Source: Crocinitomicaceae bacterium | Lineage (GTDB): Bacteria > Bacteroidota > Bacteroidia > Flavobacteriales_D > Crocinitomicaceae | DNA length: 64,000 nt | Direction of reading: 5' to 3' | Assembly: GCA_029249445.1 (NCBI GenBank) | Contig: JAQWHI010000003.1 | Span: 1-64,000, forward strand | Translations under genes and position numbers: made by a program | The notes under the pieces: model-generated | The model's database searches: none | Told to the model about the DNA's origin: nothing | Seen by the model: only the letters and a program-made list of their open reading frames with translations | Shown here: positions 1-64,000 of the stretch, in pieces | Layout of the letters: the number at the start of each line of letters is the position of its first letter | Position numbering within the stretch: position 1 is the first letter of the stretch

Positions 1-70
1 TTTTTTTAAAAACTTTTTAAAATATTTTTTATCCTCCTGATTTACTAATGCCTATCGTTATAAGCGGGGG

Positions 71-100
71 CAAAGATACACACTCTATTCCTATTAACAA
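71..100 (-). promoter_or_regulatory. Bacteroidetes-type promoter reading leftward out of the window
   Basis: Minus strand has TTG (98-100), a 19-nt spacer, then TATCTTTG (71-78), matching the TTTG/TTG...TAnnTTTG consensus. Same motif and spacing as the rpsL promoter at 37491-37520. Confidence 0.55.
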
Positions 101-279
101 GCAATACAAACAATGTTTTTTTTAAAATCAAATAAAAAAAACATAACTGACTGTAAAAGAGAACAAATCAAACGTGGTTTTTATTTATTCCCTTAACTGA
201 TAAATGAGCTCAAATGAAAAAAGTACCCTTTTTACAATATATTTATGGAAAACAAACTACCAACGCATCTTTCTTGTAA

Positions 280-855
280 ATGCTGAATAATAAAAGAAAC
301 AAATACAAAACACTTTCTGATGAAGCACTTCTTCGTTCTTATAAGGAGAAGCCGTCTTTAGAAATAATCGGGGAATACTATCAGCGTTATGGTCACCTTG
401 TTATGGGAACATCTATGAAATACCTCAAAAACAAATTTGACGCAGAAGATCTCGTAATGCATTTGTTCGAAAAACTTCCAAGTAAACTACACGACAACAA
501 CATCAATAGATTTAAACCTTGGTTGTATATGGTTACAAAAAATGAGTGTTTAATGCTACTTCGTAAAAAAGGTATCAAAACACTTGAACTTATGCGAGAG
601 CCGAAACAAACCAATGAACTAGAATTAAAAATTGAAAAAGAAACGCAGCTACTTATCTTAGAAAATGCTTTAGAAGAGCTCAAAGAGGAACAAAAGAACT
701 GCATCAAACTTTTTTATATCGAAAACAAGTCTTACCAGGAAATAGCGGACCTAACGCAATTGGATTTAAAAAAGGTGAAAAGTGCAATACAAAATGGCAA
801 ACGCAATTTGAAAATTAATTTAGAACACAACAATGAATTCAAGTCAATTCAATAA
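280..855 (+). CDS. RNA polymerase sigma factor, sigma-70 family (ECF-like)
   Basis: 191 aa; region 2-like FDAEDLVMHLFEKLP and region 4 HTH-like LKEEQKNCIKLFYIENKSYQEIADLTQLDLKKVKSAIQNGKRNLK. Confidence 0.85.
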   Translation: MLNNKRNKYKTLSDEALLRSYKEKPSLEIIGEYYQRYGHLVMGTSMKYLKNKFDAEDLVMHLFEKLPSKLHDNNINRFKPWLYMVTKNECLMLLRKKGIKTLELMREPKQTNELELKIEKETQLLILENALEELKEEQKNCIKLFYIENKSYQEIADLTQLDLKKVKSAIQNGKRNLKINLEHNNEFKSIQ

Positions 856-1909
856 AATGTTTGACTCAACGTCAAAGCTAAGTAGAGAGGATATTACTGC
901 TTACGGCAATACTACTGACGAAAGAGTAAAACATTCAATAGAACTAAATACATCGGATCCTTTTGAATCTGACGCTATGGATGGATGGGAGGAATTGTCT
1001 TATGACATATCAAAAATGAACTCCTTGGATAAAAAATTAACACCGACTACCCCTATTAAGTCCTTCATCATAGGTGGTACACTGGTTGCTTTAGTTGGTG
1101 TTGCACTATTTGTCCTAGCACCAAGTAATAAAACAAATAACCCTAAGACAGAAAAGGTCGAATTGACAGAACCTAAACCAATAAAAAATCAAGACCTTTC
1201 GAATAATACCGAAGGCATTAACACACCAGAGTTAATTGAACTTATGTCTCTTGCACCAAAAGAAAAACAAATTGAGATACAAACCATTCAAAATAATTTT
1301 CAAGAGCAAAAAGTAATCAAAGCACCTGAAAAATTAAAAATACTGCCTTTCAATCGAATAGAAAATAAATCTCAACCTTCCCTAAATCGATCGCATAAAA
1401 GAGCAAAAGAAATTTACATTTTCAATCTTAAACTTGTTGACTACAAAAAATACAGGTCCAGTTCTCGGATCAAACCAAATACTCCTGTTCTTACGGGAAC
1501 ACGTGCCAATAAAGAGCAGGAAGCAATGAAAAATACAGAGGAATCTGAAATCCGAATTGAGATTCCGTATACCACATATATCAATAAGGCATTAGAAGTT
1601 TTTTCTCTCGAGCAATACAAACTAGCATTAAAGAAATTTGAAAGCGTTCTATCGACATACCCCGACGATGCTAATGCAAACTTCTACGCTGGACTGTGCT
1701 TATTCAATCTAAGTGAATACAACAAAGCAATTGATGCATTTAGGAACTGTATTCTTGGACCATTCTCCAATTTTGATGAGGAATCACAATGGATGATTGC
1801 ACTGAGCTTACAGGAACTAGGTGAAGAACAACAAGCTGTTGTGCAGTTCAAAACAATCATTCAACAGGGCGGATTCTATAAAAAGCAAGCTGTTGAAAAA
1901 CTTAAATAG
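833..1909 (+). CDS. Membrane-anchored TPR protein, putative anti-sigma-like partner
   Basis: Overlaps the 3' end of the sigma gene. DPFESDAMDGWEEL motif, a single TM (SFIIGGTLVALVGVALFVL), C-terminal TPR repeats (YPDDANANFYAGLCLFNLSEYNKAIDAF). Confidence 0.7.
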   Translation: MNSSQFNKMFDSTSKLSREDITAYGNTTDERVKHSIELNTSDPFESDAMDGWEELSYDISKMNSLDKKLTPTTPIKSFIIGGTLVALVGVALFVLAPSNKTNNPKTEKVELTEPKPIKNQDLSNNTEGINTPELIELMSLAPKEKQIEIQTIQNNFQEQKVIKAPEKLKILPFNRIENKSQPSLNRSHKRAKEIYIFNLKLVDYKKYRSSSRIKPNTPVLTGTRANKEQEAMKNTEESEIRIEIPYTTYINKALEVFSLEQYKLALKKFESVLSTYPDDANANFYAGLCLFNLSEYNKAIDAFRNCILGPFSNFDEESQWMIALSLQELGEEQQAVVQFKTIIQQGGFYKKQAVEKLK

Positions 1910-1932
1910 TTTATTCGATTTACTGAATCGAT

Positions 1933-3090
1933 TTAAGTAAAGAACTTCTCATTGTTTTGCACCATTCTTCTTAATAGTGGACTTGGGCGATAGCGGTCTT
2001 CTCCATATTCTTGAAACATGACCTCCAATTTTTCTAAAACAACGTCCAAACCAATTTCATCACACCAGCTTAGCAGTCCTTTAGGATAATTCACTCCTTT
2101 CGTCATTGCAAGGTCAACATCCTCTTTTGAACCAATGTTCAAAAATACCGCATCAATGGCCTCATTAATTAGCATAATCAAAATACGATCTACAATTTGT
2201 CGACCAAGCTCATGATTTTCATTTGCCAATTGATTTTGAGCATCCTCAGAATAATCAAAATACCCACGGCCAGATTTTCTGCCAAAATACCCCGCTTCAA
2301 CATGGCGCTTTTGTGTAAACGACGGCTTGTATCGAGGGTCATAATAAAACGCCGAAAAAACAGTCTCTGTAACAGTATAATTTATATCATTCCCAATATA
2401 GTCCATTAATGTAAAAGGCCCCATTCGAAAACCACCAATAATGGTCATTGCCCAGTCTATTGTAGCAAAATCTGCCACACCCTCTTCATAAATACGCAAA
2501 GCCTCTCCATAAAAAGGCCGTGCAACTCTGTTCACTATAAATCCTGGAGTATCTTTACAAACTACTGTAATTTTTTTCCAATCATCGATTAAATCTCTTG
2601 CTTGTTTTAATGTAGTGCTCGACGTCTGAACTGCAGGAATAATCTCTACCAAAGGCATTAGAGGTGCCGGATTGAAAAAATGAATTCCGATCATTTTACT
2701 GGGATCTTCCAATACTGAACCAATTGATGCAATTGAAAGTGAACTTGTATTTGAGGCAAGAATACAACCTTTCGGCGTAATCTGCTCGAGTTGCGCAAAT
2801 ACCTTGGACTTTATTTCAAGGTTTTCAATGATTGCTTCGATAACAATCCCACATTTAGCGAAATCATGAATGTCTTGGCTGTAGTGAATATTAGATCGGG
2901 TATGGTTGGCCTGCTCCTGTGTAATTCGCTCTTTCTCAACGAGCCGATTCATTATCTTATCAAGTTGGTGCTTTGATTTGTTCAAAATCTGCTCATTCAA
3001 GTCAACGAGAACCACTTGATGCCCATTTTGGGCAGCAACTTGCACAATTCCTGACCCCATTGTTCCTCCTCCTAAAACTCCTACTTTCAT
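1933..3090 (-). CDS. paaH: 3-hydroxyacyl-CoA dehydrogenase (PaaH/HbdA-like)
   Basis: N-terminal Rossmann motif GVLGGGTMGSGI; IGIHFFNPAPLMPLVEII; DTPGFIVNRVARPFYGEA. Confidence 0.85.
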   Translation of the reverse strand: MKVGVLGGGTMGSGIVQVAAQNGHQVVLVDLNEQILNKSKHQLDKIMNRLVEKERITQEQANHTRSNIHYSQDIHDFAKCGIVIEAIIENLEIKSKVFAQLEQITPKGCILASNTSSLSIASIGSVLEDPSKMIGIHFFNPAPLMPLVEIIPAVQTSSTTLKQARDLIDDWKKITVVCKDTPGFIVNRVARPFYGEALRIYEEGVADFATIDWAMTIIGGFRMGPFTLMDYIGNDINYTVTETVFSAFYYDPRYKPSFTQKRHVEAGYFGRKSGRGYFDYSEDAQNQLANENHELGRQIVDRILIMLINEAIDAVFLNIGSKEDVDLAMTKGVNYPKGLLSWCDEIGLDVVLEKLEVMFQEYGEDRYRPSPLLRRMVQNNEKFFT

Positions 3091-3146
3091 CGAATTATCT
3101 GTTTGTCTTTGGTACTATTCTTTTGGTTAACCTTTTTATTGGAACG

Positions 3147-3165
3147 GAGGAGATGTAATCTCCTC
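3147..3165. other. Perfect 8-bp hairpin between the paaG-like and paaH-like genes
   Basis: GAGGAGAT-GTA-ATCTCCTC; no T-run, so not called as a terminator. Confidence 0.4.
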
Positions 3166-3170
3166 TCTTC

Positions 3171-3944
3171 TCAACGCCCTTTAAACTCCGGCATTCGTTT
3201 TTCCAAAAATGCTGCAACTCCTTCATTAAAATCATTGGTTTTTCCTGCTTCTGTCTGAAGCATCTGCTCAATATTTAGCTGAGCATCCAAATCATTATAC
3301 CAAGAAGCATTTACCGCTTTCTTTGTTAACCCAAGACCACGCGTTGGCATTTCAGCAATACGTGCTGCGAACTTCGTTACGGAGGCATCAAACAAATCAT
3401 CTTCTATAACTTTGTAAATCATATTCATTGCCTCAGCCTCTCTTGCGCTTATCTTATCGCCTGTCATCATCAATGCCATCGCTTTCTGCATTCCAACAAT
3501 CCGAGGTAAAAAAAATGTACCTCCAGAATCAGGAATCAGTCCGATTTTTGAGAATGCTTGAATAAAACTTGCACTTTCTTTAGCAAATGTGATGTCACAA
3601 GCCAGTGCAATATTCGCTCCTGCACCAGCTGCAACTCCATTTACAGCGGCAATAACAGGCTTTTCAATAGCTCGAATTTTACGGATGATCGGATTATAAT
3701 GTTCTTGAACAATTGTCTGCAGCTCAGGACCGTTTGAATCTGTTGCCTCTGCTAGATCCTGTCCTGCACAAAATGCTTTGCCCTGACCGGTGATTACTAT
3801 CGCTCTTACCTCATCATCTGAAGCACAATCTTCCAAAGCGTCTCGCAGCTGAAAAGCCATCGCTTTATTAAATGAGTTGAACACCTCTGGTCGATTCATC
3901 TTCAACTCACAAACACCATTTAATATTGTTCTTATTATTTCCAT
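3171..3944 (-). CDS. paaG: Enoyl-CoA hydratase/isomerase (PaaG-like)
   Basis: Crotonase motifs AFCAGQDL, NGVAAGAGANIALACDI, GLIPDSGGTFFLPR. Confidence 0.8.
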   Translation of the reverse strand: MEIIRTILNGVCELKMNRPEVFNSFNKAMAFQLRDALEDCASDDEVRAIVITGQGKAFCAGQDLAEATDSNGPELQTIVQEHYNPIIRKIRAIEKPVIAAVNGVAAGAGANIALACDITFAKESASFIQAFSKIGLIPDSGGTFFLPRIVGMQKAMALMMTGDKISAREAEAMNMIYKVIEDDLFDASVTKFAARIAEMPTRGLGLTKKAVNASWYNDLDAQLNIEQMLQTEAGKTNDFNEGVAAFLEKRMPEFKGR

Positions 3945-4054
3945 GCGAATATCTTGTTGTAGTCGCTAAGATAACTAGAATGTGGGAATTGAGATAAAAT
4001 TTAAATTTCCAGTAGAACAAACCAATCCTCGAATGGCACCATATTCACCACGAC

Positions 4055-5047
4055 TTAGGTCAAGAAACGATTGGCGCGTCTTTGGACTTCCTCCTTTAAT
4101 TCTAATGGCTCAATAACAGCTATATCTCCCCCATAGCTCATAATCTCTCGAATCAATTCTTCAGATATATTTACTTTAAGACAAAAAATAAAATGATCTT
4201 GATTCATTTCAACAACCTTTTGTGATGCATGAATTGGAAGTGAATCCAAATATTTGGCTGCAACAAGAGAAACTTTTAAGCGCACATCAGTGGGTGCAGT
4301 ATTTCCACTTGTTATTCCAACTGCGTGTTTGAAATAATTGTCGGGATCAAAGTCAATCGGCTGTGAAACTGTTTCCTTTAAAATTTCCAACCCTTCTATT
4401 CGATCAAGAGCGTATGTTATATAATCATTTTTTGAATCATCAAAAGAAATTAAATACCAGCGGTTTCGGTACTGTTTTAACAACAAGGGAGTCACCTTTC
4501 TTAGTTTCAGTTCCCCAGTGACAAAACTCGCATATTCAAATTGAATAAGCCGTTTTAATTTTATCGCTTCTAAAATTGATGTAAGATATTCATTTCCTCC
4601 ATCGGCAATCGTAGCCTCAAATTGAACAAATTGCTGAGAGTCTTGATCTTGAGATACAGCCAAATGATCAACAATTTTATCAATTGCGCTTCCAAACTGT
4701 CGAAACAAATCAACATCTTTGAATTGCATCAAAGTATGCGCTGCGAAGCTAATCGCCTCCATATCGTTATCTGTAAGTGGAATATCATTCAGAGTAAAAT
4801 CCTTGTCCTCGTAGAAGTATCCTTTCTCCAATTTACTATACTTGATTGGTGCGTCATGCTCCATTTTCATGGCATACATGTCCTTTTCAATAGTGGAATC
4901 ACAAATATGTGCGCCACCCGTACTTCCAAAGAGGGACTCTTCACAAGCCTCTCTTAAATCTCGTTTACTTGGGAAAGGCTTATATTGATTGCGAATGCAT
5001 TTATCAATAATGCGGTATCGGATCAGAGCATTTTTGATGTGAGGCAT
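4055..5047 (-). CDS. WYL-domain transcriptional regulator
   Basis: 330 aa; RLIQFEYASFVTGELKLRKVTPLLLKQYRNRWYLISFDDSKNDYITYALDRIEGLEIL is typical of a WYL domain. Confidence 0.85.
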   Translation of the reverse strand: MPHIKNALIRYRIIDKCIRNQYKPFPSKRDLREACEESLFGSTGGAHICDSTIEKDMYAMKMEHDAPIKYSKLEKGYFYEDKDFTLNDIPLTDNDMEAISFAAHTLMQFKDVDLFRQFGSAIDKIVDHLAVSQDQDSQQFVQFEATIADGGNEYLTSILEAIKLKRLIQFEYASFVTGELKLRKVTPLLLKQYRNRWYLISFDDSKNDYITYALDRIEGLEILKETVSQPIDFDPDNYFKHAVGITSGNTAPTDVRLKVSLVAAKYLDSLPIHASQKVVEMNQDHFIFCLKVNISEELIREIMSYGGDIAVIEPLELKEEVQRRANRFLT

Positions 5048-5056
5048 ACCTTTTAC

Positions 5057-6475
5057 TTAAGCAATTGTCTCCTTTTTTACGTAACCAAAGAGTTCATAAA
5101 ATTTAATTGCCTTTACTACTTCCTCCGGCACATCATCTTCCCAAATGGTAGTTCCAGCCTTTATTTTGGCCAAAACATCATCTGACATAATATGCAGTAA
5201 CTTTGGATTGTACGATTCAAACTCTGCCAATTTATTGTTCTCTTTCATATATTCAAGAAGACCATTTAGGTTTTCTGGGATGTTAAAATTGCTCAATGAA
5301 TAAATCTCACCTGTTTCAACATTTGTTGCCGGGTAGACGAACATCTTAACATTATGACCAAAACCACGTCCAAATGCCTCTAATAGACCGCCAGGGAGAT
5401 TGTCATAATACCGTTCATCAAAAATCGTTTGTAAGTTATAAACACCAACAATAACTCCCATTTTCTGCCCTCTTACAATGGTTGAAAGGTAATCAACCAT
5501 CTTGTAATGCTTTAAATAATTGGAAATCATTACCGTATAACCAAGTGTACCCAGTAACTCTGCACGATCCACAAAATCTTTATCAGATATTTTTCCATCT
5601 GCGGTCAAATCCTTTAGTGTTAACTCGAATATAAGACGCACATTTCCTTCATCAATACCCTCTTCTTTCAGGAATTGCTCTTTTCCCTTCTCGATCATAT
5701 CAATGTGAATTTTCGTAACAGGACGGAAACGACCTCTCATCAATAAAATATTCTTTTTGTAAAGCGCTGTTGCCGGTTGAAGTACATTTCCACTCAGATC
5801 AAACATCGTCGCATCAGTAATTCCTCGTTTCACGAGATTCAACGCAATGATACGATTGTCAACATCTTCAAAATCAGGACCTGAGACACGTAACATATCA
5901 ATTTCCATTTTATCTCGAGGCAGTCGCTGAACAATGCTAGTCAAAAACTCCTCAAAATCAGAAGAATGGAAATAACATGCATAAATTAGATTTACACCTA
6001 ATATTCCCAGTGCTTCTTGTTGTGCCTTATGGCTATTATCATGCATTTTTATGTGCAGAATAACATCATTCGGCAGGGCCTCGGGAGAAAGTTGAAAACG
6101 CATTCCAACCCATCCTTGGCCTTGATTCGTCTTGTGGTAATTCAGCGACTCAACCGTATTACAGAATGCGAAAAAACGAGACTCCTCGAATTTTTTTGGC
6201 AACCTAGATTTTAATGAATCGAACTCAATATCCAACATTGTCAACAATCGTTCTTCACAAACGTAACGTTGTGCCTCTCCATACATCGAATCGGATACTT
6301 TCATATCATATGCCGATTGTGTGTATGCTATAGTTCCGGAACTGCCTCCTGCTTTAAAAAAATTTGCAGCGACTTCTTGACCGGCGCCGATTTCAGCAAA
6401 GCAGCCGTATATGTCCGGCGTTAAATTGACTTTTAATGCTTTTTCTTCAGTTGTTAACCTTCTATCGTCTGTCAT
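5057..6475 (-). CDS. Conserved Bacteroidetes protein (family often annotated as nicotinate-nucleotide adenylyltransferase-like)
   Basis: 472 aa intact ORF; TEEKALKVNLTPDIYGCFAEIGAGQEVAANFFKAGGSSGTIAYTQSAYDMKVSDS matches a recalled conserved Bacteroidota family of uncertain function. Confidence 0.6.
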   Translation of the reverse strand: MTDDRRLTTEEKALKVNLTPDIYGCFAEIGAGQEVAANFFKAGGSSGTIAYTQSAYDMKVSDSMYGEAQRYVCEERLLTMLDIEFDSLKSRLPKKFEESRFFAFCNTVESLNYHKTNQGQGWVGMRFQLSPEALPNDVILHIKMHDNSHKAQQEALGILGVNLIYACYFHSSDFEEFLTSIVQRLPRDKMEIDMLRVSGPDFEDVDNRIIALNLVKRGITDATMFDLSGNVLQPATALYKKNILLMRGRFRPVTKIHIDMIEKGKEQFLKEEGIDEGNVRLIFELTLKDLTADGKISDKDFVDRAELLGTLGYTVMISNYLKHYKMVDYLSTIVRGQKMGVIVGVYNLQTIFDERYYDNLPGGLLEAFGRGFGHNVKMFVYPATNVETGEIYSLSNFNIPENLNGLLEYMKENNKLAEFESYNPKLLHIMSDDVLAKIKAGTTIWEDDVPEEVVKAIKFYELFGYVKKETIA

Positions 6476-6514
6476 AATTTGATTCTACTGGTGTAAAAAA
6501 ACACAATTTATTTA

Positions 6515-7585
6515 TCACTGCTCCTGAAAATCGGGATTATTAATAAATGACTGGTCAGAGAGTGTGAGTAAAAACTTCTTCAAAAGATCTATTTCAAAAG
6601 CATCCAGTTGCACGCCTCCTTGTCCTGCAAACTCTATGAGTGGGTCAATGGTTGGACTCATTTGAATTCCCGATGAATAATGCCCAATTACCTCATCAAG
6701 TGTTGAGAATCTTCCATCATGCATGTATGGGGCGGTAAACTCAATATTGCGAAGTGTAGGTACCTTAAATTTTCCATCATCATTTGGATTACCGGTAATA
6801 GCACCTCTTCCTTTGTCGATAAATGTGGCATCCAAACCATTATTGCTAAATTTTTGAACTTGCATTAATGGTCCATTATGACAATGGAAACAATCTGCAC
6901 CATTTAAACTTTTAAACAAATCATATCCTGCTAATTCATCGGGTGTAACGGTCTGATATATTGCTTGTTCTTCTTGCGACAGTGTGTAATTATATTCGTT
7001 TTTATACATCACATCATACTTCGATTTACCCGATATCATCGTACGTAAAAATTGTGCTATGGCCTTGGTAACCTTTAGCGAGTCAATACCTCTCTGACCA
7101 AAAGCTCGATAAAACATATTGCGATACTCTGCGGATGCATCTAATTTTGACACCGCATTGGGCCACGTTTCATGCATTTCAATTGGATTGGTTATAGGAT
7201 CGAGTATTTGATCCTCGAGAGTAGCTGCTCGACCATCCCAGAAAAAAAAGTTTTGCCATCCGAGATTGATTAAGGCCATTGAGTTTCTATTCCCTTGAAT
7301 TCCGTCAATTCCCGTTGAATATTGATTGGGATCAGAAAATGCGCTCGATGGAGCATGGCAATCACCACACGATTGGGTATTGTCACCGCTCAATTGTGAC
7401 TCATAAAACAATTTGCGGCCTAATGCAACACCTTCCACCGTCATTGGATTGTCATCAGGTATATTCATCATCGGAAAGTGAGAAGGTATTTCTAACTCGT
7501 ATGGTGTTGGGATGTATTTTACAGAATCTTTTTTACACGAAAAAAATGCAACAAGAAATAGAAATATGAAAAAAAAATATTTCAT
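6515..7585 (-). CDS. Di-heme cytochrome c peroxidase / MauG family (MbnH-like)
   Basis: Two CXXCH heme motifs (SCGDCH, DCFHCH); signal/lipobox-like N-terminus (FLVAFFSCKK); RNSMALINLGWQNFFFWDGRAATLEDQ; FKVPTLRNIEFTAPYMHDGRF. Confidence 0.88.
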   Translation of the reverse strand: MKYFFFIFLFLVAFFSCKKDSVKYIPTPYELEIPSHFPMMNIPDDNPMTVEGVALGRKLFYESQLSGDNTQSCGDCHAPSSAFSDPNQYSTGIDGIQGNRNSMALINLGWQNFFFWDGRAATLEDQILDPITNPIEMHETWPNAVSKLDASAEYRNMFYRAFGQRGIDSLKVTKAIAQFLRTMISGKSKYDVMYKNEYNYTLSQEEQAIYQTVTPDELAGYDLFKSLNGADCFHCHNGPLMQVQKFSNNGLDATFIDKGRGAITGNPNDDGKFKVPTLRNIEFTAPYMHDGRFSTLDEVIGHYSSGIQMSPTIDPLIEFAGQGGVQLDAFEIDLLKKFLLTLSDQSFINNPDFQEQ

Positions 7586-8362
7586 CTATAACATCATTAA
7601 AGCCTCTTTAAAATTCTGCATCACCTTTAATGTTAGAAACTCCTGACTTGGTGCCGAATGAGATGTGAATTCCGATTTCAAATCAATCGATTCATTTGTT
7701 CCCTGAAGAAATGCTTTCAAATCTAATTTCAGCTTTAACTCACTCAGATTATCTCCTTGATCTATCCAATCCAATCCTGTGAAATCAACCATTTGAAGAT
7801 TTTCATCCAACCCACAATGAAATACAAAATTGTGATTCAACTCCTGAATTGCATCTGGGATCGTATCTGTTTTACCCTCAATTTTAACAAAGATATACCC
7901 AGGGTTCCAATCCCAATGCATATCATTCGAGTTTGAAATATTCAACCAGCTTTCAGATGAAAATAAGGTTGGATCGCTATGATTTTGCTCCGAACCGACA
8001 CCCAAGTTTGCCTGTAGAGATGTAAATTTATTCTTCTCACCAAGAGTCTCAATGAGAAGCGTGCTGCGCTCTCTATAATCAAACAAAGCAGCATTTATCA
8101 ATGCGTTGGATTCATTTCGAATCTCATGCAAATAAAATTTCAAATCTGTAAATTTCACAAGGTAGCCCTCAGAGCTTGTGTATATCGAGTCGAGGAACAA
8201 ATCAGATGCTCCAAATTTTGGTTGAACTGAAATTCTAAGCGATGAAGGGGCAGGGGCATCAAATTCCGCCTCTACATCTTCACCACAAGAATATAGTGCG
8301 AATCCTAATGCCAAAAAGAGAATGATTGAAAGCTTACTCCTCATATTTCCAAATTTAATCAT
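7586..8362 (-). CDS. MbnP-family lipoprotein (likely start at internal Met, MRSKLSII)
   Basis: Lipobox ALYSC; KFTDLKFYLHEIR; conserved-looking NDMHWDWNPGYIFVKIEG; directly adjacent to the di-heme peroxidase. Confidence 0.75.
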   Translation of the reverse strand: MIKFGNMRSKLSIILFLALGFALYSCGEDVEAEFDAPAPSSLRISVQPKFGASDLFLDSIYTSSEGYLVKFTDLKFYLHEIRNESNALINAALFDYRERSTLLIETLGEKNKFTSLQANLGVGSEQNHSDPTLFSSESWLNISNSNDMHWDWNPGYIFVKIEGKTDTIPDAIQELNHNFVFHCGLDENLQMVDFTGLDWIDQGDNLSELKLKLDLKAFLQGTNESIDLKSEFTSHSAPSQEFLTLKVMQNFKEALMML

Positions 8363-8462
8363 AATGGACCTTTTAAACGTATTTTTCTAACCAATATTTG
8401 TACAGAATAACGGTTTTCAAAAAAATGAATACTAAATTTATGTCTACAACCCGGAAAACACT

Positions 8463-11400
8463 ATGTCGAACTCTGCTTTATATATTCTAAACGCATCAGC
8501 TGGTAGCGGTAAAACGTACCATTTAGTGAAAGAATACATCAAACTACTGATTCAAGGCAAAAACTCAACATCGACATTCTCAGGTGTCATAGCTATGACG
8601 TTTACAAACAAGGCAGCGTTGGAAATGAAAGAACGGATAATAGCTGCGCTCTATGAAATAAGTACAAACGACACCTCTAACCATAAGATTCAACTTTTAA
8701 TCCAAACACTCTCTAAAGAAATTGACGCTTCACATCAACAGGTCGTATCCCGATCTCAAAATGTGCTCGAATCAATTCTGCACCAATACGAGGACTTCAA
8801 TGTAATGACGATAGACAAATTTAACCTTCGACTTATAAAGTCGTTTGGATTAGAGCTTGATTTACCGGGGGAATTCGAAGTGATCATTGATGAAACAGAA
8901 CTCATTGAGGTTGTTGTTGATGACTTACTCGGTAAGCTCGGAGACAAAGAACATAAAATTCTCAGTGACTTATTGCTCGAATATGCAAAAAACAACCTAA
9001 ACGAGGGCAACAAATGGAATTTTAGAAAAAACTTGGTTGACTTTGGAGCCGTGTTGCGAAATGAAAAGAACAATGTTGCTATTGAACAACTTTTGGAACT
9101 CAATTTGAGCACAGATACATTCAAAGAACTCATTAGAGTGCGAAAACGCATTGAAACTAATTTTGAGGTACTCTCAAAAAACGTTCGTGAAAAAATTGAC
9201 GCACTGGACCCAAAATCACTTCCAGGTGGTAAGAATACCGTAAATGACATAAAAGCATTATCGAGTAAATCTGAGTTTCCGATTGAATCCGCTCTTATCA
9301 AAAAAAGATTGGCTGGAAATTTTGACAGATCAGATCATAAAACTGCGATTCCAGAAGAAATGAAAAATGCAATTACTGAATTGAACCAATTTTGGGAAAG
9401 TGAATTGTATGAGTTTGGAGCGCTGCAATTGTTTATGAAGAACTTCTTCAATATGGCATTGCTTCAATATATGGCAAAGGCATTGGAGGCGATCAAAAAA
9501 GAGGAGCAAATTGTTCGAATTTCAGAATTCAATCGATTAATCTCCGAATTAATACAGGGTGAAAATGCACCCTATATCTATGAGCGACTGGGTGTACGGT
9601 TTCAACACTTTCTCCTCGATGAGTTCCAAGACACTTCTCATTTACAATGGCTCAATCTTGTTCCTTTAATTCATAATTCAATCGGAGAAAATCTAAAAAA
9701 CCTTATCGTAGGTGACCCCAAACAGTCCATTTATCGATTTAAAAATGGAATTGCAGAACAATTCATTGAACTTCCAGGAATTTTTAACCCAGAAAAAAAC
9801 CCAAAAATCGAACAGAAATCTGCTTTTTTCCGACAAATGGGAAGAGTTTCAGAGCTGAAAAATAACTGGAGATCAAGTCCTTGTATTGTAAAATTCAATA
9901 ATGCTTTTTTTGAAGAACTCAAAACAAAAATGCCTTCGGACTCAGTTGACTTCTACAACTCAGTGCATCAAAACCCAATGGGAGAAATGAATGGGCGCAT
10001 TGAGATTCACTCAAAATTAATGGAAAAGGGTCAAGAAATTAACTCCGAAGATTTACTTCCAAGAATCATTGAATGGATTGAAGAATGCAAATCAGACGGA
10101 TTTAAACCTTCAGACATATGCATACTTGGAAGTGTGAACAAAGAATGCAATGTATGGGCAATTGGACTTAATAATGCAGGCTATCGGGTTGTTTCCGCTG
10201 ACTCACTCCTCATTCATTCGAATCTGAAAGTGCAACTCTCTATCGCATATTTAAAATGGCGCTTGCGCCCTTCAGGAGAGACTGAAAAGAAACGGTTTGC
10301 TGAATTGTATTTCAGAAATAACTCCAAGTCGTATAACGATTACAAAATATACATCAAGGAAAAAACATCTACCTCAGGAAAAAAATACCGGTATTTTGAT
10401 GAAAGTTCTTTCTTAAACGATCAATTCGGTGGATATTCCAATTTCTTCTTCAAGTTTGAGGATATTTATGATTTAATTCAAGGATTCTACAAAATTATTG
10501 GTTTCAATGAATTGGAAAATCCATACCTACATCACCTTGCGGAAATCACTTACGAATATGGCTTAAAAAAAGGTCCCAATTTAAAGGGTTTTTTGGAGGA
10601 TTACCAACGAAAAAAATCAAAAATTGCTGTTCAAATTCCAGAGGCTGAAGATGCTATAAAAATTATGACGATACATAAATCCAAAGGCTTAGAGTTTCCT
10701 GTTGTCATTCTGCCATCTCTAAACTTCAACTTAGATATAAAATCCAGCTTCTTTGTAGGTATCGATGATTACCTACTCTACAAAAAACCAACAAGCAGCG
10801 AAGTTCTAAAACCACTTATCGATCTACATACCAAAGAAAAAAACCAAATCATTACAGATAAAATAAATCTTTGCTATGTTGCAATGACACGACCCATAGA
10901 ACGTTTGTACATTCAAAATGACTTTGACAATTTAAAATTCGGAGGATATTTCCACAGTGCACTGAAATCGACCGGTTTGGCCTTAAATCGAAATGATGTG
11001 CTCAGCCTGGTGATCAATGATGGAAATAGGTCACACAAACAACAAAAAGTTGCATCAACTTCACTATTTGAACCCAAGATGGTATCCAATCGTTTGTGGT
11101 TTCCAGATATTGCTTTTCAAGACAATCCAGCACTAGCTACAAATGCATTTTTAAGCCCTGAGATGCAATTTGGTATTCAATTTCATTTAATGGCGAGTCG
11201 AATTAACTCAAAACATGAAATCGGATCAAAAATAGACGACGCTGTTTTGATGGGAGAAATTTCAACCATGAATAAAGAAGAAATTACTAAAGGTCTATTG
11301 CGCTTATTTGAAAATACAGAGTTTCAGAACCTACTGAACAACAGTACTAAAATATTGAATGAACAACCCATATTAATTGATGCTAAAAGTACGGTGCGAC

Positions 11401-11582
11401 CTGACAAAATCATTCTTAAAAAAGAAGAAACAATTGTTGTGGATTTTAAAACTGGAATGCCAAAAAAATCTGATCAACAACAAATTTCAAACTACACCAC
11501 GGTTTTGTCTAAAATGGGCTTACCAAAAGTTTCTGGATACCTCTATTACTCTTTTGATCAAAGGTTAGAACAAGTCGTGTAA
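8463..11582 (+). CDS. UvrD/RecB-like helicase with C-terminal PD-(D/E)XK-type nuclease domain (AddA/RecB-like)
   Basis: Walker A NASAGSGKTYHLVKEY; VIAMTFTNKAALEMKER; LLDEFQDTSHLQW; VGDPKQSIYRFKNG; IMTIHKSKGLEFPVVILP; C-terminal RPDKIILKKEETIVVDFKTG. Confidence 0.9.
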   Translation: MSNSALYILNASAGSGKTYHLVKEYIKLLIQGKNSTSTFSGVIAMTFTNKAALEMKERIIAALYEISTNDTSNHKIQLLIQTLSKEIDASHQQVVSRSQNVLESILHQYEDFNVMTIDKFNLRLIKSFGLELDLPGEFEVIIDETELIEVVVDDLLGKLGDKEHKILSDLLLEYAKNNLNEGNKWNFRKNLVDFGAVLRNEKNNVAIEQLLELNLSTDTFKELIRVRKRIETNFEVLSKNVREKIDALDPKSLPGGKNTVNDIKALSSKSEFPIESALIKKRLAGNFDRSDHKTAIPEEMKNAITELNQFWESELYEFGALQLFMKNFFNMALLQYMAKALEAIKKEEQIVRISEFNRLISELIQGENAPYIYERLGVRFQHFLLDEFQDTSHLQWLNLVPLIHNSIGENLKNLIVGDPKQSIYRFKNGIAEQFIELPGIFNPEKNPKIEQKSAFFRQMGRVSELKNNWRSSPCIVKFNNAFFEELKTKMPSDSVDFYNSVHQNPMGEMNGRIEIHSKLMEKGQEINSEDLLPRIIEWIEECKSDGFKPSDICILGSVNKECNVWAIGLNNAGYRVVSADSLLIHSNLKVQLSIAYLKWRLRPSGETEKKRFAELYFRNNSKSYNDYKIYIKEKTSTSGKKYRYFDESSFLNDQFGGYSNFFFKFEDIYDLIQGFYKIIGFNELENPYLHHLAEITYEYGLKKGPNLKGFLEDYQRKKSKIAVQIPEAEDAIKIMTIHKSKGLEFPVVILPSLNFNLDIKSSFFVGIDDYLLYKKPTSSEVLKPLIDLHTKEKNQIITDKINLCYVAMTRPIERLYIQNDFDNLKFGGYFHSALKSTGLALNRNDVLSLVINDGNRSHKQQKVASTSLFEPKMVSNRLWFPDIAFQDNPALATNAFLSPEMQFGIQFHLMASRINSKHEIGSKIDDAVLMGEISTMNKEEITKGLLRLFENTEFQNLLNNSTKILNEQPILIDAKSTVRPDKIILKKEETIVVDFKTGMPKKSDQQQISNYTTVLSKMGLPKVSGYLYYSFDQRLEQVV

Positions 11583-11598
11583 GCTCAGTGGACATTAT

Positions 11599-13614
11599 CT
11601 AGCTTTCCTCGAAAGTGTCCTTAATGATTGTGTCATCTACAAGCTCAGGAAGCGTAACTTTCAACAGAGGCTCATCATGCATTGCTCGTTTAATTGCAAA
11701 AATGGCGCCTTCGTTTCTTGCCCAACTCCTTCGAGATATTCCGTTGGTAACATCCCAGTGCAACATCATTTTAAGTCTGCGCTCCGCATCAGGTGAACCA
11801 TCGAGTAGCATACCAAAACCACCATTAATCACTTCTCCCCAACCTACTCCACCTCCATTGTGAATGGAAATCCATGTTGCACCACGAAAACCATCTCCAA
11901 TAACATTCTGTATCGCCATATCAGCGGTAAATCGCGAACCATCATAAATATTTGAAGTTTCGCGATACGGCGAATCTGTCCCTGAGACATCATGGTGATC
12001 TCGACCAAGAATAACTGGACCAATCTTACCCGAATTTATTGCATCATTGAACGACTTGGCAATTTTCATTCGACCCTCGGTATCGGCATACAAAATTCGA
12101 GCCTGCGACCCGACAACTAAATTGTTCTCTTGGGCTCCTTTGATCCATTGGATATTATCTGCCATTTGTTGCTGAATCTCCTTAGGACTGCTTTTCATAA
12201 TCTCTTCCAATACTTCACATGCCAATTCATCAGTTTTTTGAAGGTCTTCGGGCTTACCTGAAGCACACACCCACCTGAAGGGTCCAAAACCATAATCAAA
12301 ACACATTGGTCCCATAATATCTTGAACGTAAGATGGATATTTAAAATCAATTCCATTATCCGCCATAATATCAGCTCCTGATCGAGATGCTTCAAGTAAG
12401 AATGCATTTCCATAATCAAAGAAATAAGTTCCTTTTGCAGTATGTTTGTTCACTGCGTCTGCATGCCTTCGGAGTGACTCTTTTACTTTGTCTTTAAAAA
12501 GGTCTGGATTGGATGCCATCATCTCGTTTGATGCTTCAAAAGACATCCCTACGGGATAATAGCCACCAGCCCATGGGTTGTGAAGTGAAGTTTGGTCTGA
12601 ACCCAAATCAATATGTATGTCTGAAGCATCGAACTTCTCCCATACTTCCACTATATTTCCAAGATAAGCAATTGAAATTGCCTCTTTGTTCTTTTGTGCC
12701 AAACGCACACGGTCCACAAGCACGTCGAGATCTTCAATAATATCATTTACCCAACCTTGCTCATGCCTAATTTTTGTGATTTTTGGATTTACTTCAGCAC
12801 ATACTGTAACGCACCCAGCAATCGTACCCGCTTTTGGCTGTGCACCACTCATGCCTCCGAGACCAGAGGTAACGAACAACGAACCCGAAGGAGATTTATT
12901 TATTTTTCGAAAACCATTCAATACTGTGATTGTTGTTCCGTGCACAATACCTTGCGGACCAATATACATGTAAGATCCTGCTGTCATTTGACCATATTGC
13001 GTGACACCAAGTGCATTGAATTTTTCCCAATCATCAGGTTTCGAATAATTTGGAATCATCATTCCATTCGTAACAACAACACGTGGTGCATCTTTATGTG
13101 AAGGATAAAGTCCCATGGGGTGACCTGAGTACATCACTAGCGTCTGTTCCTCGGTCATCTCAGCCAAATATTTCATAGCAAGTCGGTATTGAATCCAATT
13201 CTGAAAAACAGCTCCGTTCCCACCATAAGTGATTAATTCATGCGGATGCTGAGCAACAGCATAATCCAAATTATTCTGAATCATCAACATAATTGCTTTG
13301 GCCTGCTCACATTTTCCTGGATAGTCCGAGATTGGTCTCGCCTTCATGGTATATTCCGGGCGGTACCTGAGCATGTAAATACGTCCAAGATTCTTCAATT
13401 CAGATAAGAATTCTGGTGCCAATTCAGCATGTTGTTCCTTTGGAAAGTAACGCAGGGCATTACGAAGCGCTAATTTTTGCTCTTCATTCGTTAATATCTG
13501 CTTCCTTTTAGGTGCATGATTAATTCCACTTTCATGCAATAGTCTTGCGGGGATTTCCTCTGGAATTCCCTCTGAGATTTGATTTTGAAACGTTTTCAAA
13601 TTCATCCTGAACAA
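11599..13614 (-). CDS. hutU: Urocanate hydratase
   Basis: 671 aa; LVMYSGHPMGLYPSH, TSGLGGMSGAQPKAG, FGPFRWVCASG, SIHNGGGVGWGEVINGGFGM. Confidence 0.93.
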   Translation of the reverse strand: MFRMNLKTFQNQISEGIPEEIPARLLHESGINHAPKRKQILTNEEQKLALRNALRYFPKEQHAELAPEFLSELKNLGRIYMLRYRPEYTMKARPISDYPGKCEQAKAIMLMIQNNLDYAVAQHPHELITYGGNGAVFQNWIQYRLAMKYLAEMTEEQTLVMYSGHPMGLYPSHKDAPRVVVTNGMMIPNYSKPDDWEKFNALGVTQYGQMTAGSYMYIGPQGIVHGTTITVLNGFRKINKSPSGSLFVTSGLGGMSGAQPKAGTIAGCVTVCAEVNPKITKIRHEQGWVNDIIEDLDVLVDRVRLAQKNKEAISIAYLGNIVEVWEKFDASDIHIDLGSDQTSLHNPWAGGYYPVGMSFEASNEMMASNPDLFKDKVKESLRRHADAVNKHTAKGTYFFDYGNAFLLEASRSGADIMADNGIDFKYPSYVQDIMGPMCFDYGFGPFRWVCASGKPEDLQKTDELACEVLEEIMKSSPKEIQQQMADNIQWIKGAQENNLVVGSQARILYADTEGRMKIAKSFNDAINSGKIGPVILGRDHHDVSGTDSPYRETSNIYDGSRFTADMAIQNVIGDGFRGATWISIHNGGGVGWGEVINGGFGMLLDGSPDAERRLKMMLHWDVTNGISRRSWARNEGAIFAIKRAMHDEPLLKVTLPELVDDTIIKDTFEES

Positions 13615-13776
13615 ATTTTAGAACAAATTTAACAAGTTCCGCCTGAAAGACGAATAATTTAACTCTTGTTGTTTTTTTCTATGCAAAAATTAAAAGTTAC
13701 CCGTCCTTTTCCATAAATGGACACCATATTTTCTTAATACGACATACAATAGGAAATTGAGAAAATTGAAACTATT

Positions 13777-14181
13777 CTACATAATTACAACCGACTTTGA
13801 TAGCCCGCCAAAAATTCCCAAACCATTATTTATGTTTGAATGAATTAACACTGGCTCCGAAAAAGGATTGTCTTTTGTATCTGACATCTTTTCAATTGAA
13901 ACGAGGTACTTGAAAAAATCAGCAGAGCAGGTATAAAGTTCAAAATGATATTCTTCAGAAAAAGCTTGATTGACAGTAAACTTCAAGGTCAATGACTTGG
14001 ATTCTCCATTGAATGAAGCATTTGTGACAAATCCTGATATTGTACGCTGGCTTTGAGCACTAGACACTTTCACAACAAGGAAGAGTACAGAAAAAAGTAG
14101 CAATTGAACGACTTTTATCATTTTAGAGGGTTTCGTTAATAAAAAGTAACCGATCGAGTCGGAAGTTTGAAAGTACGACAA
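13777..14181 (-). CDS. Short secreted protein resembling the C-terminus of DUF4249 lipoproteins (likely start MIKVVQLLL)
   Basis: Signal peptide FSVLFLVVKVSSAQ; C-terminal NPFSEPVLIHSNINNGLGIFGGLS resembles the DUF4249 C-terminal signature. Confidence 0.55.
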   Translation of the reverse strand: MSYFQTSDSIGYFLLTKPSKMIKVVQLLLFSVLFLVVKVSSAQSQRTISGFVTNASFNGESKSLTLKFTVNQAFSEEYHFELYTCSADFFKYLVSIEKMSDTKDNPFSEPVLIHSNINNGLGIFGGLSKSVVIM

Positions 14182-14198
14182 TATTGATAGAAATACAA

Positions 14199-14230
14199 AA
14201 AACCTACTTCCGCATAGCGAAAGTAGGTTT
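14199..14230 (-). terminator. Rho-independent terminator after the gliding-domain gene
   Basis: AAACCTACTT...AAGTAGGTTT stem followed by a T-run on the minus strand. Confidence 0.65.
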
Positions 14231-14248
14231 CCATTATCTAAATTCTTG

Positions 14249-16849
14249 TTACTTAATCAAATTAATATGTCCATTGTATTCGTACTTGTTATCATTTAAA
14301 ACATCTGTTGCACGAATAATCCACTGATAGGTACCTTGCTGAAGAGGTTTTCCATCATAAGTTCCATACCATAGGGCATCAATATCATGACTCTCCCAAA
14401 TCACTTCTCCCCAGCGATTAAAAATCAATAACTCGAAGTCAAAAATATCTATACCCTCCATATATACTCTCCAACCTTGATTAAACTCGTCTCCATCAGG
14501 AGTAAATGTATTTGGAGCATAAAGGAGCACTTCTGGAAATACAATCAATTCATAATCCATCGTATCTGTACAGCCCAATTCAGATGTCGTAATTAATTGT
14601 ACATCATATGAACCTGTTTCTCCATCGGGAAAAGCGACTTTGACATTCGTTTGAGTTGAAGTGGCAGGAACCCCCTGCTCAAAAGACCATTGATAGCTAT
14701 ACCCATCGGATGAATAATTTGTAAATAACACATCCGTATTAAACATTAATACCGGATTCGCCGTATGCCTAAAATCAGCAATTGGTTTTGGTCGCACATC
14801 AAGCGCATCGTCGAAAGTCAATGAATCAACACACCCAAAATAAGATGTAACAATCATCTGCAAGTCGTATTGACCCGCCCACATTTCATTGGTCGTAATT
14901 GTATCTTGGTTCAAGTATTGTTGATTGGGTTCAACCCACCAATAGTTGAATTGACTCATTGAGGGGTCGGTCGTATTAACAATGTGAAATATTGCAGGCT
15001 CACATTGATCTGGATCCAACACTTCATATTGAGGAACAGGTAAAGGTGCAACAATGATGTTTGTCTCTAGCACCAGTGGCGTAGATTCACATTGATCTGT
15101 TATTATAACCGTATATGTAGTTGTTTGACCAGGTGCAACATTAATTGTTTGAACGGCTAGTCCATTCTGCGTTGCTCCATTGCTCCATACAAAATCATAA
15201 GGTTGACCCAAACCACCTTGGACTGTTGCAGTTATATCCGCTGAATATGTCGGACAGACAGTATCCCATGCAGTAATTGTTCCTGTTAATTCGGGCAATA
15301 CAGTAATGTCTATTGATGCAGGAACGGAGAGACAACCATTTTCATTCTCGGCATAAACGGTATATGTTGAACTAACCAATGGATTTACAGTTTGTGAGGC
15401 ACTGAGGTCTGATGTATGATCCCAGTGGAAATCAAAGGAATTTCCTCCTCCTCCAGTAGCAAGCATAACTGAAGTTCCATTTTGACAAATAGTTTCGTCC
15501 GGCGAAACAGCAATCGTTACTGTAGGAGGATCAATAACATCAACATCAAAACATTTTTCGCATCCCATCGCAGAACGGCTGCATACAGTATGTGTACCTG
15601 CCAAAAATACAACTTCAAAAGAATCCGCCACCCATGTAACACCTCCATTAAAACTATACTCAACGGCCCCTGGACTGTCAATATGAATTTGACCGTCAGC
15701 AAAACCAGCACATGTTGGAGAGACTGCAGATGCAGTGATTGAGATATCTGAAATGGTAACTTCAACAGTATCGTAAACGTCTCCACAAATCGCATTTCCT
15801 TCACGCAAAATAAACTGATATGTTCCCGTCTGGTTTACCGATACCATGGGATCTTCCACCATGAAACTTGGCGCGTAATTTACAACCGGTGCAGGCACTA
15901 TTGCACTTGCATCTGTTTGCCACAAAATTGTATTCGCAGGATCGGAAACCGCACCGTCCAAGTGAATTGGAGTTCCAAGACATAGATTTGTATCAATTCC
16001 TGCAACAGGTGTAGGTATCAATTCTACATTTATTGTGAACTCAATTGTATCGACAATAGCACCTTGATCCCACATTTGAACTTGGTAATCTGTTGTTACA
16101 GGAGGGCTAACAGAAACACCAGTAATGCCTGTTGTGTTTGATACATTTGTTGTGACAAGCCAATTTGCAGTTGCACTGACCCATCCCGAACTCAGAATTA
16201 GATCTACAATTGCAGTATCTCCTTCACATATTGTCTGATCAGGAGTGCCTCCTGAGCATCCAATATTCGCACCTGTTTGCGGAAAAGTTAAATTCACATT
16301 TCCTACTTGTGAACTGTAATTTGAAAACATTAAAATATATGCTGTACCGGCAACAACAGGGATAGCTGGTTGAAAGTTGCCAGCGACTCCACCGGGCGGA
16401 GGCCCGCCCTGCGACATTCCTGTATACCCAGCTGAACTGGCATTCCAGTTGCAAGCTGCAGGAGCAACTAAATTATTTGCGATATCAGAACAACCTGTTA
16501 CCGGATCGTAAGGCCACAATTCCCAATCAAAAAAGCCCGCTCCTCCAGGCGCTCCAATCTCAAATTCAAGAAATCCATTAGATGTAACATTGAGTACAAA
16601 CCAATTTGGATTCAGTTCACCTGAAAACAAACAACCTGTATTAATTCCAGCTGGATTTACATTTGGATTAGAAAAACTACCTATTGGCGGAACCACAGGC
16701 TGGGGGCTTGCGCCTACAGAAAGTGGAAAAGGAACCGGTAAGTTATTACAAATATTTTGAGCTTGATTGCATGAGTTTGATACAACTCCTTGAGCTGAAA
16801 CACCAACAACAGAGCAAAACACAACAATAATCGATACTATAAACTTCAT
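14249..16849 (-). CDS. Large secreted protein with gliding motility-associated C-terminal domain (T9SS type B sorting)
   Basis: 866 aa; signal peptide; PKD/Ig-like repeats; C-terminal PNTFTPDGDEFNQGWRVYMEGIDIFDFELLIFNRWGEVIWES...YDGKPLQQGTYQWIIRATD. Confidence 0.88.
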   Translation of the reverse strand: MKFIVSIIVVFCSVVGVSAQGVVSNSCNQAQNICNNLPVPFPLSVGASPQPVVPPIGSFSNPNVNPAGINTGCLFSGELNPNWFVLNVTSNGFLEFEIGAPGGAGFFDWELWPYDPVTGCSDIANNLVAPAACNWNASSAGYTGMSQGGPPPGGVAGNFQPAIPVVAGTAYILMFSNYSSQVGNVNLTFPQTGANIGCSGGTPDQTICEGDTAIVDLILSSGWVSATANWLVTTNVSNTTGITGVSVSPPVTTDYQVQMWDQGAIVDTIEFTINVELIPTPVAGIDTNLCLGTPIHLDGAVSDPANTILWQTDASAIVPAPVVNYAPSFMVEDPMVSVNQTGTYQFILREGNAICGDVYDTVEVTISDISITASAVSPTCAGFADGQIHIDSPGAVEYSFNGGVTWVADSFEVVFLAGTHTVCSRSAMGCEKCFDVDVIDPPTVTIAVSPDETICQNGTSVMLATGGGGNSFDFHWDHTSDLSASQTVNPLVSSTYTVYAENENGCLSVPASIDITVLPELTGTITAWDTVCPTYSADITATVQGGLGQPYDFVWSNGATQNGLAVQTINVAPGQTTTYTVIITDQCESTPLVLETNIIVAPLPVPQYEVLDPDQCEPAIFHIVNTTDPSMSQFNYWWVEPNQQYLNQDTITTNEMWAGQYDLQMIVTSYFGCVDSLTFDDALDVRPKPIADFRHTANPVLMFNTDVLFTNYSSDGYSYQWSFEQGVPATSTQTNVKVAFPDGETGSYDVQLITTSELGCTDTMDYELIVFPEVLLYAPNTFTPDGDEFNQGWRVYMEGIDIFDFELLIFNRWGEVIWESHDIDALWYGTYDGKPLQQGTYQWIIRATDVLNDNKYEYNGHINLIK

Positions 16850-16854
16850 AATTA

Positions 16855-17259
16855 TTAATTGTTACAGTTGGTGAAAGGATAAGGGTCCATTTTATCAATG
16901 CCATATACGCCAATCTGAACACAATGGATTGTAGCTGAATATTTTCCAAACCATGAGGTGAAATCTGCCTCAGAGAGATTCGAAATTCCCGTGGTAATTA
17001 ATAGAGCACGCTGCGTATGCATATCAAAGCGCACCATTTCAATCTCAGGGTGAGTATTATAAAATTCAACAGTCAATTCATCTAAAATCGATTGACTCGG
17101 TATTGAGAACATACACTGAGCAAACAAACGTGTATCTGATGGGCTCTGCACTGCAATCTCATTTTGAGCTCGAGAACTAAAAATAAAGCATAGCATTGCA
17201 ATTGGCAAAATAAGTTTCATAGTGTAGATTGGATGTTTTGTTAATATCAAGACGCACAA
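16855..17259 (-). CDS. Small secreted hypothetical protein (likely start MKLILPIAML)
   Basis: Signal peptide MKLILPIAMLCFIFSSRAQ; ends 5 nt before the large T9SS protein, so probably co-transcribed. Confidence 0.55.
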   Translation of the reverse strand: MCVLILTKHPIYTMKLILPIAMLCFIFSSRAQNEIAVQSPSDTRLFAQCMFSIPSQSILDELTVEFYNTHPEIEMVRFDMHTQRALLITTGISNLSEADFTSWFGKYSATIHCVQIGVYGIDKMDPYPFTNCNN

Positions 17260-17358
17260 CTAATTTGTTCAGTTGCCTTCTTAACTACAATATAAATTTA
17301 ATTCAATGAACTTAGAAAAGCTACAACTCGTTCAATCTTTAACTGAAGGTACCGTATC

Positions 17359-18645
<1,287 letters not shown>

Positions 18646-19749
18646 CTATTTATTTTTCAAATTATCAACGAATTGATCAAACAAATACCTCGAATCGTGA
18701 GGTCCAGCAGATGCCTCAGGATGGTATTGGACTGAGAACACATCTTTACCTACCAATTCAATACCTGCGACTGTGTCGTCGTTTAAGTGTTTGTGTGTAA
18801 TATTAACTTTGTCATTATTCTCGGTACTCTCACGTGAAATAACGAAACCGTGATTCTGAGATGTAATTTCTCCTTTTCCTGTCTTTAAATTTTTAATCGG
18901 ATGATTAATTCCCCGATGGCCATTAAACATCTTTTCAGTTAATAGCCCTTGACTCAAACCTAATATTTGATGTCCCAAACATATCCCGAATACAGGCTTA
19001 TTTTGATTTACTATGTCTTTGACTAAATTTATTGATGAAGGCATTGCAGATGGGTCTCCCGGACCATTAGAAAGCATATATCCATCAGGATTGAACGAGT
19101 TTAAGTCTTCGATCGTCGAATCCAAAGGGAATACCTTAACGTGGCATCCGCGATCTACAAGACAGGTTACAATACTCTTTTTGACTCCGAAGTCAATCAA
19201 AGATACTTTGAACTCAGGATTTTCTGGTTTCATCTCGTAGGCTTGTTTTGTTGCCACTTTAGAAGACAATTCCAAACCTTCCATAGATGGAACCTCAGCC
19301 AATTGCCGTTTTAGTTCATCAATATCCGTTGTTTCTGATGAAATAATACAATTCATTGCTCCTTTACTACGAATATGTCTTACCAAGGCGCGCGTATCAA
19401 CATCAGCGATCCCTACCTTGTTGTCATCAATCATGTAATCATTCAATGACTTTAGACCTGAAGGTCTTGAGTATCCGTCAGAAAACTTTTTAATAATCAT
19501 TCCGGCCACCTTCATTCCTTTCGATTCCACCTCCTCTGAATGGACGCCGTAATTGCCAATGTGCGCAGATGTCATACAAAGAATTTGACCATAATAAGAG
19601 GGATCAGTAAAAACTTCTTGATAACCAGTCATTCCAGTGTTAAATGCGATTTCCCCTGTTGTGGTTCCAATTTTCCCAATTGCGACCCCGTTGAAAACGG
19701 TACCATCTTGTAGTAATAAAACCGACGTCTTCTTGTCTTCCATGATCAA
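18646..19749 (-). CDS. carA: Carbamoyl-phosphate synthase small subunit
   Basis: 367 aa; GEIAFNTGMTGYQEVFTDPSY; class I amidotransferase motif PVFGICLGHQILGLS; QYHPEASAGPHDSRYLF. Confidence 0.97.
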   Translation of the reverse strand: MIMEDKKTSVLLLQDGTVFNGVAIGKIGTTTGEIAFNTGMTGYQEVFTDPSYYGQILCMTSAHIGNYGVHSEEVESKGMKVAGMIIKKFSDGYSRPSGLKSLNDYMIDDNKVGIADVDTRALVRHIRSKGAMNCIISSETTDIDELKRQLAEVPSMEGLELSSKVATKQAYEMKPENPEFKVSLIDFGVKKSIVTCLVDRGCHVKVFPLDSTIEDLNSFNPDGYMLSNGPGDPSAMPSSINLVKDIVNQNKPVFGICLGHQILGLSQGLLTEKMFNGHRGINHPIKNLKTGKGEITSQNHGFVISRESTENNDKVNITHKHLNDDTVAGIELVGKDVFSVQYHPEASAGPHDSRYLFDQFVDNLKNK

Positions 19750-19811
19750 AAAAATTTGTACAAAGTTAGGGATTCAGTTCGGAAAAATCACTCAAAGTTA
19801 TCCACAAAAAA

Positions 19812-19833
19812 AGGGCGATGTAAACATCGCCCT
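19812..19833 (-). terminator. Rho-independent terminator downstream of rplQ
   Basis: AGGGCGATG-TAAA-CATCGCCCT perfect stem; minus-strand T-run from the + strand poly-A at 19806-19812. Confidence 0.8.
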
Positions 19834-19866
19834 GAATCATTTGTTTTGAATACAATCAAAAGAAGC

Positions 19867-20478
19867 TTATTTTTCCTCTTCTGCCTTATCCCCTTTTTCC
19901 TCAACATCGTCTGTCTTTGGAGCTTCTTCGGTTGCAGTTTCAGGAGTTGTTTCTTCAACAACTTCAGTTTCCTCTACAACTTCAGATTCCTCAACAACTT
20001 CTACGGCTTCAATACCTTCCGTTTCAACTACCTCATCGGAGGTTGCTTCTGTTGCTTGTGCAGATCCACCTCTACGTGAACGACGCGTATTTTTCTTCTT
20101 CGCTTCATTCGAGTACAACTCATTGAAGTCTACTAACTCGATCATACACATTTCCGCATTATCACCTAACCGGTACCCGGTACGAATAATACGTGTATAT
20201 CCTCCTGGTCGATTTGCAATTTTTGGGGCAATTTCTCTGAACAATTCAGCAACAGCTCCTTTTTGCTGTAAGTATCTAAAAACAACTCTTCTTGAATGAG
20301 TTGAATCTGTTTTTGATTTCGTCAAAATTGGCTCAACATATACCCTCAAAGCTTTTGCTTTTGCAACTGTTGTATTAATTCTTTTGTGCTCGATCAGAGA
20401 GCATGCCATATTCGAAAGCATTGCCTTTCTATGGGCTGTCTTCCTTCCTAAGTGATTGAATTTTTTTCCGTGTCTCAT
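19867..20478 (-). CDS. rplQ: 50S ribosomal protein L17 with long acidic C-terminal extension
   Basis: [34 protein letters not shown]; ~75-aa Glu/Val/Thr-rich tail. Confidence 0.97.
19951..20004 (-). repeat. Three 18-nt tandem units in the rplQ tail (EVVEE[S/T] x3)
   Basis: ttcttcaacaacttcagt / ttcctctacaacttcaga / ttcctcaacaacttctac on the + strand. Confidence 0.6.
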
Positions 20479-20573
20479 AACTTAAATTTCGTAAGTAACG
20501 GTTAACTAACCTCTGTTGTGTGCATCGCTACAGATTAGTCACCTATTACGCCATTTTTAAAATTTGTGCGATA

Positions 20574-21566
20574 CTATTCTTTATCTAATTTGTATTTCGA
20601 AACATTCATTCCAAACGAAAGGCCTTTATTATCGACTAGGTCTTCCAATTCGGTCAATGACTTTTTACCAAAGTTTCTGAACTTTAATAAATCATTCTTG
20701 TTATATGATACTAAATCACCAAGCGTTTCTACGTCAGCAGCTTTCAGACAGTTCAACGCACGAACAGATAAATCCATATCAACCAACTTTGTTTTCAAAA
20801 GTTGACGCATGTGTAATGAAGTTTCATCGAATTCTTCTGTTTCAGCTTTTACTTCGCTATCCAATGTGATACGCTCATCAGAGAAAAGCATGAAGTGATG
20901 AATCAAAATTTTCGCTGCTTCTTTTAGTGCATCTTTGGGATGAATAGATCCATCAGTAACAATGTTGAAAACCAATTTTTCATAATCTGTTTTTTGCTCA
21001 ACACGAAAATTTTCAACTGCGTATTGAACATTTTTGATTGGTGTAAAAATGGAGTCGACGAATATCGTTCCAAAAGGAGCATTTCCATCTTTATTCTCTT
21101 CAGCTGGATAATAACCACGACCCTTAATAATCGTAAGTTCCATTTCCAACTTCACAGATGGTTCCATATTACAGATTACTAAATCAGGATTTAATACTTG
21201 AAATGCTGACGTGAATTTGCCAATGTCACCCGCTGTCAATTTATCTTGACCTGCTATAGAGACAACAACTGTCTCACTATCTGTTCCTTCAATTTGTTGT
21301 TTGAAACGTACTTGTTTCAAGTTCAAAATTATCTCAGTAACATCTTCTACAATTCCTTTGATTGTAGAGAATTCATGATCTGCACCTTCGATACGAACCG
21401 ATGAAATCGCAAAACCTTCCAATGAAGATAAAAGGATTCGTCTTAATGCGTTACCAACGGTAATACCATAACCTGGCTCCAAAGGACGGAATTCAAACTG
21501 TCCCTCGTGCTCATCGGCTTGGTTCATTATTACTTTGTCCGGTTTTTGAAAATCTAAAATTGCCAT
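20574..21566 (-). CDS. rpoA: DNA-directed RNA polymerase subunit alpha
   Basis: 330 aa; [28 protein letters not shown]; alpha-[45 protein letters not shown]. Confidence 0.98.
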
Positions 21567-21663
21567 TTGTTTTTCTTCTTTTTAATTGTTCCTTGGTTGC
21601 GCGGTTTGAAAATGTGAAGAATTTTAATCAAACCCTTTGGCCAAGAACCAATATGGTTAATTA

Positions 21664-22269
21664 TTATTTAGAGTATAATTCGACGATTAGTTGCTCCTTG
21701 ATATTTTCAGGAATCATTTCACGAGTAGGAACACCTACTACTTTACCTGCCAATTGAGAAGGATTCCAGTCAAGCCAATCAAAACTAGTTGTTTTTGCAG
21801 CCAATGAATTGGAAATTGCTTCCAATGATTTTGACTTCTCACGAACACCAACAACATCACCTACTTTTAAAGCATAGGATGGTACGTTCACAACACTACC
21901 ATTTACAGTAATGTGTTTGTGTGAAACAAACTGACGCGCAGCTCTTCTCGTTGGAGCAATACCTAATCGGTAAACGGTATTGTCTAGACGACCCTCACAC
22001 AATTGCAAAAGAACTTCACCAGTAATCCCTTTCATACGCGATGCCTTCTCAAATAAATTTGAGAATTGACGCTCAAGAATACCATAAGTATACTTTGCTT
22101 TTTGCTTTTCGCTTAACTGAATTGCGTATTCAGACTGCTTACCTCTACGTTTATTTGGACCATGTTGTCCTGGACCGTAGCTTCTTCTATCCAACGCTTT
22201 GTCCGGGCCAAAGATTGGATCTTTGAAACGACGCGCGATTTTTGATTTTGGACCTGTATATCTTGCCAT
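21664..22269 (-). CDS. rpsD: 30S ribosomal protein S4
   Basis: [15 protein letters not shown]...GPGQHG...[27 protein letters not shown]. Confidence 0.98.
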
Positions 22270-22345
22270 TTTACTTTGTATTAAGGGAGACTATGAATTA
22301 AGGCTTCTCCTCCGATAGTCTTAATTCCCTTGTTATATTAAAATT

Positions 22346-22732
22346 TTAAACTCTTCTTCGTTTTGGTGGTCTACATCCGTTGTGTGGCATTGGAGTAACA
22401 TCAATTATTTCAGTTACTTCAATTCCTGCATTGTGCAACGATCTGATTGCTGACTCACGACCATTTCCTGGACCTTTGACGTAAACTTTTACTTTACGTA
22501 ATCCATTCTCGTGTGCTTCTTTTGCTGCATCCTCTGCTGCAACTTGCGCAGCGTATGGCGTATTTTTCTTTGAACCTCTAAATCCCATTTTTCCCGCTGA
22601 CGACCATGAGATAACCTGACCAGCGTTATTTGTCAATGAGATAATTACATTGTTAAAAGTCGCTTGAATGTGCGCTTGACCCAATGCCTCTACTTTGACG
22701 TTCTTTTTCTTTTTTTGATTTGACTTTGCCAT
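22346..22732 (-). CDS. rpsK: 30S ribosomal protein S11
   Basis: [57 protein letters not shown]. Confidence 0.98.
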
Positions 22733-22910
22733 TTTATTAGCTTTTAAATGTTTATTGCTTTATGATGAATAGGAACGTATGCTCCTGCTCTACTTTTTCT
22801 GATAATGGGGACGATTAGTGCGGGTATCGTTTGCTCATGCCATTCACAATGGAACACTCAAAAGCGCGATAATCGCGGACCGCCTTTCCGCAAAATCAGA
22901 AGCAGCATTG
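22733..22910 (-). promoter_or_regulatory. Long structured intergenic region between rpsM and rpsK; candidate ribosomal protein leader or attenuator
   Basis: 178 nt with no obvious ORF. Hairpins GCGGA-N7-TCCGC (22875-22891), CGCGAT-A-ATCGCG (22865-22877, sharing GCG with the former), CCATT-GTG-AATGG. Structure inferred by eye only. Confidence 0.4.
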
Positions 22911-23276
22911 CTACTTCTTCTTATTCGCAACCGTTTTTCTTCTACCTTTTCTTGTACGAGAGTTATTCTTAGTTCGCTGACCTCTCAATGGTAAACCAGC
23001 TCTGTGACGAATACCTCTATTGCAACCAATATCCATCAAACGTTTGATGTTCAATTGAACTTCTGAACGCAAAGCACCTTCTACTTTGATTTCGTTAATT
23101 GCATTACGGATTGCAGACAATTGATCATCATTCCAATCTTGAACTTTGATACCTTCATCTACTTTCGCAGCTGCCAATACTTTAGCTGCTGTGCTTCTTC
23201 CAATTCCATAGATGTACGTCAATCCGATTACACCTCTCTTATTTTTTGGTAAATCAATACCTGCTATACGTGCCAT
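22911..23276 (-). CDS. rpsM: 30S ribosomal protein S13
   Basis: [55 protein letters not shown]. Confidence 0.98.
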
Positions 23277-23349
23277 ATCTCTATCTGTTTTGAGTTATGA
23301 ATTTCAGAACCACCAATTGCATGCAATCGAGTAATCCATGAATCCAAGT

Positions 23350-23466
23350 TTACCCTTGTCTTTGTTTAAACTTTGGGTTCTTCTTGTTTATCACGTAAAC
23401 CCTTCCTTTTCTTTTAACGATTTTGCAGTCTGCAGATCGTTTCTTAACTGATGCTCTTACTTTCAT
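23350..23466 (-). CDS. rpmJ: 50S ribosomal protein L36 (absent from the ORF track because it is short)
   Basis: Manual translation: [38 protein letters not shown]. Confidence 0.97.
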
Positions 23467-23496
23467 CTTTCTTATAATTATTCCGTTTTCAGTTTT

Positions 23497-23577
23497 TTAT
23501 TGAATTGCTTCGACAACTTTCCAAAGGCTTGCCTTCTCAGCAGTTTTTACAGTTCTTTCTAAAAACTTCGTTTTCAT
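23497..23577 (-). CDS. 26-aa short ORF between infA and rpmJ, start overlapping the infA stop (TAATG)
   Basis: Manual translation: [26 protein letters not shown]. Its ATG overlaps the infA TAA stop. Confidence 0.35.
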   Translation of the reverse strand: MKTKFLERTVKTAEKASLWKVVEAIQ

Positions 23578-23795
23578 TATTTATATCTAAATGTTATTCT
23601 ACCTTTTGTTAAATCGTAAGGCGACATTTCTACTTTAACCTTATCCCCTGGAAGAATTTTAATGTAATACATTCTCATTTTACCAGAAATATGTGCAGTA
23701 ATGACGTGACCATTCTCTAACTCCACGCGGAACATGGCGTTTGACAGTGCTTCGATGATTACTCCATCCTGTTCTATTGATGCTTGCTTTGCCAT
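23577..23795 (-). CDS. infA: Translation initiation factor IF-1
   Basis: [72 protein letters not shown]. Confidence 0.98.
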
Positions 23796-23797
23796 AA

Positions 23798-25162
23798 TTA
23801 AAATCCAGACATTTCACCTTGTGTTCTTCTTCCTTTAATCCTTGTACCTTCCATAAGGCCATCCATCTGACGATTCAACAAATACGATTCAACTTGCTGT
23901 AGCGTATCTAAAACAACGCCTACCATAATCAGTAGCGACGTACCCCCAAAGAATAGGGCGAAAGACGGATTCACTCCTGCTAATGCTGCAATTGCTGGAA
24001 ACACAGCAACTACCGCTAAGAATAGCGATCCAGGGAACGTAATTCTTGAAACGAGTGAATCGATATAATCAGCAGTATCTTCGCCAGGACGAATCCCAGG
24101 GATGAAACCACCGCTTCTTTTTAATTCATCCGCAATCTTTCTTGGATTAATCATTATCGCCGTGTAGAAATAAGTGAAAATGATAATCAGAATACCCAAT
24201 GCTGTATTGTAACCAACTCCATAGATATCACCGAACGTTTTGGCCATAAAACTATCTGGGGCAGTAAAAATCATGAGTGGGACCGTCATAATTGCTTGAG
24301 CAAAGATAATTGGCATTACTCCAGAAGCATTCACCTTAATTGGTAAGTAGTTTCTTGCACCCTGATCTTCTGCTGCTCTAGCTCCAACAAGACGTTTGGC
24401 GGTGTTCAATGGCACCTTGCGAACGCCTTGTACAATTAATATCGTACCCAAAACAACAATCATGAAAGCGAATATTTCGAGAACAATTTTAATAAGGTTT
24501 CCTGATTCTAGTCCAATCTCAGACATAAATGCCTGCGGAAGACGCGCAAGAATACCCACTGTAATAAGAAGTGAGATACCATTACCTACACCTTTATCCG
24601 TAATACGCTCTCCCAACCATACAGCGAACATTGCACCAGCGACTAACAAAACAATTGCAGAAATCCACACGAATGACCATGGATCATGTGCGAAAGCAGA
24701 GACAGGAGAACCTGTTCCTAAGTTTGCAGTTTTATTGGCAGCATACAAGGCAATGTATGTAGGTGCTTGGAAAGCACAAATCACAATGGTAAGAATCCGT
24801 GTATAATTATTGATTCTCTTTCTACCTGACTCGCCTTCTTGTTGCATTTTCTGGACAGCAGGTACAGCCATTCCTAAAAGTTGCATTATAATCGATGCAG
24901 AGATGTAGGGCATGATACCAAGCGCCATGATTGAAACGTTCGTAAAACTACCTCCTGTAAACAAGGACAACAACGTTTCAATTGCGTTTGCATCACCTGT
25001 GCTTTGAGCCTGATTTGCTTGCAAAACGGTGTAATCAACACCTGGAAGAATGATAAAAGATCCTACACGATAAATGAGAATTATCGATAGAGTTAATATA
25101 ATTCTCTTCCGAAGTTCTTCAACTTTCCAAATGTTTTTAATGTTCTCTATAAACTTTTTCAT
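23798..25162 (-). CDS. secY: Protein translocase subunit SecY
   Basis: 454 aa multi-[35 protein letters not shown]. Confidence 0.98.
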
Positions 25163-25187
25163 CAGCTAAAAATGTTGGCAAAGTTAA

Positions 25188-25634
25188 TTAGATTTCTGAA
25201 CAATTCCCACCTTGTCCTTCAATTGCTGTTTTCGCAGTTGATGAGAATTTGTGAGCAGTTACATCGATTTTCGACTTCAACTCTCCTCTTCCTAATATCT
25301 TTACTCTCTCATTTTTAGAGCATAAGCCATTTTCCTGAAGGATTGCCGGCGTAATTTCCTTCACTTTTTTGCGCTCAATTAATGATTGAATAATGTCCAA
25401 ATTAATTGCTTTGTACTCAACACGGTTGATGTTCTTGAAACCGAATTTAGGTACACGTCTTTGTAGTGGCATTTGACCACCTTCGAAACCAATTTTTCTA
25501 GAATATCCAGATCTTGATTTTGCTCCCTTGTGTCCACGCGTAGAAGTACCACCTCGACCAGATCCCTGACCTCGAGCGATTCTTTTTCGGTTTTTGGTAG
25601 AATCCTTCGCTGGAGTTAAATTATGTAAATTCAT
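25188..25634 (-). CDS. rplO: 50S ribosomal protein L15
   Basis: MNLHNLTPAKDSTKNRKRIARGQGSGRGGTSTRGHKGAKSRSGY. Confidence 0.97.
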   Translation of the reverse strand: MNLHNLTPAKDSTKNRKRIARGQGSGRGGTSTRGHKGAKSRSGYSRKIGFEGGQMPLQRRVPKFGFKNINRVEYKAINLDIIQSLIERKKVKEITPAILQENGLCSKNERVKILGRGELKSKIDVTAHKFSSTAKTAIEGQGGNCSEI

Positions 25635-25653
25635 CTTAAATGCTTTTTAGAGT

Positions 25654-25830
25654 TTAATCAACAACTTCTACTAAGTGTTGAACTTTATTAACCATTCCAA
25701 GGATTTGCGGAGTTGCTTCATGTTCTACAACTTGATTCAACTTTTTCAATCCTAATGCTTTAATCGTTGCTTTTTGTCTTGCAGTTCGATTAATAGCGCT
25801 TTTCGTTTGCTTAATTTTAATTTTCGCCAT
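25654..25830 (-). CDS. rpmD: 50S ribosomal protein L30 (absent from the ORF track)
   Basis: Manual translation: MAKIKIKQTKSAINRTARQKATIKALGLKKLNQVVEHEATPQILGMVNKVQHLVEVVD*; between rpsE and rplO as expected. Confidence 0.96.
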   Translation of the reverse strand: MAKIKIKQTKSAINRTARQKATIKALGLKKLNQVVEHEATPQILGMVNKVQHLVEVVD

Positions 25831-25841
25831 CGTTGCTAATA

Positions 25842-26360
25842 TTAACCGTTAAACACTTTATCCAAATCGACTCCTCTTTGCTTAGCAACAGAGACAGCAT
25901 CTCTCATTTGAGATAATGCATTGATTGTCGCTTTAACAACATTGTGAGGGTTCGATGAACCTTGTGACTTTGCTAAGACATTATGCACACCAACACTTTC
26001 CAATACAGCACGCATCGCACCACCTGCGATTACCCCCGTACCTTCAGAAGCTGGTCTCAATAAAACTCTCGCACCACTGAATTTTCCTTTTTGAATGTGA
26101 GGAACTGTACCGTGCAAAATAGGAACTTGGATCAAGTTCTTTTTCGCATCGTCAATTCCTTTCGAAATTGCCTCAGTCACCTCTTTTGCCTTTCCTAATC
26201 CGTGACCAACGATTCCGTTTTCATCACCAACAACTACAATTGCTGAGAAACTAAACGTACGTCCACCTTTCGTAACTTTCGTTACACGGTTCACGGCAAC
26301 AAGCTTGTCTTTAAGCTCGATATCTGCAGATTTTACTCTGTTTAATGGTTGTGTCGCCAT
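25842..26360 (-). CDS. rpsE: 30S ribosomal protein S5
   Basis: [43 protein letters not shown]. Confidence 0.98.
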
Positions 26361-26366
26361 ATCTCC

Positions 26367-26720
26367 TTAAAATTTTAGTCCGCCTTCTCTCGCTGAGTCA
26401 GCTAATGATTTAACTCTACCGTGGTACAAGTATCCATTTCTATCGAATACTACCGTATCAATTCCGGCTTTGATTGCTTTTTCTGCTACCTCTTTACCTA
26501 CTACAGACGCCTGATCAATTTTGTTTCCTTTTGCCGCTTCTTTATTATTGTATGAAGATGCAGAAACCAAAGTTGTTCCTGTTGAATCGTCTATAATTTG
26601 AGCATAGATTTGTTTGTTGCTTCGAAAAACAGACAAACGAGGCATCGCAGAAGTTCCAGAAACATTCTTTCTGATTCTTCTTTTGATTTTTGCTCTTCTT
26701 GTTACTTTACTAAATGCCAT
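26367..26720 (-). CDS. rplR: 50S ribosomal protein L18
   Basis: [46 protein letters not shown]. Confidence 0.98.
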
Positions 26721-26742
26721 AACTAATTAAGATATCTAATTA

Positions 26743-27294
26743 TTATTTCGCTGCTGTTTTACCAGCTTTTCTTCTGAGTTCTTCACCGACGTATTTCACA
26801 CCTTTTCCTTTGTACGGTTCTGGTTTACGGAGGGATCGAATCTTGGCAGCTACTTGTCCGACCAATTGCTTATCGTGAGACTCCAATGTTACAATTGGGG
26901 CCTTACCTTTTTCAGACACTGTTGATACCTTAATTTCTTTAGGAAGTTCGATTACGAATGGATGAGAGTAACCTAATGACAACTCAAGTCTTTGACCACT
27001 TGCATTGGCACGGTAACCTACACCTACTACTTCTAATTCCTTTTTGAACCCTTCTGAAACTCCGATACACATATTATTCACTAATGAACGGTACAAACCG
27101 TGCTTAGCTCTGTGATCAGGCGTATCTGATTCGCGGGTGAAAGACACTGATCCTTCATTGATGCTCATTGAAACACAAGAATCCATTTCTTGAGTCAATT
27201 CACCTTTAGGACCCTTAACTGTAACTACGTTACCGTCAACTTTCACTTCTACTCCACTCGGGACTGTTACTGGGGATTTACCTATCCTTGACAT
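26743..27294 (-). CDS. rplF: 50S ribosomal protein L6
   Basis: MSRIGKSPVTVPSGVEV; RKPEPYKGKGVKYVGEELRRKAGK. Confidence 0.98.
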   Translation of the reverse strand: MSRIGKSPVTVPSGVEVKVDGNVVTVKGPKGELTQEMDSCVSMSINEGSVSFTRESDTPDHRAKHGLYRSLVNNMCIGVSEGFKKELEVVGVGYRANASGQRLELSLGYSHPFVIELPKEIKVSTVSEKGKAPIVTLESHDKQLVGQVAAKIRSLRKPEPYKGKGVKYVGEELRRKAGKTAAK

Positions 27295-27313
27295 TTCTCT
27301 TAATATTTAACTA

Positions 27314-27712
27314 TTAATAAACGTAAGCGAGAACCTCTCCTCCTACGTTATCTCTTTTTGCTTGTTTTCCTGTAACAACACCTTTAGATGTTGAAACAAT
27401 TGCAATTCCCAGCCCATTCAATACACGTGGCATATCAGATGCTGAACTGTATTTACGAAGTCCTGGTCTAGAAGCTCTTTGCAATTTTGTGATTGCAGGA
27501 ACTTTAGTTGATGCATTGTATTTCAAAGCAATTTTAATGTTGCCTTGTTTGTTGTCGTCTTCGAATTTGAAGTTCGTAATATATCCTTGATCAAACAAAA
27601 TTTGAGTCATTGCTCTTTTTGTGTTTGAACCAGGAATATCAACTGTCTTCAACCCTGCCGAACTTGCGTTTCGAATTCGAGTCAGAAAATCTGCTATTGG
27701 ATCTGTATTCAT
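27314..27712 (-). CDS. rpsH: 30S ribosomal protein S8
   Basis: MNTDPIADFLTRIRNA; GLGIAIVSTSKGVVTGKQAKRDNVGGEVLAYVY. Confidence 0.98.
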   Translation of the reverse strand: MNTDPIADFLTRIRNASSAGLKTVDIPGSNTKRAMTQILFDQGYITNFKFEDDNKQGNIKIALKYNASTKVPAITKLQRASRPGLRKYSSASDMPRVLNGLGIAIVSTSKGVVTGKQAKRDNVGGEVLAYVY

Positions 27713-27771
27713 ATTTATTTGTTTCGGTAACGGTTTTCAACGTGACTTGAACCTGAAACCAGTTTATAATT

Positions 27772-28086
27772 TTACCAACTTGCTTTTTTAACACCTGGGA
27801 TTTTACCATCTAAAGCCATTTCACGGAATGTAACACGTGAAATACCAAACTGACGCATATACCCTCTAGGTCGACCTGTCAATCCACATCTGTTATGAAC
27901 TCTACATTTTGCCGAGTTAGCAGGAAGTTTTTGCAATTTGATCATTGCATCCCACTTTGCCTCTTGCATTTCTTCAGAGTCATCTGTTGACTTTAAGATC
28001 TTAGTTAACTCCTCACGCTTTGCTGCGTAACGAGCTGCTAGTCTTTCTCTTTTGCGCTCACGCGCTTTCATTGATTCTTTAGCCAT
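27772..28086 (-). CDS. rpsN: 30S ribosomal protein S14 (non-zinc form)
   Basis: [52 protein letters not shown]. Confidence 0.97.
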
Positions 28087-28092
28087 GTCTTA

Positions 28093-28644
28093 TTATTTTT
28101 TTTGAAATGGAAATCCGAATGCATCAAGCAACGCTTTACCTTCTTCATCACTGTCAGCTGTGGTGACGAATGTAATATCCATTCCCATCATGCGGTTCAC
28201 TTTATCAATATCAATTTCTGGGAAAATAATGTGTTCTTTCACTCCCATGTTGAAGTTTCCTCGGCCATCAAATCCTTTTGGATTGATTCCTCTAAAGTCA
28301 CGCGTACGTGGCAAAGCAACCGCAATAAAACGATCCAAGAAGTTGTACATGTTGTTACCTCTCAATGTTACTTTCGTTCCAATTGGCATCCCTTTTCTTA
28401 ATTTAAAGTTAGAGATGTCTTTCTTAGAAATAGTTGCAACTGCTTTTTGTCCAACGATGCGAGATAAATCTTCAACCGCGGTGTCAACTAATTTTTTGTC
28501 AGCTACAGCATCACCGATACCCTGGCTAACAACAATTTTTGTAAGTTTCGGCACCTTCATTGAGGATTTGTAACCGAACTTTTCAGTAAGAGCTGGAATA
28601 ATCTCAGCTTGATACTGCTCTCGAAGTCTTGGTGTATAACTCAT
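28093..28644 (-). CDS. rplE: 50S ribosomal protein L5
   Basis: [35 protein letters not shown]. Confidence 0.98.
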
Positions 28645-28647
28645 AAT

Positions 28648-28965
28648 CTATTTGATTTCGTCCCCTGACTTTTTTGAATAACGTACTAATTTTCCATTTT
28701 TGTCTGCCTTACGACCCATGCGAGATGCCTGACCGTTAACGACAACCATAAGGTTTGAAATATGGATTCCAGCTTCCTGTTCCACAATTCCTCCCTGAGG
28801 ATCTGCTGCGCTCGGCTTTTGGTGTTTCTTAATTAAGTTTACACCTTCAACTTTCGCTCGCGATTTTTTCTTGTCAATCGAAAGAATGCTTCCTTCCTGA
28901 CCTCTTGATTCACCACTAATAACTTTAACAGTGTCTCCTACTTTAATGTGTAATTTCTGTTGCAT
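28648..28965 (-). CDS. rplX: 50S ribosomal protein L24
   Basis: KVGDTVKVISGESRGQEGSILSIDKKKSRAKVEGVNLIKKHQKP. Confidence 0.97.
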   Translation of the reverse strand: MQQKLHIKVGDTVKVISGESRGQEGSILSIDKKKSRAKVEGVNLIKKHQKPSAADPQGGIVEQEAGIHISNLMVVVNGQASRMGRKADKNGKLVRYSKKSGDEIK

Positions 28966-28983
28966 AACGTCAATTATTAAAAA

Positions 28984-29352
28984 TTAAAGTACCTCAGGAG
29001 CAAGTGAAACTACCTTCATGTAGTCTGCATCACGTAGCTCTCGAGCAACTGGTCCGAAAATACGAGTTCCCCTCATCTCACCTGCTTGATTCAAAATAAC
29101 GCAAGCGTTATCATCAAAGCGGATATAAGAACCGTCTGGACGACGTACTTCTTTCTTCGTTCTTACTATTACTGCTGTAGCCACAGTTCCTTTTTTGACT
29201 TGGCCGTTTGGCATCGCACTCTTTACAGTAACTACAATTTTGTCACCGACAGAAGCATAACGACGTTTCGTTCCTCCTAAAACACGGATCACTAAAACTT
29301 CTTTTGCTCCAGAGTTGTCTGCCACTCTTAGTCTTGATTCAGTTTGTATCAT
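28984..29352 (-). CDS. rplN: 50S ribosomal protein L14
   Basis: [41 protein letters not shown]. Confidence 0.98.
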
Positions 29353-29361
29353 TACTCTAAA

Positions 29362-29619
29362 TTATTTAGCTCGTTCAACAATCTCTACCAATCTCCAGTT
29401 CTTTGATTTCGATAACGGACGTGTTTCCATGATACGAACAGTATCACCTTCTCCACATTCATTTTTCTCATCATGAGCCACAAACTTAGTAGTGTTCTTC
29501 ACGAACTTACCATACTTAGGGTGCTTTACTTTACGCTCTACTGATACAACAATTGACTTGTCCATCTTGTCGCTAGTAACAATCCCTATACGTTCTTTTC
29601 TTAAATTACGCTTTTCCAT
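29362..29619 (-). CDS. rpsQ: 30S ribosomal protein S17
   Basis: [35 protein letters not shown]. Confidence 0.97.
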
Positions 29620-29643
29620 TGTAAGCTAATTTCGATGCTCAAG

Positions 29644-29838
29644 CTAAGCTTGAGCTTCACGTTTTGTTAATTCTGTTTTCAATTTTGCGATAGAACGTCT
29701 AAGACTTCTAATCTGCAATGGATTTTCCATAGGTGCAACGCTGTGCGCCAACTTCATCTTCACCAATTGCTCTGATCTGTTCGCAATCTGATCTTGTATG
29801 TCTGCATCAGACATTTTTGTAATTTCTTGCTGCTTCAT
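29644..29838 (-). CDS. rpmC: 50S ribosomal protein L29
   Basis: 64 aa; KMKLAHSVAPMENPLQIRSLRRSIAKLKTELTKRE. Confidence 0.96.
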   Translation of the reverse strand: MKQQEITKMSDADIQDQIANRSEQLVKMKLAHSVAPMENPLQIRSLRRSIAKLKTELTKREAQA

Positions 29839-29845
29839 CGTTTAA

Positions 29846-30274
29846 CTATTTTCCTGGTACAACATAGTCGTGACGTGTCACGAATTTACATTTCACAGGT
29901 AGTTTCTGTGCTGCCAAACGCATTGCTTCTTTCGCTGTTTCATACGGAACTCCATCAGCTTCGAAAAGAATACGACCTGGTCTCACAACTGCAACCCAAT
30001 GACTTGGTGCCCCTTTACCTTTACCCATACGTACTTCTGCCGGCTTCGATGTCACTGGCTTGTCTGGGAAAATGCGGATCCATACCTTACCTTCACGCTT
30101 CATGTATCTGGTAACAGCGATACGAGAAGCTTCAATTTGACGTGAAGTTAGCCATCCTGGCTCCAAAGTCTTTAGTCCAAAAGATCCGAAAGATACAGTG
30201 CTTCCTCTATGAGCAAGACCTCTATTTCTTCCCTTCTGAGCCTTTCTAAATTTGGTTCTTTTTGGTGATAACAT
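29846..30274 (-). CDS. rplP: 50S ribosomal protein L16
   Basis: [43 protein letters not shown]. Confidence 0.98.
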
Positions 30275-30322
30275 TTTTCTCTGTTATTAAATTTTGTAAA
30301 TCATTTCGATTTCTCGAAACTC

Positions 30323-31036
30323 TTATTTTTTAGGTCTTCTCTTACCTCCACCGCCTTGGCGCTTACCTCCTTTACCTGAGGCTTGTCCAACGTTAGGAGA
30401 AAGATCGCGTTTTCCATAAACCTCACCCTTACAGATCCAAACCTTAATACCAAGGCGACCATAAGTGGTGTGTGCTTCTGCCAACGCATAATCAATGTCA
30501 GCTCTGAACGTATGTAACGGAGTACGTCCATCCTTGTACATTTCTGTACGAGCCATCTCTGCGCCATTCAAACGTCCAGAAATCTTTACTTTGATTCCTT
30601 CCGCTCCCATTCGCATTGTGCTCGCGATGCTCATTTTAATTGCTCTTCTGAAAGAAATTCGTGCTTCCAATTGACGAGCGATTCCGTCAGCCACCAATCG
30701 AGCGTCCAATTCAGGACGTTTTACCTCGAAAATATTGATTTGAATCTCCTTCTTTGTAAGCTTCTTCAACTCTTCTTTCAACTTGTCAACTTCTTGACCA
30801 CCTTTACCAATGATTACTCCTGGACGCGCTGTGTTAATAGTAACGGTTACTAACTTTAACGTTCTCTCGATGATAATCTTGGCAATGCTTGCTCTAGATA
30901 AACGAGCACGAAGGTACCTACGAATTTTGTCGTCTTCAACGAGTTTGTCTTTGTAGTCATCACCTCCATACCAGTTAGAATCCCATCCTTGGATGAAACC
31001 TAATCTATTTCCTATTGGATTTGTTTTTTGTCCCAT
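30323..31036 (-). CDS. rpsC: 30S ribosomal protein S3
   Basis: [61 protein letters not shown]. Confidence 0.98.
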
Positions 31037-31046
31037 TTATCTAAAA

Positions 31047-31448
31047 TTATTCCGCGTTCTTAGCGTCTACGACGATAGTTACGTGATTTGATCTTTTTCT
31101 AATTCTATGCGCTCGTCCTTGTGGTGCCGGTTGAATTCTTTTCAACATTCCTGCTGACCCCACTTGAATCTCTTTTACGTATAGTGTCTCTTCCTCGATA
31201 CTCTTATCTTCATTTTTCTGCTCCCAATTTGCGATTGCAGAACGAAGCAATTTACCAAGGCTGGTAGACGCATCTTTTGCGTTGTGTTGCAATATGTTCA
31301 AAGCTTTGTTTACTTCCTCTCCACGAACAAGATCTGCAACTAATCTCATCTTACGTGGTGTGATTGGCGAATTGTTCAACTTTGCAAATGCAATTGACTT
31401 GTTCGCTTCTTTTCTAGCTTCGGCTTTTAATCTCTTTCTAGCTCCCAT
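31047..31448 (-). CDS. rplV: 50S ribosomal protein L22
   Basis: [48 protein letters not shown]. Confidence 0.97.
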
Positions 31449-31450
31449 AA

Positions 31451-31729
31451 CTATCTTTTCTTATCTTTCTTATTTCCACCATGTCCACGGAAGTTACGCG
31501 TTGGAGCAAATTCCCCAAGTTTGTGTCCTACCATATTCTCGGTTACGAAAACAGGAATAAATTTATTACCATTATGAACTGCGAAAGTTAATCCAACAAA
31601 ATCAGGAGTAATAGTACTTGCCCTTGACCATGTTTTGATAACTTGCTTGTTACCTGACTCTTGTGCATCATCTACACGCTTCATTAGCTTGTAGTGTACG
31701 AAAGGTGGTTTTTTTAATGAACGACTCAT
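31451..31729 (-). CDS. rpsS: 30S ribosomal protein S19
   Basis: [44 protein letters not shown]. Confidence 0.98.
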
Positions 31730-31736
31730 ATCCTAA

Positions 31737-32561
31737 TTATTTTTTTCTTTTTTCAATAATAAATCTATCAGAGTACTTTTTCTTCGCACGCGTTTTAAAT
31801 CCTTTAGCAGGAATACCATTACGAGATCTTGGATGACCTCCAGCATTCTTACCTTCACCACCTCCCATTGGGTGATCAACTGGATTCATAACTACACCAC
31901 GCACCCTTGGACGACGTCCTTGCCATCTTGTTCTTCCGGCTTTACCAGAAACTGTCAAGTTGTGCTCTGAGTTAGAAACAGATCCGACTGTTGCTAAACA
32001 TGTTGTAAGGATCATTCTCGTTTCTCCAGAAGGCATCTTAACAATGGCATAACGACCATCTCTTGCGTTCAATTGAGCGTAGGTTCCTGCTCCACGAGCA
32101 ATAGCTCCGCCTTTTCCAGGCTTCAACTCAATATTATGAATAACTGTTCCCAATGGCATATCTGCTAAGAACATAGCATTTCCAACATTAGGAGTTGCTT
32201 CGGCTCCAGACATCAAAGTATCTCCAACTTTCAGTCCTTCCGGCGCTACGATGTAACGTTTTTCACCATCCGCATAATACAACAAAGCAATACGTGCTGT
32301 TCGGTTTGGATCATATTCGATCGACTTAACCGTAGCAGGAACGCCATGCTTGTCTCTTTTGAAATCAATGACTCGGTACTTTTGTTTGTGACCACCACCA
32401 ATGTAGCGCATCGTCATTCTACCGTCATTGTTACGACCACCGGACTTGTTCTTTCCTTTTACCAAACTCTTTTCAGGAGCTCTTTTGGTAACCTCAGAAT
32501 AGTCACTATTGATCTTGTGTCTTTGCCCTGGAGTTGTAGGCTTGAATTTTTTAAGACCCAT
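31737..32561 (-). CDS. rplB: 50S ribosomal protein L2
   Basis: [62 protein letters not shown]. Confidence 0.98.
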
Positions 32562-32571
32562 TTTTTAGTGC

Positions 32572-32868
32572 TTAAAAGTTATTAAATAAATCAATCGTCT
32601 CTCCATCTGCAACTGTTACAATAGCTTTTTTCCACTTCTTACTAGGTTGCTCAACGATACCTCTATTCGTATACTTTGTAGAGGATTTCCCACCGCCATA
32701 ATTCATGGTACGAACTTCAGTTATAGAAACTCCATACATGTTCTCGACGGCATTTTTTATTTCAATCTTATTCGCAGATCGATCCACAGCGAACGTAAAA
32801 CGGTTTAGGTCCTCGCTTTGCGCTGTAGCTTTCTCTGTAATAATTGGTTTTTTAATAATTGTCTTCAT
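32572..32868 (-). CDS. rplW: 50S ribosomal protein L23
   Basis: IIKKPIITEKATAQSEDLNRFTFAVDRSANKIEIKNAVENMYGVSI. Confidence 0.97.
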   Translation of the reverse strand: MKTIIKKPIITEKATAQSEDLNRFTFAVDRSANKIEIKNAVENMYGVSITEVRTMNYGGGKSSTKYTNRGIVEQPSKKWKKAIVTVADGETIDLFNNF

Positions 32869-32875
32869 CTCTCAA

Positions 32876-33502
32876 TTAGTTTAGAATCTTTTCGATTACT
32901 TCTATTGAACTTTTGGCCATTACAACTTTACCTGCATTCAACACATCATATGTGTTCACCGAATCAGCTGTTACGACCTTTACTTTCTTAAGGTTACGTG
33001 AAGACAAATAAACGTTGTCATTCTTCTCACCTAAAATCATCAAAACTTTCTCGTTTTCAAGTTTCAAGTTACTCAACAATGACCTGAAATCTTTAGTTCT
33101 TATCACATCCATTGCTGGATCTTCAATGACCATGATATCTTTCGACTTTGCTTTGTAAGTGAATGCCGACTTGCGTGCTAAACGTTTGGTCTTTACATTC
33201 AATTTAAAACTGTAATTACGTGGGCGTGGTCCAAAAATACGACCTCCTCCAATACGAGTTCCAGACTTGACAGACCCCGCACGAGCTCCACCAGTTCCTT
33301 TTTGCTTCTTAATTTTCTTTGTAGATCCCGTGATTTCACTTCTCTCTTTGGCCTTGTGCGTCCCTTGACGGCGATTGGCCAAATGCTGTTTCACATCTAA
33401 GTAGATGGCATGATCATTAGGCTCGATACCGAACACGTCTTTTGATAAGCTAACTTCCTTAGTTGTAGCAGCTCCTTTTGCGCTTGTTACTTTTAATTTC
33501 AT
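32876..33502 (-). CDS. rplD: 50S ribosomal protein L4
   Basis: ANRRQGTHKAKERSEITGSTKKIKKQKGTGGARAGSVKSGTRIGGGRIFGPRPRNY. Confidence 0.97.
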   Translation of the reverse strand: MKLKVTSAKGAATTKEVSLSKDVFGIEPNDHAIYLDVKQHLANRRQGTHKAKERSEITGSTKKIKKQKGTGGARAGSVKSGTRIGGGRIFGPRPRNYSFKLNVKTKRLARKSAFTYKAKSKDIMVIEDPAMDVIRTKDFRSLLSNLKLENEKVLMILGEKNDNVYLSSRNLKKVKVVTADSVNTYDVLNAGKVVMAKSSIEVIEKILN

Positions 33503-34116
33503 TACTTCTCAATTATTACGGTTGAACCTTTTGATCCAGGAACAGACCCCTTCACAATTACTAAATTCTTATCTGCAAGAACTTTCAACACCTGAAGATT
33601 TTCGATTTTAACACGCTCGTTTCCCATTTGTCCTGCCATTCGCATTCCTTTGAATACACGCGCTGGGTATGATGCAGCTCCAATCGATCCTGGTGCACGC
33701 AATCTGTTGTGTTGTCCATGAGTAGCTTGTCCAACTCCACCAAAATTGTGACGTTTAACAACCCCTTGGAAACCTTTACCTTTGGATGTTCCTACTACAG
33801 CAACGTATTCACCTTCTTCAAAGATGGTCGCGTCAACTGTATCACCGAGATTAAGTTCATCGAAACCTTTAAACTCAACTAATTTCGACTTAGGATCTGT
33901 TTTAGCTTTTTTAAAGTGACCTTTCAGTGCATTTGGAGTGTTTTTATCCTTACGGTCTCCAAACCCAAGCTGAACTGCCTCGTAACCATCTCTGTCTTGT
34001 GTTTTGATTTGGGTCACAACACAAGGACCAGCCTCTATCACTGTGCATGGCAATGATTTACCCTCGGCACTGTAAATGCTAGTCATTCCGACTTTTCTAC
34101 CAATAATTCCTGGCAT
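33502..34116 (-). CDS. rplC: 50S ribosomal protein L3
   Basis: [49 protein letters not shown]. Confidence 0.98.
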
Positions 34117-34144
34117 ACTTTAACTATTAATTATTAAAACTTAT

Positions 34145-34450
34145 TTATACTTTGATTTCAACATCAACACCACTTGGTAACTCCAAACGCATCAATGCAT
34201 CAACAGTTTTGGAAGAAGAACTATAAATATCCATCAAACGCTTGTATGCACACAATTCGAATTGCTCGCGTGCAGTTTTGTTAACGTGTGGTGACTTTAG
34301 TACAGTGTAAATTCTCTTGTGTGTAGGCAATGGAATTGGTCCACTAACAACAGCACCTGTTGACTTTACTGTCTTGACGATCTTCTCAGCTGACTTGTCA
34401 ACTAAGTTGTGATCATACGATTTCAATTTGATTCTAATTTTTTGATTCAT
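34145..34450 (-). CDS. rpsJ: 30S ribosomal protein S10
   Basis: [41 protein letters not shown]. Confidence 0.98.
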
Positions 34451-34460
34451 CTCTTAAATA

Positions 34461-36563
34461 TTATGCTGAAACACCTTTAATTTTTGCAACTACTTCTTCA
34501 GCAACATTTCTTGGTGCTTCAGTATAATGTGAGAACTCCATACTAGACGTTGCACGTCCAGATGACATTGTTCTAAGTTGCGTTACATAACCAAACATTT
34601 CTGACAATGGAACATCCGCTTTCACAACCTTCGATCCATTCTTGTCATCCATACCTCTCATAACACCGCGACGCCGGTTAAGATCACCTACGATATCTCC
34701 CATGTTTTCTTCTGGAGTTACAACCTCCAATTTCATCATTGGTTCGAGAAGTACAGGGCTTGCTTTTGGCAATGCTGTTTTGAATGCAAGCTTCGCACAC
34801 AATTCAAATGATAACGCATCTGAATCAACAGCGTGGAAAGATCCGTCTTTCAAGGTTACTTTCATCGCATCCATTTCGAATCCGGCCATAACACCATTCT
34901 TCATTGATTCCTTGAATCCTTTTTCAATTGATGGGATAAATTCTTTAGGAACATTACCACCTTTAATCAAATTGACAAATTCCAATCCTGTTTTTTCTTG
35001 ATCCTCTTGCGGTTCAATTGTAACAACAATGTCCGCAAATTTACCACGACCACCTGACTGTTTCTTGTATACCTCTCTATGATCAACAGGAGCTTGAATA
35101 TTCTCACGGTAATTCACTTGAGGAGCACCTTGATTCACCTCAACCTTGAACTCACGACGCAATCGGTCTATAATAATGTCCAAGTGCAACTCACCCATTC
35201 CTGAGATAATTGTTTGTCCTGACTCCTCATCAGTTCGAACTTGGAAGGTTGGATCCTCTTCAGCTAACTTTTGAAGACCAACACCCAACTTATCAGAATC
35301 TGCCTGAGTTTTAGGCTCAATTGCCACACCAATTACTGGGTCTGGAAAATCCATTGATTCCAATACAATCGGTGCATTTTCAGCACAAAGAGTATCTCCT
35401 GTTTTGATATCTTTAAATCCTACAAACGCACCTATGTCACCTGCTCCCAATTCTGGTACTTGATTCTGTTTGTCCGCATGCATTTGGAATATTCTAGAAA
35501 TACGTTCTTTCTTTCCTGAACGTGCATTTAGCACATACGAACCTGCAGCCAATTTACCAGAGTATGCACGAGTAAAACACAAACGACCTACGAAAGGATC
35601 AGTTGCAATTTTAAACGCCAATGCAGAGAATGGGTCATCGTATGATGGTTTTCTTGATTCCACCTCATCGGTCTTTGGATTCGTACCTTCTATTGCTTCT
35701 ACATCAACAGGTGAAGGTAAAATCTCCATGACCATGTCTAACATTGATTGAACTCCTTTATTCTTAAAAGCAGATCCACACATCATTGGTACAACTTTAC
35801 CAGCAATCGTAGCTTCGCGTAAAGCATCAAGAATTTCTCTTTCAGTAAGTGATTCTGGATCTTCGAAGTACTTCTCCATGAGCATATCATCGAATTCAGC
35901 AACTGCCTCCAACAATTCCTCTCTTAACTGGGTTGCTTCCTCTAAGATATCAGCTGGAATTTCAATCTCTTCGAACGTCATTCCTTGGTCCTCTTCGTTC
36001 CAAACAATACCTTTAAAGTTGATCAAATCAACAACACCTTTGAAATCATCTTCAGAACCAATATTCACTTGTAATGGTAACGCATGACTACCAAGCATTT
36101 CTTTTACCTGCTTACAAACATTCAGGAAATCTGCACCTTGACGGTCCATCTTGTTAACAAAACCAATACGTGGCACGTTATAATTGTTTGCTAGTCTCCA
36201 ATTCGTCTCAGATTGAGGCTCAACTCCATCTACCGCAGAGAATAAGAAAACCAAACCATCCAAAACACGTAACGAACGATTCACCTCAACAGTAAAATCA
36301 ACGTGACCAGGAGTATCAATAATGTTCACATGATATTTGTCACCGCGGTAATTCCAATTCAGGGTTGTAGCAGCTGAAGTAATAGTAATACCTCTCTCTT
36401 GCTCTTGCTCCATCCAATCCATTGTAGCACCTCCGTCGTGCACCTCACCGATTTTGTGATTTACACCGCCGTATTAAAGAATACGCTCAGTTGTTGTTGT
36501 TTTACCAGCATCAATGTGCGCAGCAATACCAATATTTCTTGTGTATTTAAGATCTCTTGCCAT
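34461..36563 (-). CDS. fusA: Elongation factor G, frame interrupted by an in-frame TAA at codon 30 (36474-36476)
   Basis: The track ORF (34461-36443) lacks the G1 motif. Manual upstream translation in the same frame from 36563 gives [66 protein letters not shown]... Confidence 0.93.
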
Positions 36564-36565
36564 GA

Positions 36566-37036
36566 TTAAAATCTAAAATGTGAAAATGCTTTGTTCGCCT
36601 CAGCCATTCTTAATGTATCTTCTTTCTTCTTGTAAGCTGCTCCTTCTTCTTTTGATGCAGCAATTATCTCCGCTGCTAGTTTCTGAGCCATTGTTTTTTC
36701 GTTGCGCTTGCGGGCGTAACCAATCAACCATTTCATTCCTAGTGAATGCTTACGTCCTTCACGCACAGGAGTTGGAATCTGGAAAGTTGCACCACCAACA
36801 CGTCGGCTACGCACTTCAACTGGAGGATTGATATTCTCCAAGGCTTTCTTCCAAGTTTCTAGTCCAGTTGCTTCTTCCATTTTCGAATCAACCATGTCGA
36901 TTGCTTCGTAAAATATTTTGAATGCCAAATTCTTCTTTCCATCCAACATCATGTTATTTACAAACTTTGTTACCTGCTTGTCATTGAACTTTGGATCCGG
37001 AAGGATGGCAATTTTTTTCGCTTTTCTTCTTCTCAT
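36566..37036 (-). CDS. rpsG: 30S ribosomal protein S7
   Basis: [63 protein letters not shown]. Confidence 0.98.
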
Positions 37037-37057
37037 CTTCTTTTAAATCTTAAAAGG

Positions 37058-37432
37058 TTACTTCTTTGGTCTCTTAGCCCCATACTTAGAACGACGTTGA
37101 GTACGTCCTTCAACACCAGCTGTATCTTCCGCACCACGAACAATGTGGTAACGCACACCTGGCAGATCTTTAACTCTTCCACCACGTACTAATACTAAAC
37201 TGTGTTCCTGAAGGTTGTGTCCCTCACCTCCGATGTAGGCATTAACTTCCTTACCATTTGTAAGACGAACTCTGGCTACTTTACGCATTGCCGAGTTTGG
37301 CTTCTTAGGTGTAGTGGTGTACACACGCACACATACTCCTTTACGCTGTGGACAAGAATCAAGCGCTGCAGACTTGCTCTTCTTTACCACTGCTGTTCTC
37401 CCTTTGCGAACTAATTGTTGAATAGTTGGCAT
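37058..37432 (-). CDS. rpsL: 30S ribosomal protein S12
   Basis: [61 protein letters not shown]. Confidence 0.98.
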
Positions 37433-37490
37433 AAAAATACTGTTAACTTTAATTAATAAAAAATTCGCCCAAAAACACTTTTTCGGGGTG

Positions 37491-37520
37491 CAAAGATAGC
37501 AGGAAAATTTTATAAATCAA
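37491..37520 (-). promoter_or_regulatory. Promoter of the rpsL-rpsG-fusA ribosomal cluster
   Basis: Minus strand TTG (37518-37520), 19-nt spacer, TATCTTTG (37491-37498); about 60 nt upstream of the rpsL start. Confidence 0.7.
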
Positions 37521-37847
37521 GGGATCGAGAAAAAAAAACTATCTTTTTTCACAGGGGCATGTTTACATCTTTTTTTAGAAAAAAAACAAACAAAATTCAA
37601 TCGAATTTATCCTCTAATTCAAATTAGAAAAATTAGGATTGATTCATCTCAATTGGTAGAGAAAATTATTTAAAACCATCTAAACAATATCATTTCAATT
37701 TCAAAAATAAAATAATATCGAAATGCCAATAGAAGCAGAATGAAGAAAGAATAATCAATAAGTCAAAAAAATTTATTCATTGCAGAATTTATGAAGACTG
37801 TTGGAATATTCGTAATTTGGTTGACTCAAATCTATTTATAAGAACAA

Positions 37848-40220
37848 ATGCTCAAACTTTCTCTCCACTTGTTTGCCCTTCTTTTGATTTCGGCAACAGC
37901 ACAATCTCAAACCAATTTAAACCTTCTCGGAGATCTTCAATACCCCCAGCAACGTGGTGATTGTAGTGACATATGGGGCTACGTAGATGCATCTGGAAAC
38001 GAATATGCCATTGTCGGAAATCAAACTGGGACTTCGATTGTTGATGTTTCAGACCCGACAAGCCCCGTTGAAATATTTTATTCTGCAGGAGACCAAACCA
38101 TATGGCGAGACATGAAAGTATGGGGTACAACTGCATACATTACAAACGAAGGTGGATCAGGATTGAAAATCATCGATCTGAGCAACCTTCCCGGGCCAAT
38201 AACAGCAGCTGATGTGACACAATTTACGGGAAGTCAATTCCCATTTACAACTGCTCACAACATTTTTATGGACGAAAATGGAATAGCTTACATCGCTGGT
38301 GCAAATAACGGAGTTGGCGGAGCGATAATTCTTGACTGTGCTGCAAACGCGTTAAATCCGGTTGAACTTGGCCGGTATGATGACTATTATATGCATGATG
38401 TATTTGTCCGCAACGATACCCTCTGGGGTGGGGCAATAAATGACGGGTTTTTTGTGGTTGTAGACGTCTCAGACCCTGCGAATTGCATAACAATGGCAAC
38501 CCATTTCACTCCAACTACTTTTAGCCACAACACATGGTTGTCAGACGATGGCAATACACTTTACACAACAGATGAAGTGTCAAATGCTTACATAGCAGCA
38601 TACGACGTGAGCAACTTGGCAAATATTGTCGAACTAGATAGAATCCAGTCAAGTCCAGGACAAGACGTAATCCCGCACAATACTTTTGTCAAAGGAAACT
38701 TTCTAGTCACATCTTATTATACAGACGGAATTGTTGTACATGATGCAACGAATCCTGCAAATTTAATCGAAGTAGGAAACTACGACACCTCCCCAGCTTT
38801 CTCTGGAGATGGCTTCAACGGTGCATGGGGTGTATATCCCTACTTTCCCTCAGGAAACATAATTGCAAGCGACATCGAGAATGGACTTTTTGTACTCGGT
38901 GTCAACTATACACCTGGCGCATATCTCGAAGGTAACATTACAGATGCTTTAACGAGTGCCCCTTTAAATAATGCTCAAATTGATATAGTCGCAACAAGCG
39001 CATCTGATATCTCAAACGGATCGGGAGACTATTTTTCTGGATTGGCTTCGGGAGGCACCTATGACGTAACCTATTCAAAAACAGGGTATATTTCTGAAAC
39101 AATAAGCAATGTGATACTCTCGAATGGAAATACAACCGTAGTTAATGTGGAACTTGTGCCACTGATCACATTCACCTTACAAGGAACCGTAGAGGACACA
39201 AATGGGACACCAATACCGAATGTTCAGATCTCAATAAATGGACCTCAACAGTCGCAAACAACAACCAATGGTATAGGACAATTCAGTTTGAATTCTTTTT
39301 TAGAAGGAACGTATGAACTATTCATTGGTGCTTGGGGATACCATCCTGTTTGTATTTCAAATCAACAATTTACGACGAACGGTGGGCCTTATGTCTATCA
39401 ACTTGAGGCAGGATATTCTGATAATTTTGAACTCGATCTTGGTTGGACAGTATCAGGAAGCCCTGATACAGGCGACTGGGAACGTGGTGAACCGAATGGG
39501 ACAACCTATCAAGGCGGTCAAGCCAACCCTGACAATGACACTCAAGACTGTGGAGAAATGGCATTTATTACGGGAAATGATGGCGGTCAAGTAGGAAACG
39601 ATGATGTTGACGAAGGAGTTACAACTTTGTCCTCCCCACTCTTTGATCTATCCAATTATTCAGACCCTTATCTTTCCTTCGAGCGCTGGTTTTTTAATGA
39701 GGGTGGTTTTGGGACTCCGAATGATTCATTGATTATTGAGCTATCGAATGGCACGCAGTCTGTAGTGCTAGACGTGGCAGATCAAAACGACCCAAATGAG
39801 AGCGAATGGACATACCGTGAATTTCGCTTATCAGATTTGATCCCTACAACAAGTCTTATGCAATTAAAAGTTCGGGCAATGGATGAAAATGGTGGACATC
39901 TTGTTGAAGGAGGATTTGACAATTTCCTTGTCTGGGATTCAATTCAATCCAATGCGAGTATTCAAAGTGCTGAAACTATAGAAGCAATATCCATATTCCC
40001 CGTCCCCTTCAAAAATGAGATCAATATTAAACTAGGGCAAACGCTGGAAACTGTGCAAGTCGAAATATTTGAACTAAGTTCTGGAAAATGTGTTGAACGA
40101 GGTGTTTACAAACAAACAAATTCTATTCAAATCAACAACTTCTTTTCGCGAGGAGTATATCTAATCAAAGTCATTGAAGACAAGCAGCTTATCGCACAGC
40201 GAAAAATTGTAAAGATCTAA
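37848..40220 (+). CDS. Secreted choice-of-anchor B/LVIVD-repeat protein with T9SS type A C-terminal sorting domain
   Basis: 790 aa; signal peptide LLISATAQSQ; repeats such as GTSIVDVSDPTSPVEIFY and GLKIIDLSNLPGP; carboxypeptidase-regulatory-like domains; C-terminus ISIFPVPFKNEINIKLG...GVYLIKVIEDKQLIAQRKIVKI. Confidence 0.82.
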   Translation: MLKLSLHLFALLLISATAQSQTNLNLLGDLQYPQQRGDCSDIWGYVDASGNEYAIVGNQTGTSIVDVSDPTSPVEIFYSAGDQTIWRDMKVWGTTAYITNEGGSGLKIIDLSNLPGPITAADVTQFTGSQFPFTTAHNIFMDENGIAYIAGANNGVGGAIILDCAANALNPVELGRYDDYYMHDVFVRNDTLWGGAINDGFFVVVDVSDPANCITMATHFTPTTFSHNTWLSDDGNTLYTTDEVSNAYIAAYDVSNLANIVELDRIQSSPGQDVIPHNTFVKGNFLVTSYYTDGIVVHDATNPANLIEVGNYDTSPAFSGDGFNGAWGVYPYFPSGNIIASDIENGLFVLGVNYTPGAYLEGNITDALTSAPLNNAQIDIVATSASDISNGSGDYFSGLASGGTYDVTYSKTGYISETISNVILSNGNTTVVNVELVPLITFTLQGTVEDTNGTPIPNVQISINGPQQSQTTTNGIGQFSLNSFLEGTYELFIGAWGYHPVCISNQQFTTNGGPYVYQLEAGYSDNFELDLGWTVSGSPDTGDWERGEPNGTTYQGGQANPDNDTQDCGEMAFITGNDGGQVGNDDVDEGVTTLSSPLFDLSNYSDPYLSFERWFFNEGGFGTPNDSLIIELSNGTQSVVLDVADQNDPNESEWTYREFRLSDLIPTTSLMQLKVRAMDENGGHLVEGGFDNFLVWDSIQSNASIQSAETIEAISIFPVPFKNEINIKLGQTLETVQVEIFELSSGKCVERGVYKQTNSIQINNFFSRGVYLIKVIEDKQLIAQRKIVKI

Positions 40221-40240
40221 CCAAAGAATATCGAGTCATA

Positions 40241-40268
40241 AAAGTGGAACAGCAATTGGATCCACTTT
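40241..40268 (+). terminator. Rho-independent terminator
   Basis: AAAGTGGA...TCCACTTTTTTT just after the 37848-40220 CDS. Confidence 0.7.
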
Positions 40269-40320
40269 TTTTATCCTCCAAAATACACGAAATAGTATAT
40301 TTAAAGGAAATTAAGCGCAA

Positions 40321-42093
40321 GTGCATTTTTTAAAAACTTTCTCGGGTAAAGTACTTTTACTCACCGGCTTTGTCTTTATGCTGTCCGCATTTCAAGGACT
40401 TAACAGGCTGAAAACAGATGAATGGCGTTGTATAAATGTAGCTGACGGATTTGGATACTATATGTATCTGCCTCATCTTTTTAATGAAGGGTCACTTTAT
40501 ATGACGCAAGAATGGGCACAAGACCTACAAGACAAATATTGTGAAGGATGTTACGCCTATCAACTCTCAATGCGAAAAAATGGAAACCAACTCGACATTT
40601 ATCACATGGGGCTTTCATACATCCTATTGCCCTCCTACGCAATCGGTGATGCCATTGCACACATTATGGGCTACTCAATGGATGGATTTAGCACTCCCTA
40701 TCATGTGGTCTATCTCTTAAACGCACTATTATTTATCTTCCTTGGGCTTTTCTATCTCAGAAAATTACTACTCCTTTTCGTAGGTCATAGAGTTGCAGGA
40801 TACGCCATTTTAATGCTCTATTTTGGAACAAACGTATATTCCACATTTCAGCTTCAATTTGATTTACCGCATCTTTACTTATTTACACTAAATACGCTGT
40901 TCCTTTACCACACCCTTACATACCTTTCAACCCAGCAGCGACAAAAATTGATCTACGCTGCATTGTTCTTTGGTTTAACAACTGCTATTCGTCCGACACA
41001 GGCAATTTTTGGACTAATCCCACTGCTACTTCTGTTCCGAAAATTCGGCAACACAAGTCAGTTTTGGAAATCAATACTTTTCTTTCCATTGTTCTCTTTA
41101 CTCTGGAACATTCCACAAATCTTGTATTGGACAATTGTTGGAGGTGAGCTTATCACTCTTAACTTACACACAGAAGACATCGTATTAACGGATCCAAATC
41201 TCTTGGATTTCCTATTTTCATATCGCAAAGGATGGCTCATATACTCTCCTTTATTTCTAATCCTACCATTTGGGTTCTATAGATTACTCAATCAGAACCG
41301 AAACCAATTTTGGGCATTTTTATCTTTTACGCTCCTTTATATTTATGTGCTTAGTTCATGGGAGACTTGGTTTTATGCGAATTCATTCGGTTCACGTGTC
41401 ATGGTGGATATCTATCCCTTACTGATTGTAGTTATCGCCATTGGAATTAACAAGCTGAAAAGTAAATTAGCCATCGGAACAATTACCTTATTTGTCTTAA
41501 TTTGTACTGGGCTTAATCTCTTTCAAGATTTTCAGTTAAAAAAAGGTTATCTGCACACTGAGCGGATGTCAAAAGAACATTACTGGTATATTTTTGGAAG
41601 GTCTAAAATAGACAACTACAACGAAAGTCGTCTTTTGATTGATCGAACTTCTTTAAATTGGCTGGAGTATCAGAAAGAACTCCGCTCTCCAAAAAGGTAC
41701 ATTCGCTCTCGTAAAATTTTTTCCATCGAAAAGCCGATGTATTCGACGCCAACAGAAGATTTAACCTTGGGTCGGATCAATATCTTGGAACTTATCAAGA
41801 CAGACGAAACAATGTTTGAAGTCAAAATGCGTGTAAAAACGACCGACAACACAAAAAGTTCGATATTACGGATGGAATGTGTAAGCCCATACAATGTCTA
41901 TGGATGGCAGAGTCTCGAACTATCACAACTAAGAAAAACCAATAATGAATTCGAAGAAGTCATCTTCAAATTCAACTTACCAAATATCAGACATCAAAAA
42001 GATGAAATGCAAATCTATCTTGATAACGATGCTAATGTGTCAGTAACCATGCAAGAAATGACCATCAATGCACACTCGTTGATAAGAAAATAA
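40321..42093 (+). CDS. Multi-pass membrane protein, glycosyltransferase-like (GTG start)
   Basis: 590 aa with ~10 hydrophobic segments; in-frame TAA 6 nt upstream of the GTG start, preceded by AAAGGAAA. Confidence 0.6.
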   Translation: MHFLKTFSGKVLLLTGFVFMLSAFQGLNRLKTDEWRCINVADGFGYYMYLPHLFNEGSLYMTQEWAQDLQDKYCEGCYAYQLSMRKNGNQLDIYHMGLSYILLPSYAIGDAIAHIMGYSMDGFSTPYHVVYLLNALLFIFLGLFYLRKLLLLFVGHRVAGYAILMLYFGTNVYSTFQLQFDLPHLYLFTLNTLFLYHTLTYLSTQQRQKLIYAALFFGLTTAIRPTQAIFGLIPLLLLFRKFGNTSQFWKSILFFPLFSLLWNIPQILYWTIVGGELITLNLHTEDIVLTDPNLLDFLFSYRKGWLIYSPLFLILPFGFYRLLNQNRNQFWAFLSFTLLYIYVLSSWETWFYANSFGSRVMVDIYPLLIVVIAIGINKLKSKLAIGTITLFVLICTGLNLFQDFQLKKGYLHTERMSKEHYWYIFGRSKIDNYNESRLLIDRTSLNWLEYQKELRSPKRYIRSRKIFSIEKPMYSTPTEDLTLGRINILELIKTDETMFEVKMRVKTTDNTKSSILRMECVSPYNVYGWQSLELSQLRKTNNEFEEVIFKFNLPNIRHQKDEMQIYLDNDANVSVTMQEMTINAHSLIRK

Positions 42094-42122
42094 AAAAGTC
42101 GGTTCTCAAGCGCCGACTTTTA
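42093..42122. terminator. Bidirectional terminator between convergent genes
   Basis: AAAAGTCGG...CCGACTTTT with flanking A/T runs. Confidence 0.7.
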
Positions 42123-42145
42123 AATAGAATTTGCTTCTATTTTCC

Positions 42146-43126
42146 TTAATTTCTATTCAATGTTGTATTGACCGCTTCAATAATTCGAGCCACATTTGGA
42201 AGTGCCTCATCGATTAGAGTTGGCGAAAATGCAAATGGTGTATCTGTTTGCGTAACTCTCATTACTGGAGCATCTAAATGATCAAATGCGTACCGTTGCA
42301 AATGATAAGCAATCTCTGAAGAAATTGAGGCCAATGGCCACGACTCTTCAACAACAACACATCTGTTCGTTTTCTTTACTGACTCAACAACAGCAGCATA
42401 ATCAATTGGACGCACAGTTCTTAAATCAATAATCTCGCAAGAAACACCTTCTTTCTCAAGAGCCGCAGCCGCCTCGTGAGCTACTTTTATTATTTTTCCA
42501 AAAGAAACAATTGTAACATCATGTCCTTTGCGCTTTACATCAGCAACACCGATTGGTATTAAATATTCTCCTTCAGGAACTTCCCCTTTATCTCCGTACA
42601 TTTTTTCAGACTCTAAGAACACAACTGGATCGCTGTCTCGAATCGCTGATTTCAACAACCCCTTTGCATCGTATGGTGTAGAAGGAGTAATCACTTTTAA
42701 TCCAGGAACATGAGCATAAAACGCTTCAAAACTTTGAGAGTGGGTCGCGCCAAGTTGTCCCGCTGTGCCATTTCCACCTCGAAAAACAATCGGACAGTGG
42801 TATTGACCTCCTGACATTTGTAACATTTTAGCAGCACTGTTAATAATTTGATCTGCTGCTAAGATGGCAAAGTTCCAAGTAATAAACTCAACAATTGGAC
42901 GAAGACCATTCATTGAAGCTCCAACACCTATTCCTGCAAAACCAAGTTCAGCAATTGGAGTATCGATTACTCTTTTATCTCCAAATTCATCCAACATGCC
43001 CTGAGAGACCTTATAAGCGCCATTGTATTCAGCTACTTCTTCCCCCATTAAGAACACATTTTCGTCTGTTCGCATCTCCTCTGACATCGCCTCTCTCAGC
43101 GCTTCTCTGTACTGTATCGTTTTCAT
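42146..43126 (-). CDS. pdhB: Pyruvate dehydrogenase E1 component, beta subunit
   Basis: TIQYREALREAMSEEMRTDENVFLMGEEVAEYNGAYKVSQGML; ELGFAGIGVGASMNGLRPIVEFITWNFA. Confidence 0.95.
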   Translation of the reverse strand: MKTIQYREALREAMSEEMRTDENVFLMGEEVAEYNGAYKVSQGMLDEFGDKRVIDTPIAELGFAGIGVGASMNGLRPIVEFITWNFAILAADQIINSAAKMLQMSGGQYHCPIVFRGGNGTAGQLGATHSQSFEAFYAHVPGLKVITPSTPYDAKGLLKSAIRDSDPVVFLESEKMYGDKGEVPEGEYLIPIGVADVKRKGHDVTIVSFGKIIKVAHEAAAALEKEGVSCEIIDLRTVRPIDYAAVVESVKKTNRCVVVEESWPLASISSEIAYHLQRYAFDHLDAPVMRVTQTDTPFAFSPTLIDEALPNVARIIEAVNTTLNRN

Positions 43127-43296
43127 GATAGACTATCTATTAATCGTCACCCATTAATTTGGGATGCCAAATGTAACAAATTTCAAAGTTTAGAAAAAGA
43201 AAGAGCAGTAATTTTGATACTTATGTTGAATCTGCCGTTCGACATATTTTGAGATATTTATTTCCCAATGACGGACTCCATACAATTGAACTATTG

Positions 43297-43404
43297 CTAT
43301 TTGCATATTTGAAGCACCTTTACAATACCTTCCAGCTGTATAAGTAGATCAAGTAATCGGCTTTCTTCTTTGTCAAGGCGCACATTTATTCTGATAAAAA
43401 TCAT
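43297..43404 (-). CDS. Possible 35-aa small protein divergent from etfB
   Basis: MIFIRINVRLDKEESRLLDLLIQLEGIVKVLQICK*; an internal-start version of the track ORF 43297-43668. Weak. Confidence 0.25.
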   Translation of the reverse strand: MIFIRINVRLDKEESRLLDLLIQLEGIVKVLQICK

Positions 43405-43459
43405 ACGAATCCCCTTATAAATTGTTAAATTTGTAAACGATTTAAAGAAAAGATTCCTT

Positions 43460-44200
43460 ATGAAAATTCTTGTATGTATAAGTAAATCTCCCGACACAAC
43501 TTCCAAGATTGCCTTCACAGATGGTGATTCAAAATTTGACGAAAATGGAGTGCAATATATTGTTAATCCATACGATGAGTGGTATGCGCTTGTTCGAGCG
43601 CTAGAAATCAAAGAAGCTAACGGAGGATCAGTAACAATCGTTACTGTTGGAACAGCTACAGATGACACTGTAATTCGAAAAGCACTTGCAATTGGTGCTG
43701 ACGAGGCCGTTCGGATTGATTCGGAGCCGACCGATGCCTACTTTGTGGCAATGCAAATTGCCGAATACGCCAAATCAAATGCTTTTGACATGGTTTTGAC
43801 AGGAAAAGAAACAATCAATTACAATGGCTCTCAAGTTGGAGGGATGATTGCAGCAGGGATGGATTTGCCATTTATTTCATTGGCCTCAAAACTCGAAGTC
43901 AATGGTTCTACTGCCAAACTAGAAACAGAGACGATCGGTGGGCTTGAAGTTGTAGAGGTTGATCTTCCTGCAGTAATCTCATGTGCAAAAGGAATGGCCG
44001 AACAACGTATCCCAAATATGAGAGGAATCATGGCAGCGAGAACAAAACCATTAAATGTGGTTGCTCCAGTTCCATTTGAGTCGCTAACATCATTTGAAAG
44101 CTATGCGCTTCCAGATATCAAATCGGCCTGTAAAATGATTGATCCAAACAATATGGATGAGTTGGTTGAATTATTGCATCAAGAAGCGAAAGTCATTTAA
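43460..44200 (+). CDS. etfB: Electron transfer flavoprotein subunit beta
   Basis: MKILVCISKSPDTTSKIAF; VLTGKETINYNGSQVGGMIAAGMDLPFI. Confidence 0.95.
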   Translation: MKILVCISKSPDTTSKIAFTDGDSKFDENGVQYIVNPYDEWYALVRALEIKEANGGSVTIVTVGTATDDTVIRKALAIGADEAVRIDSEPTDAYFVAMQIAEYAKSNAFDMVLTGKETINYNGSQVGGMIAAGMDLPFISLASKLEVNGSTAKLETETIGGLEVVEVDLPAVISCAKGMAEQRIPNMRGIMAARTKPLNVVAPVPFESLTSFESYALPDIKSACKMIDPNNMDELVELLHQEAKVI

Positions 44201-44212
44201 TACAATTTAAGT

Positions 44213-45151
44213 ATGTCAATAGTAGTATATATCAATAGTAACAACGGACTTGCAAAAAGCGCACTTGAAGCCGTTACTTATGGAAACAAACTGGATGGAG
44301 ATGTTATTGCGGTAACATGCGGTTCGGCCGATGAGTCCGTTCTTTCATCACTCGGAGATTATGGTGCCTCCAAAGTATTGGTTGATCGTTCTGTAAATTC
44401 GAATGACTCCATGCAAATTGCCAATGTGCTAAAAACTGCGGTTGAGGCAACAGGTGCGAAAACAATTATTTTCTCGCACGATCTAATTGCAAAAGCTGTT
44501 GCTCCTCGTTTATCAGTAATGCTCAAAGCCGGACTTGTAAGCGGTGCAATAGATGTTCCGAATGGTGATACAGTACAAGTGAATGTCTTCTCTGGAAAGG
44601 CTTTCGGAAACGTAAAAATTTCAACTGATCTTAAAATTATTTCATTATTGCCCAACAGTTTCCAACCGGAATCAGGTGGTTCAGCATGTCCAGTAGAAGA
44701 ATTCAATGGGAATGCAGGTGAAGCAAAAATCAGAGTCATTGATTCAAAAAAACCTGAAGGCGATGTCCCATTGCCTGAAGCAGAGCTTGTTGTATCTGCC
44801 GGTAGAGGGCTTAAAGGTCCTGAAAACTGGGATATGATAGAGGACTTAGCAGTAACCTTAGGAGCTGCAACAGCATGCTCAAGACCTGTAGCTGATATTG
44901 GATGGAGACCACACCACGAACATGTTGGACAAACTGGAGTCGCAATACGTCCCAACCTCTACATCGCTGCAGGTATCTCAGGAGCAATTCAACACCTCGC
45001 AGGAGTAAATGGTTCAAAAGTGATTGTAGTAGTCAATACAGATGAAGAAGCTCCTTTCTTTAAAGCTGCCGACTATGGCGTAGTTGGAGATGCATTTGAA
45101 GTTATTCCTCGTCTAAACGAAGCGATTAAAAAATTCAAAGCTGCTAACTAA
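44213..45151 (+). CDS. etfA: Electron transfer flavoprotein subunit alpha
   Basis: VVSAGRGLKGPENWDMIEDLA; VGQTGVAIRPNLYIAAGISGAIQHLAGV. Confidence 0.96.
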   Translation: MSIVVYINSNNGLAKSALEAVTYGNKLDGDVIAVTCGSADESVLSSLGDYGASKVLVDRSVNSNDSMQIANVLKTAVEATGAKTIIFSHDLIAKAVAPRLSVMLKAGLVSGAIDVPNGDTVQVNVFSGKAFGNVKISTDLKIISLLPNSFQPESGGSACPVEEFNGNAGEAKIRVIDSKKPEGDVPLPEAELVVSAGRGLKGPENWDMIEDLAVTLGAATACSRPVADIGWRPHHEHVGQTGVAIRPNLYIAAGISGAIQHLAGVNGSKVIVVVNTDEEAPFFKAADYGVVGDAFEVIPRLNEAIKKFKAAN

Positions 45152-45176
45152 TATCCACCAGAAGTATTATTTTTAC

Positions 45177-45214
45177 AACAATTGGGGAAGCCTAAAACGC
45201 TTCCCCAATTGTTT
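45177..45214 (+). terminator. Rho-independent terminator after etfA
   Basis: Perfect stem ACAATTGGGGAAGC-N7-GCTTCCCCAATTGT followed by TTT. Confidence 0.8.
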
Positions 45215-45236
45215 TGGGATATCCAACTCGAAAAAA

Positions 45237-45830
45237 ATGGAAAAAATTAAGCTTGAAATTGTAGGACTTTCATACAGCCAAACACAGTCGGGTGCCTATG
45301 CGCTTGTTCTGTCTGAAGTTGATGGAGTTAGAAGGCTTCCAATTATCATTGGAGGATTCGAAGCTCAAGCAATTGCCATTGAGTTGGAAAAAATGGTTCC
45401 TACTCGACCACTGACGCATGACCTTTTTAAAAGTTTTGCTGGTGCCTTCGATATAGAGGTGAAAGAAGTTATTATCTACAAACTTGATGAAGGCATCTTT
45501 TACTCCAAATTAATCTGCACAAAAGCTGGTGAGACAATAGAGATTGACGCACGAACATCAGATGCTATTGCTATTGGGGTGCGTTTCAAATGTGCTGTCT
45601 ATACCTATGAAAATATTTTATCGAGTTCGGGAATCCTATTGGATGAAACATCAATGGATGAAGATGAGATGGTCCTAGAAAATACTGAAGAAAAAGAAAC
45701 ACCTAAGGATACGTTAGAAACAGTGACCGGTGCAGAACTTCAAAATAAGCTTAACCAAGCAATTGACAATGAGGATTATGAGTTGGCTTCAAAAATTAGA
45801 GACGAGATCAATCGTCGTAACGCTATTTAG
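45237..45830 (+). CDS. Bifunctional nuclease (BFN/DUF151) family protein with C-terminal UVR-like motif
   Basis: GAYALVLSEVDGVRRLPIIIGGFEAQAIAIELE; RPLTHDLFKS; C-terminal LNQAIDNEDYELASKIRDEINRR. Confidence 0.85.
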   Translation: MEKIKLEIVGLSYSQTQSGAYALVLSEVDGVRRLPIIIGGFEAQAIAIELEKMVPTRPLTHDLFKSFAGAFDIEVKEVIIYKLDEGIFYSKLICTKAGETIEIDARTSDAIAIGVRFKCAVYTYENILSSSGILLDETSMDEDEMVLENTEEKETPKDTLETVTGAELQNKLNQAIDNEDYELASKIRDEINRRNAI

Positions 45831-47421
45831 CGTATTTTTTATTTGTACTTTTTCAATTGACTCTCATGCCGAAATTGCACTGGGAAAAAAATTGTACAAC
45901 GGAAAATCAAGTCTTATTTTAAATGACGATTTATCATTTACGTCAACGGATTCTACATTTACGAAGCTGAAAAATGGCAAATGGGTGCAAAACAAAAAAC
46001 AGCTCATTCTTTATGATGCAGAAGAAAACCGAGCTGCATCCGCGGACACCTTCAACATACTCTATTCAACAGAGGAACGTATCTCACTAGCCAATGGAAA
46101 GAAACAGTTCACGTTTCGAACCAACAAAAAGGAAACCTACGGTTTTTTCTCCTCTATTTTAAAAGGAATGTTCGGTCTTTTCTGTCTTATTCTAATTGGT
46201 TGGCTGTTCAGTTCGGACAGAAAAAATATCAATTGGCCACTCGTTGTAAAAGGAATTGTCCTACAATTGATTTTGGCGTTACTAATATTGAAAGTGCCCT
46301 TCGTCGAAGAGATATTTGAATTTATATCGAAAGGTTTTGTCAAGGTTGTTGATATGGCACACGAAGGAGCCACATTTGTATTTGGAGACTTTGTAACAGG
46401 AGAAGTAAACCCTTGGGTTATGAATTTTGCAACATGGATACTCCCTTCAGTCATTTTCTTCTCAGCTCTGAGCGCACTACTTTACTATTGGGGTATACTT
46501 CAGAAGGTAGTCTTGTTCATGGCTTGGATTATGAAAAGAATAATGGGCCTTTCTGGGGCTGAGAGTGTTTCCGCTGCAGGCAATGTATTCCTCGGACAAA
46601 CTGAAGCTCCCTTGCTTGTAAAACCTTACCTGGGTAAAATGACAAAATCAGAGATCATGTGTCTGATGGCTGGGGGTATGGCAACAATTGCAGGTGGGGT
46701 TCTCGCTTCATACATTGGTTTTCTTGGCGGTGAAGACGGGCAGGCAAAAATATACTTCGCAAAACATCTGCTAACAGCTTCGCTTATGAGTGCTCCTGCA
46801 GCAATAGTATTTGCAAAAATCATTGTCCCGGAAAAAGAAACAATCAACAACGACTTGAGCGTATCAAAAGATAAAATTGGTGTTAACGCATTAGAAGCCA
46901 TTACTAACGGAACATCTGATGGTCTTCGCTTAGCAGTGAACGTCGGTGCGATGCTTATCGTATTTATCTCAATGATGGCCTTAGCGAACTATATTCTTTG
47001 GTGGACAGGCTATTGGACTGGGGGAAATGCGCTTATTAAAAGCTGGGGACATTATGATTCCCTATCGTTCGAAGCACTTCTTGGCTATATTTTATCTCCT
47101 ATCTCATGGATCATGGGTGTGCCATGGTCAGATTGCATGACAGTAGGTCAGTTACTTGGAGAGAAAACAATTCTGAATGAGTTTGTTGCTTATGCGCATC
47201 TTGGATCACTGAAGCATATTATGTCAGACAAAGCAACATTGATGTGTACTTATATACTATGTGGATTTGCAAATTTTGCATCAATTGGAATTCAAGTTGG
47301 AGGCATTGGTACTCTTGCGCCAGAAAAAAAAGGAATTTTAGCCAAATATGGTGTGAAAGCATTGATTGCGGGAACTCTAGCATGTATGTCAACAGCGATT
47401 ATTGCTGGAATGCTTTTTTAA
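45769..47421 (+). CDS. CNT-type nucleoside transporter with N-terminal periplasmic extension
   Basis: Start overlaps the BFN gene (45769 or 45778 rather than the track's 45730). FLGQTEAPLLVKPYLGKMTKSEIMCLMAGGMATIAGGVLASYIGFLG; NEFVAYAHLG; GFANFASIGIQVGGIGTLAPEKK. Confidence 0.88.
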   Translation: MRIMSWLQKLETRSIVVTLFSVFFICTFSIDSHAEIALGKKLYNGKSSLILNDDLSFTSTDSTFTKLKNGKWVQNKKQLILYDAEENRAASADTFNILYSTEERISLANGKKQFTFRTNKKETYGFFSSILKGMFGLFCLILIGWLFSSDRKNINWPLVVKGIVLQLILALLILKVPFVEEIFEFISKGFVKVVDMAHEGATFVFGDFVTGEVNPWVMNFATWILPSVIFFSALSALLYYWGILQKVVLFMAWIMKRIMGLSGAESVSAAGNVFLGQTEAPLLVKPYLGKMTKSEIMCLMAGGMATIAGGVLASYIGFLGGEDGQAKIYFAKHLLTASLMSAPAAIVFAKIIVPEKETINNDLSVSKDKIGVNALEAITNGTSDGLRLAVNVGAMLIVFISMMALANYILWWTGYWTGGNALIKSWGHYDSLSFEALLGYILSPISWIMGVPWSDCMTVGQLLGEKTILNEFVAYAHLGSLKHIMSDKATLMCTYILCGFANFASIGIQVGGIGTLAPEKKGILAKYGVKALIAGTLACMSTAIIAGMLF

Positions 47422-47422
47422 A

Positions 47423-48388
47423 ATGAAGCTTCACGATCAAATCTTTAAACTTGACTCCAAAGACCAATTCGAAAAATTGGCCCTTCGTATTTTCGAATAT
47501 CAAATAGAAAATTGCGCAGTATATCGAGGGTATGTTGAAATGCTCAATCGACCAGAGCCAAAAACAATCCAAGAAATACCATTTTTACCGATATCATTCT
47601 TCAAATCTCACAAAGTAATTTCAGGAGATCAAATTCACGATATACTTTTCAAGAGCAGCGGAACTACCGGAGAAAGATCCTCGCATTTTGTTCAAGATCT
47701 TTCAATTTATGAATGCGCATTCAATTCAATTTATGAGCAACAAATTGGGAGTCCTGAGGGTCAGGTAATCCTTGCTTTACTCCCCAATTATTTAGAGCAA
47801 GGAGAGTCGAGTTTAGTCTATATGGTAGAGCACCTTATTCAAAGGACAAAAACACGAATGTCAGGTTTTTTTCTTAATGATTACAAAGGATTTATTGAGC
47901 AATACAATTTGGCAATCAATAAAAAGAAACACGTTGTTATTTTTGGAGTATCCTACGCTTTACTAGATCTTGCCGAACTCAAACCTGACCTGTCAAAAGC
48001 AACGATTATCGAAACGGGGGGGATGAAAGGAAGACGAAAAGAAATCACAAAAAATGAACTTCATCTCAAACTACAACAAGGGTTTAATTGCAAAAATATT
48101 TCTTCTGAATATGGAATGACCGAGTTGCTCTCCCAAGCCTACAGCAACCAAAATGGCGTATTCAATCAGCCAGCTTGGATGAAAATATTAATTCGAGATG
48201 TTAACGATCCCCTTTCCTACGTTCAGGATGGGAAAAAAGGAGGTATAAATATCATTGATCTAGCAAACATAAACAGTTGCTCCTTCATTGCCACTCAAGA
48301 TCTCGGGAGGGTTTCTAACAACCAATTCGAAATCTTAGGTCGTTTTGATAATTCAGACATTAGAGGTTGTAATTTATTATTGCAATAA
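47423..48388 (+). CDS. LuxE-like acyl-protein synthetase/acyltransferase
   Basis: FLPISFFKSHKVISG; ILFKSSGTTGERSSHFV; ETGGMKGRRKEITKNELH; SSEYGMTELLSQAYS. Confidence 0.75.
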   Translation: MKLHDQIFKLDSKDQFEKLALRIFEYQIENCAVYRGYVEMLNRPEPKTIQEIPFLPISFFKSHKVISGDQIHDILFKSSGTTGERSSHFVQDLSIYECAFNSIYEQQIGSPEGQVILALLPNYLEQGESSLVYMVEHLIQRTKTRMSGFFLNDYKGFIEQYNLAINKKKHVVIFGVSYALLDLAELKPDLSKATIIETGGMKGRRKEITKNELHLKLQQGFNCKNISSEYGMTELLSQAYSNQNGVFNQPAWMKILIRDVNDPLSYVQDGKKGGINIIDLANINSCSFIATQDLGRVSNNQFEILGRFDNSDIRGCNLLLQ

Positions 48389-48408
48389 ATAAGAAAGTCA
48401 ACGGGTGC

Positions 48409-48450
48409 GATAGTCTCGAATAAACCAATCAATCGAGACGTAAGCCTATC
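48409..48450 (+). promoter_or_regulatory. Hairpin in the leader of the TauE-like gene
   Basis: GTCTCGA (48413-48419)/TCGAGAC (48433-48439) extended by GATAG/CTATC; loop AATCAATC can alternatively pair with GATTGATT (48458-48465). Confidence 0.35.
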
Positions 48451-48493
48451 TTAAAATGATTGATTAACTTTAGAGCCTATTCAATGCAACCAT

Positions 48494-48886
48494 ATGAGTG
48501 CACAAACCATACTAATTCTAATTGCAATCGGTCTATGCGCAGGCGGCCTAAGTGGCTTCGTTGGCATTGGTGGTGGGATTATAATTGTACCTGCCCTGAT
48601 ATATATGCTAGGAATGTCTCAATATGAAGCCCAGGGCACAAGCCTATTTGTAATCCTCCTACCCGTTGGGTTATTGGCGGTCTCCAACTATTGGAAGTCG
48701 GGGCATGTCGACTGGAAATTTGGTCTCATGATTGCACTTACATTTATTGTGGGAGGTTATTTGGGTGCAAAATTAGCACTTCGTATTAACCCAGGAATTG
48801 TTAAACTCGTTTTTGGAATTATCATGGCCTATGTATCCATTCGAATGATCATGTCAGGCATAAATACATTCTCAAATGAATCTTGA
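48494..48886 (+). CDS. Short (four-TM) TauE/SafE family membrane protein
   Basis: GLCAGGLSGFVGIGGGIIIVPALIYMLGMSQYEAQGTSLFVILLPVG. Confidence 0.8.
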   Translation: MSAQTILILIAIGLCAGGLSGFVGIGGGIIIVPALIYMLGMSQYEAQGTSLFVILLPVGLLAVSNYWKSGHVDWKFGLMIALTFIVGGYLGAKLALRINPGIVKLVFGIIMAYVSIRMIMSGINTFSNES

Positions 48887-50072
48887 TAGAATCAATCAAA
48901 TAAAATCACTGTCAAAAGATATAAAGACGAAAGTGCAAGCATACAGAGAATATTTGCATGCCAATCCAGAACTTTCATACGAAGAACACGAAACAATGCA
49001 CTTTGTGTCTGAAAAATTGACAGATTTAGGCATCAAACATTCAGCAAAAATTGGTGGCACTGGAGTTGTAGGAATAATTCGCGGTGAACATCATAAAGAA
49101 GATATGCCTTGCATAGGATTGAGGGCTGATTTAGACGCTTTACCAATTCATGAAGAAAATGAAGTTCCCTATCGATCAAAAATAGATGGAGTAATGCATG
49201 CTTGTGGGCACGATGTCCACACCTCAGTATTGCTTGGTACAGCAGAAGTACTTCAATCTATGAGGAATTCATTACCATACCCGGTAAAACTGATTTTTCA
49301 ACCTGGAGAAGAAAAAAATCCTGGTGGTGCTACGCTAATGATTCGCGATGGTGTTTTAAAGGATCCCAAAATAATTCGAATGTTTGCCCTTCACGTATTT
49401 CCAGAAATGGAAGTCGGACGGGTTGGATTCAGAGAAGGCTTGTATATGGCATCGTGTGATGAAATTCATGCGACGATTTATGGAAAAGGAGGACATGGAG
49501 CTACACCACACAAATGTATTGATCCCATTTTAATTGGTGCTGAGATCGTGACCTCTCTTCAGAAAATTGTAAGTAGAAAATGTGATCCAAAAGTCCCTTG
49601 TGTTCTATCATTTGGTCATTTTGAAGCACAAGGAGCAACAAACATAATCCCATCCAGTGCACACATAAAAGGTACTTTCCGAACCATGAATGAAGCATGG
49701 AGAGCAGAAGCATTAAAGTTGATTGAACAAAGTATGACAGGAATTGTAGTTTCTGCGGGCGGTACTCTTGAGCTTGAAATAAGTAAAGGGTACCCCTACT
49801 TAGAAAATGACCCTAAGACGACGCAATCAATGAAGTCAATAGCTATTAATCTACTTGGAGAAGAGAATGTTGAAGACCTTCCTATTCGATTGACTGCGGA
49901 AGATTTTTCTTACTATTCCCAAGAGGTTCCGGTATGCTTCTTTCGATTGGGGGTAGGTAATTCTGAGCAAGGAATAGTACATGGAGTGCACCATCCAAAA
50001 TTCAATATTGACAATAGTTCCTTAGAAATTGGAGTTCAAATGATGGTTTCCGCTGCTTTTATAGATTCATGA
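48876..50072 (+). CDS. M20 family amidohydrolase/peptidase
   Basis: YREYLHANPELSYEEHET; GLRADLDALPIHEENEVPYRS; MHACGHDVHTSVLLG; QPGEEKNPGG. Confidence 0.92.
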   Translation: MNLDRINQIKSLSKDIKTKVQAYREYLHANPELSYEEHETMHFVSEKLTDLGIKHSAKIGGTGVVGIIRGEHHKEDMPCIGLRADLDALPIHEENEVPYRSKIDGVMHACGHDVHTSVLLGTAEVLQSMRNSLPYPVKLIFQPGEEKNPGGATLMIRDGVLKDPKIIRMFALHVFPEMEVGRVGFREGLYMASCDEIHATIYGKGGHGATPHKCIDPILIGAEIVTSLQKIVSRKCDPKVPCVLSFGHFEAQGATNIIPSSAHIKGTFRTMNEAWRAEALKLIEQSMTGIVVSAGGTLELEISKGYPYLENDPKTTQSMKSIAINLLGEENVEDLPIRLTAEDFSYYSQEVPVCFFRLGVGNSEQGIVHGVHHPKFNIDNSSLEIGVQMMVSAAFIDS

Positions 50073-50482
50073 AGATATTAACTTATATCCTTTTTATTCT
50101 GCTCATCGTAGCACCAGCATGTAACAAATTGAAAAAAACCAATCGGTTGCTCTCAGGTACATGGGAAATTATGAGTTACCGAACTCTAAATCTCTCTGGA
50201 ATGACAGAATATCACAATGTCTCAGGGAGCATAACATTTGGAAATTCTACTGACTCAACCTTTACATATAGCGAAGATTTCCAAACAGGCGACTCTGCAG
50301 TTCATCAAGTGGGAATTGGAAAATTTCAAAGTGAATCAGGACATGAATATACCATTGACATCACTGCTCCAATCCAAAAAACATTTCATGATTGCTCAAT
50401 AAAAATCCTAACCAAAGACGATCTGAAATTAGAACATCGGGACAATCAATACACGCATATCTTTGTATTAAAGAATGATTAA
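50069..50482 (+). CDS. Small putative lipoprotein (lipocalin-like)
   Basis: Lipobox-like LLIVAPACNK; LSGTWEIMSY start of a lipocalin-like domain. Confidence 0.5.
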   Translation: MKILTYILFILLIVAPACNKLKKTNRLLSGTWEIMSYRTLNLSGMTEYHNVSGSITFGNSTDSTFTYSEDFQTGDSAVHQVGIGKFQSESGHEYTIDITAPIQKTFHDCSIKILTKDDLKLEHRDNQYTHIFVLKND

Positions 50483-52650
50483 TTCGCCATTTCACTCATG
50501 AATTTGATCCGCATCAATCTGAGTTCTTCCTCAGAATAATCGCCATCGAACTCATCGTAGGCCTCTTTCAAATCATCTGTTTCTGCCTCGGAGAAATATT
50601 CATAAATCTCATCTTGGTTTTCTTCATCAAGGATATCATCAATGTAATAATTAATGTTTACGCGTGTGCCTGAGGAAACGATCGCTTCAATCTCGTCGAT
50701 TACTTCTTCGACTTCTTTTCCTTGAGCCCTTCCAATATCCTCTAGGGGCAACTTCCGATCAATATTTTGAATCAGCTGAACTTTCAGTCCTGACTTTTTT
50801 ACTACTGACTTCACTACGAGGTCTTGTATACGTTCAATATCATTTTGTTCGACATAATCCTTGATCAAAGATGTAAATGGTGCTCCATAACGCATTGCTT
50901 TTCCATTTCCCACACCCTGAATATTTGTTAGTTCCTCAATATTTATGGGGTATTGAAGGCACATATCTTTCAATGATGGTTCCTGAAAGATAACAAAGGG
51001 AGGAATATTTTTTGATTTGGACAATCTCTTCCTTAAGTCAACAAGTTGTTGGTATAAAACTTCATCAAATACTCCCCCTTTCGCATTACTAGAAATGATA
51101 TCCTCATCATCAATCACAAGATAATTTCGCTCTTTAATAATTGGAAATGAATGCGGGTTCTCCATATAATTACGACCGGAATCGCTGATCTTCAATACGC
51201 CATAAGATTCGATATCTTTAGTTAAAAAACCTGCTACTACCGACTGTCGAATTACTGCATTCCAAAAATGTTCGCTATTTTCTTTTCCTACACCAAACAA
51301 TTCATGGCTGTCATGTTTGTAGGCGCGAATATCATTGTTACTAGCGCCTGACAAAAAAGCGCAGTAATGTTTTGACTTCTGTGTTTCGTGCAAAGCATCA
51401 ACCGCGCGAAGTAAATTCAGAATGTGTTCCTTCCCCTCGAGCTTGTCTTTTGGATATTTGCAATTATCACATTTCTCATTACAATTCGACGCATCAAACT
51501 CTTCTCCAAAATAGTGCAAAATCATTTTACGCCTACAGACAGATGTTTCTGCATAAGATGCAATTTCATTTAGTAATTGACGCCCAATTTCCTGCTCTGC
51601 AATAGGTTTCCCTTGAAGAAATTTCTCGAGTTTTTCAACATCTTTGTAGCGATAAAAAGAAATACATTCGCCTTCACCTCCATCACGACCTGCTCTTCCT
51701 GTTTCCTGATAATAACTTTCAAGAGATTTAGGAATATCATGATGGATCACGAAACGCACATCAGGCTTATCAATTCCCATTCCAAATGCAATCGTCGCAA
51801 CAATCACGTCCACATCCTCCATCAAAAACATGTCTTGATGCTTGGCTCTTGTGCTCGCATCTAAACCGGCATGATATGGCAGTGCATTGATACCATTGAC
51901 TTGTAAAATCTCCGCAATCTCCTCTACCTTTTTACGACTGAGACAATAAACAATCCCACTCTTTCCTTGCTTCGTCCTTACGTATTTTATGATTTGCTTC
52001 TCAACTTCCTTTTTGGGGAAAATTTGATAATACAGGTTGTCTCGATTGAAGGATGATTTATATACAATCGCATCAGTCATACTCAAGTTCTTTTGAATAT
52101 CGTTCTGAACTTTGGGCGTCGCAGTTGCGGTCAAAGCAATAATGGGTACGTTTGAAATTTTTTCAAAAATCTCGCGAAGTCTTCGATATTCTGGTCGAAA
52201 GTCATGCCCCCATTCTGAAATACAATGGGCTTCATCAATAGCAAAAAAGGAAATATTTACTTTGGTAAGAAACTCTATATTTTCTGCTTTGGTTAACGAT
52301 TCAGGTGCAACATATAAAAGCTTTGTTTTTCCATCTGAAATGTCTTGTCTAACTCGGGTGCTTTCTGTCTTTGAGAGCGATGAATTAAGGAAGTGTGCAA
52401 TCGACTCATTGTTACTCACATTTCGAATAGCGTCTACTTGATTTTTCATCAAAGCAATCAACGGTGATACAACAATTGCAGTTCCTTCGGAAATTACCGC
52501 AGGCAATTGATAACACATTGATTTCCCTCCCCCTGTAGGCATAATTACAAAAGTATTCTTCCCACTTAGCAAGTTCTCAATAACTGCCTCTTGATCGCCT
52601 TTAAAGCTATCAAATCCAAAATATGATTTAAGGGCCTGTTTTAAATTCAT
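50479..52650 (-). CDS. recQ: ATP-dependent DNA helicase RecQ
   Basis: MPTGGGKSMCYQLPA; FAIDEAHCISEWGHDFRPEYRRL; ATIAFGMGIDKPDVRFVIHHDIPKSLESYYQETGRAGRDG; zinc-binding CRRKMILHYFGEEFDASNCNEKCDNC. Confidence 0.96.
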   Translation of the reverse strand: MNLKQALKSYFGFDSFKGDQEAVIENLLSGKNTFVIMPTGGGKSMCYQLPAVISEGTAIVVSPLIALMKNQVDAIRNVSNNESIAHFLNSSLSKTESTRVRQDISDGKTKLLYVAPESLTKAENIEFLTKVNISFFAIDEAHCISEWGHDFRPEYRRLREIFEKISNVPIIALTATATPKVQNDIQKNLSMTDAIVYKSSFNRDNLYYQIFPKKEVEKQIIKYVRTKQGKSGIVYCLSRKKVEEIAEILQVNGINALPYHAGLDASTRAKHQDMFLMEDVDVIVATIAFGMGIDKPDVRFVIHHDIPKSLESYYQETGRAGRDGGEGECISFYRYKDVEKLEKFLQGKPIAEQEIGRQLLNEIASYAETSVCRRKMILHYFGEEFDASNCNEKCDNCKYPKDKLEGKEHILNLLRAVDALHETQKSKHYCAFLSGASNNDIRAYKHDSHELFGVGKENSEHFWNAVIRQSVVAGFLTKDIESYGVLKISDSGRNYMENPHSFPIIKERNYLVIDDEDIISSNAKGGVFDEVLYQQLVDLRKRLSKSKNIPPFVIFQEPSLKDMCLQYPINIEELTNIQGVGNGKAMRYGAPFTSLIKDYVEQNDIERIQDLVVKSVVKKSGLKVQLIQNIDRKLPLEDIGRAQGKEVEEVIDEIEAIVSSGTRVNINYYIDDILDEENQDEIYEYFSEAETDDLKEAYDEFDGDYSEEELRLMRIKFMSEMAN

Positions 52651-52832
52651 GGTAATAGCAGTAGTTACGCGTATTGAGTATGATGAAAAATTTTAAATCC
52701 TATCCAAGATAAGTAAAAAATAAGCATTAAACGTATGATTCAAAATTAAATTTGATCAAATACATCGAATGAATTATAACCCGGGATGAATTAAAGATTA
52801 TTACCAATGAATCGTTATTTTTGTCATACGGA

Positions 52833-53615
52833 ATGGAAGAAGAAAACAGAATGACATTTTTAGATCACCTTGAGGAGTTGAGGTGGCGAATTGTTAAATC
52901 GGCAATTTTAATTGTAGTTTTTGCCATCTTCATCTGGATTTTCCAAACATGGATAATGAATCACCTTTTCCTATCAATGGGAAGTGCTGAATTTCTTACC
53001 TTCCGCATACTCTGCGATTATTTTGGAGTATGTATTGACGATATTTCAATTAGTTATCAAAGTATTGAACTCACCGGGCAATTTTCGTATGCATTAATGA
53101 TGAGCATAATGGGAGGCTTTGTTCTTGCATTTCCTTTCACTTTTTATCAAATATGGGCATTCATAAAACCAGGATTGAAAAAAAATGAGAAAACCGTTGC
53201 GAATGGTATTGTGGTTTACATCAGTTTACTTTTCTTTTTAGGTATCGGATTTGGCTATTTTGTGGTTGCCCCTTTGTGTGTTCAATTCTTCGGAAATTAC
53301 CAAATAAGCGCAGAAATCGCCAATGAAATAAAAATCAGTTCCTACATGAGCACAATACTCTCGACAATTTTTTACTCTGGGTTATTGTTCTTATTGCCTG
53401 TCGTTTCTTACTTATTTACAAAGTTAGGAGTCATCTCATCGAGTTGGTTAAAAAAGTACAGAAAACATTCAATCATTGGTATTTTGATTCTGTCAGCTCT
53501 TATTACACCTCCAGACTTGATCAGCCAAGTTATTGTAGGTATTCCTATTGTATTGCTCTATGAGGTTGGCGTGCTAGTCTCAAAAAATGTTGAACGGAAA
53601 CAGAAAAAACAATAA
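52833..53615 (+). CDS. tatC: Sec-independent protein translocase TatC
   Basis: MTFLDHLEELRWRIVKSAI; FPFTFYQIWAFIKPGLKKNEK; start likely MEEENRM. Confidence 0.93.
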   Translation: MEEENRMTFLDHLEELRWRIVKSAILIVVFAIFIWIFQTWIMNHLFLSMGSAEFLTFRILCDYFGVCIDDISISYQSIELTGQFSYALMMSIMGGFVLAFPFTFYQIWAFIKPGLKKNEKTVANGIVVYISLLFFLGIGFGYFVVAPLCVQFFGNYQISAEIANEIKISSYMSTILSTIFYSGLLFLLPVVSYLFTKLGVISSSWLKKYRKHSIIGILILSALITPPDLISQVIVGIPIVLLYEVGVLVSKNVERKQKKQ

Positions 53616-53668
53616 TTTGTTCCAACTTTTAAAAAATTTAGCCGTTCTTTAGTGCATAGTGACTTTAA

Positions 53669-56143
53669 ATGAAACCTTTTGTACTAACTTTTTTGCTGTT
53701 TTTGCCTCTCATTGCGTCGTCCCAAAAAACAACTGTTTCTGGTAATGTTTTGGACGAACTCACTGGTACACCCCTTCCGTTCGTAAAAATACGCTTTCAA
53801 GACTCGAAAATCGGAACCTATACCGACACATTGGGCAAATACAGCATAGACACCTACTATGCGACGGATACATTAATTTTTTCCTTCTCTGGATACGTAA
53901 TTAAAAAAATTATAATTGAAAAAGATACCGATCAAGAAATCAATACTACACTTCAGGTTCTTCAATCAGATTTTGACGCCATATATATTAAGGCTCCGGA
54001 TGAGCTCCCATCCACAACATTGCACAAACGAATAATTGCGAATAAGCCAATCAACGATAAAAAGAAGCTAACAGCATATGAATATGAGGTATACAATAAA
54101 GTACAGCTAGACATCAATAATATCGGGGAGAAGTTCAAAGATCGGAAAACAGTTAAAAAAGTAGACGTGATTATCGATTACCTTGATTCTCTGGAGGATG
54201 GTACACATTACCTGCCCGTCATATTAAGTGAATCTATTTCAGATTTTTACTTTAAGACCAATCCCCAAAAGAAGAAAGAAGTGGTAAAAGCGACTCGCAT
54301 TAGCGGAGTGGAAAACCTTGATATGAATCAATTCCTGGGCGACATGTATGTCGATGTTGATCTCTATAACAATTACATGTACCTATTCAATAAGTCTTTC
54401 ATTAGTCCTGTCGCTAACTTTGCCCGAAGCTTTTATAAATTTTACCTGGAAGACTCTTCATTCATTGACAACCAATGGTGCTACAAGCTGAGGTTTACTC
54501 CGAAAAGAACAGGCGATATGACCTTTAAAGGAGATTTATGGATTCACGATACAACCTACGCTGTAAAAAAATTCACAGCCTCAATAGCTCCTTGGGTCAA
54601 CATCAACTATGTGCAGGACTTATACATTGAACAAGAATTTGAAATGGTTGTTCCAGAGGTCTGGATGTTAAAAGAAGAAAAAATGATAGCAGATTTAAAA
54701 ATCGCAAAAAAATCTGGGATTTATGGATTCTTCGGGAGGAGGTATTCGAGTCGAACGAACTTCGCAATTAACGCAAAACATCCGGATGAATTTTATAAAT
54801 CCAATAGCACCGTCGAAATTGATCAAAATGCCAAAACCAGATCTGAGACCTATTGGAAAGAGGTACGTCACACCCCATTAAGCAAGCAAGAACAAGGTGT
54901 GGATGACATGATTGATACATTGAATGAATTGCGCTTTTTTAAATTATTAAAAAACACAATGTATATGGCCAGTACGGGCTACTATCCTTTAGGAAAAGTT
55001 GAATTGGGAAGTGTCTTCTCATTGGTAACAAAAAATCAAGCGGAGGGATGGAGAATAGCCTTGAGCCTGAGGACTTCAAATAGCTTTAGCCGGAGGGTAG
55101 AACTTGGAGGAAGGATTGCATTTGGATTTATGGATGAACGTCTAAAATATGGTACATCCGTTAGGTACAACATAACTCCAAAAAAACGCGGAATGCTAAC
55201 AGCGTTTTATAATTATGATCTAGAACAAATAGGTCAATCTCCAACAGCGGCAACAATAGGATCCACTTTTGGAACATTGCTTCGCACAGGGCCATTAGAC
55301 AAATTAACTTTCGTACAAAAAGCAGGAATCAATCTCGAAAAAGATGTTGGTAAGGACATTATTCTATACGGTGGAATGGAATGGAAAGAATATACTCCAC
55401 TTGGAATTGCGAATTATATTCGTCCAAATCAAATTTCAGGAATTGATGATACAATCAACAAGATTCGGACAACTGAACTTATCGCACGATACCGTTGGGC
55501 AAAAGATGAAGAGTTTGTATCAGGAGCCTTTGACAGAAGTTCAATCCGCTCCAAATATCCAATAATTTCAATCCAAGGAATTTTTGGAATCAAAGGCTTT
55601 CTAAATGGAAACTATGCCTATCAAAAAATTGATTTATCAATAGAGTAACAATTGAGAATTGGGTTCGCCGGAAGAATACGTTACGGAATCAATGCTGGAT
55701 ATATATTTGGCAATGCTGCATATCCATTTCTGAAAGTACATGAAGGAAATGAATCTTACTGGATGCAGCTCAACACCTTCAATAAAATGAACTATTTTGA
55801 ATTTATCTCAGATAAATACGTTAGTATATTGGTCGAAAACCATTGGGATGGATTGTTTTTGAACCGCTTGCCACTTCTCAAAAAGCTCAAATGGAGATTA
55901 GTTTCGACAGGTAGAGCAGTAATTGGTTCAATTTCGGATAGACATACAAGAGAAATGCGTATTCCAAACTTTACAAAGACATTTGGAAAAACACCATACA
56001 TAGAAGTCGCACTTGGAATTGAAAATATCCTCACTGTTGGAAGAATTGATGTATTTTGGAGGTTGACGCACAATGAAATCGGAGTAAAAACCAATGATAT
56101 TAGTAACTTTGGGCTAAGTGCGCGATATGCGTTCAACTTCTAG
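53669..56143 (+). CDS. DUF5686/carboxypeptidase-like regulatory domain outer membrane protein, split by an in-frame TAA at 55646-55648
   Basis: ORF 53669-55648 ([54 protein letters not shown]) and ORF 55652-56143 are in the same frame separated by one TAA; combined length ~824 codons. Confidence 0.8.
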
Positions 56144-56153
56144 CAAAAAAAAT

Positions 56154-56882
56154 ATGAAGTTATATACCAAAGGAATTAAAAAGTCATACAAAGGACGAGA
56201 TGTCGTTAAAGGAGTTTCAGTTGAAGTAAAACAAGGTGAAATTGTTGGGCTGCTTGGTCCAAACGGTGCCGGTAAAACAACATCCTTTTACATGATTGTT
56301 GGACTAGTAAAACCTGATGAAGGAAACGTTTATCTGGACGATACTGAAATCACAAAATTACCGATGTTTAAGCGGTCTCAAATGGGGATTGGATATTTAC
56401 CTCAGGAGGTTTCTGTATTCAGAAAATTAAGCGTTGAAGATAATATCATGGCAATATTGGAGATGGGAGAAATGTCGAAAAAAGAAAGGAAAGATCGACT
56501 TGAAGAACTCCTCAATGATTTCAGTTTGAACCATGTAAGAAAGAATTTAGGAAGCCGACTCTCAGGCGGAGAAAAAAGACGGACCGAAATTGCGCGTGCC
56601 CTTGCTACAAATCCTAAATTCGTCTTGTTAGATGAACCCTTTGCGGGAGTTGATCCAATTGCCGTTGAAGATATACAAAGCATTGTCGCAGACCTGAAAA
56701 AACGAAATATCGGTATACTGATCACGGATCACAATGTACAAGAAACACTATCAATTACGGATCGCGCCTATTTACTTTTTGAAGGTGAAATTCTGCGATC
56801 AGGTACCGCAACAGAACTTGCCAATGACGAGGTTGTTCGCAAGGTGTACTTAGGACAAAATTTCGAATTGCGTCAGAAGTAA
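56154..56882 (+). CDS. lptB: LPS export ABC transporter ATP-binding protein
   Basis: [92 protein letters not shown]. Confidence 0.95.
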
Positions 56883-56946
56883 AACTCAATTGATTTTCAA
56901 AACAGGGAAATTTATAGGTTTGCGGAATTAATAAAAGTTTAAAGCA

Positions 56947-56978
56947 AAAAAAACCATCATAATATGATGGTTTTTTTC
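56947..56978. terminator. Bidirectional Rho-independent terminator
   Basis: AAAAAAACCATCATAATATGATGGTTTTTTT. Confidence 0.8.
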
Positions 56979-56993
56979 AATCTTTATAGCGAT

Positions 56994-57146
56994 CTAAGAG
57001 GGAAGACGGTCGTCATCTATTTTCTCTACGCTTCCACTTTTATTGCCGTATGCATCACAGTGCCCACCCTGAGAAGATCCACAGCTAGCTGATACTGCTG
57101 CCACCATCAACCCTAGAAATGCAAATGCTAAAACTCTCTTTTTCAT
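56994..57146 (-). CDS. 50-aa putative lipoprotein (absent from the ORF track)
   Basis: Manual translation: MKKRVLAFAFLGLMVAAVSASCGSSQGGHCDAYGNKSGSVEKIDDDRLPS*; lipobox-like VSASC; upstream TAACTTTG (minus strand, 57207-57214) matches TAnnTTTG. Confidence 0.7.
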   Translation of the reverse strand: MKKRVLAFAFLGLMVAAVSASCGSSQGGHCDAYGNKSGSVEKIDDDRLPS

Positions 57147-57382
57147 CCTTGTTAGATTTAATTAATTTATATTAGGTTTCATTCGTTTGTTGTATACTGA
57201 ACGCTCCAAAGTTACTATAAATTATAAATCCGATAAAATAATCTTATTCACATTGACTATTGAACTACTTTTTTCGCCCTGACTTTTTCGGAAAATAACT
57301 GCCTAATGAAATTATAAACCACGAAAATTATGCGATTGGTATATATTGTGATTGAAATAAACTAAATTTCAGAACGTTAAAA

Positions 57383-59086
57383 ATGCTCATGCGCCCACTC
57401 TTATTTTTTCTTGCATTTGGCCTCCCTCTGATCGGGTTTGGACAGAAAAAATATACATTAACCTACAGAAACAACAATTTCACTGGTTTTATCAAGCATC
57501 CGCAACGAGAATTCAAGGACAGTACAAAAGCCTTGAACTATATTTATAACCTCAAAAAATCTGCAATTTCGAAGGGTTTCGTGCTCGCGTCAATAGACAC
57601 AATAACCTATAGCTCCAATCATAATGCGAATATTTATTTTGTAATGGGTAGAAAGTTTCGCAGTGTCCAACTCCTTATTCCTGCGAAAGAATTGTCCTTT
57701 ATTCGAAAACATGAACGTATTAATGAAAAACTGATTGCCAACCTAGATTTCACACCAAAAGAGATAACATCTATCCTGTCTCGCATACACAATGTCTACT
57801 TGAATAATGGTTATCCTTTTGCCTCAATCAAATTAAATCAACATGACTTAAACAATAACGAACTAACGGCAAATCTTGAGGTAGTCCGAGGACCTTATAA
57901 GGAGTGGAAGCAGGTACATATCAAAGGCGCCAGCAAAGTCTCCGAAATCTATATTTCAAACCTAATTGGTATCCGAAAGGGCTCCCCATACAATGCAACG
58001 CAGCTAAAAAAAATCGCTTCCAGAATTGAGCAAGTTCCATTTTTAGAGGAAGTAAAACCACATGAACTCTTATTTACTGAAAATGGATGTGAGCTTTATG
58101 TTTATCTTAAAGCAATACCAATTAGTTCGTTCAATGGTATTATAGGATTACAGCCCAACCCAATAACCGACAAATTGTCTTTTACTGGAGAGCTGAATCT
58201 GAAACTTTTGAATTTGCTGAACCGAGGGGAACTCTTAGCAATAAATTGGCAAAGTATCGGCGAACAAACACAATCGCTTTCTTCTAATCTGAACTATCCG
58301 TTTCTTTTTAACACACCTTTCGGTGTCGACGCAAGCTTCGATTTATACAAGAGAGATACCTCATTTTTAGAGTTAAACTCTACCATAGGTATTCAATACT
58401 TTCTGAAACAAGGAAACTATCTTAAAGCATATTATCAAAATTTATCGAATAGCATTTTATCCGGAGGTGCAAATAATCCGACATACAATAAATTGGGAAA
58501 TGTAAAAACCAACTACTATGGCTTATCATATCTTTCAACTCAAGTCGATTATCTTCCCAACCCAACGAGAGGATATAAAATTGAAGTTAGCTCTGCTGCT
58601 GGTTCACGTGAGTCTCAACTCAATGATTCTGCCCAGGTACTAAAATCACTAACATTTCGAGGAACTATTGCCTTTGAACTATTCGCACCAATCGCGAAAC
58701 GACATACAATGCGATTGGCGAACACAACTCAGTATTACTCCGCAAGCAACATTTTTGAAAATGAAGTCTATCGATTTGGAGGACTCAATGCACAACGTGG
58801 ATTTAACGAGGATGAATTGTTCGCTACAACACGAACTTCCTCTGTCCTTGAATACCGTTTTCTATTGGATCGAAACTCACACGTTTTTGCTTTTGCCGAT
58901 CAAACCTGGTACGAGAATACCTCAAACAGCTATTCCAAGGACACCCCTTTTGGGTTTGGCGTCGGCCTGTCATTCAGCACCAATTTAGGTGTATTTTCAA
59001 TCTCGTACGGACTGGGTAAACAAAGAAATAATCCCATTGAACTCAACAATGGCAAGGTGCATTTCGGTTATATTGCTTATTTTTAA
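57383..59086 (+). CDS. Omp85/BamA-superfamily outer membrane protein with POTRA domains
   Basis: Signal peptide; POTRA-like KQVHIKGASKVSEIYISNLIGIRKGSPYNATQLKKIASRIEQVPFLEEV; C-terminal barrel with YRFGGLNAQRGFNEDELFATTRTSSVLEYRF. Confidence 0.8.
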   Translation: MLMRPLLFFLAFGLPLIGFGQKKYTLTYRNNNFTGFIKHPQREFKDSTKALNYIYNLKKSAISKGFVLASIDTITYSSNHNANIYFVMGRKFRSVQLLIPAKELSFIRKHERINEKLIANLDFTPKEITSILSRIHNVYLNNGYPFASIKLNQHDLNNNELTANLEVVRGPYKEWKQVHIKGASKVSEIYISNLIGIRKGSPYNATQLKKIASRIEQVPFLEEVKPHELLFTENGCELYVYLKAIPISSFNGIIGLQPNPITDKLSFTGELNLKLLNLLNRGELLAINWQSIGEQTQSLSSNLNYPFLFNTPFGVDASFDLYKRDTSFLELNSTIGIQYFLKQGNYLKAYYQNLSNSILSGGANNPTYNKLGNVKTNYYGLSYLSTQVDYLPNPTRGYKIEVSSAAGSRESQLNDSAQVLKSLTFRGTIAFELFAPIAKRHTMRLANTTQYYSASNIFENEVYRFGGLNAQRGFNEDELFATTRTSSVLEYRFLLDRNSHVFAFADQTWYENTSNSYSKDTPFGFGVGLSFSTNLGVFSISYGLGKQRNNPIELNNGKVHFGYIAYF

Positions 59087-59089
59087 TCC

Positions 59090-60415
59090 ATGGACTATTT
59101 CACGTTACTTATTGGGATTTTTGCCGGTGGAATCATCGGATTTCTGGCTGCAAAATTGATTGGCCAACCAGCAAATAATTTTTCACAAGAGAATGAACTT
59201 CAACAACTGAAAATTGAAAATGCAACTCTGAAAAATTCCTCTGAAACTCAATCCAAAGACCTAGAATCGTATAAAGAAGACCTTAAGAACGTACGTTTCT
59301 CTCATGAAAATGAATTGAAAAAAGCGACAGAGTGGAAGAGCAAATATGATGCTTTGTCAGAAAAAATTGAAGATCAGAAAAAAGAACTCGCAACACTTCA
59401 AGTCAAATTCACAAAAGAATTTGAACTGGTTGCAAATAAAATACTTGAAGAAAAAAGCAACAAATTCACCGACCAAAACAAAAAAAACATAGATGCAATA
59501 TTAAATCCATTAAAAGAGAAAATTGGAGAGTTCCAGAAAAAAGTAGAGGATACCAACGAAAAAAGTGTTGAAAGATCTGCGGCACTTGAAGAGCAACTAA
59601 AAATGCTGAAAGACCTCAACCAAGAGATAACGCAAGAAACAAAAAGTTTAACCCAAGCACTCCGAGGAGACTCCAAAGCACAAGGGAATTGGGGCGAAAT
59701 GCATTTGGAATCGATTTTAGATAAAGCGGGACTGCAGAAAAATACACATTATACGAAAGAAACCAATTTAAAGGCAGAGGATGGAAGTAATCAGCGATTG
59801 GACTATATTATAAAGCTTCCTGACGGAAAACATCTCGTTTTAGACTCTAAAGTATCACTCACAGCTTACAGTAATTATTTTGATGCCGAAACTGAAGAAG
59901 AACAAGAAATATGTCTCAAACAGCACATCGAAAGCATCAATACGCATGTAAAAATGCTCGGAGGTAAGGACTATCAAAAATTACATGATATCAATACTCC
60001 TGACTATGTAATTATGTTTGTTGCAAATGAACCCGCATTGACACTTGCACTGAAAGAAGATCAGGCGCTGTTCGAAAAAGCCTTAGATAAAAATATTGTA
60101 ATTGTATCAACATCTACATTACTAGCCACCCTTAGAACTATTTCATACATTTGGAAACAAGACCTACAAAACAAAAATGCAGAGGAAATTGCCCGACAAG
60201 CAGGAAACCTCTATGATAAATTCGTAGGTTTCACAAACGATCTCATCTCACTCGGGAGACAAATGGACACTGCAAACAAAACATATTCTGATGCAATGAA
60301 CAAACTCACCAAGGGAACGGGAAATATTACAAAACGAATCGAAAACCTCCAAAAACTCGGTGTAAATCCATCAAAAACCATTGATCAACGCCTTCTCGAT
60401 CGATCTGAAGATTAG
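59090..60415 (+). CDS. rmuC: DNA recombination protein RmuC
   Basis: N-terminal TM, coiled coil, then QGNWGEMHLESILDKAGLQKNTHYTKETNLKAEDGSNQRLDYIIKLPDGKHLVLDSKVSLTAY. Confidence 0.93.
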   Translation: MDYFTLLIGIFAGGIIGFLAAKLIGQPANNFSQENELQQLKIENATLKNSSETQSKDLESYKEDLKNVRFSHENELKKATEWKSKYDALSEKIEDQKKELATLQVKFTKEFELVANKILEEKSNKFTDQNKKNIDAILNPLKEKIGEFQKKVEDTNEKSVERSAALEEQLKMLKDLNQEITQETKSLTQALRGDSKAQGNWGEMHLESILDKAGLQKNTHYTKETNLKAEDGSNQRLDYIIKLPDGKHLVLDSKVSLTAYSNYFDAETEEEQEICLKQHIESINTHVKMLGGKDYQKLHDINTPDYVIMFVANEPALTLALKEDQALFEKALDKNIVIVSTSTLLATLRTISYIWKQDLQNKNAEEIARQAGNLYDKFVGFTNDLISLGRQMDTANKTYSDAMNKLTKGTGNITKRIENLQKLGVNPSKTIDQRLLDRSED

Positions 60416-60504
60416 TTCTACAAGAATTCTTCAACGAAACACCCTATCAGTGGGTTTTTAAATCGTTAATAAAAGCTAATACATCCGATGATATCGGAGA
60501 GAGA

Positions 60505-60535
60505 TTGTGTCAATAACTCATTTTGTTTAACTTTG
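60505..60535 (+). promoter_or_regulatory. Promoter of the gpx-SRPBCC-CIA30-photolyase cluster
   Basis: TTG (60505-60507), 20-nt spacer, TAACTTTG (60528-60535). Confidence 0.55.
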
Positions 60536-60557
60536 TTGTTAATTTGTTAAACAAAAT
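60520..60557 (+). promoter_or_regulatory. Perfect 12-bp inverted repeat (14-nt spacer) overlapping the -7 element: candidate operator
   Basis: ATTTTGTTTAAC (60520-60531) / GTTAAACAAAAT (60546-60557). Confidence 0.65.
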
Positions 60558-60569
60558 AGGTTTGATGTT

Positions 60570-61106
60570 ATGAGCATTTTTGATTTACTTTCACTCAGTC
60601 AGGTTCCAAAAGTGACATCGTCGGTACCAAGCAGCAGTATATATGATTTAAGCATAGGCTCCTTAGATGGAAAAACGATAAACCTGTCTGACTTTAAAGG
60701 AAAAAAAATACTATTTGTAAACGTTGCTTCGCGGTGTGGATTCACAAAACAATACAAGGGACTTCAACGCCTTTTTGAACAAGAAAGAGAACGACTTATA
60801 GTAATAGGTATACCTTGCAATCAATTTGGTCGCCAAGAGAGCGGGAGTTCAAAAGCGATTCAAAATTTTTGTAGCCGTAATTTTGGGGTTTCTTTCCCAA
60901 TCTCAGAGAAAATAAAAGTAAAGGGGACCAATCAACATCCAATTTATAATTGGCTAACCAACAAGCTATTGAATGGAGCGGTGGATTCAAAAGTGAAATG
61001 GAACTTTCAAAAATATTTAATCAATGAGGAGGGTGCATTGCAATCCATTTTCTCTTCAAAAATCGATCCTTTGTCAAAGGAGATCATCGATGCAATCAAA
61101 AAATAA
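60570..61106 (+). CDS. Glutathione peroxidase (Cys type)
   Basis: KKILFVNVASRCGFTKQYKGLQRLFEQ; VIGIPCNQFGRQESGS; VKWNFQKYLI. Confidence 0.93.
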   Translation: MSIFDLLSLSQVPKVTSSVPSSSIYDLSIGSLDGKTINLSDFKGKKILFVNVASRCGFTKQYKGLQRLFEQERERLIVIGIPCNQFGRQESGSSKAIQNFCSRNFGVSFPISEKIKVKGTNQHPIYNWLTNKLLNGAVDSKVKWNFQKYLINEEGALQSIFSSKIDPLSKEIIDAIKK

Positions 61107-61124
61107 ACTAGAAAAACAGACAGT

Positions 61125-61613
61125 ATGGAAATAAAAAAGCTTGCAGGTATCTACCAACTGAAAACAACACAATTTGTGGATGCGCCTATTGAGGAGGTAT
61201 GGGATTTTTTCAGCAAACCTGCAAACCTTGAAACGATTACTCCTGACAATCTCAACTTTTCTATCCGAAGCGAAACTTCTGACGTCATGAGAGGAGGTGA
61301 TGTTATCAGTTATAAAATCAAAATATTTCCACTCATAAAATCCAGTTGGCTAACAGAAATAAAGCATGTAGAGCACCGACGGGCTTTTGTCGATGAGCAA
61401 CGCATAGGCCCTTATAAAATTTGGCATCACCGCCACACATTTGAAGCCACTGACGGTGGAACGTTAATGACCGACGAAATTCACTTTCTTCCCCCTTTCC
61501 CCAAACTATCAGGGTTTCTTGTTCATCTTATGATTAAACCAAAACTAATTGAAATTTTTAGCCATAGAAAAGTCGTCGTAGATCAGCTTTTCAATACACC
61601 GAAAACAAAATAG
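61125..61613 (+). CDS. SRPBCC family protein
   Basis: LKTTQFVDAPIEEVWDFFSKPANLETITPDNLNFSI; RIGPYKIWHHRHTFEATDGGTLMTDEIHF. Confidence 0.85.
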   Translation: MEIKKLAGIYQLKTTQFVDAPIEEVWDFFSKPANLETITPDNLNFSIRSETSDVMRGGDVISYKIKIFPLIKSSWLTEIKHVEHRRAFVDEQRIGPYKIWHHRHTFEATDGGTLMTDEIHFLPPFPKLSGFLVHLMIKPKLIEIFSHRKVVVDQLFNTPKTK

Positions 61614-61624
61614 ACATTGGAGCA

Positions 61625-62119
61625 ATGTACATCTCCTCAAAAATATACGATTTCAAATCAAATCTTAGTCTTCGAAACTGCAGCAGTATAAATGATACAG
61701 TGATGGGAGGAATGTCGAGTTCTGAAATATCTATTACTACATCAGGTTACGGTGTATTTTCAGGTTCTGTATCCACGAAAAACAACGGAGGTTTTGCTTT
61801 AGTGCGTTGCCAGCTCAACCAAATATCAATTGGCCGAAAAAAAGCAATTGAATTACGCATCAAAGGTGATTCAAAAGTGTATCAATTAAGAATAAAAGAT
61901 CAATCAAATTTAGCGCATGGCTATGTCGGAAGTTTCCAGACTTCGTCCAAATGGGAAACCGTGAGAATTGAGCTGGCAAACCTCTATCCGAGTTATCGTG
62001 GAAGAAAATTAGCTTTACCGAATTTCAATGCAACAGTCATTGATGAAGTTTCAATTCTTATTGCGAACAATAAAAATGAATCATTTAAATTGCTCATCGA
62101 TACCATTCAATTGGTCTAA
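61625..62119 (+). CDS. CIA30 family protein
   Basis: SINDTVMGGMSSSEISITTSGYGVFSGSVSTKNNGGFALVRC; IELRIKGDSKVYQLRIKD; ISILIANNKNESFKLLIDTIQL. Confidence 0.85.
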   Translation: MYISSKIYDFKSNLSLRNCSSINDTVMGGMSSSEISITTSGYGVFSGSVSTKNNGGFALVRCQLNQISIGRKKAIELRIKGDSKVYQLRIKDQSNLAHGYVGSFQTSSKWETVRIELANLYPSYRGRKLALPNFNATVIDEVSILIANNKNESFKLLIDTIQLV

Positions 62120-62131
62120 ATAGTATACGTT

Positions 62132-63421
62132 ATGAAAACACCCATCTCGATTTTTTGGTTCCGCAGGGACATTCGTCTCCATGACAATACAGCGTTGAAT
62201 GCTGCACTTTCGGAAAACAAAAATGTACTGCCGATCTTTATTTTCGATACGACCATATTGGAGGAACTACCGCAAGATGACGCGAGAGTATCATTTCTTC
62301 ACAATTCCTTGAATTCCATTCACAACGAATTGAAAAAGCATGGCGCTTCATTGAATTGTCTATTAGGGAAGCCAATCAAGGTTTGGAAGCAACTCGCGGA
62401 TACATACGACATTCAAAATGTTTATTTCAACAAAGACTACGAACCTTATGCCAGAGAACGAGACAGTGCAGTGAGTTCTTTTTTATCAGACAGAGGTATC
62501 AAGGTTCTTACATTTAAAGATCAAGTGATTTTCGAGGAAGGTGAAATTGTAAAAAATGATGGAAAACCATATACGGTATACACACCGTACAAAAACAAGT
62601 GGTTGACAAAATTTTCAGATCAATACCATCCAGTAAAGTTGCAAATAGATCGCTTCTGGAAAACAACTTTTGACTTCCCAAGTCTAGAAGATATAAATTT
62701 TCAAGAATCAAAAATTAGCGTTCCTACTTTTGATCTATCCGTTGTAAAAACCTATACTGAAACGCGCAATTTCCCTTGGCAAAAAGGTACCAGTTCAATT
62801 AGTACGCACCTGCGTTTTGGAACTGTCAGTATTCGTGAAATTGTATCGAAACAGACCCCAGGATCTACATATCTTAACGAACTCATTTGGCGGGAGTTTT
62901 TCATGCAAATCCTCTATCATTTCCCAAAATCAGCTCACTCGAATTTTAAAACCAAATACGATTTTGTAGAATGGCGCAACAATAAGTTAGAATTTGATAA
63001 ATGGTGCACAGGTCAAACAGGCTACCCCATTGTTGATGCTGGGATGCGTGAATTAAATGAAACAGGTTTAATGCACAATCGTGTAAGAATGATCACCGCA
63101 GGGTTTCTTTGTAAGCATCTTTTGATTGATTGGCGCTGGGGTGAGGCCTATTTTGCTAAAAAACTGCTTGATTTTGACCTCTCCTCGAACGTTGGAAACT
63201 GGCAATGGGCAGCAGGGACAGGGTGTGACTCTGCGCCATATTTTAGAATATTCAACCCCGCTGAACAACAAAAAAAATTCGATGCCAAGTACTACTATGT
63301 GAACAAATGGGTGCCTGACTTAAATTCCTTCGACTACCCAGCGCCAATCGTCGATCACAAAGTTGCCAGAGAGCGCGCACTCACCGCATACAAGAAAGGA
63401 TTGAGCCAGATTAAAATGTAA
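62132..63421 (+). CDS. phrB: Deoxyribodipyrimidine photolyase
   Basis: SIFWFRRDIRLHDNTALNAAL; FDKWCTGQTGYPIVDAGMRELNETGLMHNRVRMITAGFLCKHLLIDWRWGEAYFAKKLLDFDLSSNVGNWQWAAGTGCD. Confidence 0.96.
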   Translation: MKTPISIFWFRRDIRLHDNTALNAALSENKNVLPIFIFDTTILEELPQDDARVSFLHNSLNSIHNELKKHGASLNCLLGKPIKVWKQLADTYDIQNVYFNKDYEPYARERDSAVSSFLSDRGIKVLTFKDQVIFEEGEIVKNDGKPYTVYTPYKNKWLTKFSDQYHPVKLQIDRFWKTTFDFPSLEDINFQESKISVPTFDLSVVKTYTETRNFPWQKGTSSISTHLRFGTVSIREIVSKQTPGSTYLNELIWREFFMQILYHFPKSAHSNFKTKYDFVEWRNNKLEFDKWCTGQTGYPIVDAGMRELNETGLMHNRVRMITAGFLCKHLLIDWRWGEAYFAKKLLDFDLSSNVGNWQWAAGTGCDSAPYFRIFNPAEQQKKFDAKYYYVNKWVPDLNSFDYPAPIVDHKVARERALTAYKKGLSQIKM

Positions 63422-63884
63422 GCTCCATATACCGCACTGTGGGGTCTGGATTATCATAATATGCGGGTATATCATCGAAGCCTAATTTCTCGTACAAAGC
63501 ATTTGCACTCTTGAGCTTTGACACTGTATCCAAACGCATTTTGACGTATCCCAGGTTCTTTGCAATTAAAATAATTTCGTCGCACAGACGGCGGCCGAAC
63601 CCGTCTCCTTGCAATTCTGGGGAAACATACAATCGTTTCATTTCACAAATTTCATCTGTAAGTCTCCGAATTCCAACTCCCCCAGCAATTGTATCGTTCA
63701 CTTTTAAATAGATAAAACAACCGCTTGAGCCACCATACATTTCATGGAACACTTCAAACTCTTTTTTCGTGTTTTGAAAATCGAGATTCATCCCCAACCA
63801 TTGAAAATAAGCTACTGTAAGCGACTTTGCGATGGCAAAATCTGCTGAGGTAGTGCATGTATATAACATAACATTGCTCGACAT
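63411..63884 (-). CDS. GNAT family N-acetyltransferase
   Basis: GGVGIRRLTDEICEMKRLYVSPELQGDGFGRRLCDEIILIAKNLGYVKMRLDTVSKLKSANALYEKLGF. Confidence 0.9.
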   Translation of the reverse strand: MSSNVMLYTCTTSADFAIAKSLTVAYFQWLGMNLDFQNTKKEFEVFHEMYGGSSGCFIYLKVNDTIAGGVGIRRLTDEICEMKRLYVSPELQGDGFGRRLCDEIILIAKNLGYVKMRLDTVSKLKSANALYEKLGFDDIPAYYDNPDPTVRYMELTF

Positions 63885-63908
63885 GAATCTTTTTTTGAAG
63901 AAATAAAA

Positions 63909-64000
63909 TTAGCTTCTCGAGGCACGCATTGATGCACGAATCTCTTTCATGAAATCAGAAGCATATACAAAATCTAGTATTTCAGGATTGTCAGTCTTGA
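63909..64000 (-). CDS. C-terminal part of a CDS running off the window edge
   Basis: Minus-strand frame KTDNPEILDFVYASDFMKEIRASMRASRS* open to the window end. Confidence 0.4.
   Translation of the reverse strand, partial: KTDNPEILDFVYASDFMKEIRASMRASRS

Follow-up and report, generated by a model that had tools for sequence, protein, structure and literature searches.

An inverted repeat over the promoter of a photolyase operon in a Crocinitomicaceae bacterium: a probable light-regulon operator with CarH/LitR-like MerR proteins as candidate binders

The closest described systems are CarH/LitR, light-sensing repressors of the MerR family that depend on B12, of Thermus thermophilus, Bacillus megaterium and Myxococcus xanthus. 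CarH operators are composed of 11-bp direct repeats with the half-site consensus TnnACA (PMC9304148). In Myxococcus, CarA is a B12-independent paralogue of CarH, and its operator consists of two inverted repeats, one of them over the promoter (PMC9304148). A blue-light response mediated by a MerR protein (VCA0056) and ChrR is described in Vibrio (PMC5241685). The regulation of proteorhodopsin is stated to be open (PMC3587595).

Here we consider an inverted repeat (the dyad) in a stretch of 64,000 nucleotides from a Crocinitomicaceae bacterium (contig JAQWHI010000003.1, positions 1 to 64,000; the window) and two MerR proteins of the same genome, MerR1 and MerR2. The system resembles CarH/LitR in the proteins, which have a MerR DNA-binding domain with an RxWExRY-type helix, a helical bundle with Wx9EH, a Rossmann domain with E-x-H and, for MerR1, the same predicted fold; it also resembles it in operators that lie over promoters, in carotenoid targets, in a regulator gene that itself stands behind the operator and in a half-site that fits TnnACA. 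Unlike the CarH operator with its three or four tandem 11-bp direct repeats, the dyad is an inverted repeat with a fixed 16-nt gap between its cores, and its consensus has no regular 11-bp direct repeats; the regulon, again unlike that of CarH/LitR, reaches proteorhodopsin, pterin and fasciclin genes and several photolyase-family genes. The dyad is closer to the described CarA operator than to the CarH direct repeats: the two inverted repeats of CarA may be compared with the tandem dyads reported below, and in both cases two paralogues occur in one genome. However, the Trp of Wx9EH is present in both MerR1 and MerR2 but absent from CarA. The Vibrio response is similar in that a MerR gene is predicted to share its operon with a photolyase gene and in that stress genes are induced by light (PMC5241685); it differs in having no proteorhodopsin, and the text of that paper gives no operator sequence (PMC5241685).

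The dyad, ATTTTGTTTAAC-N14-GTTAAACAAAAT, occupies positions 60520-60557 of the window, and inspection of the sequence shows perfectly complementary arms. The left arm ATTTTGTTTAAC (60520-60531, plus strand) is the exact reverse complement of the right arm GTTAAACAAAAT (60546-60557, plus strand), which confirms the perfect 12-bp inverted repeat with N14 claimed by the sequence-only reading. The cores are TTGTTTAA at 60523-60530 and TTAAACAA at 60547-60554, and between the arms lies the 14-nt A/T-rich spacer TTTGTTGTTAATTT (60532-60545, plus strand). TAAACA is present in each arm and, as contained in the right one, agrees with the half-site TnnACA of CarH. The window has four perfect 12-bp inverted repeats whose loops are at most 30 nt long, against 0.18 expected from dinucleotide shuffles; if the gap must be exactly 14, there is one against 0.01 expected. 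One could appeal to the three other perfect 12-bp inverted repeats of the window and propose a chance repeat in A/T-rich DNA; this explanation is refuted by the recurrence of the dyad with a fixed gap and consistent targets, and we give it practically no weight.

Two further inverted repeats of the window, both perfect over 15 bp, may be recorded separately. The one at 56947-56977 has A/T tails and a loop of a single nucleotide and is probably a bidirectional terminator; the other, AACAATTGGGGAAGC, has a 7-nt loop (45177-45213).

The predicted promoter consists of a -33 element TTG (60505-60507, plus strand) and, 20 nt further on, a -7 element TAACTTTG (60528-60535, plus strand), a spacing that fits the Bacteroidota sigma-A consensus. 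Considering that the Bacteroidota sigma-A -7 box sits at -12..-5 (PMC9723704), transcription is predicted to start at about 60540, inside the spacer, which places the TTG at -35..-33. The -7 element overlaps the left arm; thus the claim that the dyad covers this element and the predicted start is borne out, the start itself being a prediction. With the start within the dyad, the transcript would carry the right arm only. This argues against a terminator or attenuator hairpin working in the RNA leader, which a perfect inverted repeat immediately ahead of the first gene might otherwise suggest. Scans for sigma70 promoters, terminators and Rfam families gave no match; the stem is A/T-rich, the motif is symmetric with its sequence and spacing fixed, and sites also serve divergent pairs of proteorhodopsin and blh genes. 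We therefore hold the RNA explanation to be very improbable.

The operon behind the dyad contains four genes on the plus strand. The first, gpx (60570-61106), encodes a glutathione-peroxidase family protein of the Cys type (PF00255, 9.9e-36); it is followed by an SRPBCC/polyketide-cyclase-like protein (61125-61613; PF03364, 1.3e-4), a CIA30-domain protein (61625-62119; PF08547, 1.4e-36) and a photolyase/cryptochrome family protein (62132-63421; PF03441, 5e-73, and PF00875, 2e-46). Pfam profiles thus agree with the earlier naming of gpx, CIA30 and photolyase, while the SRPBCC assignment is weak, its 22.6 bits falling just under the family cut-off of 23.4; homologues of this protein with 39-50% identity occupy the first position behind dyads in other genomes. 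As previously stated, no regulator gene is adjacent: the operon is flanked by RmuC upstream and GNAT downstream.

The sequence-only reading proposed that the genome be searched for similar sites, and the dyad does recur, ahead of carotenoid, photolyase, proteorhodopsin and stress genes. A pattern search found eight exact copies of TTGTTTAA-N16-TTAAACAA in the 2.33-Mb genome and none of the reversed-pattern control. When a gap of 4-34 was permitted, all eight matches still had a gap of 16; this search is the unbiased test of spacing, since gap counts from the fetched loci are biased, the loci having been picked by gap 16. One mismatch adds three further copies. Several dyads stand in tandem, mostly 42-45 bp apart. 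One dyad (contig C22, 118667-118698; 9668-9699 of locus L024) precedes proteorhodopsin, and others precede a second glutathione peroxidase gene, the pterin genes PTPS and folE, a fasciclin - TspO - MerR2 series, and an operon with a TetR_C_23/COQ9-like gene, an ABC1 kinase, DUF2805 and three photolyase-family genes. Beside the carotenoid (crt) cluster, sites are found near a flavin reductase and CIA30, and a degenerate copy stands ahead of crtI. The merR1 gene has a version with gap 17 ahead of it, over the promoter box TAATTTTG.

An exact dyad also lies 2 bp before the gene of a secreted protein of the T9SS type, 919 aa long and containing PKD domains (contig C9, 11260-11291; L022:7261), a target that one would not expect in a light regulon. 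Secreted fasciclin-domain proteins are recurrent targets too.

In 60 relatives (this genome included) we counted 86 exact dyads against one match of the control, and 144 of the 245 genomes of the order have the dyad against seven with the control. The distinct sites lie outside open reading frames in 99 of 100 cases, and 89 of 100 have a start no more than 150 bp away. The promoter box TAnnTTTG is found at the offset seen in the window at 7 of 97 oriented sites; at 29 of the 97 it lies 10 nt further upstream and shares the TTTG of the arm.

The scan of species genomes returned at least 120 exact dyads. Among the 120 matches listed, none is inside a gene, and nearly all belong to Bacteroidota (Flavobacterium, Kordia, Leeuwenhoekiella, Aquimarina, Dyadobacter, Algoriphagus, Chitinophaga and others). 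Genes directly next to the dyads of this list include crtI (28), fasciclin (14) and MerR genes, as well as SRPBCC genes (9, mostly with phr nearby), ECF sigma genes (22, mostly with crt genes nearby) and proteorhodopsin (5, of which four are divergent from blh). In Pricia, Croceivirga, Leeuwenhoekiella and L249 (loci L156, L182, L210 and L249), the dyad separates the proteorhodopsin gene from a divergently oriented gene for beta-carotene dioxygenase (blh). Genes of the regulon families are present at 104 of the 120 loci listed against 0 of the 62 ORFs that lie ahead of the operon in the window, a count that is supportive and not independent because the reference set of families was partly taken from dyad neighbours in relatives.

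Two observations from this material stand apart. In many Bacteroidota (L141, L158, L167, L173, L197, L217, L261 and others), the gene that immediately follows the dyad, between merR and crtI, encodes an ECF sigma factor, which suggests that the response to light involves a sigma cascade. In addition, a metagenome-assembled genome labelled Planctomycetota (Candidatus Kuenenia; L170) has a dyad with PTPS-folE at 66% identity, and this is probably a misbinned Bacteroidota contig.

The association was also approached from the genes. For 30 proteorhodopsin loci (the one in this genome included), the dyad was found at 10 with at most one mismatch and at 14 with at most two, the controls giving 0. 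For the 26 best orthologues of the window photolyase, taken essentially in rank order with 5 kb upstream, the figures are 3 and 6, respectively, and the association of photolyase with the dyad across orthologues is patchy. These 26 are the unbiased sample; the loci beyond them, several of which had been chosen with a nearby dyad already known, are disregarded, together with the Fisher values calculated with them. The photolyase test with 1.5-kb flanks is uninformative because the dyad of the window itself sits further off. The sequence-only reading had made its case depend on a dyad at orthologous clusters, and there is one: relative G012 retains the syntenic order RmuC, dyad, gpx-CIA30-phr, with the dyad at the operon. 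SRPBCC-TspO-phr operons with a dyad occur in relatives G018, G021 and G026. Taken as a functional operator, the dyad is in our opinion practically certain.

The regulator of LitR/CarH type proposed speculatively before is now well supported, both by the sites and by two proteins that are similar to CarH in size and have both a MerR domain and a CarH/LitR-like B12 domain, MerR1 (contig C10, 463959-464840) and MerR2 (contig C2, 233531-234418). The N-terminal MerR-type DNA-binding domain matches PF13411 at 3e-16 and 1e-13, respectively; both proteins exceed the cut-off of PF02607 and have an intact Wx9EH (WQLNTISVGHEH and WQVNSIKIVHEH). The PF02310 profile matches neither of them, and the domain was recovered by fold search with MerR1. 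By sequence, the closest PDB match of both is T. thermophilus CarH; the AlphaFold model of MerR1 (pLDDT 89.6) has its best Foldseek matches in CarH 5c8d/5c8e, with a full-length TM of about 0.5-0.6 and a target TM of about 0.8 for the cobalamin-binding domain. Identity to CarH/LitR in the fold alignment is nevertheless about 20%, and the CarH equivalog NCBIfam NF052513 gives 80.2 and 69.4 bits, far under its cut-off of 400; hence we term the proteins CarH/LitR-like and not CarH.

The dyad and the MerR gene are found together. In the order, 142 of 215 genomes with MerR have the dyad against 2 of 30 without it (Fisher 2.6e-10, phylogeny ignored), and in the genus set 18 of 22 against 2 of 12 (p = 6e-4); the start of the MerR gene itself carries a dyad in ten relatives. 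This bears on the proposal that another transcription factor, for instance the TetR_C-type protein, or an ECF sigma cascade reads the dyad and that the tie with MerR is indirect. Dyads do stand ahead of the TetR_C_23/COQ9-like gene and, in many genomes, of an ECF sigma gene; however, the presence of MerR predicts the dyad, ten genomes have it at MerR starts, ECF factors are not known as dyad binders, and the half-sites match the TnnACA of CarH. We consider such an indirect tie improbable, and a CarH/LitR-like MerR is very probably the binder, though as a candidate.

That the signal of the regulon is light appears quite probable to us, and that B12 senses this light is probable to a lesser degree. 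The motif D/ExHx2G/P - SxT/V - GG of the Rossmann domain is represented in MerR1 by EEHELG and GG, with no clear SxT/V, and Wx9EH and the axial-ligand E-x-H are retained in MerR1 and nearly all relatives. In MerR2 the B12 motif is degenerate (EEHEFS, SG), with neither the Gly of HxxG nor the GG; one paralogue may therefore no longer sense B12, and MerR2 is possibly, as judged from its sequence, a B12-independent form similar to CarA. In five genomes, this one and four relatives tested, merR1 is divergent from meaB, the gene of the methylmalonyl-CoA-mutase GTPase of adenosylcobalamin metabolism (L019:7830-8870 here; L104, L121, L128 and L144 in the relatives, where the dyad lies between the two genes). 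Together with a cob(I)alamin adenosyltransferase gene in the genome, this arrangement makes adenosylcobalamin plausibly available.

The same regulon operator could be used by a MerR that does not sense light through B12 but responds to singlet oxygen or some other photo-oxidative signal, to a photoreceptor that acts as its partner, or to the level of B12 as such. The degenerate motif of MerR2 and the position of merR1 beside the gene of a B12-enzyme chaperone, meaB, agree with this, as do the function of the M. xanthus paralogue CarA without B12 (PMC9304148) and the blue-light/ROS response mediated by the Vibrio MerR (PMC5241685). It is opposed by the conserved B12 residues of MerR1 and by targets that are mainly photobiology genes, and we believe it to be rather unlikely.

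We return to the light-regulon operator worked by a CarH/LitR-like MerR, with repression in the dark and release in the light, as the preferred explanation, with a probability of roughly 85%. From the overlap of the dyad with -7 boxes and starts and the analogy with CarH, we infer repression in the dark by occlusion and release in the light. The CarH/LitR-like proteins, encoded elsewhere in the genome, would bind TTTTGTTTAAC-N14-GTTAAACAAAA as dimers or dimer pairs; in the dark, the bound MerR would cover the -7 box and the start site, and the operon would stay off. On illumination, the form of the regulator held by adenosylcobalamin, presumably its chromophore, would be broken, and the protein would leave the DNA. 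Then gpx-SRPBCC-CIA30-phr would be switched on together with proteorhodopsin and with the other photolyase-family, pterin and carotenoid genes.

While a CarH/LitR light regulon is of a known kind, the operator design, the link with proteorhodopsin and the breadth look new. In the open literature searched, we found no description of the motif or of a CarH-type regulator for proteorhodopsin in Bacteroidota. We are inclined, with somewhat better than even confidence, to the view that, in much of Bacteroidota, proteorhodopsin, the synthesis of retinal and carotenoids and the photorepair of DNA form a single regulon that a CarH-like B12 photoreceptor controls directly by means of a previously undescribed inverted-repeat operator, and that in some species a second paralogue no longer senses B12. 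With the operator defined to 32 bp, a candidate photoreceptor and a list of targets, the light control of proteorhodopsin in Bacteroidota becomes directly testable. Many ocean bacteria must get vitamin B12 from other organisms, and a regulon of this kind would tie the vitamin to the use of light in an abundant marine group.
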